In this document: positions 1 through 64,000 of the stretch, piece after piece
Position numbering within the stretch: position 1 is the first letter of the stretch
Layout: each line of letters opens with the position of its first letter
From: an uncultured Lachnospiraceae bacterium
Lineage (GTDB): Bacteria; Bacillota; Clostridia; Lachnospirales; Lachnospiraceae
Assembly: GCA_947363565.1 (NCBI GenBank)
Contig: CANAPP010000002.1
Span: forward strand, 61,523-125,522
Length of the DNA stretch: 64,000 nucleotides
Direction of reading: 5' to 3'
The notes under the pieces: model-generated
Databases searched by the model: none
What the model saw: only the letters and a program-made list of their open reading frames with translations
What the model was told of the DNA's origin: nothing
Program-made: the position numbers and the translations under genes

Positions 1-114
1 CCCGATTAATTTTGGGTTTTTGTCCATGAGGCAGTGGGCGCTGGTAAAGATGATCTCCATACACCATCCGGTCATGCCGCAGGTGAGAAAATTGTTTCCG
101 AATTGAGAACTCAT
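1..114 (-). CDS. N-terminal fragment of a probable membrane protein, runs off the window start
   Basis: Reverse strand reads MSSQFGNNFLTCGMTGWCMEIIFTSAHCLMDKNPKLIG, preceded by an AGGAAGG ribosome-binding site; partial. Confidence 0.55.
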   Translation of the reverse strand, partial: MSSQFGNNFLTCGMTGWCMEIIFTSAHCLMDKNPKLIG

Positions 115-275
115 AAAAAACCTTCCTGTTTTGAATTTTATCATAGTATCTGATGAGAGATAGTATGCCAGGACAGGAAAGTTTTTATGACCTTAAAAAA
201 ATATTCTTGCAATCGGGAACGTATGGTTGTATAACTATAGTAGCTGGCGCCGGTGCGGCGCAAGGGTCAGGAGGA

Positions 276-1415
276 ATGAAGAATATGGCTACATTAGAGG
301 AACTTCGCAGGCAGCTTGACGAAGTGGATGATGAGATGGTCAGGCTTTTTGAGAAGCGCATGAGCATCTGCGAGCAGGTAGGAGAATACAAAGTGGGATG
401 CGGACGAAAGGTATTTGACCGGCAGCGGGAGGCAGGGAAGCTTGCTGACGTGGCAGGTAAGGCGTCTACGGAATTTAATAAAAAAGGGATCAGGGAGCTT
501 TATCAGCAGTTGATGTCCATGAGCAGGAAGTTACAGTATCAGCAGCTTGTGAAGGCGGGAGCCCTTGGCCGGCTTCCTTTTATCGAGATGCCGTCTATAG
601 ATATGGAAAACGTAAGGATCGTGTTCCAGGGGACGGAAGGTGCCTACAGTCAGGCGGCGATGTACAATTATTTCGGAAAAGACTGCAACAGTTTTCATGT
701 GAATACATTCCGGGAAGCTATGGAGGCTATCGAGGAGGGGGCGGCGGACTATGCGGTCCTTCCTATCGAAAATGCCATAGCGGGAGCAGTCAACGAAGTC
801 TATGATCTGTTGGCGGAGTTCGAGAATTATATAGTGGGAGAGACGATCCTTCCGGTTAAACATACGTTATGCGGACTTAAGGGAGCATCGATCTCGGATA
901 TCGGACAGGTGTACTCTAAAGCAGAAGCGCTGATGCAGACCAGCCGGTTTTTAAATTCACATCCGGACTGGCAGCAGATCAGTGTTGCGAATACTGCTGT
1001 GGCGGCAAAAAAGATCTTAGAGGATGCGGATAAGAGCCAGGCGGCGGTGTGCAGCGCTTATGCGGCAGATATCTACGGTCTGTCTGTGCTGTCGGAGGAT
1101 ATTAATGATGAAAATGACAACAGTACCAGGTTTATTGTTGTAACGAATCAGAAGGTGTTTTCCAAAGCAGCGAAAAAGATCAGCATTTGCTTTGAACTGC
1201 CCCATGAGCCGGCGTCTCTTTACCAGCTTTTGTCTCATTTCGTCTATAATAATCTGAATATGACGAAGATCGAGTCAAGGCCGGTGGAAGGGAAGAACTG
1301 GGAATACCGTTTCTTTATCGACTTTGACGGGAACTTAGCGGATCCGGCAGTGAAGAATGCGATCCGGGGGCTCAGGGAGGAGAGCCGGAATCTAAGGATA
1401 TTCGGAAATTATTAG
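276..1415 (+). CDS. pheA: Bifunctional chorismate mutase / prephenate dehydratase (P-protein)
   Basis: N-terminal chorismate mutase motif (LEELRRQLDEVDDEMVRLFEKRM) followed by prephenate dehydratase (FQGTEGAYSQAA, ENAIAGAVNEVYDLL) and ACT ESRP motif; start may be 285 (AGGAGG at 269-274). Confidence 0.93.
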   Translation: MKNMATLEELRRQLDEVDDEMVRLFEKRMSICEQVGEYKVGCGRKVFDRQREAGKLADVAGKASTEFNKKGIRELYQQLMSMSRKLQYQQLVKAGALGRLPFIEMPSIDMENVRIVFQGTEGAYSQAAMYNYFGKDCNSFHVNTFREAMEAIEEGAADYAVLPIENAIAGAVNEVYDLLAEFENYIVGETILPVKHTLCGLKGASISDIGQVYSKAEALMQTSRFLNSHPDWQQISVANTAVAAKKILEDADKSQAAVCSAYAADIYGLSVLSEDINDENDNSTRFIVVTNQKVFSKAAKKISICFELPHEPASLYQLLSHFVYNNLNMTKIESRPVEGKNWEYRFFIDFDGNLADPAVKNAIRGLREESRNLRIFGNY

Positions 1416-1435
1416 ACCGGCGGAAAGGACAAAAA

Positions 1436-2731
1436 GTGATGAGAACAAAAGAATTCATGCTGTATCGGGGGATGGAGGACGGAGAACTCCTCATGGATAT
1501 GGCATTTCTGATGGACAATTATAAAAATGAATATTATAACCGGGAGGATTTAAAAGAGCTTCTTTTTGAGACGGCAAACCGGCTTTTAGAGCTTTCGGTC
1601 AGTCATGGGTTTGCCGGGAATCTTTGGCATACGTATCTGACTTATCTGCTTGCAAGTCATGAGAATGCCTACAGCACTTCCTGTGAGATTATCGGAGAGA
1701 TAACAGGAAGTATCAACCGTGCGGCACTCCATGATTTTGCCATATTTAAAGAGCTTTTTGATTACGATTTTTCAGATATGGAAGCAGTGCTTGGGACGGA
1801 CTGTCTGTCCTTGCTTCTTTGTTATGAGGGAAGCGGCGGCCATGGGAAGGTATTCAACCAGCGGATACGGGACCGGATCTGTGAGCTTGCCGGTCAGCTT
1901 TCGGAAGCAGGAAGCGACGAGGAATTTATGGTTACAGTTACCCGGTTTTACGGGGACTTTGGCGTGGGGAAGCTGGGACTCCACAAGGCGTTTCGGGTGG
2001 AACATACGGAAAACGGAGCAAAGATCGTGCCCATCACGAAGATTGCCCATGTGCATCTGGATGATCTTATCGGATATGAGATTGCCAAGAAAAAGCTGGT
2101 TGACAATACGGAAGCATTTATAAACGGCAGGAAAGCCAATAACTGCCTGCTGTTCGGCGACGCGGGAACGGGCAAATCTTCTTCTGTAAAAGCCATTTTG
2201 AACCAATATTACGACAAGGGGCTTCGCATGATCGAGGTGTACAGACACCAGTTCCATGATCTCAACGACGTGATCTCCCAGATAAAGAATCGTAATTACA
2301 AATTTATTATCTATATGGATGATCTTTCTTTTGAGGAATTCGAGACGGAGTACAAGTACCTGAAGGCTGTTATCGAGGGCGGCCTGGAACGCAAGCCGGA
2401 CAATGTGCTGATCTATGCCACCTCCAACCGCAGGCATCTTATCCGGGAGAGCTTCCGGGACAAGGAAGAGAGGGAAGAAGATCTTCACAGCAACGACACG
2501 GTGCAGGAGAAGTTGTCCCTGGTGGCGAGATTCGGTGTTACCATTTACTTTGGAAAGCCGGAAAAGAAAGAGTTTCAAGAGATTGTAAGACAGCTTGCAA
2601 AGAGGAATGACATTGGGATGCCCGAGGATGAGCTTCTTGCGAAGGCCAATAAATGGGAATTAAGCCACGGGGGATTATCCGGAAGGACTGCCCAGCAGTT
2701 TATCGATTATCTGGCAGGTACTTATGAATAA
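1436..2731 (+). CDS. DUF815-type AAA+ ATPase
   Basis: Walker A LLFGDAGTGKSSSVKAIL, Walker B FIIYMDDLSFE, ATSNRRHLIRE typical of the DUF815 family. Confidence 0.85.
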   Translation: MMRTKEFMLYRGMEDGELLMDMAFLMDNYKNEYYNREDLKELLFETANRLLELSVSHGFAGNLWHTYLTYLLASHENAYSTSCEIIGEITGSINRAALHDFAIFKELFDYDFSDMEAVLGTDCLSLLLCYEGSGGHGKVFNQRIRDRICELAGQLSEAGSDEEFMVTVTRFYGDFGVGKLGLHKAFRVEHTENGAKIVPITKIAHVHLDDLIGYEIAKKKLVDNTEAFINGRKANNCLLFGDAGTGKSSSVKAILNQYYDKGLRMIEVYRHQFHDLNDVISQIKNRNYKFIIYMDDLSFEEFETEYKYLKAVIEGGLERKPDNVLIYATSNRRHLIRESFRDKEEREEDLHSNDTVQEKLSLVARFGVTIYFGKPEKKEFQEIVRQLAKRNDIGMPEDELLAKANKWELSHGGLSGRTAQQFIDYLAGTYE

Positions 2732-4082
2732 GGATCTGACAGAAGGAAATGTAAGGAACACCATGCTTCTGTTCGCAGGACCGATGATACTGGGGAATCT
2801 TCTGCAGCAGTGCTACAATATTGCAGATACGCTGATCGTAGGGCAGTTCCTCGGAGCAGGAGCGCTGGCGTCTGTGGGGGCGGCATATACGCTGATGACC
2901 TTTCTGACTTCTGTATTGATTGGACTTTGTATGGGGAGCAGTTCTGTGGTGGCGTTTTACTTCGGGAAAAAGGATGATGCGAAGACGAAAGATTCGGCTG
3001 TGGCTTCTTTCATTTTTATTGCTGCGGTATCGGTTTTTTTGAATGTGATTTCCTTCTGCTGGATTGACGAAATTTTATTCCTGCTTCGAGTGCCGGATGA
3101 TCTTCTTGGGATGATGCGGGAATATGTGTGGATCATTTTCTGCGGACTATTCTTTGTATTTTTATATAATTATTTTGCCTTTATCCTGCGGGCGGCGGGA
3201 AATTCGACGGTTCCCCTTGTGTTCCTCGGAGTGGCGGCAGGGATCAATGTGGTGCTTGACCTTATCTTCGTGGTGGTTTTTCACTGGGGGATTGGGGGCG
3301 CGGCTGCAGCGACGGTGGCGGCGCAGATTTTTTCGGGAGTGGGCATCGGGATCTATACCTGGGCGAAGGAGCCTCTCTTTCGCCTGAGGATATCAGGAAG
3401 AGGCCGGATAAAAGCTTCCATGCCGGAAGTCATACGGTTCTCCTTTGCTGCAAGTGTGCAGCAGAGCGTGATGAATTTCGGGATCCTGATGATACAAGGG
3501 CTGGTCAACAGCTTCGGGACGGTAGTCATGGCGGCTTTTGCGGTGGCGGTAAAGATTGATTCTTTTGCCTATATGCCGGCCCAGGAGTTTGCCAATGCCT
3601 TTTCCCTCTTTATCTCCCAGAACAACGGAGCGGGAAAGAAGGAACGGGTGCGCCGGGGCACTGTGGAAGCGCTCCGGACGGCCGTCATTTTCTGTGCGGC
3701 GGTGTCGGTGCTGATCTTTATCTTTGCGCCGCAATTGATGCAGATCTTCGTGAAGGCGCAGGAGACCGGGATCATAAAGAGCGGCACAGAATACTTAAGG
3801 ATTGAGGGAAGTTTTTACTGCGGGATCGGAATCCTGTTTTTGCTGTACGGCTATTACCGGGGGATCGGAAAGCCGGAGATGTCAGTGGTGCTGACGGTGA
3901 TATCGCTGGGAACGCGGGTTATCCTGGCTTATACGTTTGCCCCCGTGAAAGGTATCGGTGTACATGCAATCTGGTGGGCCATACCCGTCGGATGGTTTCT
4001 GGCGGATGTGACAGGAATCCTGTATGGCCGTGCTGATTTATTCTGCCGGCTTGATGCCAGAGATGTCGGAATCGATGACTAA
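2724..4082 (+). CDS. MATE family efflux transporter
   Basis: 12-TM MATE pattern, N-term GNLLQQCYNIADTLIVGQFLG. Confidence 0.92.
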   Translation: MNKDLTEGNVRNTMLLFAGPMILGNLLQQCYNIADTLIVGQFLGAGALASVGAAYTLMTFLTSVLIGLCMGSSSVVAFYFGKKDDAKTKDSAVASFIFIAAVSVFLNVISFCWIDEILFLLRVPDDLLGMMREYVWIIFCGLFFVFLYNYFAFILRAAGNSTVPLVFLGVAAGINVVLDLIFVVVFHWGIGGAAAATVAAQIFSGVGIGIYTWAKEPLFRLRISGRGRIKASMPEVIRFSFAASVQQSVMNFGILMIQGLVNSFGTVVMAAFAVAVKIDSFAYMPAQEFANAFSLFISQNNGAGKKERVRRGTVEALRTAVIFCAAVSVLIFIFAPQLMQIFVKAQETGIIKSGTEYLRIEGSFYCGIGILFLLYGYYRGIGKPEMSVVLTVISLGTRVILAYTFAPVKGIGVHAIWWAIPVGWFLADVTGILYGRADLFCRLDARDVGIDD

Positions 4083-5795
4083 GGAGTAATTGGTGTAGTA
4101 TACTACAAAGCCGGGCTTTGCGCCGTTCGGCTTTTTCACGTGCCTTTTCTCTACGTAGTCAATCTCTACCTTATCGCTTCCCTGTTTTTTGGAGTAGTAG
4201 GCCGCCAGCCGTCCGGCTTCCTCAAAGGTCCGGTCGGGAAGTTCGTCGCCGCCTGTCTTTACGATGACGTGGGAGCCGGGCGTCTGCTTTGCGTGGAACC
4301 ACCAGTCGCTTCCGTTGGCGAAAGAGAAGGTAAGCTCGTCATTCTGCAGATTATTCTTTCCTACATACATATGATAACCGTCGCTGGAGATGTAGTGGAG
4401 AGGTTTGCTGGTAAGCTTCACCTTTTTTTTGCCGGACTTGCGGCGGATGTAACCGCTTTGCATCAATTCCTCCTTGATCTGGGCAAGGTCGGCCTCGCTT
4501 CTGGCGATATTGAGGGCGTTGCTTATAGACTCCAGGTATTCGATGTCTTCCGCGGTCTCTTTGATCAGTTCGGACAGCGCCTCGAAGGTGCGCTTTTGCT
4601 TATTGTATCTGGCAAAATATTTCTGGGAATTTTCCTGAGGCGTCTTTGTGCTGTCTAAAGGGATGGTAATGTCCCCATTGGTATAATAATTGAAACAGGC
4701 AAGTTCCTTCGTGCCAGGTTCAAGATCATAGCCGTAGGTGTTGATAAGCTCTCCGTAGACTTTGTATTTATCCCTGTTTTCGGTGTCTTTGATCTGCCTG
4801 GACTGGAGGTCGTATTTTTTGCGGTTCCGCTCCAGCGCAGTCTGTACGACGTGGCGCAGGTCCGTGCTTTTCTGGCGGATGCGCGTCTGGGTGTTTTTCA
4901 GTGCATAGTAAGTTCTTAAGACTTCCGATGCAGAGTCAAAAGTCCTTGCCTCAAAATGTCCGAAGTGCGACAGGGGGAGTGCGCCGAATTCCTTCGGGAT
5001 GTTCCCGTCATAGTAGATGACCGGCGAATAATCTTTCCGCTGTACATTTTCCAGATAGTAGGTAAACTGTCGGAAGAGATGCAGTAATTCATCTTCGGTA
5101 AGATCCTTTGCTGTCATCAGTGATTCGATGCCGGACAGATGGCAGATCTCTTCCGCAACTGCCGGACTGATGCCTGTAAATCCTGTGTAGACAGCTTTTC
5201 CTAAAGGCATTGGCTTTTCTTTAAGCAAAGCCATGAAGTCCTGTTCACTTACTGTCAGCGGATCATGCTTTTGCATCGTATCCGGTATAAAATAATCCCT
5301 TCCGGGCAGCACTTCACGCACCGAGCTTACCTGCGCAGAGATATGCTTGATGCTGTCGATGATCATCCCTTTATCATCGCAGAAAATAATGTTGCTGTGT
5401 TTCCCCATGATCTCAACGATCAGTTTCTTTTGGCATAAGTCGCCCATCTCATCCAGATGTTCAATATCCAGATGAATGATCCGCTCAAGCCCCGGCTGTG
5501 AGATTCCCGTAATCCTTCCGCCCCCGATATGTTTCCTTAAAAGCATACAAAAATTCGGCGCTGTCATCGGGCTCGGCCTATTCTCATCCGTGAGGTAGAT
5601 AAGCGGGAGAGAAGCGCTTGCCGATATATAGAGCCTCTTTTGCCCCTGAACCGTCTTTACCGTGAGCAAAAGCTCATCACTCTCCGGCTGCGCGATCTTG
5701 GCGATCCGTCCTCTTGTAAGTGTCTTATCCAACTCATCCGCAACAGCGGCAATCATAATTCCATCTAAAGCCATAAAAAAACCTCCCTCATCCAT
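4038..5795 (-). CDS. rqcH: NFACT / Rqc2 homolog RqcH (fibronectin-binding-like)
   Basis: N-term MALDGIMIAAVADEL; C-terminal NFACT-R domain DWWFHAKQTPGSHVIVKTGG. Confidence 0.92.
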   Translation of the reverse strand: MDEGGFFMALDGIMIAAVADELDKTLTRGRIAKIAQPESDELLLTVKTVQGQKRLYISASASLPLIYLTDENRPSPMTAPNFCMLLRKHIGGGRITGISQPGLERIIHLDIEHLDEMGDLCQKKLIVEIMGKHSNIIFCDDKGMIIDSIKHISAQVSSVREVLPGRDYFIPDTMQKHDPLTVSEQDFMALLKEKPMPLGKAVYTGFTGISPAVAEEICHLSGIESLMTAKDLTEDELLHLFRQFTYYLENVQRKDYSPVIYYDGNIPKEFGALPLSHFGHFEARTFDSASEVLRTYYALKNTQTRIRQKSTDLRHVVQTALERNRKKYDLQSRQIKDTENRDKYKVYGELINTYGYDLEPGTKELACFNYYTNGDITIPLDSTKTPQENSQKYFARYNKQKRTFEALSELIKETAEDIEYLESISNALNIARSEADLAQIKEELMQSGYIRRKSGKKKVKLTSKPLHYISSDGYHMYVGKNNLQNDELTFSFANGSDWWFHAKQTPGSHVIVKTGGDELPDRTFEEAGRLAAYYSKKQGSDKVEIDYVEKRHVKKPNGAKPGFVVYYTNYSLVIDSDISGIKPAE

Positions 5796-5831
5796 TCTGT
5801 TTGATATGAAATATTTTATAGTATACCACAG

Positions 5832-5860
5832 TTGACGATGTATTCCAAATGACTTATAAT
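5832..5860 (+). promoter_or_regulatory. Sigma-A type promoter upstream of yicC-like gene
   Basis: TTGACG (5832) - 17 bp - TATAAT (5855). Confidence 0.7.
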
Positions 5861-5928
5861 GAAATATGGCAGTATATGCCGTTTACTAACCAGAAGACAT
5901 GTTAAATTAAAAAAAGAGGTTCTGACGT

Positions 5929-6810
5929 ATGATTAAAAGCATGACGGGCTTCGGACGGTGTGAAATCATGGAAGGTGAGCGCAAGTTCACCGTTGAGATA
6001 AAGGGCGTGAATCACCGTTATCTGGATACCAACATCCGTATGCCTAAAAAACTGAATTTTTTTGAAACCGCTATCCGCAGTTTGTTAAAGCAGAGTATCC
6101 AGCGCGGAAAGGTAGATATTTTCATCACTTACGAGGATTTGTCGGAGAGCCAGGTGGCGCTTAAGTATAATGAGACTTTGGCGGGAGAGTACCTGTCCTA
6201 TTTTCAGAAGATGGCGGATACATTTTCGTTGGAGAATGATATCCGGGTGTCGTCCCTTTCCAGATATCCGGAGATCCTGACCATGGAGGAACAGGCGCCG
6301 GACGAAGAGAAGCTCTGGGCAGGGCTTAAGAGCGCCCTTGACGGAGCCATCGCACAGTTTGTTGAGACAAGAGGCTTAGAGGGTGAGAACCTGAAAAAAG
6401 ACCTGACCGGGAAGCTTAACGGTATGCTTACGATGGTGGAGAGTATCGAAGAGCGGGCGCCCCAGATCATTGCAGAGTACAGAAAGAAACTCGAGAAGAA
6501 GGTACGGGAACTTCTTGAGGATACCCAGATCGAGGACAGCAGGATTGCGGCGGAGGTTGTCATATTTGCGGATAAGATCTGTACCGACGAGGAGGTCGTA
6601 AGGCTTAGAAGTCATGTGGAGCATATGAAAGAGACGCTTCTTTCCGATGAAAACGGGATTGGCCGCAAGCTTGATTTTATCGCCCAGGAGATGAACCGGG
6701 AGGCGAATACGATTCTTTCCAAGGCAAATGATCTCGAGATTTCCAATCTGGGGATCGAGCTTAAGACGGAGATAGAAAAGATCAGAGAGCAGATTCAGAA
6801 CATCGAATAG
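5929..6810 (+). CDS. YicC/YloC family endoribonuclease
   Basis: MIKSMTGFGR start and EMNREANTILSKANDLEISNLGIELKTEIEKIREQIQNIE C-terminus diagnostic of the family. Confidence 0.95.
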   Translation: MIKSMTGFGRCEIMEGERKFTVEIKGVNHRYLDTNIRMPKKLNFFETAIRSLLKQSIQRGKVDIFITYEDLSESQVALKYNETLAGEYLSYFQKMADTFSLENDIRVSSLSRYPEILTMEEQAPDEEKLWAGLKSALDGAIAQFVETRGLEGENLKKDLTGKLNGMLTMVESIEERAPQIIAEYRKKLEKKVRELLEDTQIEDSRIAAEVVIFADKICTDEEVVRLRSHVEHMKETLLSDENGIGRKLDFIAQEMNREANTILSKANDLEISNLGIELKTEIEKIREQIQNIE

Positions 6811-6832
6811 ACGGCGCAGGGAGGGCAGGCCG

Positions 6833-7459
6833 ATGAAAGAGAGAGGAATCCTGATCGTTGTATCCGGTTTTTCAGGAGCCGGTAAAGGTACGATCATGAA
6901 AGAGCTGTTAAATCGCTATGACAATTATGCACTGTCTGTATCTGCCACTACGAGAAACCCGCGGGAGGGAGAGGCAGACGGCAGGGAATATTTTTTTAAA
7001 ACAGTTCCGGAATTTGAAAAAATGATTGCGAAAGAGGAACTGATAGAGTATGCTAGATACGTGAACAATTATTATGGGACTCCCCGTGCGTATGTGGAAG
7101 AGAAGCTTTCCGAAGGCAGGGATGTGATCCTGGAGATTGAGATACAGGGAGCGCTTAAGGTGAAGGAGAAGTTCCCGGAGACGGTGCTTTTATTTGTCAT
7201 GCCGCCAAGCGCGAAGGTCCTTAAGGAACGCCTGATCGGGCGGGGGACGGAGACAGAAGACGTGATCTTATCCCGTATGAAACGTGCGGGCGAGGAAGCA
7301 GAAGGGATGGATCGATATGATTATCTGGTCATCAACGATGAGCTTTCGGCCTGCGTAGAGGAAGTACATCAGATCATCAGAAGCGAGCACAAAAAGAGCT
7401 TCCGCAATCGGGAGCTGATAGAGAAGATCAGAGAAGAATTAATAGAATTAAACAGGTGA
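6833..7459 (+). CDS. gmk: Guanylate kinase
   Basis: P-loop VVSGFSGAGKGTIMKELL, SVSATTRNPREGEADGREYFF. Confidence 0.96.
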   Translation: MKERGILIVVSGFSGAGKGTIMKELLNRYDNYALSVSATTRNPREGEADGREYFFKTVPEFEKMIAKEELIEYARYVNNYYGTPRAYVEEKLSEGRDVILEIEIQGALKVKEKFPETVLLFVMPPSAKVLKERLIGRGTETEDVILSRMKRAGEEAEGMDRYDYLVINDELSACVEEVHQIIRSEHKKSFRNRELIEKIREELIELNR

Positions 7460-7478
7460 TTGGAAAGGAGAACAGTTT

Positions 7479-7715
7479 ATGTTACACCCATCTTACACAG
7501 ATTTGATGAAAGTAGTGAACAAGGATGTCGAGGAGGGCGAGACAAAGGTGGTCAACAGCCGTTATTCTATCGTTATGGCTACAGCCAAGCGGGCGAGAGA
7601 GATTATCGACGGCTCTATGCCGCTTGTCAATGTCAAGGGCAGTGAAAAGCCGCTGTCGGTTGCGATTGACGAGCTGAACCAGGCGAAGATCAAGGTTGAC
7701 GGAGAAGAAGATTAA
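7479..7715 (+). CDS. rpoZ: DNA-directed RNA polymerase subunit omega
   Basis: NSRYSIVMATAKRAREI motif, follows gmk. Confidence 0.9.
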   Translation: MLHPSYTDLMKVVNKDVEEGETKVVNSRYSIVMATAKRAREIIDGSMPLVNVKGSEKPLSVAIDELNQAKIKVDGEED

Positions 7716-7784
7716 ACCAGGCTTTGGGCAGGGACAGGGCAGGTGCCGGAAGGTATCTGCCCTGACAGTTATAGAGGAGAAACG

Positions 7785-9122
7785 ATGAATTTATTATTTA
7801 TTTCTTTGGGGTGTGATAAGAATCTCGTAGATTCTGAGGTCATGCTCGGAATTGTAGAAAAGAATGGATACCGGATCGTGGACAGTGAGGAAGATGCGGA
7901 TATTATCGTTATCAATACGTGCTGTTTTATCCATGATGCGAAGGAAGAAAGTATCCAGACAATCCTGGAGATGGCAGAATATAAAAAGACAGGGAGGCTT
8001 AAGGCACTGATCGTGACGGGCTGCCTTGCCCAGAGGTATAAGGAGGAGATCCTTTCGGAGATTCCGGAGGTGGATGCAGTGCTCGGAACTGCTTCTTATG
8101 ATAAGATCGCAGAGACCATCCGGCGGGCGCTAGAGCGCGGCGGCTTCGTGGAGCTTTCGGATATCAATGCGCTGCCTCTTGTAGATACAAAACGCCTGGT
8201 GACGACAGGAGGGCATTTTGCCTATCTTAAGATAGCAGAAGGGTGCGATAAGCACTGTACTTACTGTATCATCCCGAAGCTTCGGGGGAATTACCGGAGT
8301 GTGCCCATAAAGCGGCTGTTGAAAGAAGCACAGGAGTTGGCGGAGCAGGGCGTGAAAGAGTTGATCTTAGTGGCTCAGGAGACGACTGTCTACGGCAAGG
8401 ATATCTACGGGGAAAAGTCTTTACATCTGTTGCTTCGTAAGCTGTGCGAGATAAAAGGTCTTCGCTGGATACGTGTTCTCTACTGTTATCCGGAAGAGAT
8501 TTACGACGAACTCATAGAGGTGATGAAGGAAGAAAAGAAGATCTGCCGCTATCTGGATCTTCCCATCCAGCACTCAGAAGACGAGATTCTAAGGAGAATG
8601 GGGAGAAGGACTACCAGACAGCAGCTTATCTCAACGGTAGAGAAGCTTCGCCGGGAGATTCCGGATATTGTGCTCCGCACTACGCTGATCACGGGATTTC
8701 CGGGAGAGACGAAAGAGCAGCATGAGGCACTTATGGATTTTGTGGACGAGATGGAGTTCGAGCGGCTTGGGGTATTTACCTACTCCCCGGAGGAAGATAC
8801 GCCGGCAGCGGATTTTCCCGGGCAGATCCCGGAGGAGGTAAAGGAAGAGCGGCGCGCAGAGCTTATGGAGCTTCAGCAGGAGATTGTCTTTGCCCGGGCA
8901 GAGGAGATGGCGGGAAAAGAGCTTTTGGTCATGATCGAAGGGAAAGTGGCGGATGAGGACGCATATGTGGGCCGTACCTATATGGATGCGCCGAACGTGG
9001 ACGGGCTTATTTTTGTCAATACAGACAGGGAGCTTGTGTCCGGGGATTTTGCGAAGGTTACCGTGACCGGAGCGGCAGAATATGATTTGATAGGAGAGTT
9101 GAGCGATGAATTTACCAAATAA
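7785..9122 (+). CDS. rimO: Ribosomal protein S12 methylthiotransferase RimO
   Basis: SLGCDKNLVDSE, radical SAM CDKHCTYCIIP, TRAM-like C-term. Confidence 0.95.
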   Translation: MNLLFISLGCDKNLVDSEVMLGIVEKNGYRIVDSEEDADIIVINTCCFIHDAKEESIQTILEMAEYKKTGRLKALIVTGCLAQRYKEEILSEIPEVDAVLGTASYDKIAETIRRALERGGFVELSDINALPLVDTKRLVTTGGHFAYLKIAEGCDKHCTYCIIPKLRGNYRSVPIKRLLKEAQELAEQGVKELILVAQETTVYGKDIYGEKSLHLLLRKLCEIKGLRWIRVLYCYPEEIYDELIEVMKEEKKICRYLDLPIQHSEDEILRRMGRRTTRQQLISTVEKLRREIPDIVLRTTLITGFPGETKEQHEALMDFVDEMEFERLGVFTYSPEEDTPAADFPGQIPEEVKEERRAELMELQQEIVFARAEEMAGKELLVMIEGKVADEDAYVGRTYMDAPNVDGLIFVNTDRELVSGDFAKVTVTGAAEYDLIGELSDEFTK

Positions 9123-9648
9123 ACTGACTGTACTGAGAGTGATCATGGTGCCGTTTTTTGTGTTTTTTATGCTGACGGACGCGGGCGGCACCGCAAATAA
9201 ATGGATAGCCCTTGTAATTTTTGGTGTGGCAAGTCTCACAGATATGTTGGACGGAAAGATTGCCAGGGCCAGGAATCTGGTGACGAATTTTGGAAAGTTC
9301 ATGGATCCTTTGGCGGATAAGCTTTTAGTCTGCTCGGCGATGATCTGTCTGATCACCACAGGACAATTGGCGGCGTGGATTGTGATCATCATCATTGCCA
9401 GGGAATTTATTATCAGCGGATTCAGGCTTGTGGCTGCGGATAACGGGATCGTCATCGCGGCCAGCTACTGGGGGAAATTTAAGACGGTGGCCCAGATGGC
9501 TATGATCATCGTGCTGATCGCGGATTTTGGCGGTGTATTTACGATGATTGGGAATGTACTGATCTGGATATCCTTGATCCTGACGGTTGTTTCGCTGATT
9601 GATTATGTGGCGAAAAATATTGAAGTGCTGACACAAGGAGGTATGTGA
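9106..9648 (+). CDS. pgsA: CDP-diacylglycerol-glycerol-3-phosphate 3-phosphatidyltransferase
   Basis: MNLPNKLTVLRVIMVPFF and CDP-alcohol phosphotransferase motif DMLDGKIARARNLVTNFGKFMDPLADK. Confidence 0.95.
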   Translation: MNLPNKLTVLRVIMVPFFVFFMLTDAGGTANKWIALVIFGVASLTDMLDGKIARARNLVTNFGKFMDPLADKLLVCSAMICLITTGQLAAWIVIIIIAREFIISGFRLVAADNGIVIAASYWGKFKTVAQMAMIIVLIADFGGVFTMIGNVLIWISLILTVVSLIDYVAKNIEVLTQGGM

Positions 9649-9650
9649 TC

Positions 9651-10892
9651 ATGGTCGTAGAACTGATATCCGTAGGTACGGAGATTTTGCTTGGAAATAT
9701 CGTGAATACGAATGCGGCTTATCTGTCGGAAAAGTGTGCGGGCCTGGGGCTTTCCTGCTACCACCAGAGCGTGGTGGGGGATAATGAGGGGCGTCTTGAG
9801 GAGACGCTGCGCCTTGCGCTTAAAAGGTCTGACATCGTCATCTTAAGCGGCGGCCTTGGACCGACGAAGGATGACCTGACAAAAGAAGTGACGGCGAAAG
9901 TGTTTGGGAAAACGCTTTATGAGGATGCCCATACAAAGGAGCGGATTGCCGGATTCTTTTCTCAGATGAGAAGCGGGCAGATTACAGAGAATAACTGGAA
10001 ACAAGCGATGGTGCCGGAGGGTGCGCGCATTGTGGATAATCATAACGGGACGGCTCCCGGGCTTATCATCGAGGAGAATGGAAAGACGGCGATACTCCTT
10101 CCCGGACCGCCCAATGAGATCAAACCCATGTTTGAGCGGGATATCGTGCCTTATCTTAACAATCTTGTGCCGGAGGGCATCTATTCGAAAATGGTAAAGC
10201 TCTGTTCCATCGGGGAGAGCAAGGCAGAGACGCTGGTATCAGACTTGCTGGAGGGGCAGACCAATCCTACGATCGCGCCTTATGCCAAGACCGGAGAGGT
10301 ACATTTTCGGATTACGGCCAGGGCGGCGGATGAAAAAGAGGCGGACAGGCTTATAGAGCCTGTGATCCGGTATATGTACCGGGTATTCGGCGATAAGATA
10401 TTTGCCACCAGCGAGGAGGTGACGCTCGAGGATGCGGTGGTGGAGCTCCTTGAGGAGAAAGGCCTTACGCTTACAACGGCGGAATCCTGCACGGCAGGTC
10501 TTCTTGCGGGGAGGATCATGAATGTGGCAGGGGCGTCAAAGGTTTACAACGAGGGGTATATCACCTATTCGAACGAGGCGAAGGAGCGGCTCCTTGGTGT
10601 AAAGCATGAGACGCTAGAAAGATTCGGAGCGGTGAGCGCTGAGACTGCGGCCCAGATGGCTGAAGGCGCGGCGAAGGCGGCAAATGCGTCGGCATCGGTC
10701 AGCGTGACCGGAATCGCCGGGCCTGACGGGGGAACCGGGGAGAAACCGGTAGGGCTTGTGTATGTGGGCTGCCAGGTGAACGGGAAGATCCGCACGGAGG
10801 AATTTATGTTTACCGGGAACCGGGCAAAGAACAGGGAATACGCAGTCGTGCGCGCGCTTACTGTTTTGTGGGAACAATTGATGGAAGCGTAG
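9651..10892 (+). CDS. cinA: CinA family protein (competence/damage-inducible)
   Basis: ELISVGTEILLGNIVNTNAAYLSE, SGGLGPTKDDLT, C-terminal TTAESCTAGLLAGRI. Confidence 0.95.
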   Translation: MVVELISVGTEILLGNIVNTNAAYLSEKCAGLGLSCYHQSVVGDNEGRLEETLRLALKRSDIVILSGGLGPTKDDLTKEVTAKVFGKTLYEDAHTKERIAGFFSQMRSGQITENNWKQAMVPEGARIVDNHNGTAPGLIIEENGKTAILLPGPPNEIKPMFERDIVPYLNNLVPEGIYSKMVKLCSIGESKAETLVSDLLEGQTNPTIAPYAKTGEVHFRITARAADEKEADRLIEPVIRYMYRVFGDKIFATSEEVTLEDAVVELLEEKGLTLTTAESCTAGLLAGRIMNVAGASKVYNEGYITYSNEAKERLLGVKHETLERFGAVSAETAAQMAEGAAKAANASASVSVTGIAGPDGGTGEKPVGLVYVGCQVNGKIRTEEFMFTGNRAKNREYAVVRALTVLWEQLMEA

Positions 10893-10925
10893 ACTGCCGA
10901 AAGTATAAAAGGAGTTGATCAGAAT

Positions 10926-12443
10926 ATGGAAGTCAGGATATTACAAAGTCAGGAGCTTTTGCCGGCGCTGCATCTTGTGTGGGAGGTATTCGCGGAGGAC
11001 GTAGCACCTTCCTATACACCGGAGGGCGTGGCGGAGTTTCAGAAGTTTATCAAATACGACAATATGCGCGCCAGTGCCGAGCGCGGGGAGACCATCTTTT
11101 TCGGCGCCTTTGCGGGCGCTGACCTTTGCGGGGTCATGGCGGTCAAATCCATCGGCCATATCTGCCTGTTCTATGTGAAAAAGGACTGCCAGGGAAAGGG
11201 CATAGGCAGGATGCTGTTTACATCGGTGTATCATTTTTGTGCGAAGCAGCTCAGGGTTTCCAGGATAACCGTGAATGCTGCCCCGGAAGCTGCGGCGAAA
11301 TACCAGCATATGGGGATGCGCCAGACGGATGCAGAGCAGAACGTGAACGGGATGCGCTTTATCCCTATGGAAATGTATGTAAGACCGGCAGACCTGCCGC
11401 AGCAGTCCAAAAACCGGACAGGTTGGATCGCCGGGGGAATCGTGGCAGCGGTCCTGGGTCTGGTGCTTATCGTGGCCGGCGGTACGGTTCTGATTAAGAA
11501 TCTGTATAAGATAAACCAGCAGATAATGGCGGGCGGCATTGGGAATAACGGGAAGCAGTGGGATGACGGCGACCCGATGAACCCGGACAGCCCGGACTGG
11601 GACGACGACGATCCGATGAACCCGGACAGCCCGCTCTGGGATGAGCGGGACAAGTACGGCGATGACGGCGGGGAAACGCCGGGAAGCGCAGGCTCATCCG
11701 GATTATCAGGCGTGGCGGCAGTCCCGGAATATATCGCGGATGATCTTTCCTACGAGATAGAAGAGGATTCCTATACTTATACGGATGATAAAAAGCAGTC
11801 GATGTTAGTCAGCTTTAATGTGCAGTATCCGGTGCTTAACGGACTTGACGCAGCCGTGCAGGAAAAGATCAACGCACAGATAAAGAAGTGCGCCATGGCT
11901 ACGGTGGACGAAATCTACACCAACCCGTCCCAGGAAGTCAAGGAGAAGGTGTTAGGGAGCACTAATCCGATCCTTGCCAGTGTTGTCACCTACAAGGTAA
12001 GCTATGCCAACGAACAGTTTATCAGCATCATTTTTGAGGATATGGGCGCCAGGGGCAGCCAGGAGGATGCATACCAGCATCTGCGCACATTGAATATCGG
12101 TCTTAAGGACGGAAAAGTATATACGGTCAAGGATATCGTTAACCTTGACGGGGACTTTGTGGAGGAATGGCTGGAGATCATGCGGGATGAAGCCGGAGAA
12201 GTCAATTTCCTGGCGGAGCTTGACGAGGAGTCCATGATCAGTACGCTTAGCGGAAAGAGCATTGACGGCAATTACGTGGCGAATTTCTTCGTGGATAAGG
12301 ATGGGGTTGAGATCGGCTATGACCTCAATTACGTGAACGGCGATCCGGCAGATCTTAAGTTCGTATGGGTGACGGCACCCTTTACTTTCGAAGAGATAAA
12401 GCCTTACCAGAAGGACATGGAATTCTGGAAGTTTTTCGGTTAA
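10926..12443 (+). CDS. GNAT acetyltransferase fused to a TM segment, acidic repeat linker and a DUF3298/RsiV-like C-terminal domain
   Basis: GNAT core YVKKDCQGKGIGRMLFTSVY; TM WIAGGIVAAVLGLVLIVAGGTVLI; WDDGDPMNPDSP repeat; C-terminal PVLNGLDAAVQEKINAQIKK...FFVDKDGVEIGYDLNYVNGD. Confidence 0.8.
   Translation: MEVRILQSQELLPALHLVWEVFAEDVAPSYTPEGVAEFQKFIKYDNMRASAERGETIFFGAFAGADLCGVMAVKSIGHICLFYVKKDCQGKGIGRMLFTSVYHFCAKQLRVSRITVNAAPEAAAKYQHMGMRQTDAEQNVNGMRFIPMEMYVRPADLPQQSKNRTGWIAGGIVAAVLGLVLIVAGGTVLIKNLYKINQQIMAGGIGNNGKQWDDGDPMNPDSPDWDDDDPMNPDSPLWDERDKYGDDGGETPGSAGSSGLSGVAAVPEYIADDLSYEIEEDSYTYTDDKKQSMLVSFNVQYPVLNGLDAAVQEKINAQIKKCAMATVDEIYTNPSQEVKEKVLGSTNPILASVVTYKVSYANEQFISIIFEDMGARGSQEDAYQHLRTLNIGLKDGKVYTVKDIVNLDGDFVEEWLEIMRDEAGEVNFLAELDEESMISTLSGKSIDGNYVANFFVDKDGVEIGYDLNYVNGDPADLKFVWVTAPFTFEEIKPYQKDMEFWKFFG
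11559..11636 (+). repeat. Two 39-bp in-frame tandem units encoding WDD(G/D)DPMNPDSP(D/L)
   Basis: tgggatgacggcgacccgatgaacccggacagcccggac followed by tgggacgacgacgatccgatgaacccggacagcccgctc. Confidence 0.9.
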
Positions 12444-12626
12444 AAACGCCCGACGCGCGAACCTTCGGGAATTATATGGCAAATGGACTGAAAACAGCTT
12501 TAAAAATGTAGCAAAGTAACAATTGACGAACAGTTAAATTTATGCGAAAATATTTTCATATGGTGTTAAAGAAGTAACAAACTTTACACGCAGAAAAAAA
12601 TCAACATAGTTGAAAGGAGTTTTAAA

Positions 12627-13319
12627 ATGATTTATTCACATGAAGTAGAAATGATGTGTCCGGTAGCTCAGGGCGCGAATCACGGCCCGGCTCCGATTCC
12701 GGAAGAGGCAAAATGGGTAAAGGCAAAAGAAGTGAAAGATATTTCCGGCCTGACACACGGTATCGGCTGGTGCGCTCCTCAGCAGGGAACATGTAAATTG
12801 ACGCTGAACGTTAAAGAAGGAATTATTCAGGAAGCTCTTGTAGAGACCATCGGTTGTTCAGGAATGACTCACTCAGCAGCTATGGCATCTGAAATCCTGC
12901 CGGGAAAGACAATCTTAGAGGCTCTTAATACAGACCTTGTATGTGATGCGATCAACACAGCTATGAGAGAGCTGTTCTTACAGATCGTATACGGAAGGAC
13001 CCAGAGCGCATTTTCAGAAGACGGTCTTCCGATCGGCGCAGGCCTTGAAGACCTTGGTAAGGGACTCCGTTCACAGGTTGGTACGATGTACGGAACACTG
13101 GCAAAAGGACCGCGTTACCTTGAGATGGCAGAAGGCTATGTAACAGGCATTGCTCTTGACGACAAAGACGAGATTATCGGATATCAGTTTGTAAGCCTTG
13201 GAAAGTTCACCGACTTTATCAAAGCGGGCGACACTCCGAACGATGCATGGGAGAAAGCAAAAGGACAGTACGGACGCGTGGCAGACGCAGCAAAGATTAT
13301 CGACCCGAGAAAAGAATAG
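12627..13319 (+). CDS. NifU-like iron-sulfur cluster assembly scaffold protein
   Basis: Cys-containing NifU_N-like core (QEALVETIGCSGMTHSAAMASEILPGKTILEAL) and location directly upstream of the GGGtGRT gene. Confidence 0.75.
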   Translation: MIYSHEVEMMCPVAQGANHGPAPIPEEAKWVKAKEVKDISGLTHGIGWCAPQQGTCKLTLNVKEGIIQEALVETIGCSGMTHSAAMASEILPGKTILEALNTDLVCDAINTAMRELFLQIVYGRTQSAFSEDGLPIGAGLEDLGKGLRSQVGTMYGTLAKGPRYLEMAEGYVTGIALDDKDEIIGYQFVSLGKFTDFIKAGDTPNDAWEKAKGQYGRVADAAKIIDPRKE

Positions 13320-13491
13320 CCGCGATAAGCGGACAGAACAGACTAGTGCGGACAGACGGCTCATGCTAGCATGAAGCCGGCAGGCCGGAATAGGATGTGA
13401 AGGCGGGGCGCGCCGGATTGGACGAAGTCCAATCTGTGTCCGCGGAAAGGTAATATTACATAGCCACAAAATAATTCAGGAGGACAAGTAA

Positions 13492-14502
13492 ATGGCTTTA
13501 TTTGAATCATATGAAAGAAGAATTGATAAAATCAATGAAGTATTAGGAAGCTATGGCATTGCTTCTATCGAAGAAGCGGAAAAGATTACAAAAGATGCCG
13601 GGCTTGATGTATATAACCAGGTAAAAGGAATCCAGCCAATCTGCTTTGAGAACGCATGCTGGGCATACACGGTAGGCGCGGCTATCGCAATCAAGAAAGG
13701 CTGCAAGACGGCGGCAGACGCAGCGGCAGCAATCGGAGAGGGCCTTCAGGCTTTCTGTATCCCGGGTTCTGTAGCTGACCAGCGCAAGGTTGGCCTTGGA
13801 CACGGCAATCTCGGAAAGATGCTTCTTGAGGAAGAGACGGACTGTTTCGCATTCCTTGCAGGACATGAGTCATTCGCGGCTGCAGAGGGCGCGATCGGTA
13901 TCGCTGAGAAGGCGAACAAAGTCCGTAAGAAACCGCTCCGTGTTATCCTTAACGGACTTGGAAAAGATGCGGCAAAGATTATCTCCCGAATCAACGGATT
14001 TACCTATGTTGAGACAGAGTATGACTATTTTACCGGCGAGCTTAAGGAAGTTCAGAGAACTCCTTACTCCGAGGGCCTGCGCGCAAAGGTTAACTGCTAT
14101 GGCGCGAATGACGTTCGAGAGGGCGTTGCCATCATGCACAAAGAGGGCGTAGACGTGTCCATCACAGGTAACTCTACCAACCCGACACGTTTCCAGCATC
14201 CGGTTGCAGGCACATACAAGAAAGAGTGCAACGAGCAGGGCAAGAAATACTTCTCCGTAGCATCCGGCGGCGGTACAGGACGTACCCTTCACCCGGATAA
14301 CATGGCGGCAGGGCCGGCTTCTTACGGCATGACGGATACATTGGGACGTATGCACTCTGACGCTCAGTTTGCTGGTTCATCTTCCGTACCGGCTCATGTA
14401 GAGATGATGGGTCTTATCGGGGCAGGAAATAACCCGATGGTAGGTATGACTGTTGCAGTTGCGGTTTCCATCGAGGAAGCGGCGAAGGAAGGCAAGTTTT
14501 AA
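13492..14502 (+). CDS. GGGtGRT family protein (function uncharacterised)
   Basis: Signature ASGGGTGRTLHPDNMAAGPASYGMTDTLGRMHSDAQF. Confidence 0.88.
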   Translation: MALFESYERRIDKINEVLGSYGIASIEEAEKITKDAGLDVYNQVKGIQPICFENACWAYTVGAAIAIKKGCKTAADAAAAIGEGLQAFCIPGSVADQRKVGLGHGNLGKMLLEEETDCFAFLAGHESFAAAEGAIGIAEKANKVRKKPLRVILNGLGKDAAKIISRINGFTYVETEYDYFTGELKEVQRTPYSEGLRAKVNCYGANDVREGVAIMHKEGVDVSITGNSTNPTRFQHPVAGTYKKECNEQGKKYFSVASGGGTGRTLHPDNMAAGPASYGMTDTLGRMHSDAQFAGSSSVPAHVEMMGLIGAGNNPMVGMTVAVAVSIEEAAKEGKF

Positions 14503-14518
14503 GAAATAGTGTAAAATT

Positions 14519-14559
14519 AAAGGCTATCGCTGATATGAGATGTCAGCGGTAGCCTTTTT
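14519..14559. terminator. Bidirectional intrinsic terminator between convergent genes
   Basis: AAAGGCTATCGCTGA-loop-TCAGCGGTAGCCTTTTT. Confidence 0.85.
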
Positions 14560-14564
14560 GCGAA

Positions 14565-15125
14565 TCAGGCATTTTCACTGAGCCGCTCCTTTATCGCAAA
14601 AAAATCAGCCTGTGCTTCCGGAAATTTTCGCTCATCCCTCAATATGGCGGAAGGATGGTACACGGAAGTCAAGTACACATTCTTACGGCAGATAAATGTT
14701 CCGTGCTCCTTTGTGATGCGATAGTCCGGGCGGATGATGCGCTGGGCGGCGATGCGGCCCAGGCAGACAATGATCTTAGGGCGAATGAGGAGCGTTTCGT
14801 ATTTCAGATAAGGCATACATGCCTCCTGCTCTGCCGGGAGTGGGTCGCGGTTCCCCGGGGGATGGCACTTTACGATATTGGTGATGTATATATCTTCCCG
14901 GCTCATATGGATGCCGGATAAAAGACGGTCAAACACTTGGCCCGACCTTCCGGTGAAAGGGATGCCGCTCTGGTCCTCAGTTCTCCCCGGACCCTCTGCG
15001 ATAAAGAGGATTGGGGATTTTAAATTTCCGCGCCCCATTACTGGGTGGTTTCTTGTCTGGGATAACGGACAGCGCACGCAGCGGTCTACAAAATCTTTTA
15101 ATTCTTCATAGGTATAAAGCTCCAT
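14565..15125 (-). CDS. Type 4/5 uracil-DNA glycosylase
   Basis: CVRCPLSQTRNHPVMGRGN, FIAEGPGRTEDQSGIPFTGRSGQ, TNIVKCHPPGNRDP, YHPSAILR. Confidence 0.9.
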   Translation of the reverse strand: MELYTYEELKDFVDRCVRCPLSQTRNHPVMGRGNLKSPILFIAEGPGRTEDQSGIPFTGRSGQVFDRLLSGIHMSREDIYITNIVKCHPPGNRDPLPAEQEACMPYLKYETLLIRPKIIVCLGRIAAQRIIRPDYRITKEHGTFICRKNVYLTSVYHPSAILRDERKFPEAQADFFAIKERLSENA

Positions 15126-15307
15126 AGAAAAAACTCCTGTCCTGGATCTGCGCGCCAGTATATTTTGCCGGAAGTTTTGCAGTCTGCGCAGATTATAGTT
15201 TACTTCGGTTCTAGTGACCAGTATAGCACAAAAGAGAAAAAATAACTATCACTTAAGTTGACTGATCAGGTTTATTGAGATAAAATCGAATGTAGCGACA
15301 AAAAGGG

Positions 15308-15336
15308 TTGACAAATATCGCTGTTATTGTTATTAT
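15308..15336 (+). promoter_or_regulatory. Sigma-A promoter of ilvN
   Basis: TTGACA (15308) - 17 bp - TATTAT (15331). Confidence 0.75.
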
Positions 15337-15338
15337 TA

Positions 15339-15362
15339 AAAAACAGAACGCACTCTGTTTTT
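15339..15362 (+). promoter_or_regulatory. Perfect 9-bp dyad just downstream of the -10 (candidate operator)
   Basis: AAAAACAGA-ACGCAC-TCTGTTTTT. Confidence 0.5.
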
Positions 15363-15388
15363 GAAATTGATTAAGAAAGAGGTGCATT

Positions 15389-15886
15389 ATGCAAAGAGTT
15401 TTTTCACTTTTGGTTGACAATAATCCTGGCGTGTTGAGCCGTATCTCCGGCCTGTTCAGCCGCCGGGGCTACAATGTGGACAGTATCACGTCGGGGGTGA
15501 CGGCAGACCCGCGGTTCACGAGGATTACCATCGTGGCAAGCGGGGACGAGCTGATCCTGTCTCAGATTGAAAAGCAGGTAAGGAAACTGGAGGATGTACG
15601 GGAGATCAAGGTGCTGATTCCGGAGCTTTCCGTTCTCCGTGAGTTTGTGATGGTCAAGATCAGGGCCAATGCAGAGCAGCGGGCGGATGTGGCATCCGTG
15701 GCGGATATTTTCCGGGCCAAGATTGTGGATGTAGAGAAGGAATCGCTGATGATTGAACTTACCGGCAACCAGTCAAAAGTCGATGCTTTCCTGAAATTGT
15801 TGGACGGCTATGAAGTTTTAGAACTGGCAAGGACAGGGCTTACCGGGTTATCCAGAGGAAGCAAGAATATTACATATTTTGATTGA
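15389..15886 (+). CDS. ilvN: Acetolactate synthase small subunit
   Basis: ACT domain FSLLVDNNPGVLSRISGLFSRRGYNVDSI. Confidence 0.95.
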   Translation: MQRVFSLLVDNNPGVLSRISGLFSRRGYNVDSITSGVTADPRFTRITIVASGDELILSQIEKQVRKLEDVREIKVLIPELSVLREFVMVKIRANAEQRADVASVADIFRAKIVDVEKESLMIELTGNQSKVDAFLKLLDGYEVLELARTGLTGLSRGSKNITYFD

Positions 15887-15981
15887 CACTGACTGGGAAA
15901 TATGCCATTAAGCAGGGGAATTACATAAAAGACCTCAGCTTAACGATAGAAGCCTGCCAGACGAAATCTGACAGGATGTAA

Positions 15982-17037
<1,056 letters not shown>

Positions 17038-17072
17038 TCGACAGGCAACGAGCCGGTCAATAAAAAGACGGT

Positions 17073-17171
17073 GAGGGTGTTGCAAAATGCAGAATTCCCG
17101 CAACATATAGCGTCGGCGCTTTAATTCGCTAAGCGATATATTGTGAGGTTCAAACATTATGCAACACCTTC
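17073..17171 (+). repeat. Dispersed ~98-bp palindromic element, copy A (MITE/REP-like)
   Basis: GAGGGTGTTGCA...TGCAACACCTTC; about 96% identical by eye to the reverse complement of 49987-50084. Confidence 0.88.
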
Positions 17172-17197
17172 GCTCATACCATCAAACCTTTCGCATC

Positions 17198-17230
17198 AAA
17201 AAAACGACCACTGACGGTATGGTCGTTTTT
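17198..17230. terminator. Intrinsic terminator 3' of rpsT
   Basis: AAAAAACGACCA-CTGACGGTA-TGGTCGTTTTT. Confidence 0.85.
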
Positions 17231-17257
17231 GCCTGTTTCACATCTCTTCTATCTTAA

Positions 17258-17530
17258 TTAAGCAATCCCATTGACAGCCTTAGCCAGACGGGAAATCTTT
17301 CTGGAGCATGTGTTTTTGTGATAAACACCCTTGCTGCCGGCCTTGTTGATCTCAGTGATAGCGACGTTAAGAGCAGCCTTTGCCGCTTCTGCGTCTTTGT
17401 TAGCGATAGCTGTCTCTACTTTTTTAATGCAAGTCTTAACTTTGGATTTGATTGCTTTATTTCTTGCAGCCTTTGTTTCGTTTACTAAGATTCTTTTCTT
17501 TGCAGATTTGATATTAGCCAATTTGTCCAC
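17258..17530 (-). CDS. rpsT: 30S ribosomal protein S20
   Basis: MDKLANIKSAKKRILVNETKAARNKAIKSKVKTCIKK...HKNTCSRKISRLAKAVN. Confidence 0.96.
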   Translation of the reverse strand: MDKLANIKSAKKRILVNETKAARNKAIKSKVKTCIKKVETAIANKDAEAAKAALNVAITEINKAGSKGVYHKNTCSRKISRLAKAVNGIA

Positions 17531-17794
17531 CTCCGATATATTATTTCGACTTTATGATCGATGATCCGTTCGTTAGATCCGGACACGGACGTTCTAACGA
17601 AACATACGAATTTATTTTATTCCAGGTTCCAGGTTCTGTCAATACATATTTGATGAAATATTATAAAAATTTATTATTGATTTTTCTTATTGAATTTAGC
17701 GATCCGGTAAAGAAAAAGGTGTAATTTTCCGATGCGCGGTGATATAATAGAAAAATATTGTAAAACAGCAGGAAGTTAGAACAGGGAGTATGGC

Positions 17795-18637
17795 ATGGAA
17801 AAGGAAAAGGTCGAAGATAGTAAAATAATGGAAAGTGAGAATTCCTTACAGTCGGATGGCAATGTCAAGCAGGTCGTTGACTTTGCGTTGGAGGCAGGAA
17901 GGATACTGTTGAAAAACGGCGGCGAGATTTTCCGCGTGGAGGAGACGATCACGCGGATCTGCCAGCATTTCGGTGTGGAGCATGTGGATATATTTACGCT
18001 GAGCCACGGGATATTTGTCAGTGCGGAGAACGAAAAGGGGGATGCCTATACGAAGGTGAAACATATTCCCCTGTCGGGCGCGCACCTGGGCATTGTGGCG
18101 GAGGTGAATGAGCTTTCAAGGCAGATCGCGGAGGGGAAGGTGGAGCTTCCGAAGGCCAGGGAAAGGCTTGCTAAGATTGACCGGATACCGGCAAGCAACA
18201 GCGGGCTTCAGATCTTAGGCGCCGGGATCGCGGCGGCATGTTACGGATTCCTTATGGGATCTAATCTGACGGAGAGCGTGGTCGCCTTCTGCATCGGCTG
18301 TATTGTACAGGTGTGGGTCCTTTTGGCAAAGAAAGGCCGTCTGTCGAAGATTATCGTGAATATCGCCGGCGGGATGCTGATCATGTCCTTTGCGCTTTTG
18401 GCGCGGATGTTCGCGACGATGTCGCCGCTTCGCCTGGACGGGATAATTATCGGCGGGATCATGCCGCTGATCCCCGGACTTGCATTTACCAATGCGATCA
18501 GGGATATTGCGGACAGCGATTTCCTCTCGGGAACCGTGCGGATGATGGATGCGCTCATGGTCTTTGTGTATATTGCGGTGGGGGTGGGTATTGTGCTGAT
18601 CACGTTCAATAACATGACAGGAGGATTTATCTTATGA
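17795..18637 (+). CDS. Threonine/serine exporter family, large component (ThrE-like)
   Basis: ThrE-type N-term (ALEAGRILLKNGGEIFRVEETITRICQHFGV) followed by TM segments. Confidence 0.88.
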   Translation: MEKEKVEDSKIMESENSLQSDGNVKQVVDFALEAGRILLKNGGEIFRVEETITRICQHFGVEHVDIFTLSHGIFVSAENEKGDAYTKVKHIPLSGAHLGIVAEVNELSRQIAEGKVELPKARERLAKIDRIPASNSGLQILGAGIAAACYGFLMGSNLTESVVAFCIGCIVQVWVLLAKKGRLSKIIVNIAGGMLIMSFALLARMFATMSPLRLDGIIIGGIMPLIPGLAFTNAIRDIADSDFLSGTVRMMDALMVFVYIAVGVGIVLITFNNMTGGFIL

Positions 18638-19113
18638 CCGTGCAGGAGATCATCAGCCATATGCTCTGTTCCTTTGTCGGGACGGTTGGCTTCGCAGTGA
18701 TATACAGTGTGCCGAAGAAGTATTATTTTGCCTGCGGGATTACGGGGATGGCGGGGTGGCTCACCTTTCTTTTTGTCAGCTCACGGCCGTATATGTCGGC
18801 ATCTGTCGCTTCGTTTTTCGGGGCCTTTGTCGTCGTGCTGATCGCAAGGATACTGACGGTTTATATGAAATGCCCGATCACGGTCTTTCTGATCCCCGGG
18901 ATACTTCCGCTGGTGCCGGGGGCCGGCGTTTATTATACGGCCTACTATATTGTCACCAACCAGCTTACGCAGGCGTCATTAAAGGGGATTGAGTCGTTAA
19001 AGATCGCATTTGCTATCGTTATGGGGATAGTTATCGTCGTGTCCATACCCCGCGAAGTTTTCCATGTCATTTTCTGGGAAAGGAAGCGCAGGAAAAATGA
19101 CGGAAAAGATTGA
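18634..19113 (+). CDS. Threonine/serine exporter family, small membrane component (ThrE2-like)
   Basis: Overlaps the preceding gene by 4 bp (ATGA); FLIPGILPLVPGAGVYYTAYYIV motif. Confidence 0.85.
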   Translation: MTVQEIISHMLCSFVGTVGFAVIYSVPKKYYFACGITGMAGWLTFLFVSSRPYMSASVASFFGAFVVVLIARILTVYMKCPITVFLIPGILPLVPGAGVYYTAYYIVTNQLTQASLKGIESLKIAFAIVMGIVIVVSIPREVFHVIFWERKRRKNDGKD

Positions 19114-19170
19114 AGCTTCTGAATGAATTGTGGTACAATGTATTTACCATATACATAAGGAGGGATTTTT

Positions 19171-19911
19171 GTGATAGGTAAGACATTGCTCCAGATTTTG
19201 AGAGAAAGTACGTATACTACTGTGCTGAGCGGATATGCCATGCTTGAAGAGAGCGGTTACCCGGCTATCCGCGACGGCGAAGCATCATATGATATTGAAC
19301 AGAAATATGGTTACTCGGCGGATGAGATGTTATCCAGTTCATTTTATACTGCCAGGACAGAACAGTTTTTTTCCTTTTACCGCAATGAAATCCTGAGTGT
19401 CCTTGACAAGCCGCCGGGGAAATGTTTCTATGAGATGGCGGAGCTGGAACGCCGGGGCCTTTTTAACTGTATTATTACGAGAAGAGTGTTCGGGCTGCCG
19501 GAGACAGCCGGGTGTAAGAATGTCATTAACCTGCATGGAAGTGTCTATGTCAATTACTGCCCGCACTGCAAGCGGAATTATCCCCTTGAGTATGTCCGTA
19601 ATTCCAAGCGGGTGCCGATCTGCGAGAACTGCAGCACGGTGATCCGTCCGGGTATCTGTCTGTTCGGGGAGATGGTGGATAACCAGGTGATCACGCGGGC
19701 GGCACAGGAAGTGCAGAAGGCGGATGTCCTTCTGGTCCTCGGGACGAACTTAAAGACGCAGCTTTGCAGGCAGCTTGTGCAGTATTATGAAGGGAAGAAG
19801 CTGATACTGGTGAAGGAGACGCCGCATTTTGCAGACCGGTATGCGGATCTGGTGGTGAATGCGAGAGTGGACGATACACTGGAGAAAATAATTAACGAAA
19901 TGGGAGAATAG
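19171..19911 (+). CDS. Sir2-like (SIR2 family) protein
   Basis: [35 protein letters not shown]...[30 protein letters not shown]. Confidence 0.85.
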
Positions 19912-19913
19912 TA

Positions 19914-21383
19914 ATGAGTAAAGTAAGAACAAGATTTGCGCCAAGCCCGACAGGCAGGATGCATGTGGGGAACCTCAGAACGGCGCTTTATGCCTATCTG
20001 ATCGCGAAGCACGAGGGCGGGGATTTTATGCTCCGGATCGAGGACACGGATCAGGTGCGCTTCGTGGAGGGGGCGCTTGAGATCATCTATCATACCCTGG
20101 AGGAGACAGGGCTTATCCATGACGAAGGGCCGGATAAGGACGGCGGTGTGGGACCTTATGTCCAGAGCGAGAGGAATGCGTCGGGGATTTATCTTGAATA
20201 TGCGAAGAAGCTGATCAGTAAGGGCGATGCCTACTACTGCTTCTGCGACAAGGAGCGGCTTGCTTCCCTGAAGAGTACGGTGTCGGAGGACGGCGGCACG
20301 GAGATCGTCGTGTATGACAAGCACTGTCTTACGCTGAGCAAAGAAGAGGTTGAGGCTAATCTTGCGGCTGGGAAACCTTATGTCATCCGCTTTAACATGC
20401 CTACAGAAGGGACGACTACCTTTAAGGATGATATCTACGGGGATATTACCGTTCCCAATGAAGAGATGGAGGATCTGATCCTGATCAAATCGGACGGCTA
20501 TCCGACGTATAATTTTGCCAATGTGGTTGACGATCATCTGATGGGTATCACCCATGTGGTGCGGGGGAATGAGTATCTGTCCTCAGCGCCGAAGTATAAT
20601 AGGATCTACGAAGCTTTCGGGTGGGAGATACCGACTTATGTGCACTGTCCGCTGATCACGGATGAGAACCATAAAAAGCTGAGCAAGCGGTGCGGGCACT
20701 CCTCCTACGAGGATCTGATCGACCAGGGCTTTGTGACGGAGGCGGTGGTGAACTATGTGGCGCTCCTTGGCTGGTGTCCGCCGGACAACCGGGAGATTTT
20801 TTCCTTAGAGGAGCTGGTGGAGGCTTTTGATTACCGTCATATGAGCAAATCTCCGGCGGTATTTGACGTGGTGAAGCTTAAGTGGATGAACGGAGAATAT
20901 CTGAAAGCTATGGATTTTGACCGGTTTTATGAGCTGGCGGAGCCGTATATCAAAGAGGCTGTCACGAAGGATTATGACTTTAAGAAGATCGCGGCACTGG
21001 TGAAGACAAGGATTGAGGTATTCCCGGATATTAAAGACCAGATTGATTTCTTTGAGACCTTGCCGGAGTACGATACGTCCATGTACTGTCACAAGAAGAT
21101 GAAGACCGACGAGGAAAAGTCATTAGAAGTATTAAAGGATGTCCTTCCTCTCTTGGAGGCGCAGGAGGATTTCAGCAATGATGCGCTCTTTGGGCTTCTG
21201 AAAAAATACGTGGAGGAGAAGGGCGTCAAGGTAGGATTTGTCATGTGGCCTCTCCGTACAGCCGTATCAGGAAAGCAGAGTACCCCCGGCGGGGCGACAG
21301 AGCTTATGGAGATCTTTGGGAAAGAGGAGTCATTGGCGCGCATCCGCAGGGGAATTGAATTATTAAGTCAGGAGAGTCTATGA
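19914..21383 (+). CDS. gltX: Glutamyl-tRNA synthetase
   Basis: [44 protein letters not shown]. Confidence 0.95.
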
Positions 21384-23245
21384 GTCTTAATGAAGCTCAG
21401 AAAGCGGCGGTTGCTCATTTCAAAGGACCGTGTTTGGTCCTGGCGGGCCCCGGTTCGGGGAAAACTCTTACCATTGCAAAGAGAATTGAATATTTGATCA
21501 AAGTATATAAGGTAAGGCCAGAAGAGATTCTGGTCATTACCTTTACGAAGTATGCGGCCGGGGAGATGCGGAAGCGGTTTTATCAGATCATGGGTTCTGA
21601 CAGTTATCCGGTTAACTTCGGTACCTTCCATTCGGTCTATTATTGGATACTGAAGTGGGCATATGGCCTTGGTCGCACAAGTCTCCTTTCCGACAGGGAG
21701 AAATACGCTATCCTGCGTAAGATTACGGGAGGGCAGGAGGAAGACGGGCCGGAGGAGAGGGAAGAAGATTACCTTAGAGGGCTTACGGAGGAGATCGGCA
21801 GGGTGAAGAACAACCGGCAGGATATCGGGACGTATCATTCGCTCCGGAACCACAAGATGCCCTTCCGGGAGATATTTTCTGCCTATGAGGAGGAGAAAAA
21901 GAGGCTTGGGAAGATTGACTTTGAGGATATGCTTGTGTTCTGCTGCCGGCTTTTTGAGGAGCGCAGGGATATTTTGAAGAAATGGCAGCAGAAGTTCCCC
22001 TACATACTGATCGATGAATTCCAGGACATCAACCAGGTTCAGTATGATGTTATCCGTATGCTGGCGGCGCCCCTTTGCAATCTGTTTGTGGTCGGGGACG
22101 ACGACCAGTCGGTGTACGGGTTCCGTGGATCTAAGCCGGAGATCATGCTGGAGTTTGAGAAGGACTATCCCGGGGCAAAGCGGATTCTTCTGGATGTGAA
22201 TTACCGTTCGGATGCACATATCGTAAGCGGGGCGCTTAAGGTCATTTCCGGTAATAAAAAAAGATACGAAAAAGATATCCGCGCCTTTAAGGCCGGAGAG
22301 AATAAGATACAGCTCGTAAAGCTTAAAGATCCGATAGCGGAGAGTTTGTATGTGTTAAAGCAGATAGAAAAGCGTCTGGAGGAAGGGGTAAAAAAGGAGG
22401 AGATCGCCGTGCTGTTCAGGACGGCGGCAGATGCCCGGATACTGACGGAGGAGCTGCTTAAGCACCAGATTCCTTTTTCGATGAAGGAAAAGGTTTATAA
22501 CATTTATGAGCATTTTACGGCTCGGGATATCCTGAGCTACATCCGGCTGGCAGCAGGCTGCGGAGAGAGGAAAGATTTCCTGCGGATCATGAACCGCCCA
22601 AACCGGTACATCGGGCGGGACAGCATGAGGGACGCTCAGGTGGGATTTGACAGCCTGCGGGAGTTTTACTGTGATAAGCGGTGGATGGTGGAGCGGATCG
22701 ATGAGATGGAGGATGATATCCAGACCTTCAGCGCCCAGTCGCCCTATGCCGCCATCGAGTTTATCCGAAAGAGCATCGGGTATGACGGGTTCCTGAAAGA
22801 ATATGCAGAGTACCAGCGGCTTGACTTCGGGCAGCTGTCAGAAACGCTTGACAAGGTACAGGAATCGGCGAAAGTATATGCCACCCTGGAGGAATGGCTG
22901 GCTCATGTGGAAACGTACGGAGAGCTTCTGCTTAAGAGGCAGAAGGAGCAGGAATCTAAAGGTAGCGAGGAGGGCATTGCCCTTCATACCATGCACGGGG
23001 CGAAGGGCCTTGAGTATGACACGGTGTTTATCATCGGGGCCAATGAGGGGACCATGCCCTATCGCAAGGCAACGCTTGAAAAGGAGATCGAAGAGGAGCG
23101 CAGATTGTTCTACGTGGCCATGACAAGAGCCAAACGTATGCTCATTATCAGCCATACGAAAGAGAAAAATGGAAAAAATATGTCAAGTTCCCGCTTTGTA
23201 TACGAATTGGCAGGTAGTCAAAACGGAAAAAATGATGTAGAATAA
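21380..23245 (+). CDS. UvrD/PcrA-like superfamily I ATP-dependent helicase
   Basis: [78 protein letters not shown]. Confidence 0.93.
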
Positions 23246-23286
23246 AACATGTATGTAGTAAATTGTCGCAGGAGGAAGCTATTGTA

Positions 23287-24294
23287 ATGAGAAGAAGAAT
23301 ATTTACGGTGCTGGCAGTTGTGCTGATCTGCGCGGCAGGACTTGGCGGATGTAAGAAGCATGTCGGGACACCGGAGGACAATGCGGCATCAGGTGAGGAG
23401 AGCGAAGAGAACAGGGAGACGGCCAGAGAGGAGAAAAAACTGATCGGGTTCAGTGTCATTGACATGAAAAATCCGTATTTTATTACACTGGAGAATGCTG
23501 CAAGGGAGGCGGCAGAGCAGAAGGGATACGAGCTTTTGATGGAAGATCCCGGGACAGACCCAGGGGAACAGGCATTGCAGATCCAGGAGATGATCGACAA
23601 AGGGATCTCGGCCATCATCTTAAGTCCGGTTGACTGGGAAAAGATCACCTCATCCCTCAAAGCGCTTAAGGAAGCGGGCGTTCGGATCATCAATGTGGAT
23701 ACGCAGGTGAAGGAGATGGAATATGTGGATGCTTATATCGGCTCGGATAATTATAATGCCGGGTATATCTGCGGGGAGGATCTGATCCGAAGATGCCCGG
23801 AGGGCGGCAAGATAGCCATTTTAGAATGTCCTACGCAAAATTCCATCAACGACCGCATTACAGGCTTCGAGGAAGCGATAGCGAAAGCAGAGAAAGGCTT
23901 CGAGGTGGTCGCGAGAGCGGATACGACTGGAGAGTTTGAGCGGGCTCTTGAGGAGTCAGAAAAGATGCTGGAGGAGTATCCGGATATTGTGGCCATTATG
24001 TGCGGGAATGACCAGATTGCCGTGGGTGCAACTACATCGGTGAATGTGGCGCGGGCGAAGGATGTCCTGATCTACGGGGTGGACGGCTCGCCGGATATCA
24101 AGAAGGAGCTTCAAAAGCCCGATACCCAGATCGCCGGCACGGCGGCCCAGTCCCCGATACATCTCGGCCAGGAGGCGGCGAAGATCGCGGATTGTATACT
24201 GACCGGTCAGAAGTTTGAAAAGGAAACTTATGAAGAAGTATTTATGATCAACAAGGATAATGTCGGTATGTATGGAGTGGATGGCTGGCAGTAG
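23287..24294 (+). CDS. Lipoprotein sugar-type ABC substrate-binding protein (periplasmic-binding protein family)
   Basis: Signal peptide with lipobox-like LGGCKK; GFSVIDMKNPYF, EMIDKGISAIILSPVDWE, ILECPTQNSINDR. Confidence 0.85.
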   Translation: MRRRIFTVLAVVLICAAGLGGCKKHVGTPEDNAASGEESEENRETAREEKKLIGFSVIDMKNPYFITLENAAREAAEQKGYELLMEDPGTDPGEQALQIQEMIDKGISAIILSPVDWEKITSSLKALKEAGVRIINVDTQVKEMEYVDAYIGSDNYNAGYICGEDLIRRCPEGGKIAILECPTQNSINDRITGFEEAIAKAEKGFEVVARADTTGEFERALEESEKMLEEYPDIVAIMCGNDQIAVGATTSVNVARAKDVLIYGVDGSPDIKKELQKPDTQIAGTAAQSPIHLGQEAAKIADCILTGQKFEKETYEEVFMINKDNVGMYGVDGWQ

Positions 24295-24312
24295 TATCCG
24301 GAAAGGAGAAAG

Positions 24313-26001
24313 ATGCGAAAGACACAAGGAAGACCAATACCGTTAGGAGTTACCGTTACAGAGGATGAGGTGAATTTTTCCGTGCCCGTTCCCGGAGAAA
24401 AGGAGTGCAGCCTCCTTTTGTATCATCCGGGAAGGACTAAGCCTTATGCGGCATACCCCATGACAGACAGTGTAGGGGAAGTGCGTTATATGGCATTAAG
24501 GGACATGGGAAAGCGATCCTATGAATATAATTATATGATCGACGGCGAAGTTGTCCTGGATCCTTATGCCAGAGCGCTGGCAGGCAAGGAAAAGTGGGGG
24601 CGGGAAAGAGAGGAAAAGGAGCATGAGGTGAGGGGCGTGATCTGCCGTGAAAGCTATGACTGGGAGGGGGATAAGACGTTAAAGATCCCCTGGCATAAGG
24701 TTATTGCCTACAGCCTCCATGTCAGAGGTTTCACTAGGGATACTACGTCGAAGGTGAAGCATAAGGGTTGCTTTGAGGGCGTGATAGAAAAGCTTCCTTA
24801 TCTTAAGGACCTGGGTGTCAACCAGATCCAGTGCATGCCGGTCTATGAGTTTGAGGAATGCGGCCTGAAGCGCAATTACTGGGGGTACGGCAAGGCGTAC
24901 TGCTTTGCACCGAAAAGTGCGTATTCCGCGGATGGCAACGGGGCGCGTTCGCTGAAAAATATGGTGAAAGCCTGCCATAAGGAAGGGATGGAGGTCGTCC
25001 TTGAGATGCCTTTTGACGATGCGATGCCCAAGCAGATGATGGAAGACTGCCTGCGCTATTACATGATGGAGTATCATATCGACGGCTTTATCCTGAATCC
25101 GTCAGTGGCGCCGATGGACGCGATTTGCCAGGATCCGTTTTTGAAGGATACCAAGATCATGCATCACGACACAGGCTTTGAGAACACTATGCGCCGTTTC
25201 CTCAAAGGAGATGAGGGGATGGTTTCGGAGGTGATCTACTGGCTTCGGCACTGTTCCAGCACAGACGGGACGTTTAATTACGTGGCGAGCCATACAGGAT
25301 TTACGCTAAACGACCTTGTCTCCTACGACAGCAAGCATAATGAGGCTAACGGCGAGAACAACCAGGACGGGCCGGATTACAACTTTAGCTGGAACTGCGG
25401 GGCGGAAGGTCCGAGCCGGAAGAAGGATATCGTGGCGTTGAGGAGAAGGCAGATAAGAAATGCATTCCTGCTGGTCCTTCTGGCCCAGGGGACGCCGTGC
25501 ATACTGGCAGGAGATGAGTTTTACAATTCCCAGAAGGGGAATAATAATGTCTATTGCCAGGATAACCCGACAGGTTGGGTGAACTGGGACAGATTGTTAA
25601 AAGAACCGAAGCTCCACGATTTTGTGAAAAAGATCATTGCTATCCGAAAGACTTACAGCGTATTCTCCCCGGAGAAGGAGATGCTTGGGGCAGACCGTAC
25701 AGGGTGCGGCGTGCCGGATGTGTCCTACCACGGGGAAAGTGCGTGGCGGGTTCCTTCGGAGGTGTCAAGCAGGCAGCTTGGTGTCTATTACAGCGGCGGT
25801 TCCTTAGACGGTGAGGACTGCTATGTCATCTATAACATGCACTGGCTCAGCCATTCCTTTGCGCTGCCCGCGCTTGCCAAGGAGAAAAAGTGGCGGGTCA
25901 TTGCCGGTACAGACGGCGTCGCGGAGAGCGAAGAGCCGGTGACGAATCAAAAACGTATTGAGGTGAAAGCCAGGACGGTCATCGTTCTGGCCGGCAGGTA
26001 A
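24313..26001 (+). CDS. GH13 family glycogen debranching/isoamylase-like protein
   Basis: CBM48-like N-term (RPIPLGVTVTEDEVNFSV), HVRGFTRD, GVNQIQCMPVYEF, SHTGFTLNDLVSYDSKHNEANGE.NQDG. Confidence 0.85.
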   Translation: MRKTQGRPIPLGVTVTEDEVNFSVPVPGEKECSLLLYHPGRTKPYAAYPMTDSVGEVRYMALRDMGKRSYEYNYMIDGEVVLDPYARALAGKEKWGREREEKEHEVRGVICRESYDWEGDKTLKIPWHKVIAYSLHVRGFTRDTTSKVKHKGCFEGVIEKLPYLKDLGVNQIQCMPVYEFEECGLKRNYWGYGKAYCFAPKSAYSADGNGARSLKNMVKACHKEGMEVVLEMPFDDAMPKQMMEDCLRYYMMEYHIDGFILNPSVAPMDAICQDPFLKDTKIMHHDTGFENTMRRFLKGDEGMVSEVIYWLRHCSSTDGTFNYVASHTGFTLNDLVSYDSKHNEANGENNQDGPDYNFSWNCGAEGPSRKKDIVALRRRQIRNAFLLVLLAQGTPCILAGDEFYNSQKGNNNVYCQDNPTGWVNWDRLLKEPKLHDFVKKIIAIRKTYSVFSPEKEMLGADRTGCGVPDVSYHGESAWRVPSEVSSRQLGVYYSGGSLDGEDCYVIYNMHWLSHSFALPALAKEKKWRVIAGTDGVAESEEPVTNQKRIEVKARTVIVLAGR

Positions 26002-26002
26002 T

Positions 26003-26647
26003 ATGGGACTTAATTCCTTTCAGTTAAAATGTATTGCAGTCATAACGATGATCATTGACCACACGGGAGCCGTATTGTTCCCGGGAATTCTGATGTTTCG
26101 GTATATCGGAAGGATTTCCTTCCCCATCTTCTGTTTTTTGCTGGTGGAAGGATTTTTCCATACGAAAGATGTCAGGAAATATATGCTTCGCTTGGGGATG
26201 TTCGCGGTGATATCGGAGATCCCCTACGATTTGGCGTTCCGGAATACGGTACTGGAAGTTGAACACCAGAATGTATTTTTTACTTTGTTTGTCGGCGTTG
26301 TGATGATGTATGCCCTGGAGATGAGCGGGGAATGGCCGGTGAAGGCGGTGGAAGTGGTCTTGGCTATGTGGGCGGCCAGTGTCTGCTGCTCGGATTACAG
26401 CTACAAGGGGATCATGCTTATCGCCGTCTATTATTTCCTGCGAAAGCAGAAATGGGCAAAGCACAGCGCCGGCGCGGCGTGGAATCTTCTCTGGGGAGAG
26501 ATCCAGAGGTACGGGGCGTTTGCGACGGTCTTTCTCACGCTCTACAACGGGGAGAAGGGGCCGTCCATGAAATATTTTTTCTATCTGTTCTATCCGGCGC
26601 ATCTGCTCGTGCTGTATGGAATCCATTGCCTTGTCCAGGCCGTTTAG
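26003..26647 (+). CDS. TraX family protein
   Basis: LKCIAVITMIIDHTGAVLFP...YIGRISFPIFCFLLVEGFFHTKDVRKYMLRL. Confidence 0.85.
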   Translation: MGLNSFQLKCIAVITMIIDHTGAVLFPGILMFRYIGRISFPIFCFLLVEGFFHTKDVRKYMLRLGMFAVISEIPYDLAFRNTVLEVEHQNVFFTLFVGVVMMYALEMSGEWPVKAVEVVLAMWAASVCCSDYSYKGIMLIAVYYFLRKQKWAKHSAGAAWNLLWGEIQRYGAFATVFLTLYNGEKGPSMKYFFYLFYPAHLLVLYGIHCLVQAV

Positions 26648-26781
26648 AGGAATAAGGCGGCCGGCAATCCGGCAAGGTGCGGACGCCAGCTATGGAGTTT
26701 GTCGGATTTTTGTAAAAAGTAATAAAATTGTCAGAGTGAATTTTCCGCTCATGATACGGTTAGAAAAGAGGAGAATCTGTT

Positions 26782-27372
26782 ATGAAGATACTGGGGCATT
26801 TGCATACGATCAACCACCACAAATATTTGGTGATGAAGCACTGCTTTAAAGTCGGACTGTATAAGCAGGGCCTTCTTCACGATCTTTCCAAATATTCCCC
26901 CACGGAATTTCTTGTGGGCTGCAAGTATTACCAAGGGACGAGAAGCCCGAATAACGCGGAGCGTGAGGCTACCGGCTATTCGCGGGCGTGGCTCCACCAC
27001 AAGGGCCGCAACAAGCATCATTATGAATACTGGATTGACTACAGCGTGAATAAGGAAGAGGGCATCGTGGGACAGAAGATGCCTGTAAAATACGTGGCCG
27101 AGATGTTCATGGACCGGGTGGCGGCCTCGAAGACCTATCAGGGTGTAAGCTATACGGACAGGCACCCGCTGGAGTATTACGAGGACGGGGCAGGGAAGCT
27201 TGGCAGGATGATCCATCCGGAGACGGCGTATCTTCTGCATTCCCTGTTAAAGATGCTGGCTGCGGAGGGTGAGGAGAAGACCTTCCGGTATATCCGGTAT
27301 CATGTTCTGGGAAAGAGAAAGCCGGGAATCAAAAGGCTTTTTGACCGAAAAAGGCGGGAGAAAAATAAATAA
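26782..27372 (+). CDS. DUF5662-like family protein
   Basis: HLHTINHHKYLVMKHCFKVGLYKQGLLHDLSKYSPTEF...WLHHKGRNKHHYEYWIDY. Confidence 0.75.
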   Translation: MKILGHLHTINHHKYLVMKHCFKVGLYKQGLLHDLSKYSPTEFLVGCKYYQGTRSPNNAEREATGYSRAWLHHKGRNKHHYEYWIDYSVNKEEGIVGQKMPVKYVAEMFMDRVAASKTYQGVSYTDRHPLEYYEDGAGKLGRMIHPETAYLLHSLLKMLAAEGEEKTFRYIRYHVLGKRKPGIKRLFDRKRREKNK

Positions 27373-27390
27373 AAAATTTTAAAAATATTA

Positions 27391-27419
27391 TTGACATTTT
27401 TTGGTTTATATAGTAATAT
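27391..27419 (+). promoter_or_regulatory. Promoter of tRNA-Leu
   Basis: TTGACA - 17 bp - TAATAT. Confidence 0.7.
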
Positions 27420-27446
27420 ACTCTTCGGACGGTTTGAGAAGTCTAT

Positions 27447-27530
27447 GCGGAAGTGTCGGAACTGGCAGACGAGCAAGACTAAGGATCTTGTAGCTTTCGG
27501 GCTGTGTGGGTTCAAGTCCCATCTTCCGCA
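27447..27530 (+). tRNA. tRNA-Leu (anticodon AAG)
   Basis: Acceptor GCGGAAG/CTTCCGC, anticodon stem CAAGA/TCTTG with loop CTAAGGA, long variable arm, TTCAAGT T-loop; no encoded CCA. Confidence 0.92.
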
Positions 27531-27532
27531 TG

Positions 27533-27565
27533 AAAAACTCTGTATCTGATGGATACAGAGTTTTT
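27533..27565 (+). terminator. Intrinsic terminator after tRNA-Leu
   Basis: AAAAACTCTGTATC-TGAT-GGATACAGAGTTTTT. Confidence 0.9.
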
Positions 27566-27606
27566 GTCATGTACAAAAGGAATTTGTCGGATAAAAAGGA
27601 GAAGAG

Positions 27607-28971
27607 ATGGAAAAAGTAGAAACAAGACGGACCGGCCAGATGGATATGCTCAACGGCCCACTGACAGGTAAGATCATATTATTTGCGCTGCCGTTGGCGG
27701 CTAGCAGCATCCTGCAGCAGCTGTTCAATGCCGCCGACGTGGCAGTAGTGGGGCGGTTTGCCGGCAATCAGGCGCTGGCAGCGGTGGGCGGCAACAGCTC
27801 GGTGATCAACTTGCTGGTGAATCTGTTCGTGGGATTCTCAGTGGGTGCGAATGTGGTGATCGCGCGCTATATCGGGGAGGGGAAGGCGGACAAGATCGCA
27901 AAGACCGTCCACACCGTTATCTCCATGGCTCTGATCTGCGGGTTTATTCTGGCGGTTCTTGGCAATGTGGTGGCAGCGCCGCTCCTTAAGCTGATGAATA
28001 CGCCGGCGGAAGTATTGCCACTGGCGACAGTGTATCTTAAGATCTATTTCGGCGGCATGCCTTTTTTCATGCTTTACAACTTCGGATCGGCGATCCTTCG
28101 GAGCGTGGGGGACACGAAAAAGCCGTTGTACTGCCTGGTCCTGTCCGGGGTGATCAATGTGGGGCTCAACCTCTTACTTGTGGTCGTGTTCAAGCTGTCG
28201 GTTGTGGGCGTGGCGGTGGCCACGGTGACGGCCAACGGTGTCAGTGCGGCGCTGATTTTATTATTCCTCAGTAAAAGCAGAGAAGCGATCCGTCTTAACT
28301 TAAGGCAGCTTATCCTTGACCGGGAAGAGATGGTGAAGATCATTAAGATCGGTGCGCCGGCAGGCCTGCAGGGAATGGTGTTTTCTTTTTCAAATGTATG
28401 TATACAATCTGCGATCAATGGCTTCGGGACTAATGCCATCGCAGGCTCTGCGGCGGCATTAAACTACGAGTTTTTCACGTTTTTTGTCACAAGCGCATTT
28501 ACCCAGGCGGCGGTGACCTTTACCAGCCAGAATTACGGGGCGAGGCAGTATGGGCGGTGCAAGCGGGTGTGGCGCATCAGCGCTCTTCTGGGCGTGTGCG
28601 GCACAGGACTGCTGAGCTTGGTGTTCGTGACGGGGAGAGAGTTTTTCCTCAGTATCTTTGCGGCGGATGCGGCGGCGGTAAGCTATGGGGCGGTCCGTAT
28701 GCTCCACATCCAGGTATTCAGCTTCATGCCGCCTCTCTATGAGGTGACAGGTGGTGTGCTTAGGGGGATGGGCTACTCCATGACTCCGGCAGTGCTGACC
28801 ATGTTTGGCTCCTGCGTGGTGCGGGTGATCTGGATATACACCGTGTTTGCCTGGAAACCGACGCTGCCGGTGCTGTTTTGGGTATATCCGTTTTCGTGGA
28901 TAATCACCATAGCTTTAGTGGTGGGAGCGTATTTCCTTATCGGAAGAAAGGCATTAGTAAAAGATCAGTAG
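27607..28971 (+). CDS. MATE family efflux transporter
   Basis: MLNGPLTGKIILFALPLAASSILQQLFNAADVAVVGRFAG. Confidence 0.93.
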   Translation: MEKVETRRTGQMDMLNGPLTGKIILFALPLAASSILQQLFNAADVAVVGRFAGNQALAAVGGNSSVINLLVNLFVGFSVGANVVIARYIGEGKADKIAKTVHTVISMALICGFILAVLGNVVAAPLLKLMNTPAEVLPLATVYLKIYFGGMPFFMLYNFGSAILRSVGDTKKPLYCLVLSGVINVGLNLLLVVVFKLSVVGVAVATVTANGVSAALILLFLSKSREAIRLNLRQLILDREEMVKIIKIGAPAGLQGMVFSFSNVCIQSAINGFGTNAIAGSAAALNYEFFTFFVTSAFTQAAVTFTSQNYGARQYGRCKRVWRISALLGVCGTGLLSLVFVTGREFFLSIFAADAAAVSYGAVRMLHIQVFSFMPPLYEVTGGVLRGMGYSMTPAVLTMFGSCVVRVIWIYTVFAWKPTLPVLFWVYPFSWIITIALVVGAYFLIGRKALVKDQ

Positions 28972-28977
28972 ACCGGG

Positions 28978-30513
28978 GTGACGGATATGGCACAGGAAAA
29001 CCGTAGATATATCGCAATTGACCTGAAGTCCTTTTACGCTTCTGTGGAGTGTGTGGAGCGGGGACTTGATCCCATGACGACGAATCTGGTGGTGGCTGAT
29101 CTTGGCCGCACGGAGAAGACGATCTGCCTGGCGGTGTCCCCGTCCTTAAAAGCCTACGGGATATCGGGCCGGGCTAGGCTTTTTGAGGTGGTGCAGAAGG
29201 TGAAGGAGGAAAATGCCAGGCGGCAGGAGTGTGCGCCAGGCCATAGGCTCGAAGGTGCCTCCTGGGATGATAACGAGCTTAAGGAACGGCCGGAGAAGGC
29301 TATCGATTACATCGTCGCGCCGCCAAGGATGGCTCACTATATCCGGTACAGTACGAGGATCTACGAGATATATCTGAACTATGTGGCGCCGGAGGACTGC
29401 CATGTGTATTCCATTGATGAAATCATGATGGATGTGACGGATTATCTTGGCACTTACCGGCTTACGCCCAGGGAGCTTGCAGGGAAGATCATGCGGGATA
29501 TCCATGACGCTACAGGGATCACGGCTACGGCCGGCATCGGGACGAATCTCTATCTGTGCAAGGTCGCCATGGATATTGTGGCGAAGCATATCCCGCCGGA
29601 TAAAAACGGGGTGCGTATCGCGTCGCTCAATGAAAAGAGCTACCGACGGATCCTCTGGTCACACCGGCCGATCACTGATTTCTGGCGCGTAGGCCAGGGG
29701 TATGCGAAGAAGCTTGCTGCGCAGGGCTTATTTACCATGGGGGACGTGGCGAGATGTTCCGTGGGGAAGCCGGATGAATATTATAACGAAGAACTGCTCT
29801 ACCGGATGTTCGGGGTCAACGCAGAGCTCCTGATCGATCATGCGTGGGGCTATGAGCCCTGCACCATGGCGGAGATCAAGGCCTACAGGCCGAAGGAGAA
29901 CAGCGTCATGTCCGGACAGGTATTGCACTGCCCCTATACGTCCGATAAGGCGAGGGTCGTCGTCCGGGAGATGGCAGAGATGCTATCTCTTGACTTGGTG
30001 GATAAGCGGCTGGTGACAGATCAGCTCGTGCTGACGGTAGGATATGATAGGGAAAATCTGTCGTCTCCAAAGATGAAGGATTATAAAGGGGAGATGACCA
30101 CGGACCGTTACGGGCGCAGGATTCCCAAGCATGCCCACGGCACGGCGAATCTCGGGGAACAGACGTCCTCCGGCAGGATGATCACCGATGCGGTCTTAGC
30201 ACTGTATGACCGGATCATCAATAAGAATTTCCTGGTCAGGAGGATAGCTCTCGGCGCCAACCATGTGGTGGATGAGCGTGCAGTGAAAAGGGAACCAGCT
30301 TTTGAACAGCTTGACCTGTTCACCGATTACAGTGCTCTGGAAAAAGAGCAGGAGGCGAAAAAGGCTAAGCAGGATAAGGAGAGGAAGCTTCAGGAGGCCA
30401 TGCTGGAGATAAAAAAGCGGTACGGGAAAAATGCAGTCCTTAAAGGGACGAATCTGGTGGATGGCGCCACCGCCGTAGACCGGAATAAGCAGATCGGCGG
30501 GCATAAGGCATAA
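28978..30513 (+). CDS. Y-family DNA polymerase (UmuC/DinB-like)
   Basis: YIAIDLKSFYASVECVERGLDPMTTNLVVAD, SIDEIMMDVTDYL, TATAGIGTNLYLCKVAMDIVAKH. Confidence 0.93.
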   Translation: MTDMAQENRRYIAIDLKSFYASVECVERGLDPMTTNLVVADLGRTEKTICLAVSPSLKAYGISGRARLFEVVQKVKEENARRQECAPGHRLEGASWDDNELKERPEKAIDYIVAPPRMAHYIRYSTRIYEIYLNYVAPEDCHVYSIDEIMMDVTDYLGTYRLTPRELAGKIMRDIHDATGITATAGIGTNLYLCKVAMDIVAKHIPPDKNGVRIASLNEKSYRRILWSHRPITDFWRVGQGYAKKLAAQGLFTMGDVARCSVGKPDEYYNEELLYRMFGVNAELLIDHAWGYEPCTMAEIKAYRPKENSVMSGQVLHCPYTSDKARVVVREMAEMLSLDLVDKRLVTDQLVLTVGYDRENLSSPKMKDYKGEMTTDRYGRRIPKHAHGTANLGEQTSSGRMITDAVLALYDRIINKNFLVRRIALGANHVVDERAVKREPAFEQLDLFTDYSALEKEQEAKKAKQDKERKLQEAMLEIKKRYGKNAVLKGTNLVDGATAVDRNKQIGGHKA

Positions 30514-30559
30514 AGAAATCCGGGAAGCGCCGGGATGATCAGGAGAAAGGATATGCGGT

Positions 30560-31012
30560 ATGTTAAAGTTTGATTATGATGAAAGACACCGGTACGATGA
30601 CATCATAGACCTTCCGCGCCCGGTGTCAAAGACGCACTCGCCCATGCCGTCAGCCGACCGCGCGGCACAGTTTGCACCCTTCGCGGCGCTTACCGGCCAC
30701 GGGGAGGCAGTAAAAGAGACGGCACGGCTGACCGGCAAAAGGATTGAGCTTGACGAAAGCTGCAAGGCGGTTTTGGATGACAGGCTTAAGAAGATCAGGG
30801 AGGCGTTAGACAGCCGCCCTGCAGCCGTCATCACTTACTTTGTGCCCGACAGCCAAAAGAAGGGCGGTGTCTATGAGGAAGCGGCCGGGCGCGTCGTAGG
30901 GATAGACGGTTACTTAAGACAGATACTCTTCGAGGATGGGAGGAGGATATCCATGGATGAGATCATCGGGATTGAAAGTCAGGATATCGTCTTTTCCCCT
31001 GAGATCTCATAA
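30560..31012 (+). CDS. YolD-like family protein
   Basis: YDDIIDLPRPVSKTHSPMPSADRAAQFAPFAALTGHGEAVKETARLT; sits directly behind the Y-family polymerase. Confidence 0.8.
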   Translation: MLKFDYDERHRYDDIIDLPRPVSKTHSPMPSADRAAQFAPFAALTGHGEAVKETARLTGKRIELDESCKAVLDDRLKKIREALDSRPAAVITYFVPDSQKKGGVYEEAAGRVVGIDGYLRQILFEDGRRISMDEIIGIESQDIVFSPEIS

Positions 31013-31041
31013 GACCAATCCGTCCAGAAGGGCGATGCGCG

Positions 31042-32430
31042 CTAAGCGGCATTTTTCTTCCACCGCCGGTTAAGCTTTCTCTTCCGGTAGAAGTAATACG
31101 GGATCAGAAGCAGCGCGGTAGCCGCCCAGGCGATAGGGTAGCTTACCAGTATGGTGAAAAGCTCCCGGCGGATCGGAGTCACGAACAGTATCCAGGGAAG
31201 CCTTACCAGGCAGACGCCGCCCAGGGTGATCAGCGTCGGGATCATCACGTCCCCGATACCGCGGAGCGCCCCGGTAAAGATCTCCACAAAGATAAAGATC
31301 GCGTAGCTTGGCACGATATTGAACATCATATACACGCCGAGCCCGATCACGGTACTGTCGGAGGTAAACAGAGAAAGGAGCGGCCGGGCAAGGGCTAAAA
31401 GCCCGATAAGGATTGAGCCGCACAGCGTCAGGGACATAAAAAGGCAGACACGGACGCTTTTATATACCCGGTCAAGCTTTCCCGCGCCGTAGTTCTGACC
31501 CGCGAAGGTAGTGATGGAGATGCCGAAGGCCCCGCTCACCGCCCAGAAGATCAGGTCCACTTTTCCGTATGCCGCCCACGCCGCGGCAGTATCCGTCCCG
31601 AATTGGTTGATGGAGGTCTGGATGATGATGTTGGTAAGCCCGTACATGGAGGACTGGATTCCGCCCGGAAGCCCGATGCGAAGCTCCGCCAGAAGAAGGG
31701 GCAGGTCGATCCGGATATCCCGCGGGATCAGCCGCAGCATATCATAGGAAGTCATCAGCGCACGGATCACAAGGAGGGCGCTTGCCGCCTGGGAGATGAT
31801 CGTGGCAAGGGCAGCGCCTTTGATGCCCATGTTAAAGTATACGACCAGGACGACGTCCAGGATGATATTTAACACGCAGCATACGATCAGGTAGTAGAGC
31901 GGGCGTTTGGAATCGCCCACGGCCCGCATGATGCCGGAACCCATATTGTAGATGAGCGTGGCGGTGATCCCCAGGAAGTAGATCCTGAGGTACCCGACGG
32001 AATCTGCCATAATATCTTCCGGTGTTTTCATGACCGATAAAAGGGCAGGCGTAGCCAAGCATCCTGCTGCAGTGATCAGGATGCTTGCGATGATGGAAAA
32101 TGCAGCCGCCGTATGGAGCGCCGTGTGGAGCTTTTGTGTATTCTTCGCCCCGTAAAACTGTGAGATGATTACCGCCGCGCCGTTGGAGAGGCTGGTAAAG
32201 AACATGACGACCTGGTAGGTCAGGACCGCGGCGGACCCGCCTACACTTGCCAGCGCGGCCTTTCCCACGAAGCGTCCCACGATCACTGCGTCCACCGTAT
32301 TATAAAGCTGCTGGAACAGCGTCCCTACGACGATGGGAAAAAAGAACATAAGGAGCTGCTTCCAGATGATCCCGTCGGTGATCTCATTCTTCAATCCATG
32401 TTTATCCATAACTTTTTCAGACATAGCCAT
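31042..32430 (-). CDS. MATE family efflux transporter
   Basis: GTLFQQLYNTVDAVIVGRFVGKAALASVGGSAA. Confidence 0.93.
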   Translation of the reverse strand: MAMSEKVMDKHGLKNEITDGIIWKQLLMFFFPIVVGTLFQQLYNTVDAVIVGRFVGKAALASVGGSAAVLTYQVVMFFTSLSNGAAVIISQFYGAKNTQKLHTALHTAAAFSIIASILITAAGCLATPALLSVMKTPEDIMADSVGYLRIYFLGITATLIYNMGSGIMRAVGDSKRPLYYLIVCCVLNIILDVVLVVYFNMGIKGAALATIISQAASALLVIRALMTSYDMLRLIPRDIRIDLPLLLAELRIGLPGGIQSSMYGLTNIIIQTSINQFGTDTAAAWAAYGKVDLIFWAVSGAFGISITTFAGQNYGAGKLDRVYKSVRVCLFMSLTLCGSILIGLLALARPLLSLFTSDSTVIGLGVYMMFNIVPSYAIFIFVEIFTGALRGIGDVMIPTLITLGGVCLVRLPWILFVTPIRRELFTILVSYPIAWAATALLLIPYYFYRKRKLNRRWKKNAA

Positions 32431-32580
32431 TCCCCCAAAAATAAAGCTAATCCCACCTTATCATTAAGTGGACAAAAACGCCAGTACATTTTCAAAAAAA
32501 TATGTATTTACGGGCAATTTGGTGTATAATAAATGAAGAATCAGACAAGATGCGTGAAGGAACGTAAGGGAGGGAAAGGA

Positions 32581-34116
32581 ATGTTAGAGAAACTGGATTT
32601 AACGAAGACGCTTGGGAAAGAAGAGTACAAGGAGAAGATGCAAAAGCTCATGCCGAAGATCGGCAGGCTCCAGCGGGAATGCAAGGATCTGGGCATCCCG
32701 ATCATGATCGCATTTGAAGGGTACGACGCGGCGGGAAAGGGCGTGCAGATCAGCGAGCTTATTAAGGCGCTCGATCCGAGAGGCTTTGAGGTGCACGCGG
32801 TGAAGACCGAGACGAAGGAAGAGCGGATGCACCCGTTTTTGTGGAGGTTCTGGACGAAGATGCCGGCGAAGGGGCGCATAGCTATCTACGACAGCAGCTG
32901 GTACCGTAAGGTTCTCATTGACCGCTTTGACAAGCGGACGAAAAAAAGCGAGCTAGCGAAGGCTTATGATTCCATCTGTGCGTTTGAGGAGATGCTCACT
33001 GCAGACGGCATGGTGCTCATAAAGATATTCCTGACCATCGATAAGAAGGAGCAGAAGAAGCGCTTTAAGAAGCTTTTAGCTTCTAAGGAGACGGCATGGC
33101 GGGTCGGGGAGGACGATAAGAAGCGCAACAAGGAGTTTGAAGAATACCAGGCCATCAACGAGGAGATGCTTCTTAGGACCGATACGGAGTACGCGCCCTG
33201 GAATATCGTGGAGGCCGTGGACAAACGGTTCGCGACAGCGAAGATCTACTCCATCGTGGCGAAGATCCTTGACGAGAAGGTATCAGAGGTGAAGGAGCGG
33301 AAAAAGGCGGCCGAGGAAGCGGCATCTAGGCTTGCCAGGACGCCTGAGGAGGCAGCGGCCGAGCCTGAGGACAGAGCGGACGGCGACAGGAGGATGGGCG
33401 AGTCCATTCTTTCAAGGGCGGATTTAAGCCTTTCTTATACAAAGGAAGAGTACAAGGAGCAGCTTGACGGGCTTACGAAGCGGATCGAGAAGCTCCACGG
33501 GGAGCTTTACCGCAGGAGGATCCCGGTAGTGCTTGGATTCGAAGGATGGGACGCCGGGGGAAAGGGCGGCGCCATCAAGCGGCTCACCGAGAAGATGGAT
33601 CCGAGAGGATATGTGGTGCATCCTACCGCTTCGCCCAATGATATCGAGAGACAGCACCATTATCTGTGGAGGTTCTGGACAGACATGCCGAAGGCCGGCC
33701 ATGTGACCATCTTTGACCGGACATGGTACGGGCGGGTGATGGTCGAGCGTATCGAAGGCTTCTGCACAAAGCAGGAGTGGCAGAGAGCCTACAAGGAGAT
33801 CAACAGCATGGAGCGCGATCTGTCCGACGCAGGGGCGATCGTTCTGAAGTTCTGGATGCAGATTGATAAAGACGAGCAGGAGCGCAGGTTTAAGGCAAGG
33901 CAGGAGAACCCCGAAAAACAGTGGAAGATCACTGATGAGGACTGGCGCAACCGGGAAAAATGGGAGCAGTACGAGGAGGCGGTCAACGAGATGCTCATCC
34001 GCACCTCCACCCCTTACGCGCCGTGGATCGTCGTGGAAGGAAACGATAAATATTACGCCAGGATAAAAGTACTTGAGACAGTAGTGAATGCCATCGAAGA
34101 GAGGCTTAAGGATTAA
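32581..34116 (+). CDS. Polyphosphate:AMP phosphotransferase (two fused PPK2 domains)
   Basis: Two copies of the PPK2 core: IMIAFEGYDAAGKGVQISEL...LDPRGFEVHAV and VVLGFEGWDAGGKGGAIKRL...MDPRGYVVHP, each with an HP(F)/H-Y-LWRFWT(K/D)MP motif. Confidence 0.93.
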   Translation: MLEKLDLTKTLGKEEYKEKMQKLMPKIGRLQRECKDLGIPIMIAFEGYDAAGKGVQISELIKALDPRGFEVHAVKTETKEERMHPFLWRFWTKMPAKGRIAIYDSSWYRKVLIDRFDKRTKKSELAKAYDSICAFEEMLTADGMVLIKIFLTIDKKEQKKRFKKLLASKETAWRVGEDDKKRNKEFEEYQAINEEMLLRTDTEYAPWNIVEAVDKRFATAKIYSIVAKILDEKVSEVKERKKAAEEAASRLARTPEEAAAEPEDRADGDRRMGESILSRADLSLSYTKEEYKEQLDGLTKRIEKLHGELYRRRIPVVLGFEGWDAGGKGGAIKRLTEKMDPRGYVVHPTASPNDIERQHHYLWRFWTDMPKAGHVTIFDRTWYGRVMVERIEGFCTKQEWQRAYKEINSMERDLSDAGAIVLKFWMQIDKDEQERRFKARQENPEKQWKITDEDWRNREKWEQYEEAVNEMLIRTSTPYAPWIVVEGNDKYYARIKVLETVVNAIEERLKD

Positions 34117-34122
34117 AAAGGA

Positions 34123-35142
34123 TTGATGGAAAGTATGACGATCAGGGAGCAGTTAGAGCGCCGGGAGACGGAGTATTTGAGCCGGTACGCGGCGCTCAGC
34201 AGAAATTCAAAAGGAAGAAAGCGCAAGGAACCCCAGTGCGATATCCGTCCGGTGTTCCAGAGGGACAGGGATCGGATACTGCACTGCAAGGCATTCAGGC
34301 GGCTGAAGCAAAAGACCCAGGTGTTTCTGCTGCCAAACGGCGACCATTACCGCACAAGGCTCACCCACACGCTGGAGGTGTCCCAGAATGCCAGGACCAT
34401 CGCCAAAGCGCTGCGGCTCAATGAAGATCTGACGGAGGCCATCGCTCTCGGCCATGACCTGGGGCATACGCCCTTCGGCCATGCAGGAGAGCGGGCGCTC
34501 AACGAAGTGAACCCCTTTGGATTCTGCCACAATGTCCAGAGTGTGCGCATCGTAGAGCGGCTGGAGAAGGAGGGAAGAGGGCTCAACCTCACCTGGGAGG
34601 TGGTGGACGGCATCCTAAACCACAAGTCCAGCGGGAATCCCCGGACCCTTGAGGGGCAGATCGTGCGGCTTTCCGACAAGATCGCCTACTTAAACCATGA
34701 TATCGACGATGCTATCCGGGGCGGGATACTGACCGAGAGGGAAATCCCGGAGGAGTTCCATAAGATCCTGGGGGATACCACGAGAAAGAGGCTCAATACG
34801 CTGATCCATGATGTGGTCACAAACAGCATGGATCAGCCAAAGATCTCGATGTCAGAAGAAGTGGAGGAGGCCATGAAGGAGCTTCGGGCGTTCATGTTCG
34901 AGCGGGTCTACCTGAACCCCGTGGCTAAAAGGGAAGAGAAAAAGGCCGTCCGCATGATCAGGGATCTGTACCGGTTCTACATGGAAAATCTCGACGAGAT
35001 CCCGAAGGAGTACCAGTCCATGCAGGGTGAATCCGGGGTGAACAGTGAGCAGATGGTGTGCGATTATATCGCCGGGATGACCGATACATACGCAGTAAAA
35101 AAGTTTGAAGATTATTTTGTTCCAAAATCTTGGAAAATTTAA
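34123..35142 (+). CDS. Deoxyguanosinetriphosphate triphosphohydrolase-like protein (HD domain)
   Basis: FRRLKQKTQVFL, HYRTRLTHTLEVSQNARTIAKAL, ALGHDLGHTPFGHAGE. Confidence 0.92.
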   Translation: MMESMTIREQLERRETEYLSRYAALSRNSKGRKRKEPQCDIRPVFQRDRDRILHCKAFRRLKQKTQVFLLPNGDHYRTRLTHTLEVSQNARTIAKALRLNEDLTEAIALGHDLGHTPFGHAGERALNEVNPFGFCHNVQSVRIVERLEKEGRGLNLTWEVVDGILNHKSSGNPRTLEGQIVRLSDKIAYLNHDIDDAIRGGILTEREIPEEFHKILGDTTRKRLNTLIHDVVTNSMDQPKISMSEEVEEAMKELRAFMFERVYLNPVAKREEKKAVRMIRDLYRFYMENLDEIPKEYQSMQGESGVNSEQMVCDYIAGMTDTYAVKKFEDYFVPKSWKI

Positions 35143-35215
35143 AAGGAAATCCGGTACTTTTGTCGAATATTATATATGAGGGCTATTTTGAGGCAGATCA
35201 AAAGGGTGTTTGCAT

Positions 35216-36991
35216 ATGTATTATTCGGATGATATTATTGAAGAAGTAAGGATGAAAAATGATATTGTCGATGTAATTTCAGGTTACGTCAGGCTTCAGA
35301 AGAAGGGAAGCTCTTATTTCGGGCTTTGTCCGTTCCACAATGAAAAGTCTCCATCCTTCTCGGTGAGCAGGCAAAAGCAGATGTATTACTGCTTCGGCTG
35401 CGGCGCCGGGGGCAATGTATTCACCTTCCTGATGGAGTATGAGAATTTTTCTTTTCAGGAGGCGTTAAAAGCGCTTGCCGACAGGGCCGGGGTGTCTCTT
35501 CCCGAGGAGGAGTATTCCGGGGAGGCGAAGAGACGTGCGGATCTTAAGGCTACCCTCCTGGAGATCAATAAGCTGGCGGCGAAGTATTACTATGCACAGT
35601 TAAGGCAGCCGCAGGGAGCAGCAGGACTTAAGTATCTTAGGGACAGGCAGCTTGGCGACCATATGCTGAGAGCCTTCGGTCTTGGATATTCCAACAAATA
35701 CAGTGATGATCTGTACCAGTATTTAAAAGGAAAAGGTTATAAAGATGATATACTTGCAAAAGCCGGGCTTATCAGTTATGATGAGCGTCAGGGTGTCTAT
35801 GACAAATTCTGGAACCGGGTGATGTTCCCCATCATGGATGTGAATAACCGGGTGATCGGATTCGGCGGGCGGGTGATGGGCGATGCAAAACCCAAATACT
35901 TAAACTCCCCGGAGACAGCCATCTTTGACAAGAGCCGGAATCTCTACGGGCTTAATCTGGCGAGACGGTCGAAGAAGCCGTATTTTCTGTTGTGCGAGGG
36001 GTATATGGATGTCATTGCCCTGCATCAGGCAGGCTTTGACAACGCAGTCGCCTCTCTTGGCACGGCATTGACAGAGGGACATGCGGCTCTGATCAGGCGG
36101 TACGTAAAAGAGGTCTACCTGACCTATGACAGCGATGACGCCGGCACGCGGGCGGCGCTCCGGGCGCTCCCTATCCTTCGGGACGCAGGGATCACGGCGC
36201 GTATCATCCGCATGGAGCCTTATAAAGACCCGGATGAGTTCGTTAAGAACCTGGGAGCGGAAGCTTTTGAGGAGCGGATAGCCAGGGCGAGGAACGGTTT
36301 CCTCTACAGTCTCGAGGTGCTGCGCAGGGATTATGACATGGATTCGCCCGAAGGGAAGACGGATTTCATGAAGGAGGCCGCAAGGAGGCTTTCGGAGTTC
36401 ACGGAGGAGATTGAACGTAATAATTATATCGAGGCGGTTGCGAAGGAGTACCGGGTAGGGTATGATGAGCTTAAGAAACTGGTCGTTAACATGGCGGTAC
36501 AGGCAGGGCTGGCGGCGCCTGCAAAGAGGCCGAAGTCCGGGCGGGGAAGCGTCAAAGGAAAGGAAGACGGGATATTTAAGTCCCAGAAGATACTGCTTAC
36601 CTGGCTGATCGAGGATAAAGGGATATTTGACCAGATCAGTAAGTATGTCACTCCGGAAGATTTTTCGGAGGGGATCTGCCGGACGGTCGCCGGGCTCCTC
36701 TATGAGCAGTATGAGGAGGGAGAGGTGAACCCGGCGAAGATCATGAACCATTTTACCGATGAGGAAGAGCACCGGGAGGTGGCGGGGCTGTTTCACACGA
36801 GGATACGTGAGCTTTCCACGGCGCAGGAGAGAGAAAAAGCGCTTAAGGAGACCATTATCCGCGTGAAGAACCATAGCATCGAGCAGGCTGGAAAGGACTG
36901 GAATGCAGCAGATATCGAGGGGATGCAGAGGCTTATGAAAGCGAAAAGAGACTTGCAGAACCTCCATAAACTGCATATTTCCGTTAATTAA
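35216..36991 (+). CDS. dnaG: DNA primase
   Basis: YVRLQKKGSSYFGLCPFHNEKSPSFSVSRQKQMYYCFGCGAGGNVFTF, Toprim LCEGYMDVIALHQAGF. Confidence 0.97.
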   Translation: MYYSDDIIEEVRMKNDIVDVISGYVRLQKKGSSYFGLCPFHNEKSPSFSVSRQKQMYYCFGCGAGGNVFTFLMEYENFSFQEALKALADRAGVSLPEEEYSGEAKRRADLKATLLEINKLAAKYYYAQLRQPQGAAGLKYLRDRQLGDHMLRAFGLGYSNKYSDDLYQYLKGKGYKDDILAKAGLISYDERQGVYDKFWNRVMFPIMDVNNRVIGFGGRVMGDAKPKYLNSPETAIFDKSRNLYGLNLARRSKKPYFLLCEGYMDVIALHQAGFDNAVASLGTALTEGHAALIRRYVKEVYLTYDSDDAGTRAALRALPILRDAGITARIIRMEPYKDPDEFVKNLGAEAFEERIARARNGFLYSLEVLRRDYDMDSPEGKTDFMKEAARRLSEFTEEIERNNYIEAVAKEYRVGYDELKKLVVNMAVQAGLAAPAKRPKSGRGSVKGKEDGIFKSQKILLTWLIEDKGIFDQISKYVTPEDFSEGICRTVAGLLYEQYEEGEVNPAKIMNHFTDEEEHREVAGLFHTRIRELSTAQEREKALKETIIRVKNHSIEQAGKDWNAADIEGMQRLMKAKRDLQNLHKLHISVN

Positions 36992-37030
36992 GGATAAAAT
37001 ATAATCAAGCTATGAGAGGATGGGTACTAC

Positions 37031-38152
37031 ATGGAAGAGAATGTGGCAAAATTTGAGGAGAAATTAAAGGAACTGGTTGCACTTGGAAAAAAGAAGAAGA
37101 GTATTCTGGAGCTTCAGGAGATTAATGACTTTTTCTCCGATATGGAGCTTAGCCTGGATCAGATGGAGAAGGTATACGAATATCTGGAGGCCCAGAATAT
37201 CGATGTCCTGCGTATCGGGTCTGACAGCGACGACCTTGACGATCTTGACGATGTGGATATCGTCATCAGCGAGGAGAGCGATGTGGACTTAGAAAAGATC
37301 GACCTGTCTGTGCCGGATGGCGTGAGCATCGACGATCCGGTGAAGATGTACTTAAAGGAGATCGGGAAGGTGCCTCTTTTAACGGCGGAGGAAGAGGTGG
37401 ATCTGGCAAAGCGTATGGCAGACGGTGACGAGAGCGCGAAGAAGCGTCTTGCCGAGGCGAACTTACGTCTTGTTGTCAGCATCGCGAAGCGGTATGTGGG
37501 GCGCGGCATGCTGTTCCTTGATCTGATCCAGGAGGGGAATCTGGGTCTGATCAAGGCAGTTGAAAAGTTTGATTACCATAAAGGCTTTAAGTTCAGTACC
37601 TATGCCACATGGTGGATCCGTCAGGCAATCACGAGGGCGATCGCGGACCAGGCCAGGACGATCCGTATCCCGGTGCATATGGTGGAGACGATCAACAAGC
37701 TTATCCGGGTATCCAGACAGCTCCTGCAGGAGTTGGGGCGCGAACCTGCGCCGGAGGAGATTGCCGAAGAGCTGGACATGCCTGTGGACAGAGTGCGGGA
37801 GATCTTAAAGATATCCCAGGAGCCGGTTTCTTTGGAGACGCCGATCGGGGAAGAGGAAGACAGCCATCTCGGGGACTTTATCCAGGATGATAATGTGCCT
37901 GTGCCTGCGGAGGCCGCTGCCCAGACCTTGCTTAAGGAGCAGCTTGACGATGTGCTTGATACGCTGACCGAGAGGGAGCAGAAGGTATTAAGGCTGCGCT
38001 TCGGGATGAATGACGGGCGTGCCCGCACCCTCGAAGAAGTAGGCAAGGAATTCGATGTGACCCGTGAGCGTATCCGCCAGATCGAGGCGAAGGCATTAAG
38101 GAAGCTGCGCCATCCGAGCAGGAGCAGGAAGCTTCGGGATTACTTGGATTAA
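37031..38152 (+). CDS. rpoD: RNA polymerase primary sigma factor
   Basis: [71 protein letters not shown]-term [18 protein letters not shown]. Confidence 0.98.
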
Positions 38153-38160
38153 GCAGGCAG

Positions 38161-38859
38161 ATGATGGAATTATCAAAGAGACTGTCTGCGGTTGCGCGTC
38201 TTGCGGACAGGTGCGGCTGTGTCGCAGACATCGGGACGGATCACGGGTATGTGCCGATCTTCCTTGTGGAGTCGGGGATTGCAGACCGGGGCATTGCCAT
38301 GGATGTAAACGAGGGCCCGCTTTTACGTGCCAGGCTGCATATTGAGAGCGCCGGACTGTCAGACAGGATAGAGACAAGGCTTTCGGACGGGCTTAAGGGA
38401 CTTAATGCCGGGGAGGCAGATACGATGATCGCCGCGGGGATGGGCGGCGGCCTGATCATCCGGATCCTCAGTGAGGGGAAGGATGTGGCGGAGACTCTCG
38501 AAGCGTTTATCCTGCAGCCACAGTCGGAGATTTTTAAGGTCAGGAAGTATCTTTCAGACCACGGATTTGTCATCGTGAAAGAGGATATGGTCCTGGAGGA
38601 CGGTAAATTTTACCCGATGATGAAGGCTGTGCACGGTGAGCCGGAAAGCTATGAGGAGTACGAGTACATTTACGGGAAAAAGCTTTTAAAAATGCGCCAT
38701 CCAATCCTTAAGGAGTTCCTGCTAAGGGAGAAGAGGCTTAAGGAAGCTGTCATAAAGAATCTGCGCGGCCATGCGGAGAGTGACAGCGCAAGGTTAAAGC
38801 TTGGGCAGATGGAGAGGGAAGTATCCGATATCCTGCAGGCACTCAGGTGCTTTCAGTGA
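38161..38859 (+). CDS. trmK: tRNA (adenine(22)-N(1))-methyltransferase TrmK family
   Basis: LSKRLSAVARLADRCGCVADIGTDHGYVPIFLV, IAAGMGGGLIIRIL. Confidence 0.92.
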   Translation: MMELSKRLSAVARLADRCGCVADIGTDHGYVPIFLVESGIADRGIAMDVNEGPLLRARLHIESAGLSDRIETRLSDGLKGLNAGEADTMIAAGMGGGLIIRILSEGKDVAETLEAFILQPQSEIFKVRKYLSDHGFVIVKEDMVLEDGKFYPMMKAVHGEPESYEEYEYIYGKKLLKMRHPILKEFLLREKRLKEAVIKNLRGHAESDSARLKLGQMEREVSDILQALRCFQ

Positions 38860-38886
38860 TGTCTTTCAGGGGAGGAAGAAAAGAAG

Positions 38887-39666
38887 ATGATATGCAGGGA
38901 AATTATAGAAGTGATCGAGAAGGACTTTCCGCGGGAGTGTGCCCTTGAGTGGGACAATGTAGGGCTTCTTGCGGGCAGGGATGATAAAGAGGTTAAGTGC
39001 ATATACATAGCTCTGGATGCAACGGATGAGGCTGTCGGGATGGCAGCGACAGCGGGGGCGGATATGCTGGTGACGCACCATCCGCTGATCTTTGGCGGGC
39101 TTAGGCGGGTGAGTAACCAGGATTTTACCGGCAGGCGCCTGCTTACGTTGATCCGGCAGGATATTTCGTATTATGCCATGCACACGAATTATGATGTGTG
39201 CAGGATGGGAAGGCTTGCGGGAGAGAGGCTTGGCTTTGAAGGCTCAAAGATCCTGGAGGTTACGGGTGAAAAAGAAGGCCCTGTGGGAATCGGTGAGATA
39301 GCATATCTGCCGCGGGAGATGAGTTTGGGTGAGTGCGCAGAGGCGGTAAAGGCTGCCTTTGGGCTTTTGCATGTGAAGATATACGGAGATCTTGGCCGTA
39401 CGGTCTTTCGGGCGGCGGTCTGCCCGGGTTCCGGGAAGAGTGTGATCAAAGAGGCAGTGAGGAAAGGTGCGGATGTTTTGATCACCGGGGATATCGGGCA
39501 TCATGACGGGATCGATGCGGTGGCACAGGGGATGGCGGTCATTGATGCAGGACATTACGGTGTGGAGCATATTTTTATCGGGGATATGAAGAAGTATTTT
39601 GACGGGAGGTTAAGCGGCGTTAAGGTAATCGAAGCGCCGGTTTCACATCCGTTTCAGGTGATATAA
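38887..39666 (+). CDS. Nif3-like dinuclear metal center hexameric protein
   Basis: ALEWDNVGLLAGRDDKEVKCIYIALDATDEAV, MLVTHHPLIFGGL, DVLITGDIGHHDGIDA. Confidence 0.92.
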   Translation: MICREIIEVIEKDFPRECALEWDNVGLLAGRDDKEVKCIYIALDATDEAVGMAATAGADMLVTHHPLIFGGLRRVSNQDFTGRRLLTLIRQDISYYAMHTNYDVCRMGRLAGERLGFEGSKILEVTGEKEGPVGIGEIAYLPREMSLGECAEAVKAAFGLLHVKIYGDLGRTVFRAAVCPGSGKSVIKEAVRKGADVLITGDIGHHDGIDAVAQGMAVIDAGHYGVEHIFIGDMKKYFDGRLSGVKVIEAPVSHPFQVI

Positions 39667-39691
39667 GAAAATCAGATGGAGAGGTGGATAT

Positions 39692-41362
39692 ATGAAGGAG
39701 CAGAAAGTATGCCGTGTACGTATAGGCAATGAGGAAAGAGAGTACATAGCCGGGACGGCTTATCAGCAGATCGCCGGCGATTTTCAGGACAGATACCATG
39801 AAGATATCGTACTTGTCTATGTGGACGGGAAGCTGCAGGAGCTTAGAAAGAAGTTAAAGAGGGACTGTACGCTGGCGTTTGAGACAACAGGGGGCGCCAT
39901 CGGACACGAGACATATAAGCGGAGTATGAAGCTTATGCTGGTGAAGGCAGTGTATGATGTGGTGTCAAGGGAGGATATCCGGAAAGTGCGGGTGCATTTT
40001 TCTATCGGCAGGGGATATTACTGTACGATCGAGGGGAATATTGCCCTGACCCAGGAGTTTCTTGACAAAGTGGAGCAGAGGATGAAAGAGATCGCAGGGC
40101 TTGATGTACCGATCGGAAAGCGGACGATCAGCACGGATGAGGCTATTGCGTTGTTCCGCAGGCACGGCATGTATGACAAGGAAAAGCTTTTTGCCTACCG
40201 GAGGGTATCCAGGGTCAACATCTATAATATGAATGAATTTGAAGATTATTTTTACGGGTATATGGTTCCCAGTGCGGGGTATCTGAAATATTTTAAGCTC
40301 TATCTGTACGATGAGGGATTTGTGTTGCAGATGCCTGACAGGAAGGAACCGACGGTTGTGCCGGAGTTCGCGCCGCGAAAGAAGCTGTTCACGGTGCAGA
40401 AGGAATCGGTCAAATGGAGCGATATGCAGGGGATTGAGACGGTAGGCGCGCTGAATGACAAAGTGACCAAGGGAGATGTCCAGGAGCTGGTGCTTGTCCA
40501 GGAGGCGCTGCAGGAGAAGAAGATCGCGGAGATTGCGGCACAGATTGCCGGACGCAAGGATATCAAGTTCGTGCTGATCGCAGGTCCGTCTTCATCGGGA
40601 AAGACGACCTTCTCCCACCGCCTGTCCATCCAGCTTAGGGCCAACGGGCTGGTACCACGCCCTCTTGCGGTTGACAATTATTTTGTGGAGCGCGAGGAGA
40701 ATCCGAGAGATGAGAATGGGGATTATGATTTTGAATGCTTGGAAGCAGTGGATATCAGCCTGTTCAACCGGCAGATGAAAGAGCTTCTGGAGGGCAAAGA
40801 GGTTCTGATCCCGCGGTTTAATTTTGTCAACGGACATAAGGAGTATGACGGCCCGACCATGAAGCTTGGGGAGAGCGACGTGCTGGTGATCGAGGGCATC
40901 CACTGCCTGAATCCGAAGCTTACCGAGCAGCTTGCGGATGAGAATAAATTCAAGATCTATATCAGTGCGCTCACACAGCTTAATATTGATGAGCATAACC
41001 GTATCCCGTCCACCGACGGCAGGTTCTTAAGGAGAATCGTGCGCGATGCCCGTACCCGCGGCTCGAGCGCCCAGAGGACGATCCGTATGTGGGAATCGGT
41101 AAGGCGGGGAGAGGAGAAGAATATCTTTCCGTACCAGGAGGAGGCGGATATCATGTTCAACTCTGCCCTTGTCTATGAGCTGGCGGTGTTAAAGCCTTAT
41201 GTGGAGCGGCTTTTGTTCGCGATCGACAGAGACTGTCCGGAATATCTGGAGGCCAAGAGACTTCTTAAATTCTTAGACTATTTTGTGGGGATCGGAAGCG
41301 AGAATATACCGATGAACTCACTATTGCGGGAGTTTGTAGGGGGAGGATGCTTCCGTGTATAA
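39692..41362 (+). CDS. Nucleoside kinase (uridine kinase-like) with TGS-like N-terminus
   Basis: P-loop KFVLIAGPSSSGKTTFSHRLSIQL, VLVIEGIHCLNPKLTEQ. Confidence 0.9.
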   Translation: MKEQKVCRVRIGNEEREYIAGTAYQQIAGDFQDRYHEDIVLVYVDGKLQELRKKLKRDCTLAFETTGGAIGHETYKRSMKLMLVKAVYDVVSREDIRKVRVHFSIGRGYYCTIEGNIALTQEFLDKVEQRMKEIAGLDVPIGKRTISTDEAIALFRRHGMYDKEKLFAYRRVSRVNIYNMNEFEDYFYGYMVPSAGYLKYFKLYLYDEGFVLQMPDRKEPTVVPEFAPRKKLFTVQKESVKWSDMQGIETVGALNDKVTKGDVQELVLVQEALQEKKIAEIAAQIAGRKDIKFVLIAGPSSSGKTTFSHRLSIQLRANGLVPRPLAVDNYFVEREENPRDENGDYDFECLEAVDISLFNRQMKELLEGKEVLIPRFNFVNGHKEYDGPTMKLGESDVLVIEGIHCLNPKLTEQLADENKFKIYISALTQLNIDEHNRIPSTDGRFLRRIVRDARTRGSSAQRTIRMWESVRRGEEKNIFPYQEEADIMFNSALVYELAVLKPYVERLLFAIDRDCPEYLEAKRLLKFLDYFVGIGSENIPMNSLLREFVGGGCFRV

Positions 41363-41428
41363 GCGCATGGCTGCAAAGACGACAGCAGGGGATCAGACAT
41401 CAGAGTAAAGGGAATTACGGAGGTTTTT

Positions 41429-43969
41429 ATGATAAGGAAAAAGACAATGAAATTTTTGCTCACCAGCGCTGTATTTATCAGTATCCTGTGTGTTTCTGTA
41501 TTCAGTTTCCTGGCAATCCATATGAACGGGAAAAGCTCAGGTACCATGACGGAGATGGGCACGGTATATATGGCAGGGATGAGCGAGCAGATTTCTATTC
41601 ATTTTGAAAAGACTATGGGGCTTAGGCTGGCGCAGGTTGAGGAGCTGTCCCAGGATGTGCCGCCTCAGGCTATGGATGATAAGCTGGTGGAGGAGCTTAT
41701 TTACAGCGGCCAGGCAAGAGGATTTGATTATCTTGCGTTTTATAACAAGAGCGGAAGCTTTGATATGGTCTACGGAGAAGAGGTCAAAGTGACAGATCCG
41801 GAGCCGTTCCTTGAGTCTTTAAACAATGGGGAAAAGAAGATCGCGGTGGGAACGGATGGGTCGGGCGATGATATCGTCCTTATGGGTGTTCCTGTCTCTT
41901 ACCGGATGAAGAACAGGGAATCGAGCATTGCCCTGGTGGCCGGGATACCTGTCAGCTATGTCAAAGAGGTACTCTCTCTGGATGAGAATGATTCGATGGT
42001 GTATTCGCATATTATCCGGCGGGACGGAAGCTTTGTCATCCGCAGCAATTCAGCATTCCGGGAGAATTATTTCGACCGGATCAGAGCCATGCTGGAGGAT
42101 ATGGGCGGTGAGGATGCGCAGAAATATGTGGAAGAGTTAGAGACTGCCATGAGTGCCAAAAAGAAATATTCAAGAGTGATCACGGTGGAGAATGAAAGAC
42201 GCCATCTTTACTGTGCATCTCTGCCTTATTCAGAGTGGTATCTGGTGACCGTCATGCCTTACGGGACACTGAGCGAGATCGTGGGGGAACTGAATAGCCA
42301 GTGGATCATCATGGCGATCGTTGCCTGCGCCGTAGTTTTGTGTGCGCTGCTTTTGGTATTCTTAAAGTTCTTCAAGCTGACTAGGGAACAGTTCGCGGAG
42401 ATCGAGCGGGCGCGTCAGGAGGCGGTGTCGGCGAATAAGGCGAAGAGTGAATTTTTGTCGAATATGAGCCATGATATCCGTACACCAATGAACGCGATCG
42501 TAGGCATGGCTGCCATTGCCACAGCCAATATCGGGAATATACAGCAGGTACAGAACTGTTTAAAGAAGATTACTCTGTCCAGCAAGCATCTGCTGGGCCT
42601 GATTAATGACGTCCTTGACATGTCCAAGATCGAGAGCGGGAAGATGAGCCTGAATATCGACCAGGTGTCCCTGCGCGAGGTGATGGAGGGTATTGTAAAT
42701 ATTGTGCAGCCCCAGGTGAAGGAAAAGAATCAGCACTTTGACGTGTTTATCCATGACATTTCCGCTGAGAATGTCTGCTGTGACAGTGTGCGCCTGAATC
42801 AGGTGCTCCTTAACTTCCTGTCCAATGCCATCAAGTTCACGCCTGAGGGGGGCAGTATCCATCTGTCCATGGAGGAGGAGCCGTCAAGCCTTGGGGATGA
42901 CTGGGTAAGGATCCATCTTACGGTCAGGGACAGCGGGATCGGTATGTCAAAGGATTTCCAGGATAAGATCTTTGATTCTTTTACCCGGGAGGACAGTATG
43001 CGTGTCCAGAAGATACAGGGGACTGGCCTTGGCATGACCATTACCAAATATATCGTGGATGCCATGGGCGGGACGATCGACGTGAAGAGCGAGCCCGGAA
43101 AGGGTACGGAGTTCCATGTGATGCTGGATCTGGAGCGTGCTACGGTACAGGAGGAGGATATGGTCCTTCCGGCATGGAACATGCTTGTTGTTGATGATGA
43201 CGAGCAGCTCTGCCGGACAACGTCCGCATCTTTAAAGACGATCGGTGTTCACGCCGACTGGACGCTTGACGGTGAGACGGCCATCGAGATGGTGGAGAAA
43301 AAGCACAGGCAGCATGATGATTATCATATTATCCTTCTGGACTGGAAGCTTCCTGGGATGGACGGCATCAAGACGGCCAATGAGATACGCAAGAGGATGG
43401 GGGATGAAATACCGATCCTTATCATATCCGCCTACGATTGGAGCGATATTGAGGAGGATGCGCGGGGCGCCGGAATCGACGGGTTTATCGCCAAGCCGCT
43501 GTTTAAGTCCACGCTGTACTATGGATTGAGGAAATATGCGGGGATATCGGAAGGGATGCCAGAAGAACCTGAGGAAGAAGCAAAAGACTTTAATGGAAGG
43601 CATATTCTTCTGGCGGAGGATAATGATTTGAACTGGGAGATCGCGGAAGAGCTGCTGGGAGAGCTTAATCTTCAGATCGACCGGGCGGAAAACGGCCAGG
43701 TCTGCATAGAGATCTTTGAGCAGTCCGATCCGGGATACTATGATGCGATCCTCATGGATATCCGGATGCCGATCATGAACGGATACGAAGCTACAGAACG
43801 GATACGTGCCCTTGGAAGGCCGGATTCGGATATCCCGATCATCGCCATGACTGCGGATGCATTTTCCGAAGATATCAACCACTGTCTGTCATGCGGAATG
43901 AATGCCCATATCGCAAAGCCTATCGACATCCAGGAGGCCGTGCGGCAGTTGGAGAAATATATGAAGTAG
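41429..43969 (+). CDS. Hybrid sensor histidine kinase with two receiver domains
   Basis: Extracellular region between two TMs, HisKA SEFLSNMSHDIRTPMNAIVGMAA, HATPase GTGLGMTITKYIVDAMGG, receivers with LLDWKLPGMDG and LMDIRMPIMNG. Confidence 0.93.
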   Translation: MIRKKTMKFLLTSAVFISILCVSVFSFLAIHMNGKSSGTMTEMGTVYMAGMSEQISIHFEKTMGLRLAQVEELSQDVPPQAMDDKLVEELIYSGQARGFDYLAFYNKSGSFDMVYGEEVKVTDPEPFLESLNNGEKKIAVGTDGSGDDIVLMGVPVSYRMKNRESSIALVAGIPVSYVKEVLSLDENDSMVYSHIIRRDGSFVIRSNSAFRENYFDRIRAMLEDMGGEDAQKYVEELETAMSAKKKYSRVITVENERRHLYCASLPYSEWYLVTVMPYGTLSEIVGELNSQWIIMAIVACAVVLCALLLVFLKFFKLTREQFAEIERARQEAVSANKAKSEFLSNMSHDIRTPMNAIVGMAAIATANIGNIQQVQNCLKKITLSSKHLLGLINDVLDMSKIESGKMSLNIDQVSLREVMEGIVNIVQPQVKEKNQHFDVFIHDISAENVCCDSVRLNQVLLNFLSNAIKFTPEGGSIHLSMEEEPSSLGDDWVRIHLTVRDSGIGMSKDFQDKIFDSFTREDSMRVQKIQGTGLGMTITKYIVDAMGGTIDVKSEPGKGTEFHVMLDLERATVQEEDMVLPAWNMLVVDDDEQLCRTTSASLKTIGVHADWTLDGETAIEMVEKKHRQHDDYHIILLDWKLPGMDGIKTANEIRKRMGDEIPILIISAYDWSDIEEDARGAGIDGFIAKPLFKSTLYYGLRKYAGISEGMPEEPEEEAKDFNGRHILLAEDNDLNWEIAEELLGELNLQIDRAENGQVCIEIFEQSDPGYYDAILMDIRMPIMNGYEATERIRALGRPDSDIPIIAMTADAFSEDINHCLSCGMNAHIAKPIDIQEAVRQLEKYMK

Positions 43970-43976
43970 ACAAAAC

Positions 43977-44015
43977 GAAAGAGACTGCTCAGATTGCTGA
44001 GGACAGTCTCTTTTT
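43977..44015 (+). terminator. Intrinsic terminator after hybrid kinase
   Basis: AAAGAGACTG(CTCAGATTGCTGAGGA)CAGTCTCTTTTT. Confidence 0.85.
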
Positions 44016-44078
44016 CCATGGCTGCGGAAGAACCTGTCTGCTGTCTGCGGTTATCACACAGAAAAGAACAGAAAAGTT

Positions 44079-44873
44079 CTATGTGCGGACATCTTTTGTG
44101 CTGAGGATATGCACGGCGATCCCATAAAAGATAAGGAAAAATAAAACTGATGCCGCAAAAAATGAAAGGCTGCTTCCCGCAAGGGAATCCGTACGTTTAT
44201 TGGAGTTCATGCCCATGAGCATAAGGCTGTAGGGCCAGAACATGGCAAATCCAGCATTGGCGGTCAGCATCCCCATGATACTTCCGATAAGGGCGATGCC
44301 GATGGGGACGGAAAAGCTTCTGATCACCATGGATAGCAAAAGCTGCAGTGCCCCGATAGCCGCAGCCCCGACTGTGCCGCGAAGGAGCCAGAACAGGATA
44401 TTAAGAGGGCAAAGTCCCGGTAAACCCACAAGTTTTCCGGCGATGATATACAAAAGCCCTACCCAGGCTTGTGTGGCCAGCGTGACGTAGAGGATGACAG
44501 AGAGCTTCCCAAGGTACAGGAAAGGGATGCCCACCGGTGCGCTCATAAGGACATTCCAGTTGTTGTTTCGGTGTTCCAGGCGCCACATATAGGAGCAGTA
44601 AAGGGCGATAAGGGGCGCGTAGAAAAAATTGGCGTAAAACAGGGTAAGCTGTGTCCACAGGGCATACCACTGGCTGGTCAGGATCCCGATATTCTGCAGG
44701 TAATTAAAGCTTCCCATGATGGCGGGGATGACGGGAATGACGATACATGCGGGAAAGATGACCGAGTGCTTAAGCTTCTGTTTCTCTGCGCTGACACAGC
44801 GAAAGAGCATGCCGGCGGCAGAAAAAGACCTTGTGTTTTTTCGTGTAATAGTTGTCTGACTATATCTGGACAT
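44079..44873 (-). CDS. Lantibiotic-immunity-type ABC transporter permease (MutG/EpiG-like)
   Basis: TM protein with LEHRNNNWNVLMSAPVGIPFLYLGKL; third gene of a LanFEG-like arrangement. Confidence 0.75.
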   Translation of the reverse strand: MSRYSQTTITRKNTRSFSAAGMLFRCVSAEKQKLKHSVIFPACIVIPVIPAIMGSFNYLQNIGILTSQWYALWTQLTLFYANFFYAPLIALYCSYMWRLEHRNNNWNVLMSAPVGIPFLYLGKLSVILYVTLATQAWVGLLYIIAGKLVGLPGLCPLNILFWLLRGTVGAAAIGALQLLLSMVIRSFSVPIGIALIGSIMGMLTANAGFAMFWPYSLMLMGMNSNKRTDSLAGSSLSFFAASVLFFLIFYGIAVHILSTKDVRT

Positions 44874-44877
44874 ATCT

Positions 44878-45642
44878 TTATACCTCCTTCTTTATCGTAA
44901 TCGTCCTGCACAGCATATAGATGAGGATTCCCGCGGCCGCGAAAGCAAGAAAGGGAAAAAGCGGGAAGGGAACCTCATAAAATTCCGTGATCTTTGTGTT
45001 CCGGTCCCAGTTCATCCTCACGCAGGGAAATGCAGCAAAGTAGCCCCAGATGACAAGCCTTGCAAAAGGGGCGGGGAAGAATAAGGAAAACAGTCCCAAA
45101 AAGGAGCCTGCAAGTCCCACGGCAAGAGGCATGATCTGGCTGTTTGAGACCAGGGACAAGGTCTGCTGTATGGCCAAAAGGATCATGCCGGTGCATAAGG
45201 TGACTGCCAGGTAGCTGAAAAACATGGAAACTTTCATCGGGTTCCCGAAGCCGAAGATTTTCCCGAAAATGGGGATCAGCATACCGTTTCCGGCGGTAAA
45301 GAAGAGAAGGTACTTTATGCCGGACAGATATTTGCAGGCAAAGAATGACGTAGGACTCTGGAGGGTATAAAGGAGCTTTAACGTATCTCCTTTGACCTCT
45401 ATATCACTGAGCCGACTGGCGATGACGGCGATCATCAGCGGCAGGATAAGCGTGTTCATGACCGGAAACTGGTAAAACAGCATCAGATAGCCGCTCACAA
45501 GCTCTTCGGCATAGGCGTGTGTGAGCAGCCAGAATATCCAGAGGTGTTCAAACAGGAGAAATCCCAGAGGAACAAGCCATATTTTCCGGCGGCGGGATTT
45601 TTTCTGCTCTGCGGACAGTTGGCGTATTATGGATAAGATCAT
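44878..45642 (-). CDS. Lantibiotic-immunity-type ABC transporter permease (MutE/EpiE-like)
   Basis: SDIEVKGDTLKLLYTLQSPTSFFACKYLSGIKYLLFF; overlaps the upstream ATPase gene. Confidence 0.75.
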   Translation of the reverse strand: MILSIIRQLSAEQKKSRRRKIWLVPLGFLLFEHLWIFWLLTHAYAEELVSGYLMLFYQFPVMNTLILPLMIAVIASRLSDIEVKGDTLKLLYTLQSPTSFFACKYLSGIKYLLFFTAGNGMLIPIFGKIFGFGNPMKVSMFFSYLAVTLCTGMILLAIQQTLSLVSNSQIMPLAVGLAGSFLGLFSLFFPAPFARLVIWGYFAAFPCVRMNWDRNTKITEFYEVPFPLFPFLAFAAAGILIYMLCRTITIKKEV

Positions 45643-46553
45643 AGGCTCACCTGCTTTCCGGTGAGATGGAGGAAGATATCTTCGAGGCTCATCTGCTGTT
45701 CGTAGATTCTGAAAAGCCTGATGCCGGAATGGACCAAAGCGGCAGCCGCCTCTGCTGCAAGGGCGTCTTCCTTCGTGCTGAGGATGAGCTGACCGCCCCT
45801 GATCCTGGCAGGGATCTTCGCCTGCTTAAGCACCTTCAGCGCTGCAGAATCGTTGTCTGTGTGCAGGATGAGCCTGCTTTTGCTGTGTTCGTGGAGGGAT
45901 GCCAGGGTATCCTGAAAGATAAGCTTTCCCTGGTCGATAATGCCCACATGAGTGGCTATCTGGTCGATCTCGCTGAGCAGGTGGCTGGATACGACGATAG
46001 TGATGCCGTATTGTTTGGGGAGGGAGCAGATGAGCTTGCGCATCTCCTGGATCCCTGCCGGATCGAGGCCGTTGGTAGGCTCATCCAGGAGCAGAAGGTC
46101 GGGATTCCCAAGGAGGGCGGCGGCAAGCCCGAGCCGCTGCTTCATCCCGAGGGAATACTGGCTGACCTTTTTTTGCTGCTGTCCGTCCATGCGGACAATC
46201 TTAAGGACCCGGTCGATCTCTTTTACCGGCACATTCTTTAAGGTGCAGATGATCTTAAGATTTTCCTCTCCGCTCAAATGCCCGTAATAGGCGGGAGATT
46301 CGATAAGAGAGCCGGTCCTTGCGAGGATCGCAAGGCGGTTTTTCCGGCCAACCTCCCGGCCAAGGAGCATCATGCGCCCTTTGGTAGGCCTGATCAGCCC
46401 TAAGAGAAGCTTTAAAGTCGTAGATTTTCCGGCGCCGTTAGGGCCTAAGAAGCCGTAGATGCTCCCGGCAGGGACGTTAAGATTGAGTCGGTCGACGACG
46501 GTCTTTTTGCCGTACTGTTTGGTAAGTGAATCTGTCATGATCACTGAAGACAT
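45639..46553 (-). CDS. ABC transporter ATP-binding protein (BcrA/LanF-like)
   Basis: Walker A GPNGAGKSTTLKLLLGLI, YSLGMKQRLGLAAALLGNPDLLLLDEPTNGLDPAGI. Confidence 0.92.
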   Translation of the reverse strand: MSSVIMTDSLTKQYGKKTVVDRLNLNVPAGSIYGFLGPNGAGKSTTLKLLLGLIRPTKGRMMLLGREVGRKNRLAILARTGSLIESPAYYGHLSGEENLKIICTLKNVPVKEIDRVLKIVRMDGQQQKKVSQYSLGMKQRLGLAAALLGNPDLLLLDEPTNGLDPAGIQEMRKLICSLPKQYGITIVVSSHLLSEIDQIATHVGIIDQGKLIFQDTLASLHEHSKSRLILHTDNDSAALKVLKQAKIPARIRGGQLILSTKEDALAAEAAAALVHSGIRLFRIYEQQMSLEDIFLHLTGKQVSL

Positions 46554-46609
46554 AAGATAACCTCCTTTTTGGTTTTTCGTTTACAGCACCATTGTAGGAG
46601 GCTTGCCTT

Positions 46610-46643
46610 ATCCCAGGCTTAACTTTACCTTAGGTTTACCTTA
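46610..46643 (-). promoter_or_regulatory. Candidate regulatory block upstream of the ABC operon: two TAAGGTAAA direct repeats at 11-bp spacing plus TAAGCCTGGGAT
   Basis: + strand TTTACCTTA at 46624 and 46635, ATCCCAGGCTTA at 46610-46621. Confidence 0.6.
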
Positions 46644-47106
46644 TGTTTTGCGCGGCCATCGCTTTGATGAGGATCTTTGTCTGCTCGATGCTTAAAGCGG
46701 ACAGCCGCGCGCTCTGTTCTTTCGTCAGGAAATATAATTCTCCTGTGCCGGCAAATTTGATGAGGGTTCCTTCCCGTTCGCCGGTACCGTACCGCATGAA
46801 ATGGATATTATTGGAGTTGAGCCAGTCGTCCCAGGCATATTCAGGATTCTTACTTTTTTTGCTGCCTTTGTCGGGGGAAGGAGCACCGGGGGAGAGTTGA
46901 TACTCCGGCCCGCAGTGCTCGGTCAGCGCACCAGTCGGTATGCCAAGCCCTTTTGCAATCTTGTGGAGTGTTTTAAGCTTGGGCGTGGATTTTCCAAGTT
47001 CATAGCGGCGGATGGCAGAATCGGCCATCTGGCACAGGTCTCCGAGCTGCTTTTGTGTCATTCCTTTTTCTTTGCGTATACGTCTGATATTTTCTCCGAT
47101 CGTCAT
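46636..47106 (-). CDS. XRE-family helix-turn-helix regulator
   Basis: IGENIRRIRKEKGMTQKQLGDLCQMADSAIRRYELGKSTPKLKTLHKIAKGL. Confidence 0.92.
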   Translation of the reverse strand: MTIGENIRRIRKEKGMTQKQLGDLCQMADSAIRRYELGKSTPKLKTLHKIAKGLGIPTGALTEHCGPEYQLSPGAPSPDKGSKKSKNPEYAWDDWLNSNNIHFMRYGTGEREGTLIKFAGTGELYFLTKEQSARLSALSIEQTKILIKAMAAQNIR

Positions 47107-47191
47107 TTTGGATTCTCCTTGTCTGGATTCAGGATTTTTGTTTCTGATATTATGATATCATGCCGGGAGAGAAAAGAAAAGATAAAAAATG

Positions 47192-47203
47192 TTCTATATA
47201 GAA
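47192..47203. promoter_or_regulatory. Perfect palindrome TTCTATATAGAA upstream of the XRE gene (candidate operator)
   Basis: 12-bp palindrome; related dyad TAGAA-N8-TTCTA at 47234-47251. Confidence 0.5.
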
Positions 47204-47459
47204 GATAGTAGATTAAAACAGTTCTGAAAAGTATAGAATTAAAATGTTCTATTATAAATCATAATAAGTATAATAATGTTCTGAAAAATAAATATAAGCC
47301 TGGGATTATCGGATGCAGGAGGAAAAGGGGCCATTTATCCCCGTGGAAAAGTTCGGGAAAACATGAGGTTTAAGTTTACCTTAATTTTCATAAAGAAAAT
47401 TGAAAAAGACAGGCGGCAGGCATTATAATTACAGTATAACCAGGGCAGGAGGAGACGGG

Positions 47460-48164
47460 ATGGAGAATTACAGATACAAAATCCTTGTGGTGGACGACAA
47501 CGGGGAGCTGGTGAACCTGATTGCCGCCATCCTGAGGGAAGACGGATACCAGGAGGTGTTTACCGCCCGGTCGGTAATGGAAGGACTTGAACTTTTTAAA
47601 AGCGGCAGGCCGGATATGGCAATCCTTGATATCATGCTGCCGGACGGGGACGGATTCGCCTTGTTCAAGCGGATAAGGGAGGAGTCGGAGATTCCGATAT
47701 TGTTCTTATCCGCGAAGGATGAAGACAAAGACCGGCTTTTCGGCCTGGGGCTTGGGGCGGATGATTATATTACGAAGCCGTTTCTTTCGAAGGAGCTGCT
47801 TTTACGTGTCCGGGCGGTCTTTAAGCGGACGTACCACAGGAAGGAGGAGGGTGAGGCACAGATCCGGCTGGGGGAGCGTATGGTGCTGCCGGAGCGGGCG
47901 GTAGTCTTATACCGGGGAGAGGAGATATCCCTGACAGCCAAGGAGCTTGCCCTGCTGCTGAAGCTGAACCAGAACCGGGGGCGCATCGTTACCTTTGATG
48001 CGCTGTGCAGCGCGGTGTGGGGAGATTTTTACTACGGATATGAAAATACGCTGATGGTGCACATCCGGCACCTGCGGGAGAAACTCGAGGACGATCCGTC
48101 CCACCCTCAGTGGATCCTTACGGCGAGAGGGCTTGGCTACAGGCTTTCCAAGGTGCGGCCATGA
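47460..48164 (+). CDS. OmpR-family response regulator
   Basis: KILVVDDNGELVNLI, MAILDIMLPDGDGF, FLSAKDEDKDRLFGLGLGADDYITKPF, winged helix C-term. Confidence 0.93.
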   Translation: MENYRYKILVVDDNGELVNLIAAILREDGYQEVFTARSVMEGLELFKSGRPDMAILDIMLPDGDGFALFKRIREESEIPILFLSAKDEDKDRLFGLGLGADDYITKPFLSKELLLRVRAVFKRTYHRKEEGEAQIRLGERMVLPERAVVLYRGEEISLTAKELALLLKLNQNRGRIVTFDALCSAVWGDFYYGYENTLMVHIRHLREKLEDDPSHPQWILTARGLGYRLSKVRP

Positions 48165-49627
48165 AGAGCCTGCTAAAGATCATCCGGCGGTATTCGCTGA
48201 CCGTGGGCGCGATCTTCATTATCCTCCTGCTGTGCAATGTGGCCGTTTTTTTCGGTATCAGCTATATGACTGTCCGGGATGCGGGAAATACGCGGTACGG
48301 GCGGGATGCTATGGAACAAGTGGGCGGGGAGATGTCAGAAAGAGACGGTACTGTCCGGATCTCGGCGGAGGGGGAGGACCTCCTTGAAAGCTCTTCCTTT
48401 GTCTGGGCCATGGCTCTTGACGGGGACGGAAATGCTGTGTGGGAGTGGAGGCTTCCGAAGGAGATAAAAAAGAGCTACAGCCTTTGGGAGGTCTCCGCAT
48501 TTTCCCGGTGGTATCTTAAGGGATACCCGGTCAGGACATGGAAAAGCGGGGAGCTTCTTCTGGTGTTCGGCTGCGGCAGGGAAGAGATGGCCAGATACGA
48601 TCTGCTGATGTCGAGAAAGGTGTTCGAGTTTATCCCGGTGTATGCAAGGACGGCCGCCGTCGCCAATCTGGCGGTCATCCTTTTGTTTATCTTCTGCTTC
48701 GGATTTCGCTTCTACCAGTCGGTAAAGCCGGCGGCGGAGGGGATTGAGAAGCTGGCGCTGGGGGAGGCGGCGGATGTCCCGGAGAGCGGTCCTATGGAAG
48801 AGCTGGCAAGAAAGATCAACGGAGTGTCAGAAAAGCTTCTCAAACAGCAGAGGGAGCTTGAACGGAGGGATGAGGCGAGGACGGCGTGGATCGCGGGGGT
48901 TTCCCATGATATCCGGACGCCCCTGTCGCTGATCATGGGGTATGCAGATAAGCTTGCGAAAGATCCGTCCCTTGCCAAAGACAGCCGGAGAACCGCGGAA
49001 ATGATGAAAAGGCAGAGCCTGATCATCCGCCAGCTCATCGCGGATCTTAATCTCACCTCAAAGCTGGCATACCAGGCACAGCCGCTGAAAAAAAAGCTCT
49101 GTTCTCCGGCAGCCGTCTTAAGGGACTGCGCGGCGGACTTTTATAACGGAGACTCGCAGACATTCACTGAAGGCGGGATTTCTGAGGATTTTTCCATAGA
49201 GATCATCGTCGGGAAGGAAGCGGAGGGGGTGAGGATATCGGCGGATGAGGGACTTCTCAAGCGTGCCCTCAGAAATCTTATCGGCAACAGCATCCGGCAC
49301 GGCGGGGAGGGCTGCCAGGTGACCGTATCCTTATCGGCCGGGGAATCTGAGGTCCGCTGGCTGATCAAGGATACGGGGAACGGCATCCCGGAGGCAGTGG
49401 TGCAGAATATGGGTGCTCAGGAGGGCACCGTCCATATCATGGGTCTTCGCCTTGCGGATCAGATCGCCCGGGCGCACGGCGGGAAGCTTAGCTTCATCAG
49501 GCGGGACGGCGGGAACTATGACGCAGAGGTTACCGCAGAGATTCCCGGAAAGATTACCGCAGCGGTTCCTGCAAGGACTTCCGCTAAGGCGGATTCAGAG
49601 ACTTTCGGCAGGCATTCCGGGCAGTAA
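48161..49627 (+). CDS. Sensor histidine kinase
   Basis: ATGA overlap with regulator; HisKA WIAGVSHDIRTPLSLIMGYADKL; HATPase RALRNLIGNSIRHG, DTGNGIPEAVV. Confidence 0.92.
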   Translation: MKSLLKIIRRYSLTVGAIFIILLLCNVAVFFGISYMTVRDAGNTRYGRDAMEQVGGEMSERDGTVRISAEGEDLLESSSFVWAMALDGDGNAVWEWRLPKEIKKSYSLWEVSAFSRWYLKGYPVRTWKSGELLLVFGCGREEMARYDLLMSRKVFEFIPVYARTAAVANLAVILLFIFCFGFRFYQSVKPAAEGIEKLALGEAADVPESGPMEELARKINGVSEKLLKQQRELERRDEARTAWIAGVSHDIRTPLSLIMGYADKLAKDPSLAKDSRRTAEMMKRQSLIIRQLIADLNLTSKLAYQAQPLKKKLCSPAAVLRDCAADFYNGDSQTFTEGGISEDFSIEIIVGKEAEGVRISADEGLLKRALRNLIGNSIRHGGEGCQVTVSLSAGESEVRWLIKDTGNGIPEAVVQNMGAQEGTVHIMGLRLADQIARAHGGKLSFIRRDGGNYDAEVTAEIPGKITAAVPARTSAKADSETFGRHSGQ

Positions 49628-49721
49628 CAGAAAAAAGAAATTCACGGCACGCGGAGGTATAATTTTCCTCAAAACGGCACATACTGTCTATAGGCAGACA
49701 TCCAGCGAAAGGAGTATGTGT

Positions 49722-49946
49722 ATGAGTGAGATAAAGACAGACCTCTTCCCGGACAGGCTCAGGGCGGCAAGGGACGACCAGGGCATGGGTGAGAAGGGGA
49801 TTGAGGAAAACGGTATGCGTGCAGACAGCATGTCGGCGCCGTCAGCATCGATGAAGGCGGAGGATGAATATACCGACACCATGACGCCGGCGGAGCCGCT
49901 CCCGGAGACTGAGCGGCCAAGAAAAGACGGGCCGGGCGGAGCGTAG
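49722..49946 (+). CDS. Possible small protein of 74 aa, no recognised family
   Basis: MSEIKTDLFPDRLRAARDDQGMGEKG...KDGPGGA with a good ribosome-binding site (AAAGGAG) 7 bp upstream. Confidence 0.45.
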   Translation: MSEIKTDLFPDRLRAARDDQGMGEKGIEENGMRADSMSAPSASMKAEDEYTDTMTPAEPLPETERPRKDGPGGA

Positions 49947-49986
49947 GGCGAAAAACAGGAAAAAGAAAATATTCCTCAGGAAAAGA

Positions 49987-50084
49987 GGGTGTTGCATAAT
50001 GTCGAAACCTCACAATATATCGCTTAGCGAATTAAAGCGCCGACGCTATATGTTGCGGGAATTCTGCATTTTGCAACACCCTCT
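49987..50084 (-). repeat. Dispersed ~98-bp palindromic element, copy B (MITE/REP-like)
   Basis: AAAGAGGGTGTTGCA...TGCAACACCCTCTTT 15-bp perfect inverted ends; reverse complement matches copy A with about 4 differences. Confidence 0.88.
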
Positions 50085-50101
50085 TTAGGTCCGGGCCTAG
50101 T

Positions 50102-52189
50102 TTACAGTCTCACGATTCGTCTTGCAGCCGCCCTGGAAAAATAATACACTCCGGTTAAGAACATAAGGACCAAGACCATGATCCCGAGGATGATCCCCAG
50201 TGTGGCAGCTTCATCTGCGGTAAACCGGCGGTCGTTGGCAAAGCACATAAAGGCAGCGAAAGCCACACCAAGCAGGCACCCGAGGACTGCAGGATACCGG
50301 AAGATCCGGGAAAGCTGTTTTCTTAAGATATCATCCCGGTAAGCGGCATCCGCCCCCAGACGTTCCAGGTTGTAGAAAATCTCCCGGCTGCCCTCAGCGA
50401 TAGAGATGCTGCGGACATAGCTCATTACCGCCGCTGCCGACAGGCAGATGATGAAGATATACAGGCAGAGCATTACATAGATGCAGAGAAGCTGCAGGGC
50501 ATCTACCTTTGAGATAATGGAAAACTGCGGGCCGTATTTCCAGTCGTCGATCAGCTCCTGGGACAGATCCGGTTTACCGGAATAACCGTACGTTTCGCCC
50601 TGTTTTGTAGAAAGGTGCTCCTCCCAGGCATCATAATTTCCGATGTGGCAGGACAGTTCTCCGGCGCGGCTTACGTACTGGCCGTACAGGTCTCTGGCAA
50701 AATCATAGGAGCTGTCATTGTCCGCGGTATCGAACAGGATGATATGCTCTTCATATTCCGCGGAAAGATCTTTCGTCAGGGAAGCGTAGTCTTTATCATT
50801 GATGACGTAAGCATACGGCCTGCTCATGGCATAGATGGATCCGGCTTCTAACGTCCCGGCGAAGGAAAGGGACAGGCTCTTGCCCGTATCCGGGTTTGCG
50901 GCCGCATACAGGCCGTCCGTGTAATCCCAGATGGATGCCTGGTAATCTGCGGGCGTTACTGTCTTGTAGGAGCCTTTGGCCACCTTTACCTCATCCCCGG
51001 TAAGCGCCTTGTAAGCCTTAGCGGAAAGGAAAAGGGCGAGTTTTGCTTCCTTAGCGTCCACGTCGATATATTTCCCGTCGTCATAATCCACCATCTTATA
51101 GGAGATGACCAGATTCGATACGTCTCCTTCGCAGAAATCCTTTATGGCCGCACTGTGTTTCTTTGCGGTCTTTTCGATATCCGCTTTTTTGACCTGGTCT
51201 TCCAGAACCGGATAGTGCAGGGCAAAGGCACGCAGATCCCCAGAGCTTCCCATCGTCTTTGTGCCGGTGACATAAAGCATCCCGTAGAAGGAGGAAAATA
51301 TGCAGGCGAACAGCATCAGCACGATCACGCACATGTTCCGGGTGGCTGACTTTGCGGAAAACCGCATCATGCTGACAGACACCATATTTTTATAAAACTT
51401 TTTCCTGTTCTTCCCCAGCCGGCTCTGGGAGACGGCGCTTAAAAGGATCAGGTAGATCCCGATGAGGGCCAGCAGGTAAAAAAGGCTGGTTCCGGGAACT
51501 GACTGCCGGAATAAATAGACGAGGGCAGGATGGAGACCAAAGCCAAGGCAGACCCCGGCGGCGGTCAGGATGATACCGAGGGGCAGCGTATAAGGCTTTA
51601 CCGTCTTTACCATCTCCGTCTTCTGGCCCGCCCGCAGGATATCCATAATGTCCGTGCGGTTTATGAAGCGCTGCCCCGTGATGCCAAGGAACAGGGCAAG
51701 GAGCAGGGCGAAGAGGAGGCCTGCGATGAGGCCGCCGATGCCGAAGCGGTATGCGGTGTGCGCATTGGTAATAAGGAATGCCTCGAAAAGCTTCCAGATC
51801 AGGAAGGAGGCCGGGATCCCGCAGAGGATTCCTGCCAGGGAGGCGGCTGCGCACAGAAGGGAAAGTTCGCCAAAGAGTACCTTTTTTAATTCCCGTTTTG
51901 GTTCCCCGAGAGCCAGGAAGATGCCGTATTCCCGGCTCTTGTAACGGAAGAACAGGGTAGAGGCGTAGACCGTAAAGATGCAGCACCCCGCTACAGTGAC
52001 GCCCAGGAGAAGGTTGGCAAGCTTCCGGGTGTCTCCGCCGTCGGGAAGGAACTCCTGTACCGTTGGGCCGAAATACATAAAAGAGAACGAACTTACTAAA
52101 AGCACGGACAGGAAGATACAGAAGGCCAGAAGCCGGTACTGGCTCCTGTTTTTTCCCCGGAGTTTCCGGAATATCTTATTCATCGTCAT
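50102..52189 (-). CDS. FtsX-like ABC transporter permease (antimicrobial peptide exporter type)
   Basis: Ten or so TMs with large extracellular loop; YASTLFFRYKSREYGIFLALGEPKRELKK motif. Confidence 0.88.
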   Translation of the reverse strand: MTMNKIFRKLRGKNRSQYRLLAFCIFLSVLLVSSFSFMYFGPTVQEFLPDGGDTRKLANLLLGVTVAGCCIFTVYASTLFFRYKSREYGIFLALGEPKRELKKVLFGELSLLCAAASLAGILCGIPASFLIWKLFEAFLITNAHTAYRFGIGGLIAGLLFALLLALFLGITGQRFINRTDIMDILRAGQKTEMVKTVKPYTLPLGIILTAAGVCLGFGLHPALVYLFRQSVPGTSLFYLLALIGIYLILLSAVSQSRLGKNRKKFYKNMVSVSMMRFSAKSATRNMCVIVLMLFACIFSSFYGMLYVTGTKTMGSSGDLRAFALHYPVLEDQVKKADIEKTAKKHSAAIKDFCEGDVSNLVISYKMVDYDDGKYIDVDAKEAKLALFLSAKAYKALTGDEVKVAKGSYKTVTPADYQASIWDYTDGLYAAANPDTGKSLSLSFAGTLEAGSIYAMSRPYAYVINDKDYASLTKDLSAEYEEHIILFDTADNDSSYDFARDLYGQYVSRAGELSCHIGNYDAWEEHLSTKQGETYGYSGKPDLSQELIDDWKYGPQFSIISKVDALQLLCIYVMLCLYIFIICLSAAAVMSYVRSISIAEGSREIFYNLERLGADAAYRDDILRKQLSRIFRYPAVLGCLLGVAFAAFMCFANDRRFTADEAATLGIILGIMVLVLMFLTGVYYFSRAAARRIVRL

Positions 52190-52931
52190 CGCTGTCCCCT
52201 CCTAATTCTCTCAGTACGTCTAAAAGCTCATCCATAAACTGCCGGCGGCTGCCGTCCCGGGTAAGCTCAGTGTGTATGGTGCCGTCTTTAAGGACGACGA
52301 CCCGGTCGCAGAAGGATGCCGCATAGCTGTCGTGGGTCACCATGAACACGGTGGCGTTCATCTCTTCCTTCGCCCGGAGGAATGCGTCGATGACTGCCTT
52401 GCAGGATCGGCTGTCAAGATTTCCCGTAGGCTCGTCGGCCAGGATGATGTAGGGTTGGTTCATCAGCGCTCTAGCCACTGCCGTCCGCTGCTTTTCGCCG
52501 CCGGATATCTCGGCCGGGTATTTTTCCATGACTTTTTCGATACCGAACAGCCGGCATAAGTGCCTTGCCTTCTCCTCCATCTGGATGATGGGCTTTTTGG
52601 CGATGACCTGGGGCAGACAGATATTTTCAAATACGCTGAGTCCGTCAAGGAGCATGAAATCCTGGAAGACGAAGCCTAAGTTCCGGTTGCGGATCTTTGA
52701 CATTTTCTGCTCTGGAAGGCCGGAGATATCCTTGCCGTTAAGTAAGATCTGCCCGTTATCGTGGGGGATAAAGCAGGAAATACAGTTTAGCAGTGTAGTC
52801 TTTCCACTGCCCGACGGCCCCATGACGGCCACGAATTCGCCCTTCCTTACGTGGAAGCTAAGGTCTTTCAGCACGGGATAAGAATTGTTCCCGGCGGTAT
52901 AAGTTTTATTCAGATGTCTGACTTTAAGCAT
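52176..52931 (-). CDS. ABC transporter ATP-binding protein (MacB/BceA type)
   Basis: MGPSGSGKTTLLNCISCF, ISGGEKQRTAVARALMNQPYIILADEPTGNLDSRS. Confidence 0.94.
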   Translation of the reverse strand: MLKVRHLNKTYTAGNNSYPVLKDLSFHVRKGEFVAVMGPSGSGKTTLLNCISCFIPHDNGQILLNGKDISGLPEQKMSKIRNRNLGFVFQDFMLLDGLSVFENICLPQVIAKKPIIQMEEKARHLCRLFGIEKVMEKYPAEISGGEKQRTAVARALMNQPYIILADEPTGNLDSRSCKAVIDAFLRAKEEMNATVFMVTHDSYAASFCDRVVVLKDGTIHTELTRDGSRRQFMDELLDVLRELGGDSDDDE

Positions 52932-53097
52932 AGCGTAGATCCTCCTGATCTTTGATGTAGTCCCTCCGCGGTGGGAGGATAGTTATAGATTAGCTTGAAG
53001 GTGGGAGAAAAGACATGGGTAGAAATGGTAAGTTTGGTATTCATTTTGGAAAGTTTTGATGGTATACTGAAAACGGAAACTTAAGGAGTGGGAAAAG

Positions 53098-53796
53098 ATG
53101 AAAGTCAGTATATGCGATGATGACGGGAAGCTGAGGGCGGCGCTACGGAAAGTGGTGGAGGTTGAGCTTTCGCTTCTGGGAATAGATGCCGGAATAGAGG
53201 AATACGGCTCCGGGGAGGAGCTGCTTAGAAGGATATCCGATGAGGAGCCGGACATCCTTTTTCTGGATATTGAGATGGGGAGGATGGACGGGATGGAGAC
53301 GGCCAGGGAGCTTAGAAGGCTCCACAGGCATACAGTCATTATCTTCGTGACAGCGTATGCGGACTTTGTGTTCCAAGGCTATGAGGTGCGGGCGTTTCAT
53401 TATATCTTAAAGCCTTACGAGGAAGAAAAGATCAAAAAAGTCCTCCGCCTGGCCCTTGAGGAGGCTGACGGCCTTAAGGAGAAGTATTATCTTGTGGAGC
53501 AGAAAGGGGGAGCTTTAAAGCTTCCGCTGAGCAGGATCTGCTATTTTAAAAGCGACCGGAAAAAGGTTACGGCGGTCATGGAGGACGGGGAAAAAGAGTT
53601 CTACGGGAGCTTAAGCGAGCTGGAATCAAAGCTTCCGGGTTACTTCGTGCGGTGTCACAACCGCTATCTGGTGAATCTTAACCATGTGACGGGAGTGGAA
53701 GGGAAAACCTGCACCTGCGGCGATGAGGAGCTTCCGGTGAGCAGGAGCAGCCGCCAGGAGCTTCTGGTGGCGTTCGCAAAGGCGATGCTTAAGTAA
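53098..53796 (+). CDS. LytTR-family response regulator
   Basis: REC (VSICDDDGKLRAALRK, ILFLDIEMGRMDGMETARELR) plus LytTR C-term (YFVRCHNRYLVNLNHV). Confidence 0.93.
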   Translation: MKVSICDDDGKLRAALRKVVEVELSLLGIDAGIEEYGSGEELLRRISDEEPDILFLDIEMGRMDGMETARELRRLHRHTVIIFVTAYADFVFQGYEVRAFHYILKPYEEEKIKKVLRLALEEADGLKEKYYLVEQKGGALKLPLSRICYFKSDRKKVTAVMEDGEKEFYGSLSELESKLPGYFVRCHNRYLVNLNHVTGVEGKTCTCGDEELPVSRSSRQELLVAFAKAMLK

Positions 53797-53822
53797 CGCT
53801 GTACAAGAGAGAATCTGTTTGG

Positions 53823-55115
53823 ATGGAGGAGAAAGTGATGGCTGAACAAATCATGCACGCGGCGGGTGTACTGATGATGCTGGCGGAAGGGTACTTTTTT
53901 TACCGGATACTTTCCTGCCTGATGGAGCCGAGGAAGCCTTTGCTCTTTAAGGGGATCGGCATCATCTTTTGCAGCGCGCTGGTGTCGGTCATCATTTATG
54001 CCAATGATCCGGCAAATATCACCTATATGCTGCCGGTATTTTTCTTGCTCACCTGCGCGGCCTTCCGGGCAGACTGGCTGATCCGCTTCTCCGTGATCAT
54101 GCTGTTCTACCCGATCATCATCGCCTTCAACTTTGTGCATGGGGAGACCTTCGGCGGCCTTGCCATCTATTGGTTCGGCGAGGGTACGGCGGGAAACAGT
54201 ATACTGTTTGACCTGTCCTTTATCGTTCCGGTGCTGTTCTGGTTTTTCTACTGGAGAGTGCTCAGGAAAAATCTTTCGGAGACCAGGGATTTTCTGGATG
54301 CCCGGTCGTGGATTTTCCTGGATATCGTCTGCCTGGCATCCATGGCGGCGGTCTATAGCTGCATATATTATACGCCGAGGGAGAGCTTCAAGGTCATTCC
54401 CTGTATGCTGGCGTGCATGGTGACCAATATGGGCAGTATCCGCCTTGCCGCCGACCTGGCGGACAGGGTGCGGGGCGAACTGGAGCGGAAAAATCTGAAG
54501 GTGCAGCAGGATTACTACGAGGAGCTTGAAAACAGCCAGTTAAAGCTGCGAAAGTTCCGCCACGATATGAAGAATCATCTGGCGGCGGCAGGAGAGCTTT
54601 TGCGGGAGGGGCGGGAGGATAAGGCCAGAGAGTATCTCGGGCAGCTATCCGGCTATATGGACACGTCCAACCGGCTCTTCTGTAAAGTCCCCATAGTCAA
54701 CGCGGTGCTGAATGTCAAATACAATGCCGCGCTGGAGAATGATATCGACTGCTTCTTTGGCATCGGCATTGACGGTATGGCGGGGCTTGACAATATCAGC
54801 CTCTGCGCGATATTTTCCAACACCCTCGACAATGCCATAGAGGCGTGCAAAAAGATTCCGGATGCGAACGAGCGCAGGCTGTCGGTGAAGGCGAGATATA
54901 CGGAAAACGGGTATTTCAGCTATGAGATCGTCAATGCGAAGGTGAATGAGGTGCGAAGGAAGCGGGGCAGATTTCTCACGGACAAGGAGGATGGGAAGTC
55001 CCACGGGCTTGGGATCTCCTCAGTAAAAGAGATCGTGGACAGGTATAAGGGAACGATGGACATCTCTTACACGGAGAAAGAATTCAGCGTGGTGATACTG
55101 ATGGAGGTGTCTTAG
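53823..55115 (+). CDS. GHKL-domain sensor histidine kinase (AgrC-like)
   Basis: KLRKFRHDMKNHLAAAGELL, NTLDNAIEACKKIP, GKSHGLGISSVKEIVDRYKG. Confidence 0.9.
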   Translation: MEEKVMAEQIMHAAGVLMMLAEGYFFYRILSCLMEPRKPLLFKGIGIIFCSALVSVIIYANDPANITYMLPVFFLLTCAAFRADWLIRFSVIMLFYPIIIAFNFVHGETFGGLAIYWFGEGTAGNSILFDLSFIVPVLFWFFYWRVLRKNLSETRDFLDARSWIFLDIVCLASMAAVYSCIYYTPRESFKVIPCMLACMVTNMGSIRLAADLADRVRGELERKNLKVQQDYYEELENSQLKLRKFRHDMKNHLAAAGELLREGREDKAREYLGQLSGYMDTSNRLFCKVPIVNAVLNVKYNAALENDIDCFFGIGIDGMAGLDNISLCAIFSNTLDNAIEACKKIPDANERRLSVKARYTENGYFSYEIVNAKVNEVRRKRGRFLTDKEDGKSHGLGISSVKEIVDRYKGTMDISYTEKEFSVVILMEVS

Positions 55116-55143
55116 GAAAGGGAACGTAAAGGAAGGAGAGACG

Positions 55144-55740
55144 ATGATGGAAAAAGAAAGGCTTGAGAAGCAATTTGCATTTATCCGAGAGGTGGACAAG
55201 GAGAAGTTCATCGGGCGGCAGACCTATCTGTCGGACGGTGTGCGCAAGGAAAATGATGCGGAGCACGCGTGGCATATGGCGCTGATGACCATCCTTTTAA
55301 GCGAGTATGCTAACGAAGAGATCGACGTGTTAAAGACGGTGACGATGCTTCTCATCCACGACCTTGTGGAGATTGACGCTGGGGATACTTATGCCTATGA
55401 CGCGGAGGGCAACAAGACGAAGGAGCAGCGGGAGAAGAAGGCGGCGGACCGGATCTACGGCCTGCTCCCTGAGGACCAGCAGGAAAAGCTCAGGAAGCTG
55501 TGGGATGAGTTCGAAGAATGGAAAAGCCCGGAAGCGCGTTTTGCCCACGCCATGGACTGCATCCAGCCGCTGATGCTGAATGCGGCGACAGAAGGGAAGA
55601 GCTGGGAGGAGCACGGCGTCCATCTAAGCCAGGTCCTTGGGCGCAATGGGCGCACTTCCGAAGGCTCGCAGGCACTCTGGCAGTATGCCTATGAGAACTT
55701 TATCACCCCGAACGCAGAGAAAGGACGATTGAAAGATTAA
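55144..55740 (+). CDS. HD-domain hydrolase (YfbR-like)
   Basis: FIREVDKEKFIGRQTYLSDGVRKENDAEHAWHMALM, LLIHDLVEIDAGDTYAYD. Confidence 0.9.
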   Translation: MMEKERLEKQFAFIREVDKEKFIGRQTYLSDGVRKENDAEHAWHMALMTILLSEYANEEIDVLKTVTMLLIHDLVEIDAGDTYAYDAEGNKTKEQREKKAADRIYGLLPEDQQEKLRKLWDEFEEWKSPEARFAHAMDCIQPLMLNAATEGKSWEEHGVHLSQVLGRNGRTSEGSQALWQYAYENFITPNAEKGRLKD

Positions 55741-55825
55741 GAAGAAAAAGAAGTTTTAAAATAGGTTCTTTACTTTATAGAAAAAATGTGGTAATATTAC
55801 AAATGCGATTTCATTAATCTTATAC

Positions 55826-55897
55826 GCACCCGTAGCTCAGGGGATAGAGCACCGCCCTCCGGAGGCGGGAGCGGCGGTTCGAATCCGCCCGGGTGTG
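55826..55897 (+). tRNA. tRNA-Arg (anticodon CCG)
   Basis: GCACCCG/CGGGTGT acceptor, GCTC-AGGGGATA-GAGC D-arm, CCGCC-CTCCGGA-GGCGG anticodon arm, GGCGG-TTCGAAT-CCGCC T-arm. Confidence 0.92.
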
Positions 55898-55933
55898 TAC
55901 CTTAAAAGTATGCGCGGTATCTGGAGGGAGCCT

Positions 55934-56563
55934 ATGAAGGAATTCTTTAAAGGCTGTCCGGCAGGGCTTAGAGGGCGCAGGGGAGTTATCCTTCTTCTTG
56001 TGCTTCTGGTTTTTGCTGCGGGGACGGTCGGACTGGAATTGACCAAAGAAAAGGCGCAGATGAGAGAGGTACGTAAGATAGACACAAAGAATGTCAGGAT
56101 CATGAATATCGGCTGTGACGTCAAGGAGCTTAATCCGCTAAGGAAGGACGAGCATCCGGAGATTAACAGCGCGGTAGCAGAGTATTTTGAAGGGCTTACG
56201 GAAGGTGAGACTTTCGTGGAAAGGTACGATGACATTCACGTTTATACGAAAGTCGGGCAGTACAGAGGTACTTATCTGGTATTTGCAAAGTATCGGATGA
56301 AGATCAAGGATATATATACAGAAGTTCCCGGGCTGGTCACGCTGTATGCGACGAAGGATGGGGAGAGTGGCCGGTACCGGATAGATACACAGGCACCTAA
56401 AGGGCAGGATAAAGGTTTTGTCCGGACGGTGGTCGGACATACGGATGTCAGAGAGCTTCTGGGAAAGACAGAGGAAGAATTTACAGCGGCAGTAGGCGCG
56501 GATGCCCTTCTTAAGGAAGCGCTTACGGATCTTAAAGGCGCGTACAGCGCGTATGCCGGTTGA
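55934..56563 (+). CDS. Hypothetical secreted/membrane-anchored protein
   Basis: Single N-terminal TM (GVILLLVLLVFAAGTVGLEL), starts 37 bp after tRNA-Arg. Confidence 0.7.
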   Translation: MKEFFKGCPAGLRGRRGVILLLVLLVFAAGTVGLELTKEKAQMREVRKIDTKNVRIMNIGCDVKELNPLRKDEHPEINSAVAEYFEGLTEGETFVERYDDIHVYTKVGQYRGTYLVFAKYRMKIKDIYTEVPGLVTLYATKDGESGRYRIDTQAPKGQDKGFVRTVVGHTDVRELLGKTEEEFTAAVGADALLKEALTDLKGAYSAYAG

Positions 56564-56600
56564 GAAAGTTTATGGTACCAAGGTTGTCATACAAAAGGAA

Positions 56601-56637
56601 AGACCCGGATCCCGGATGGCGGATCCGGTTTTTTTAT
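56601..56637 (+). terminator. Intrinsic terminator
   Basis: ACCCGGATCC-CGGATGGC-GGATCCGGTTTTTTT. Confidence 0.85.
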
Positions 56638-56738
56638 ACTTTCATCAAAATTTTATCACAGTTTGAACACAATTATACGATAAAATACTTTACAGAACGG
56701 ACAACAGAAAAGCAGTTGCAGATGAAGGGAGATATATT

Positions 56739-57989
56739 ATGGATAATCAGTACAGTTATTATACACCGGAACAGGATGATATGAATTACCAGACGGGCCA
56801 CAGCGGAAGACGCGACAGAAAAAGGAAGGTGCCTTCCGCGGTAAAGGCCGTCGGCCTCGGCCTGATCTTCGGCCTTGCGGCCAGCGCCGCATTCCAGGCG
56901 GGAAACGCTGTGGCAGGAAAGGTTATTGAGACAGCGCCCAAGGCGGAGAAAAAGGTGGAGACAGCAGGCAGCACGAAGCTGACCACAGGCTCCGGAGGGA
57001 CGGTGACGTCGGATATCTCCGTGATCGCGAAAAACGCCATGCCTTCCGTAGTGTCGATCACGAACATGAGCGTGACTCAAGTGCAGAATTTCTTCGGCGG
57101 TATCCACGAGCAGGAGAATGAGAGCGCGGGCTCCGGCATCATCATCGCGCAGAATGACACAGAGCTTTTGATCCTAACCAACAACCATGTTGTGACGGGA
57201 AATGATACGCTGACCGTATCGTTTATTGATGAGGAGAGCGTGAAGGCGGACATTAAGGGGACGGATTCCGAACGTGACTTGGCGGTGATCGCGGTCCAGA
57301 TGAAGGATATCAAGGATTCCACAAAGGATAAGATTGCAGTTGCCCAGATGGGCGATTCCACAAAGCTGCAGGTAGGCGAGCAGGTGATCGCCATCGGAAA
57401 TGCCCTGGGATACGGCCAGTCCGTGACGACAGGGATCGTCTCTGCCACCCAGAGGACATTGGATGGCTTTGACAGCGAACTGATCCAGACAGATGCGGCT
57501 ATTAACCCTGGCAATAGCGGCGGTGCGCTCCTGAATGTAAATGGTGAGGTCATCGGTATCAATACCATCAAGGTTGCCGTGGACGTGGTGGAAGGTATGG
57601 GATATGCCATTCCGATCTCTGACGCTAAGGATGTGATCACGAATCTGATGAACCAGAAGACGAAGACGAAGCTGGCGGAAGGCCAGCAGGGCTATCTCGG
57701 GATCCAGCCTGTGGATGTGTCCGAGGACAGCGCCCAGATGTACGGTATGCCTACGGGAGTCTATGTGTCAGAGGTAGTTTCAGGCAGCGGAGCGCAGGCA
57801 GCAGGCATCACAAAGGGATGTATCATTACTAAGATAGAAGGTACGACGATCGGCAGCACCGTGGATTTAAGAGAGCAGCTCCAGTATTATGCTGCCGGGG
57901 AGACGGTGAAGGTTACCATACAGGTTCCGAGGAGCAACGGCGAATACAAATCCGAGACTGTGGATGTCAAGCTCGGAAAGAACAGATAA
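56739..57989 (+). CDS. HtrA/DegP-like trypsin-like serine protease with PDZ domain
   Basis: LTNNHVVTGNDTLTVSF, ERDLAVIAV, TDAAINPGNSGGALLNVNGEVIGINT, PDZ GYLGIQPVDVS. Confidence 0.95.
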   Translation: MDNQYSYYTPEQDDMNYQTGHSGRRDRKRKVPSAVKAVGLGLIFGLAASAAFQAGNAVAGKVIETAPKAEKKVETAGSTKLTTGSGGTVTSDISVIAKNAMPSVVSITNMSVTQVQNFFGGIHEQENESAGSGIIIAQNDTELLILTNNHVVTGNDTLTVSFIDEESVKADIKGTDSERDLAVIAVQMKDIKDSTKDKIAVAQMGDSTKLQVGEQVIAIGNALGYGQSVTTGIVSATQRTLDGFDSELIQTDAAINPGNSGGALLNVNGEVIGINTIKVAVDVVEGMGYAIPISDAKDVITNLMNQKTKTKLAEGQQGYLGIQPVDVSEDSAQMYGMPTGVYVSEVVSGSGAQAAGITKGCIITKIEGTTIGSTVDLREQLQYYAAGETVKVTIQVPRSNGEYKSETVDVKLGKNR

Positions 57990-58070
57990 AATCAGACAAA
58001 TGTTTGCTATTTTCATTTTCTTGTAGTATAATCTATAACAGATTACGAGGCGAGGAGGCAGGAAGTACAA

Positions 58071-58565
58071 ATGAAATGTCCGATATGTGGTGAACAATTG
58101 CGGCCGGGAAAGAAAGATCCGAACTATTTATTGTGTTATAACTGCAAGAAAAAATACAAGGCTCCAAAGAGCGCTGAGCAGAAGCAGGAGGAGAGGGCTC
58201 CAAAGAGTACCGCGCCGAAACAGAAGGCAAAACCGAGAAAAGCAAGGGTGCAGGAGGAAGAGGAAGAGCCAAGATACGCTAATGTTCCACCGAAGAAAGT
58301 CCGTGATAAGCGTGAAGACGAGATGCGCCGGGCTTATGATGAGATGCTTGCGGTAGGCGACGGGAAGAGCAGGAAGAAAAAGACAAAGGATAAAGCAAAT
58401 ACGAAAAAGCGCCAGAGAGACTATGAGGATGACGATTACTATGATGACGATGATTATTACGACGATGATGAAAGAGTGTCCAAAGCGCCGATCATCATCC
58501 TTGGGATTGCGATCGTGGTCGTGGCAGCAGTGATTGCTTATATGGTATTTTTCAGAGGAGCTTGA
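58071..58565 (+). CDS. Zinc-ribbon protein with charged low-complexity region and C-terminal TM
   Basis: MKCPICGEQLRPGKKDPNYLLCYNCKKKY; DDDYYDDDDYYDDDE; APIIILGIAIVVVAAVIAYMVFF. Confidence 0.75.
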   Translation: MKCPICGEQLRPGKKDPNYLLCYNCKKKYKAPKSAEQKQEERAPKSTAPKQKAKPRKARVQEEEEEPRYANVPPKKVRDKREDEMRRAYDEMLAVGDGKSRKKKTKDKANTKKRQRDYEDDDYYDDDDYYDDDERVSKAPIIILGIAIVVVAAVIAYMVFFRGA

Positions 58566-58718
58566 TGCTCTTACGGCCGGAGTGGTGCAATGTCAAGAAA
58601 AATTACAAGTTAAAAGTGAATGGTAGTGGAAAATAGTTTGTGTTTTTGGTAAAAATGGCTCCTTTTTGGTAAGAATTAAAATATGACGATTCTTACGGAA
58701 AAGGAGTATTTTTACGGC

Positions 58719-59060
58719 AGTTGCAAAAGGGCAAATCCGACAAATCATTTCACAAAACAACATCAACAGTGTGGCAGATGTCTATTCCCTCCTCAGGGAA
58801 GGCTTTAAGGACATCCTCCAGGAGTTTATGGAGGCAGAACTTGATGCTACCCTCGGATATGAGAAAACTGGAAAATGATTTTCCGAGAGACAATAAAAGA
58901 AATGGGCATTTCCCAAAAACCTCAAAAGATAGTACGGGGAATTCCCGATTGACATGCCAGGAGACAGGAACGGTGAATTTGAGCCAAAGCTGATCCCCAA
59001 GTATCAGAGAGACATTTCCGGGATTGAAGAAAAAGGGATTTCCCTTTATGTACAATGGTA
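58719..59060 (+). pseudogene. Degenerate IS256-family (Mutator) transposase, N-terminal remnant
   Basis: One frame gives VAKGQIRQIISQNNINSVADVYSLLREGFKDILQEFMEAELDATLGYEKTGK*, another RNGHFPKT, a third GEFPIDMPGDRNGEFEPKLIPKYQRDISGIEEKGISLY. Confidence 0.85.
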
Positions 59061-59266
59061 AAAAATTATTCGGGGATTTCGGATTCTTCCAGGAGCGTCA
59101 TCAGAGACAGCATCGTTTCCTTGCAGTCTATCCTGTTGCAGTAACATCTAAGACCGTCCGGCTGTACTGGTGTAGGCGGCAGGTTTTCTTCCGGTCAGCC
59201 CGGAGAACTTCAACAGCATAAGAAAAACTTCAACATTGAAACATCTTTTTAACGTGCGCTAAAAAA

Positions 59267-59313
59267 GGAGTCTCGCTTCGTAACTAATTTAATTAGTTAT
59301 TTTGCGACACTCC
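59267..59313 (-). terminator. Dyad consistent with an intrinsic terminator of the cotJC fragment
   Basis: Minus strand GGAGTGTCGC...AACTAATTAAATTAGTT...GCGAGACTCCTTTTTT. Confidence 0.65.
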
Positions 59314-59357
59314 CCGTGTTTTTGTGCCGGATATTTTGTAAGATTACCGGCGGCAGG

Positions 59358-59575
59358 TTATTTGCAGTTTGGATTCAGGTCGAATTCCGGATTGATCGCA
59401 TAGAAATTCTTGCTGTCCAGGTGATCCTGGACAATTCTCAGGGATTCGCCGAAACGCTGATAATGCACAATCTCCCGCTCCCGGAGGAACTTGATCGGAT
59501 CGCAGACTTCCGGGTCTTTTACAAGACGCAGGATGTTGTCATAGGTTGTGCGGGCTTTCTGCTCTGCTGCGATCA
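59358..59575 (-). pseudogene. cotJC: Truncated CotJC (manganese catalase-family spore coat protein), C-terminal fragment
   Basis: Reverse strand AAEQKARTTYDNILRLVKDPEVCDPIKFLREREIVHYQRFGESLRIVQDHLDSKNFYAINPEFD; family resemblance stops abruptly upstream of IAAEQ. Confidence 0.8.
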
Positions 59576-59782
59576 TGTAAAGACAACAGCAGCAGAAAAC
59601 CTTGAAAAAGCGTTGTTTTTCGTGGTACAAGCCGTTTCCTGCTGCGACTTTATAAGAACAAAAATAGAGAAAAAAGAAGATGAAACAAGCTATCCTGCAT
59701 AGTTCCAATGTTTTCAGCTCCAAAGACGTTCAGAAATGAGTGTCTTTTTTTTTATCCAAAACGAAAGGAGAATCATAACATT

Positions 59783-62700
59783 ATGGAAAAAATCTTGAAA
59801 CGGTTACTGACAGCGATTCTTGCTATAGCGACCGTAGTTACAACCTTGCCTGTCACGCAGGTACATGCCGCAGAAAACAACTCAAAAGCAATCTTCGCAA
59901 ACACAACCGAAGAAGATGTCCTGAAAGCGGCAGAATCCGGTCTGGGAGTTCCCTATGTCTGGGGCGGCACAACTACCAGCGGCTGGGATTGCTCCGGCTA
60001 TGTTACATGGGTAGGACGTAAGCTGGGTGTGGATATGGGGCGTAATACAAATGATATTGCAAGCTATTGTGCTGATTCTATCGTTACTTCCGGCAGCAGC
60101 GACACAGAGTTTAACAATGATTTCCGTACAGGAAAGATTAAACCAGCGGATATTGTTGTATTTTTCAATAGCTCTGGCAACACGGTTCATGCTGCGATTG
60201 TCGGCAGGAATCAGACTATCTATCATGCATGGTACGAGGGTGTCGGAACTATCAATAATCGTTTTGACACTGTATGGGGTGTCAACGGCGGTCATGGGAA
60301 AGTCTATGCAAGCTATAGGATTTATCGGGGTGTAGAGGATAAAGGCAAAGCAAAGATTCAGAAATCTTCGGACAATACCATAATAACTAACAGCAATGAT
60401 TGTTATTCTCTCTCTGGTGCGACCTATGGGGTATATTCTGATAAAGGCTGTACGAAATCCGCTGCTACTCTCACTACAGACGAAAACGGCAATACAAATA
60501 CCGTTGAATTACGAGCCGGAACATATTATGTGAAAGAGACAAAAGCTCCAAAAGGATTCCAGCTTGATAAGACCGTCCATACCCTTACAGTTAAAGCAGG
60601 TGAGACTACTACCTTAAAGGTCAGTGATACACCAAAAGTTACAAACACACAGATTGAGCTTTTCAAGCTGGATATGGATACTTCAAAAGGCACGCCACAA
60701 GGAAACGCTGCCTTAGAGGGTGCGGAGTTTGTCTGGAAATATTATGACGGATATTATACCAGAGACAATCTCCCATCAGCACCGGCACGCACATGGGCGA
60801 CACGGACAAAAGCGGAGAAAGGCAGCGACGGCATAACCCACTATATCACACGGTTAGCGGATTCCTACAAAGTTTCCGGCGACAGTTTTTATACGCAAAA
60901 TGACTCTATCTGTCTGCCGCTTGGCACAATCACGGTAGAAGAAAAAGCTGCTCCGAAAGGCTACCTGCTGGACGGTGCATATTTGCAGGTAAATGGTACT
61001 TCCGAACGGGTGACAGGCGCATATGCGGCACAGATAAGGGAGAATGGGGAGCTTGCGACACTAAGCGGCGGCAACCGTTATTCCGTGGCGGACAAGGTTA
61101 TCCGTGGCGGCGTGAAAATTCAGAAACGAGACCTCGAAACAAAAGATACGAAACCACAGGGCGGCGCAACTTTCAGAGATACAGCCTTTGCCATCATTTC
61201 CCTGAATGACAATCCTGTGTTGGTTGACGGTAAATTATATCAGAAGAATGAAGTGGTAAAGACAATCCATACAGGGATTGACGGTATCGCCGCAACTGCC
61301 GCCGACGCACTCCCTTACGGTCATTACAGGCTTGAGGAAACAACGCCGCCGGAGGGGTATCTGATAGACGGTGCGGTTTCCCGTGAGTTTAACATTGTAA
61401 ATAATGGGGAAATGGTAGATTTGACATCAGTGGAACAATCTATTTACAACCAGATAAAGCGAGGGGATATTGAGGGCGTGAAAATCGGTTCTGGCACACA
61501 TCAGCGGCTTTCCGACGTGCCGTTTAAAATCACAAGCAAAACTACAGGGGAAAGTCATAGGATTGTAACCGATAAAAACGGTCAGTTCTCTACTGCCGCT
61601 GACTGGACTTCCCACAAGAAAAATACCAATGCCGGAAAATCCAGCGAGGACGGTATCTGGTTCGGAACGTCAGAGCCGGACGGCAGCAAAGGTGCGCTGC
61701 CCTATGATACATACGAGATAGAGGAACTCCGCTGTGATTCCAACAAAGGATTGACGCTGATTCCAGCCTTTGATGTGGTGGTATCCAGAAATAAGGTTGT
61801 AATTGACTTGGGAACGCTGACCGACGAATACGAGCCGGAGCTTTCGATTCACACAACCGCTGCGAATAAAGCTACCGGGGAGAAATCCATCATTGCAGGT
61901 AAGAATGTGACGATTGTTGATACGGTTTCTTTGGACGGATTAAAGAAAGGCACAAAATACCAGCTCAAAGGCTGGGAAATGGTGAAATCGGAAAATACGG
62001 AACTTCTGATTGACGGAAAGCCTGTGGAAAATGACCTCACATTTACCGCAAAGGATTCAGAAATGGAAATGCAGCTTTTCTTTACCTTTAATGCCAGTGA
62101 GCTTGCAGGAAAGGAGCTTGTTACCTTTGAGGAACTATACGACGTGACGAATCCTGACGAGCCAGTTAAAGTGGCAGAACATAAAGACATTGAGAATGAC
62201 AGACAGACCGTGACGATTACAGAGCGCATTATCACCATGCACACCAACGCCGCCGATAAAGCTACAGGAGAAAAGACAATCGACGCTGGCGAGGAAGTAA
62301 CGATTGTAGATACTGTTACTTTAGATGGCATAGAAAGAGGTGTGAAATATCAATTGAAAGGCTGGGAGATGGTAAAGTCTGAAAATGCAGAGCTTATTAT
62401 CAATGGCAAACATGTGGAAAACGACCTTACGTTCACCGCTACGGACAGCACAATGGAGATTCAGATTGCCTTTACATTCAATGCCAGCGAGCTTGCCGGA
62501 AAAGAGCTGGTGACCTTTGAGGAATTGTACGACGTGACGAACCCTGACAAGCCTATCAAAGTAGCGGAACATAAGGACATTGAGGATAAAGGGCAGACAG
62601 TGACAATCACAGGAAATCCCGATGAACCGACCACGCCAGAATCCGGCACACCGACAGGCAAAGGCAATCCACCGAAAACAGGTGACGCGACAAATCTTGC

Positions 62701-62791
62701 GCTCCTGTTTATCCTGCTTATCTTATCCGCTGCCGGACTGGTATTTACGGCATACAGGAAATACCGCAGCATGAAAGCAAGTCATAATTAA
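59783..62791 (+). CDS. Cell-wall-anchored protein: NlpC/P60 domain, SpaA-type domains, two VaFE repeats, PPKTG sorting signal
   Basis: LGVPYVWGGTTTSGWDCSGYVTWVGRKLGV; GTYYVKETKAPKGFQLD; TFEELYDVTNPDEPVKVAEHKDI twice; NPPKTGDATNLALLFILLILSAAGLVFTAYRKYR. Confidence 0.9.
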   Translation: MEKILKRLLTAILAIATVVTTLPVTQVHAAENNSKAIFANTTEEDVLKAAESGLGVPYVWGGTTTSGWDCSGYVTWVGRKLGVDMGRNTNDIASYCADSIVTSGSSDTEFNNDFRTGKIKPADIVVFFNSSGNTVHAAIVGRNQTIYHAWYEGVGTINNRFDTVWGVNGGHGKVYASYRIYRGVEDKGKAKIQKSSDNTIITNSNDCYSLSGATYGVYSDKGCTKSAATLTTDENGNTNTVELRAGTYYVKETKAPKGFQLDKTVHTLTVKAGETTTLKVSDTPKVTNTQIELFKLDMDTSKGTPQGNAALEGAEFVWKYYDGYYTRDNLPSAPARTWATRTKAEKGSDGITHYITRLADSYKVSGDSFYTQNDSICLPLGTITVEEKAAPKGYLLDGAYLQVNGTSERVTGAYAAQIRENGELATLSGGNRYSVADKVIRGGVKIQKRDLETKDTKPQGGATFRDTAFAIISLNDNPVLVDGKLYQKNEVVKTIHTGIDGIAATAADALPYGHYRLEETTPPEGYLIDGAVSREFNIVNNGEMVDLTSVEQSIYNQIKRGDIEGVKIGSGTHQRLSDVPFKITSKTTGESHRIVTDKNGQFSTAADWTSHKKNTNAGKSSEDGIWFGTSEPDGSKGALPYDTYEIEELRCDSNKGLTLIPAFDVVVSRNKVVIDLGTLTDEYEPELSIHTTAANKATGEKSIIAGKNVTIVDTVSLDGLKKGTKYQLKGWEMVKSENTELLIDGKPVENDLTFTAKDSEMEMQLFFTFNASELAGKELVTFEELYDVTNPDEPVKVAEHKDIENDRQTVTITERIITMHTNAADKATGEKTIDAGEEVTIVDTVTLDGIERGVKYQLKGWEMVKSENAELIINGKHVENDLTFTATDSTMEIQIAFTFNASELAGKELVTFEELYDVTNPDKPIKVAEHKDIEDKGQTVTITGNPDEPTTPESGTPTGKGNPPKTGDATNLALLFILLILSAAGLVFTAYRKYRSMKASHN

Positions 62792-62809
62792 TACAGGAGG
62801 AATCAGCAT

Positions 62810-62839
62810 ATGAAGTTTTGTTCCCGTTCGCCGCCTTGA
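62810..62839 (+). other. Possible 9-aa leader peptide ORF (MKFCSRSPP)
   Basis: ATGAAGTTTTGTTCCCGTTCGCCGCCTTGA preceded by AGGAGG at proper spacing. Confidence 0.35.
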
Positions 62840-62896
62840 AAATATACAGTTATATGAGACATACGAGACATACAAACTGTTTCTTTTCAGTCAATC

Positions 62897-62960
62897 ATCT
62901 TTTTGATTGGCTGGGAAAAACAGTACACTAGGGGTTTGGGGAGTGTAGCTCCCCATATGG
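62897..62960 (+). other. Two adjacent hairpins ahead of the DUF961 genes
   Basis: CAGTCAATC-ATCTTTTT-GATTGGCTG and GGGGAG-TGTAG-CTCCCC. Confidence 0.5.
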
Positions 62961-62995
62961 AAACATAAAAAATAGAAAGAAAGAGGTAAATGAAT

Positions 62996-63310
62996 ATGGA
63001 ATTAAAGCATGTTATCCCGAACATGGAAAAGACTTTCGGGAATCTAGAATTTGCAGGTGAGAATAAGGTAGAACAGCGGAGAATTAATGGGCGTATGGCT
63101 GTGATTTCCCGTAGCTACAACCTGTATTCGGACGTACAGAGAGCCGACGACATTATTGTGGTGCTGCCTGCTGCTGCCGGGGAGAAGAATTTCGAGGTTG
63201 AGGAAAAAGTACGGCTTATCAATCCGAAGATTACCGCAGAGGGTTACAAAATCGGCAGCCGTGGGTTCACAAACTATATCCTGTCTGCTGACGATATGGT
63301 GAAAGCGTAA
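62996..63310 (+). CDS. DUF961 (YdcP-like / Tn916 Orf23-like) protein
   Basis: MELKHVIPNMEKTFGNLEFAGE...GFTNYILSADDMVKA. Confidence 0.85.
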   Translation: MELKHVIPNMEKTFGNLEFAGENKVEQRRINGRMAVISRSYNLYSDVQRADDIIVVLPAAAGEKNFEVEEKVRLINPKITAEGYKIGSRGFTNYILSADDMVKA

Positions 63311-63327
63311 GGAGGTATCAGAGATTT

Positions 63328-63726
63328 ATGAGATTAGCAAATGGAATTATTATAGACAAGGAAAAGACATTTGGGCTACTTAAATTCTCCGCATTGCGGC
63401 GTGAAGTGCATAAGCAGAATGAGGACGGAACGGTTTCTGAAGAAATCAAGGAACGCACCTACGATTTGAAGTCCAGAGGACAGGGGCGCATGATACAGGT
63501 GAGTATTCCGGCTGCCGTGCCGTTAAAGGAGTTTGATTATAATGCGGAGGTGGAGATTATCAATCCTGTAGCGGATACGGTGGCGACGGCTACGTTTCAG
63601 GGGGCAGACGTGGACTGGTATATCAAAGCAGAGGATATTGTCTTGAAGAATAAAGACGGACACTCAAGGGAAAATTTACAGAATCATAATCCGCATGAAA
63701 AAAAGGAAATTAAGAATCATAAATAA
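63328..63726 (+). CDS. DUF961 (Tn916 Orf22-like) protein
   Basis: MRLANGIIIDKEKTFGLLKFSALRREVHKQNEDGTVSEEIKERTYDLKSRGQGRMIQVSIPA. Confidence 0.85.
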   Translation: MRLANGIIIDKEKTFGLLKFSALRREVHKQNEDGTVSEEIKERTYDLKSRGQGRMIQVSIPAAVPLKEFDYNAEVEIINPVADTVATATFQGADVDWYIKAEDIVLKNKDGHSRENLQNHNPHEKKEIKNHK

Positions 63727-63794
63727 GCATTGCCTATACGATAATATTCTGATAAAATCAGGATAAAATAAATAAAAAAGGAGTGCTTAGATTA

Positions 63795-64000
63795 TGATAC
63801 AAATTCGCCCCGTTTCTGACCTTAGAAATAAATTTCCGGAAATTGAGACTATCGTAAATAGCGGAAAACCTGTTTATCTTACAAAGAATGGCTACGGAGT
63901 TATGGTAGTTTTGAGCTTGGAGGAATACGCAAATCTGACAGACAGTATAGAGATGAAACTTGACGAAGCCGACAGACAGGCGGCAATGACGGAAGAAAGG
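63795..64000 (+). CDS. Phd/YefM-like antitoxin, runs off window end
   Basis: MIQIRPVSDLRNKFPEIETIVNSGKPVYLTKNGYGVMVVLSLEEYANL with AAGGAG ribosome-binding site. Confidence 0.8.

Follow-up and report, generated by a model that had tools for sequence, protein, structure and literature searches.

The window analysed here, a stretch of 64,000 nucleotides from an uncultured Lachnospiraceae bacterium, contains two full copies of a palindromic element, 33 kb apart and in opposite orientations (Table 1), as an earlier note on this DNA had described. Copy A lies between the convergent genes ilvC (plus strand) and rpsT (minus strand), and Pfam confirmed both gene identities on which the earlier placement relied. 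Copy B is also located between convergent genes, a plus-strand ORF of 74 aa whose stop codon is 38 bp away and a minus-strand gene encoding an FtsX-domain permease whose stop is 18 bp away. After reverse-complementing copy B, 95 of 99 bases were identical and the longest exact run was 78 bases, very close to the previous estimate of about 94 of 98 with a 77-base run. The terminal inverted repeats and internal dyad reported previously were also recovered: the 12-bp ends of copy B are inverted repeats without a mismatch, those of copy A have one, the inner motif CAACATATAG of copy A is mirrored on its other arm as CGATATATTG, and the element forms a nested palindrome over its full length. Copy A folded over its whole length as a single nested hairpin of −42.8 kcal/mol, versus −23.8 ± 3.2 for shuffled sequences (z = −5.9 for the plus strand, −5.5 for the minus strand). 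The AAAA-stem-TTT arrangement of copy B is the layout of a predicted bidirectional terminator. For copy A, no clear U-tract was seen on the ilvC side, and a U-tract was present only on the minus strand.

Table 1. Features of the palindromic element in the window and a short derivative elsewhere in the host assembly.
Feature	Position	Strand	Remark
Copy A, full 99-bp element	17073..17171	+	35 bp past ilvC stop, 86 bp from rpsT stop
Copy A left terminal repeat, GAGGGTGTTGCAAAAT	17073..17088	+	
Copy A right terminal repeat, GAAGGTGTTGCATAAT (read outside-in)	17156..17171	-	1 mismatch among first 12 bases
Copy A inner conserved motif, CAACATATAG	17101..17110	+	exactly 12 nt inward of terminal repeat
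Copy A flank, AAAAAGACGGT	17062..17072	+	resembles left arm of the ilvC terminator of congener G002 (AAAAAGCCGGT...)
Copy B, full 99-bp element	49985..50083	-	between convergent genes
AAAA flank of copy B	49981..49984	+	
TTT flank of copy B	50084..50086	+	
Mini-hairpin	L008 1483-1524 (G000:C45)		42 bp

Seven full copies, with 79-100% identity to copy A, were found in the host assembly (3.26 Mb, 102 contigs), and further members in other Lachnospiraceae; the earlier proviso that only two copies might exist genome-wide, with none in relatives, does not hold. Base changes at the ends are paired on both sides: copies C4 and C7 carry GTGCTGCA at both ends, where the other copies carry GTGTTGCA. The host also contains a short derivative with the same ends, the mini-hairpin GAGGATGCTGCAAATTCTGCATTTTGCAACACCCTC, close to the 3' end of a gene resembling gyrA, and comparable end-only hairpins of 27-65 bp were observed at five loci in other Lachnospiraceae.

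Relatives in other genera were recovered with a covariance model built from the host copies. Members share the architecture of a nested palindrome, 95-99 bp long in most copies, that reads RGGNTGYYGCAAAAT, 12 nt, CAANATATRG, a loop and the mirror image. The arm pattern GGNTGYYGCAAAAT followed by 12 nt and CAANATATRG was present in at least 116 stretches of named GTDB genomes, nearly all of them Lachnospiraceae, including Lachnospiraceae bacterium A2 and MAGs of Dorea, Blautia, and Roseburia. A second covariance model, built on 71 members, gave matches in 45 of 396 Lachnospiraceae genomes versus 2 of 397 others of the phylum (host aside); the ten best candidates per genome were scored, and the copy counts are thus lower bounds. 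Near one match to the arm pattern, a half-element lacking its right arm is located just upstream of the ribosome-binding-site-like sequence AAAGGAGG. The family has been amplified within genomes: inner-sequence identity averaged 0.83 within and 0.65 between genomes, and for 63% of the copies the nearest relative was in the same genome, versus 3% with shuffled labels. Orthologous copies were also present in close species. No match was found in Rfam, either for the window at the gathering cut-off or for three rich loci at E ≤ 1, or in phage and plasmid collections. The open-access literature, searched for the terminal words and for Lachnospiraceae MITEs, and Rfam, the sole sources covered, yielded no earlier description. 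The element is, as far as seen, a small, dispersed, non-autonomous repeat of the Lachnospiraceae without a coding role, and it represents a large family of palindromes in these gut bacteria that was apparently undescribed before.

The copies are located at gene 3' ends. Of 128 classified copies, 57 were between convergent genes and 6 between divergent ones; for 320 background gaps, the corresponding figures were 29 and 83 (Fisher p = 2.5e-16 for the convergent class). Genes for these contexts, and for the mismatch analysis below, were called by a simple ORF script, which will have misjudged some contexts; copy B itself was misclassed because the upstream ORF fell under the script's cut-off. 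Across the family, the flanks were enriched in A on the left and in T on the right over about ten bases. Stem cells were paired in 88.6% of cases (92% in the 16-bp terminal repeats) versus 33-51% when the arms were slid against each other, and the arms covaried, with 161 double-changed cells versus 82 ± 10 in shuffles.

The nature of the remaining mismatches was also analyzed. A G-U pair is tolerated in an RNA hairpin, and the same change reads A-C on the opposite strand. Where both neighbour genes are co-directional, the transcribed strand is known, and on this strand the outer stems of copies between tandem genes contained 82 G-U versus 37 A-C mismatches (element-wise sign-flip p = 0.0003). 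Between convergent genes, no preference was observed (37 G-U versus 39 A-C). The direction agreed in three non-overlapping sets (48:22, 20:8, and 14:7), the first and third chosen by a pattern that fixes one arm and the second located, independently of the arm pattern, via covariance-model hits and end-word matches. The copies thus combine a stable G+C-based hairpin and a U-tract (the family-wide T-rich right flank) with placement at gene 3' ends and pairing kept on the transcribed strand, as in intrinsic terminators. On these several independent lines of sequence evidence, it is well supported that the copies are probable bidirectional intrinsic terminators at gene 3' ends, a likely function that the earlier note had omitted.

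Sites were compared in congeners for three of the seven host copies, namely C2c, copy B, and copy A. BLAST of five congeners returned no copy of the element, which was also not found in two high-quality congeners, versus seven copies in the host. Sites lacking the element, as envisaged in the earlier note, were found for C2c and copy B. At C2c, congener G001 has CAGAACAGATATC-ATGATAAGCCCGTCTTTCGGCGGGCTTACA-GTTCATC where the host has CAGAACAGATATC-CA-[element]-GTTTATC, and other hairpins replace the element in G002, G004, and G005. At the copy B site, G005 has AAAGGCTCTCCTGACAGGAGAGCCTTTTAGG and the host AAAA-[element]-TTTAGG. Gene order differs in the congeners around copy A, and the ilvC terminator of G002 aligns with the left flank in the host. 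Congeners therefore carry what look like ordinary terminator hairpins at or near the sites of copy B and C2c and, in part, of copy A. The terminator hairpin of rpsT (CGACCACTGACGGTATGGTCG, window 17190-17240) was nearly identical in all five congeners, whereas other terminators at the compared loci differ.

The earlier note had likened the element to a MITE or a REP-type repeat. Much of the first comparison stands: the element is short, mostly of fixed length and without a transposase gene, it has terminal inverted repeats whose ends match those of a resident IS1182 (one base different in 16), it is dispersed in seven copies with a lineage-specific spread, and it is absent from the orthologous congener sites C2c and copy B. 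What did not stand was target-site duplication, since direct repeats of at least 4 bp occurred in 9 of 111 cases, not above the 6.7 obtained with shuffled flanks, so that the element answers only in part to the classical description of a MITE. Inverted complementarity between the flanks was slightly raised (3.49 of 8 versus 2.97, sd 0.11), as would be expected of copies located within or next to palindromic terminator sites. The second comparison does not fit in size or arrangement. REP, BIME, and REPIN repeats consist of REP units of 20-40 bp in alternating arrays, with a RAYT tyrosine transposase as partner, and the sampled copies of the element were single nested palindromes of ~97 bp, with no such arrays among them.

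A resident transposase with matching ends, another expectation of the earlier note, was found in the IS1182 family. The host carries a fragment of such a transposase at a contig end, and the host IS1182-family end GAGGGTGTCGCAAAAT, seen as GAGGGTGTCGCAAAATCATC with two different flanks, agrees with the first 16 bases of the element at all but one. The host transposon is broken across contig ends (L029/L038 at the end of contig C33, L015 at the start of C1), so that at least two copies were probably collapsed in the assembly. A complete relative in genome G132, 1859 bp long, carries an NF033551 transposase and has GGGGGCGTTGCAAAAT and GAGGGTGTCGCAAAAT at its ends; the IS1182 copies in that genome showed no evident target-site duplication. 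On C77, an IS1182 remnant with the end GGGGCTGTTGCAAAAG lies beside elements with GGGGCTGTTGCAAAAT; remnant and element have GGGGCTGTTGCAAAA in common, their ends differing at one base in 16. The terminal repeat variant CGGGAAAT is also common to palindromes and IS1182 ends. Several IS1182 copies have A-run and T-run flanks and are mostly located beside gene 3' ends, and most of the IS1182 ends folded form hairpins. At eight Lachnospiraceae loci, the IS1182 ends form terminator-like hairpins with the terminal repeat as the outer arm. Two of these copies, both in G132, have one flank in common and the other different, which points to recombination between IS1182 copies.

The inner motif CAANATATRG was absent from the IS1182 ends examined; the element is thus not a plain internal deletion of any sampled IS. 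No full-length transposon with the inner motif at kilobase spacing was present among the end-word matches listed, or in 20 regions around unpaired end words. Degraded elements, short hairpins, the ends of contigs, chance matches inside genes, and an IS1182 end made up most of these regions. PF13751 was not found in 8 of the 16 element-bearing genomes searched, and broken IS ends hide at the contig edges of drafts. The one PF05598 hit, a fragment on C78, was weak and looked unrelated; it was discarded. The shared termini and shared site preference make a link to IS1182 plausible but leave it unproven.

The explanation that we favour, and consider reasonably probable, is that of a MITE-like element working as a bidirectional intrinsic terminator and probably mobilised by IS1182-type transposases. 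Transcribed from either side, it would fold into a long hairpin, G+C-rich at its base and with a U-rich flank behind it, and would so act as an intrinsic, mostly bidirectional terminator. We infer that the element moves, presumably by an IS1182-family transposase acting on the shared GRGG(N)TGYYGCAAAAT ends, and it may have inserted into or beside existing terminators and then taken over their role. The best-supported reading is a palindromic repeat, mobile now or until recently, that serves as a bidirectional terminator, with mobilisation plausible, if unproven.

If the element were instead a plain MITE without a host function, spread by an IS1182-type transposase and retained at gene 3' ends since insertions elsewhere are harmful, the ends in common with IS1182 and the amplification within genomes would both be expected. 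Purifying selection on insertion sites would also explain intergenic placement, but neither the preference for G-U over A-C between tandem genes only nor the presence of terminator-like hairpins in congeners at the sites compared; we regard this account as unlikely. A vertically inherited family of structured RNAs or terminators, with no current mobility and with gene conversion as the source of likeness within genomes, agrees with the tightly kept length and inner motif, the arm covariation, and the orthologous copies in close species (L099/L101). However, the hairpins at congener sites are unrelated, the copies adjoin unrelated genes, and the contrast between the host and its two high-quality congeners is difficult to reconcile with vertical descent, which makes this origin improbable.

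Two further explanations have very little weight. Inverted pairs of a DNA-uptake word, comparable to the terminators of Neisseria and Haemophilus, are suggested by a single 16-base word that recurs in inverted pairs, the pairs making up terminators, with short hairpins of 27-58 bp among them. Many of the 20 unpaired words inspected had a degraded partner or were at a contig end, though, and unlike uptake sequences the pairs have a spacing fixed near 97 bp and a conserved inner motif; this highly improbable reading was rejected because of the fixed unit length and conserved motif. Spread by a RAYT (Y1 transposase), as for REP, BIME, or REPIN elements, would suit a palindromic, extragenic, dispersed repeat, but hardly appears credible for single nested palindromes of ~97 bp with IS1182-like ends.

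Within the favoured explanation of a MITE-like terminator, a bolder proposal, which we put forward tentatively, is that IS1182-type transposases of Lachnospiraceae target intrinsic terminators and exchange them, an incoming element with terminator hairpins as its own ends replacing the old terminator. Such an exchange would account for three observations: no target duplication is seen, IS1182 copies have A/T flanks like those of the element, and congeners carry terminator-like hairpins at the sites. On this view, the 97-bp palindromes would be terminators that move, spreading while gene ends stay insulated. Bacterial terminators turn over fast between species and the origin of new ones is poorly known; a ready-made two-way terminator repeat tied to a transposon would be a concrete source. 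Whether some insertion elements home to terminators, as places where inserting causes little damage, would also become testable.

Among known systems, the Lachnospiraceae IS1182 elements resemble the palindromes in their near-identical terminal 15-16 bp, A-rich and T-rich flanks, gene 3'-end sites, and mostly hairpin-forming ends; they differ in carrying a transposase, and CAANATATRG was not seen 12 nt inside their ends. The repeat unit of pneumococcus (RUP) is likewise a small intergenic repeat (~107 bp), and its terminal repeats correspond to those of a resident IS, IS630-Spn1 (PMC2229807). RUP has a TA target with target-site duplication, and the review consulted reports no function signature for it (PMC2229807), whereas the element has no such duplication, an IS1182-like partner, a palindrome over its whole length, and a terminator-like character. 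The Correia/NEMIS repeats of Neisseria are also dispersed, hairpin-forming, and MITE-like, with RNA-level effects; TA-flanked, with IHF and RNase III sites, and not described as gene-end terminators (PMC2229807, PMC2649163), they differ in termini and host group. MITEAba12 (~113 bp) shares with the element a fixed length in the ~100-bp class and 16-bp inverted repeats matching a resident IS, here ISAba12 (PMC6382973). It depends on another IS, has 9-bp target-site duplications in 40% of copies, and disrupts genes, and the parts of that report consulted describe no terminator role (PMC6382973). Finally, the inverted DUS/USS pairs of Neisseria and Haemophilus are, like the element, short recurrent words that form intrinsic terminators (PMC2397512). 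There, the words serve in uptake and are closely paired, at most 21 nt apart, whereas the element is a fixed unit of ~97 bp with a conserved inner motif and IS-like ends.
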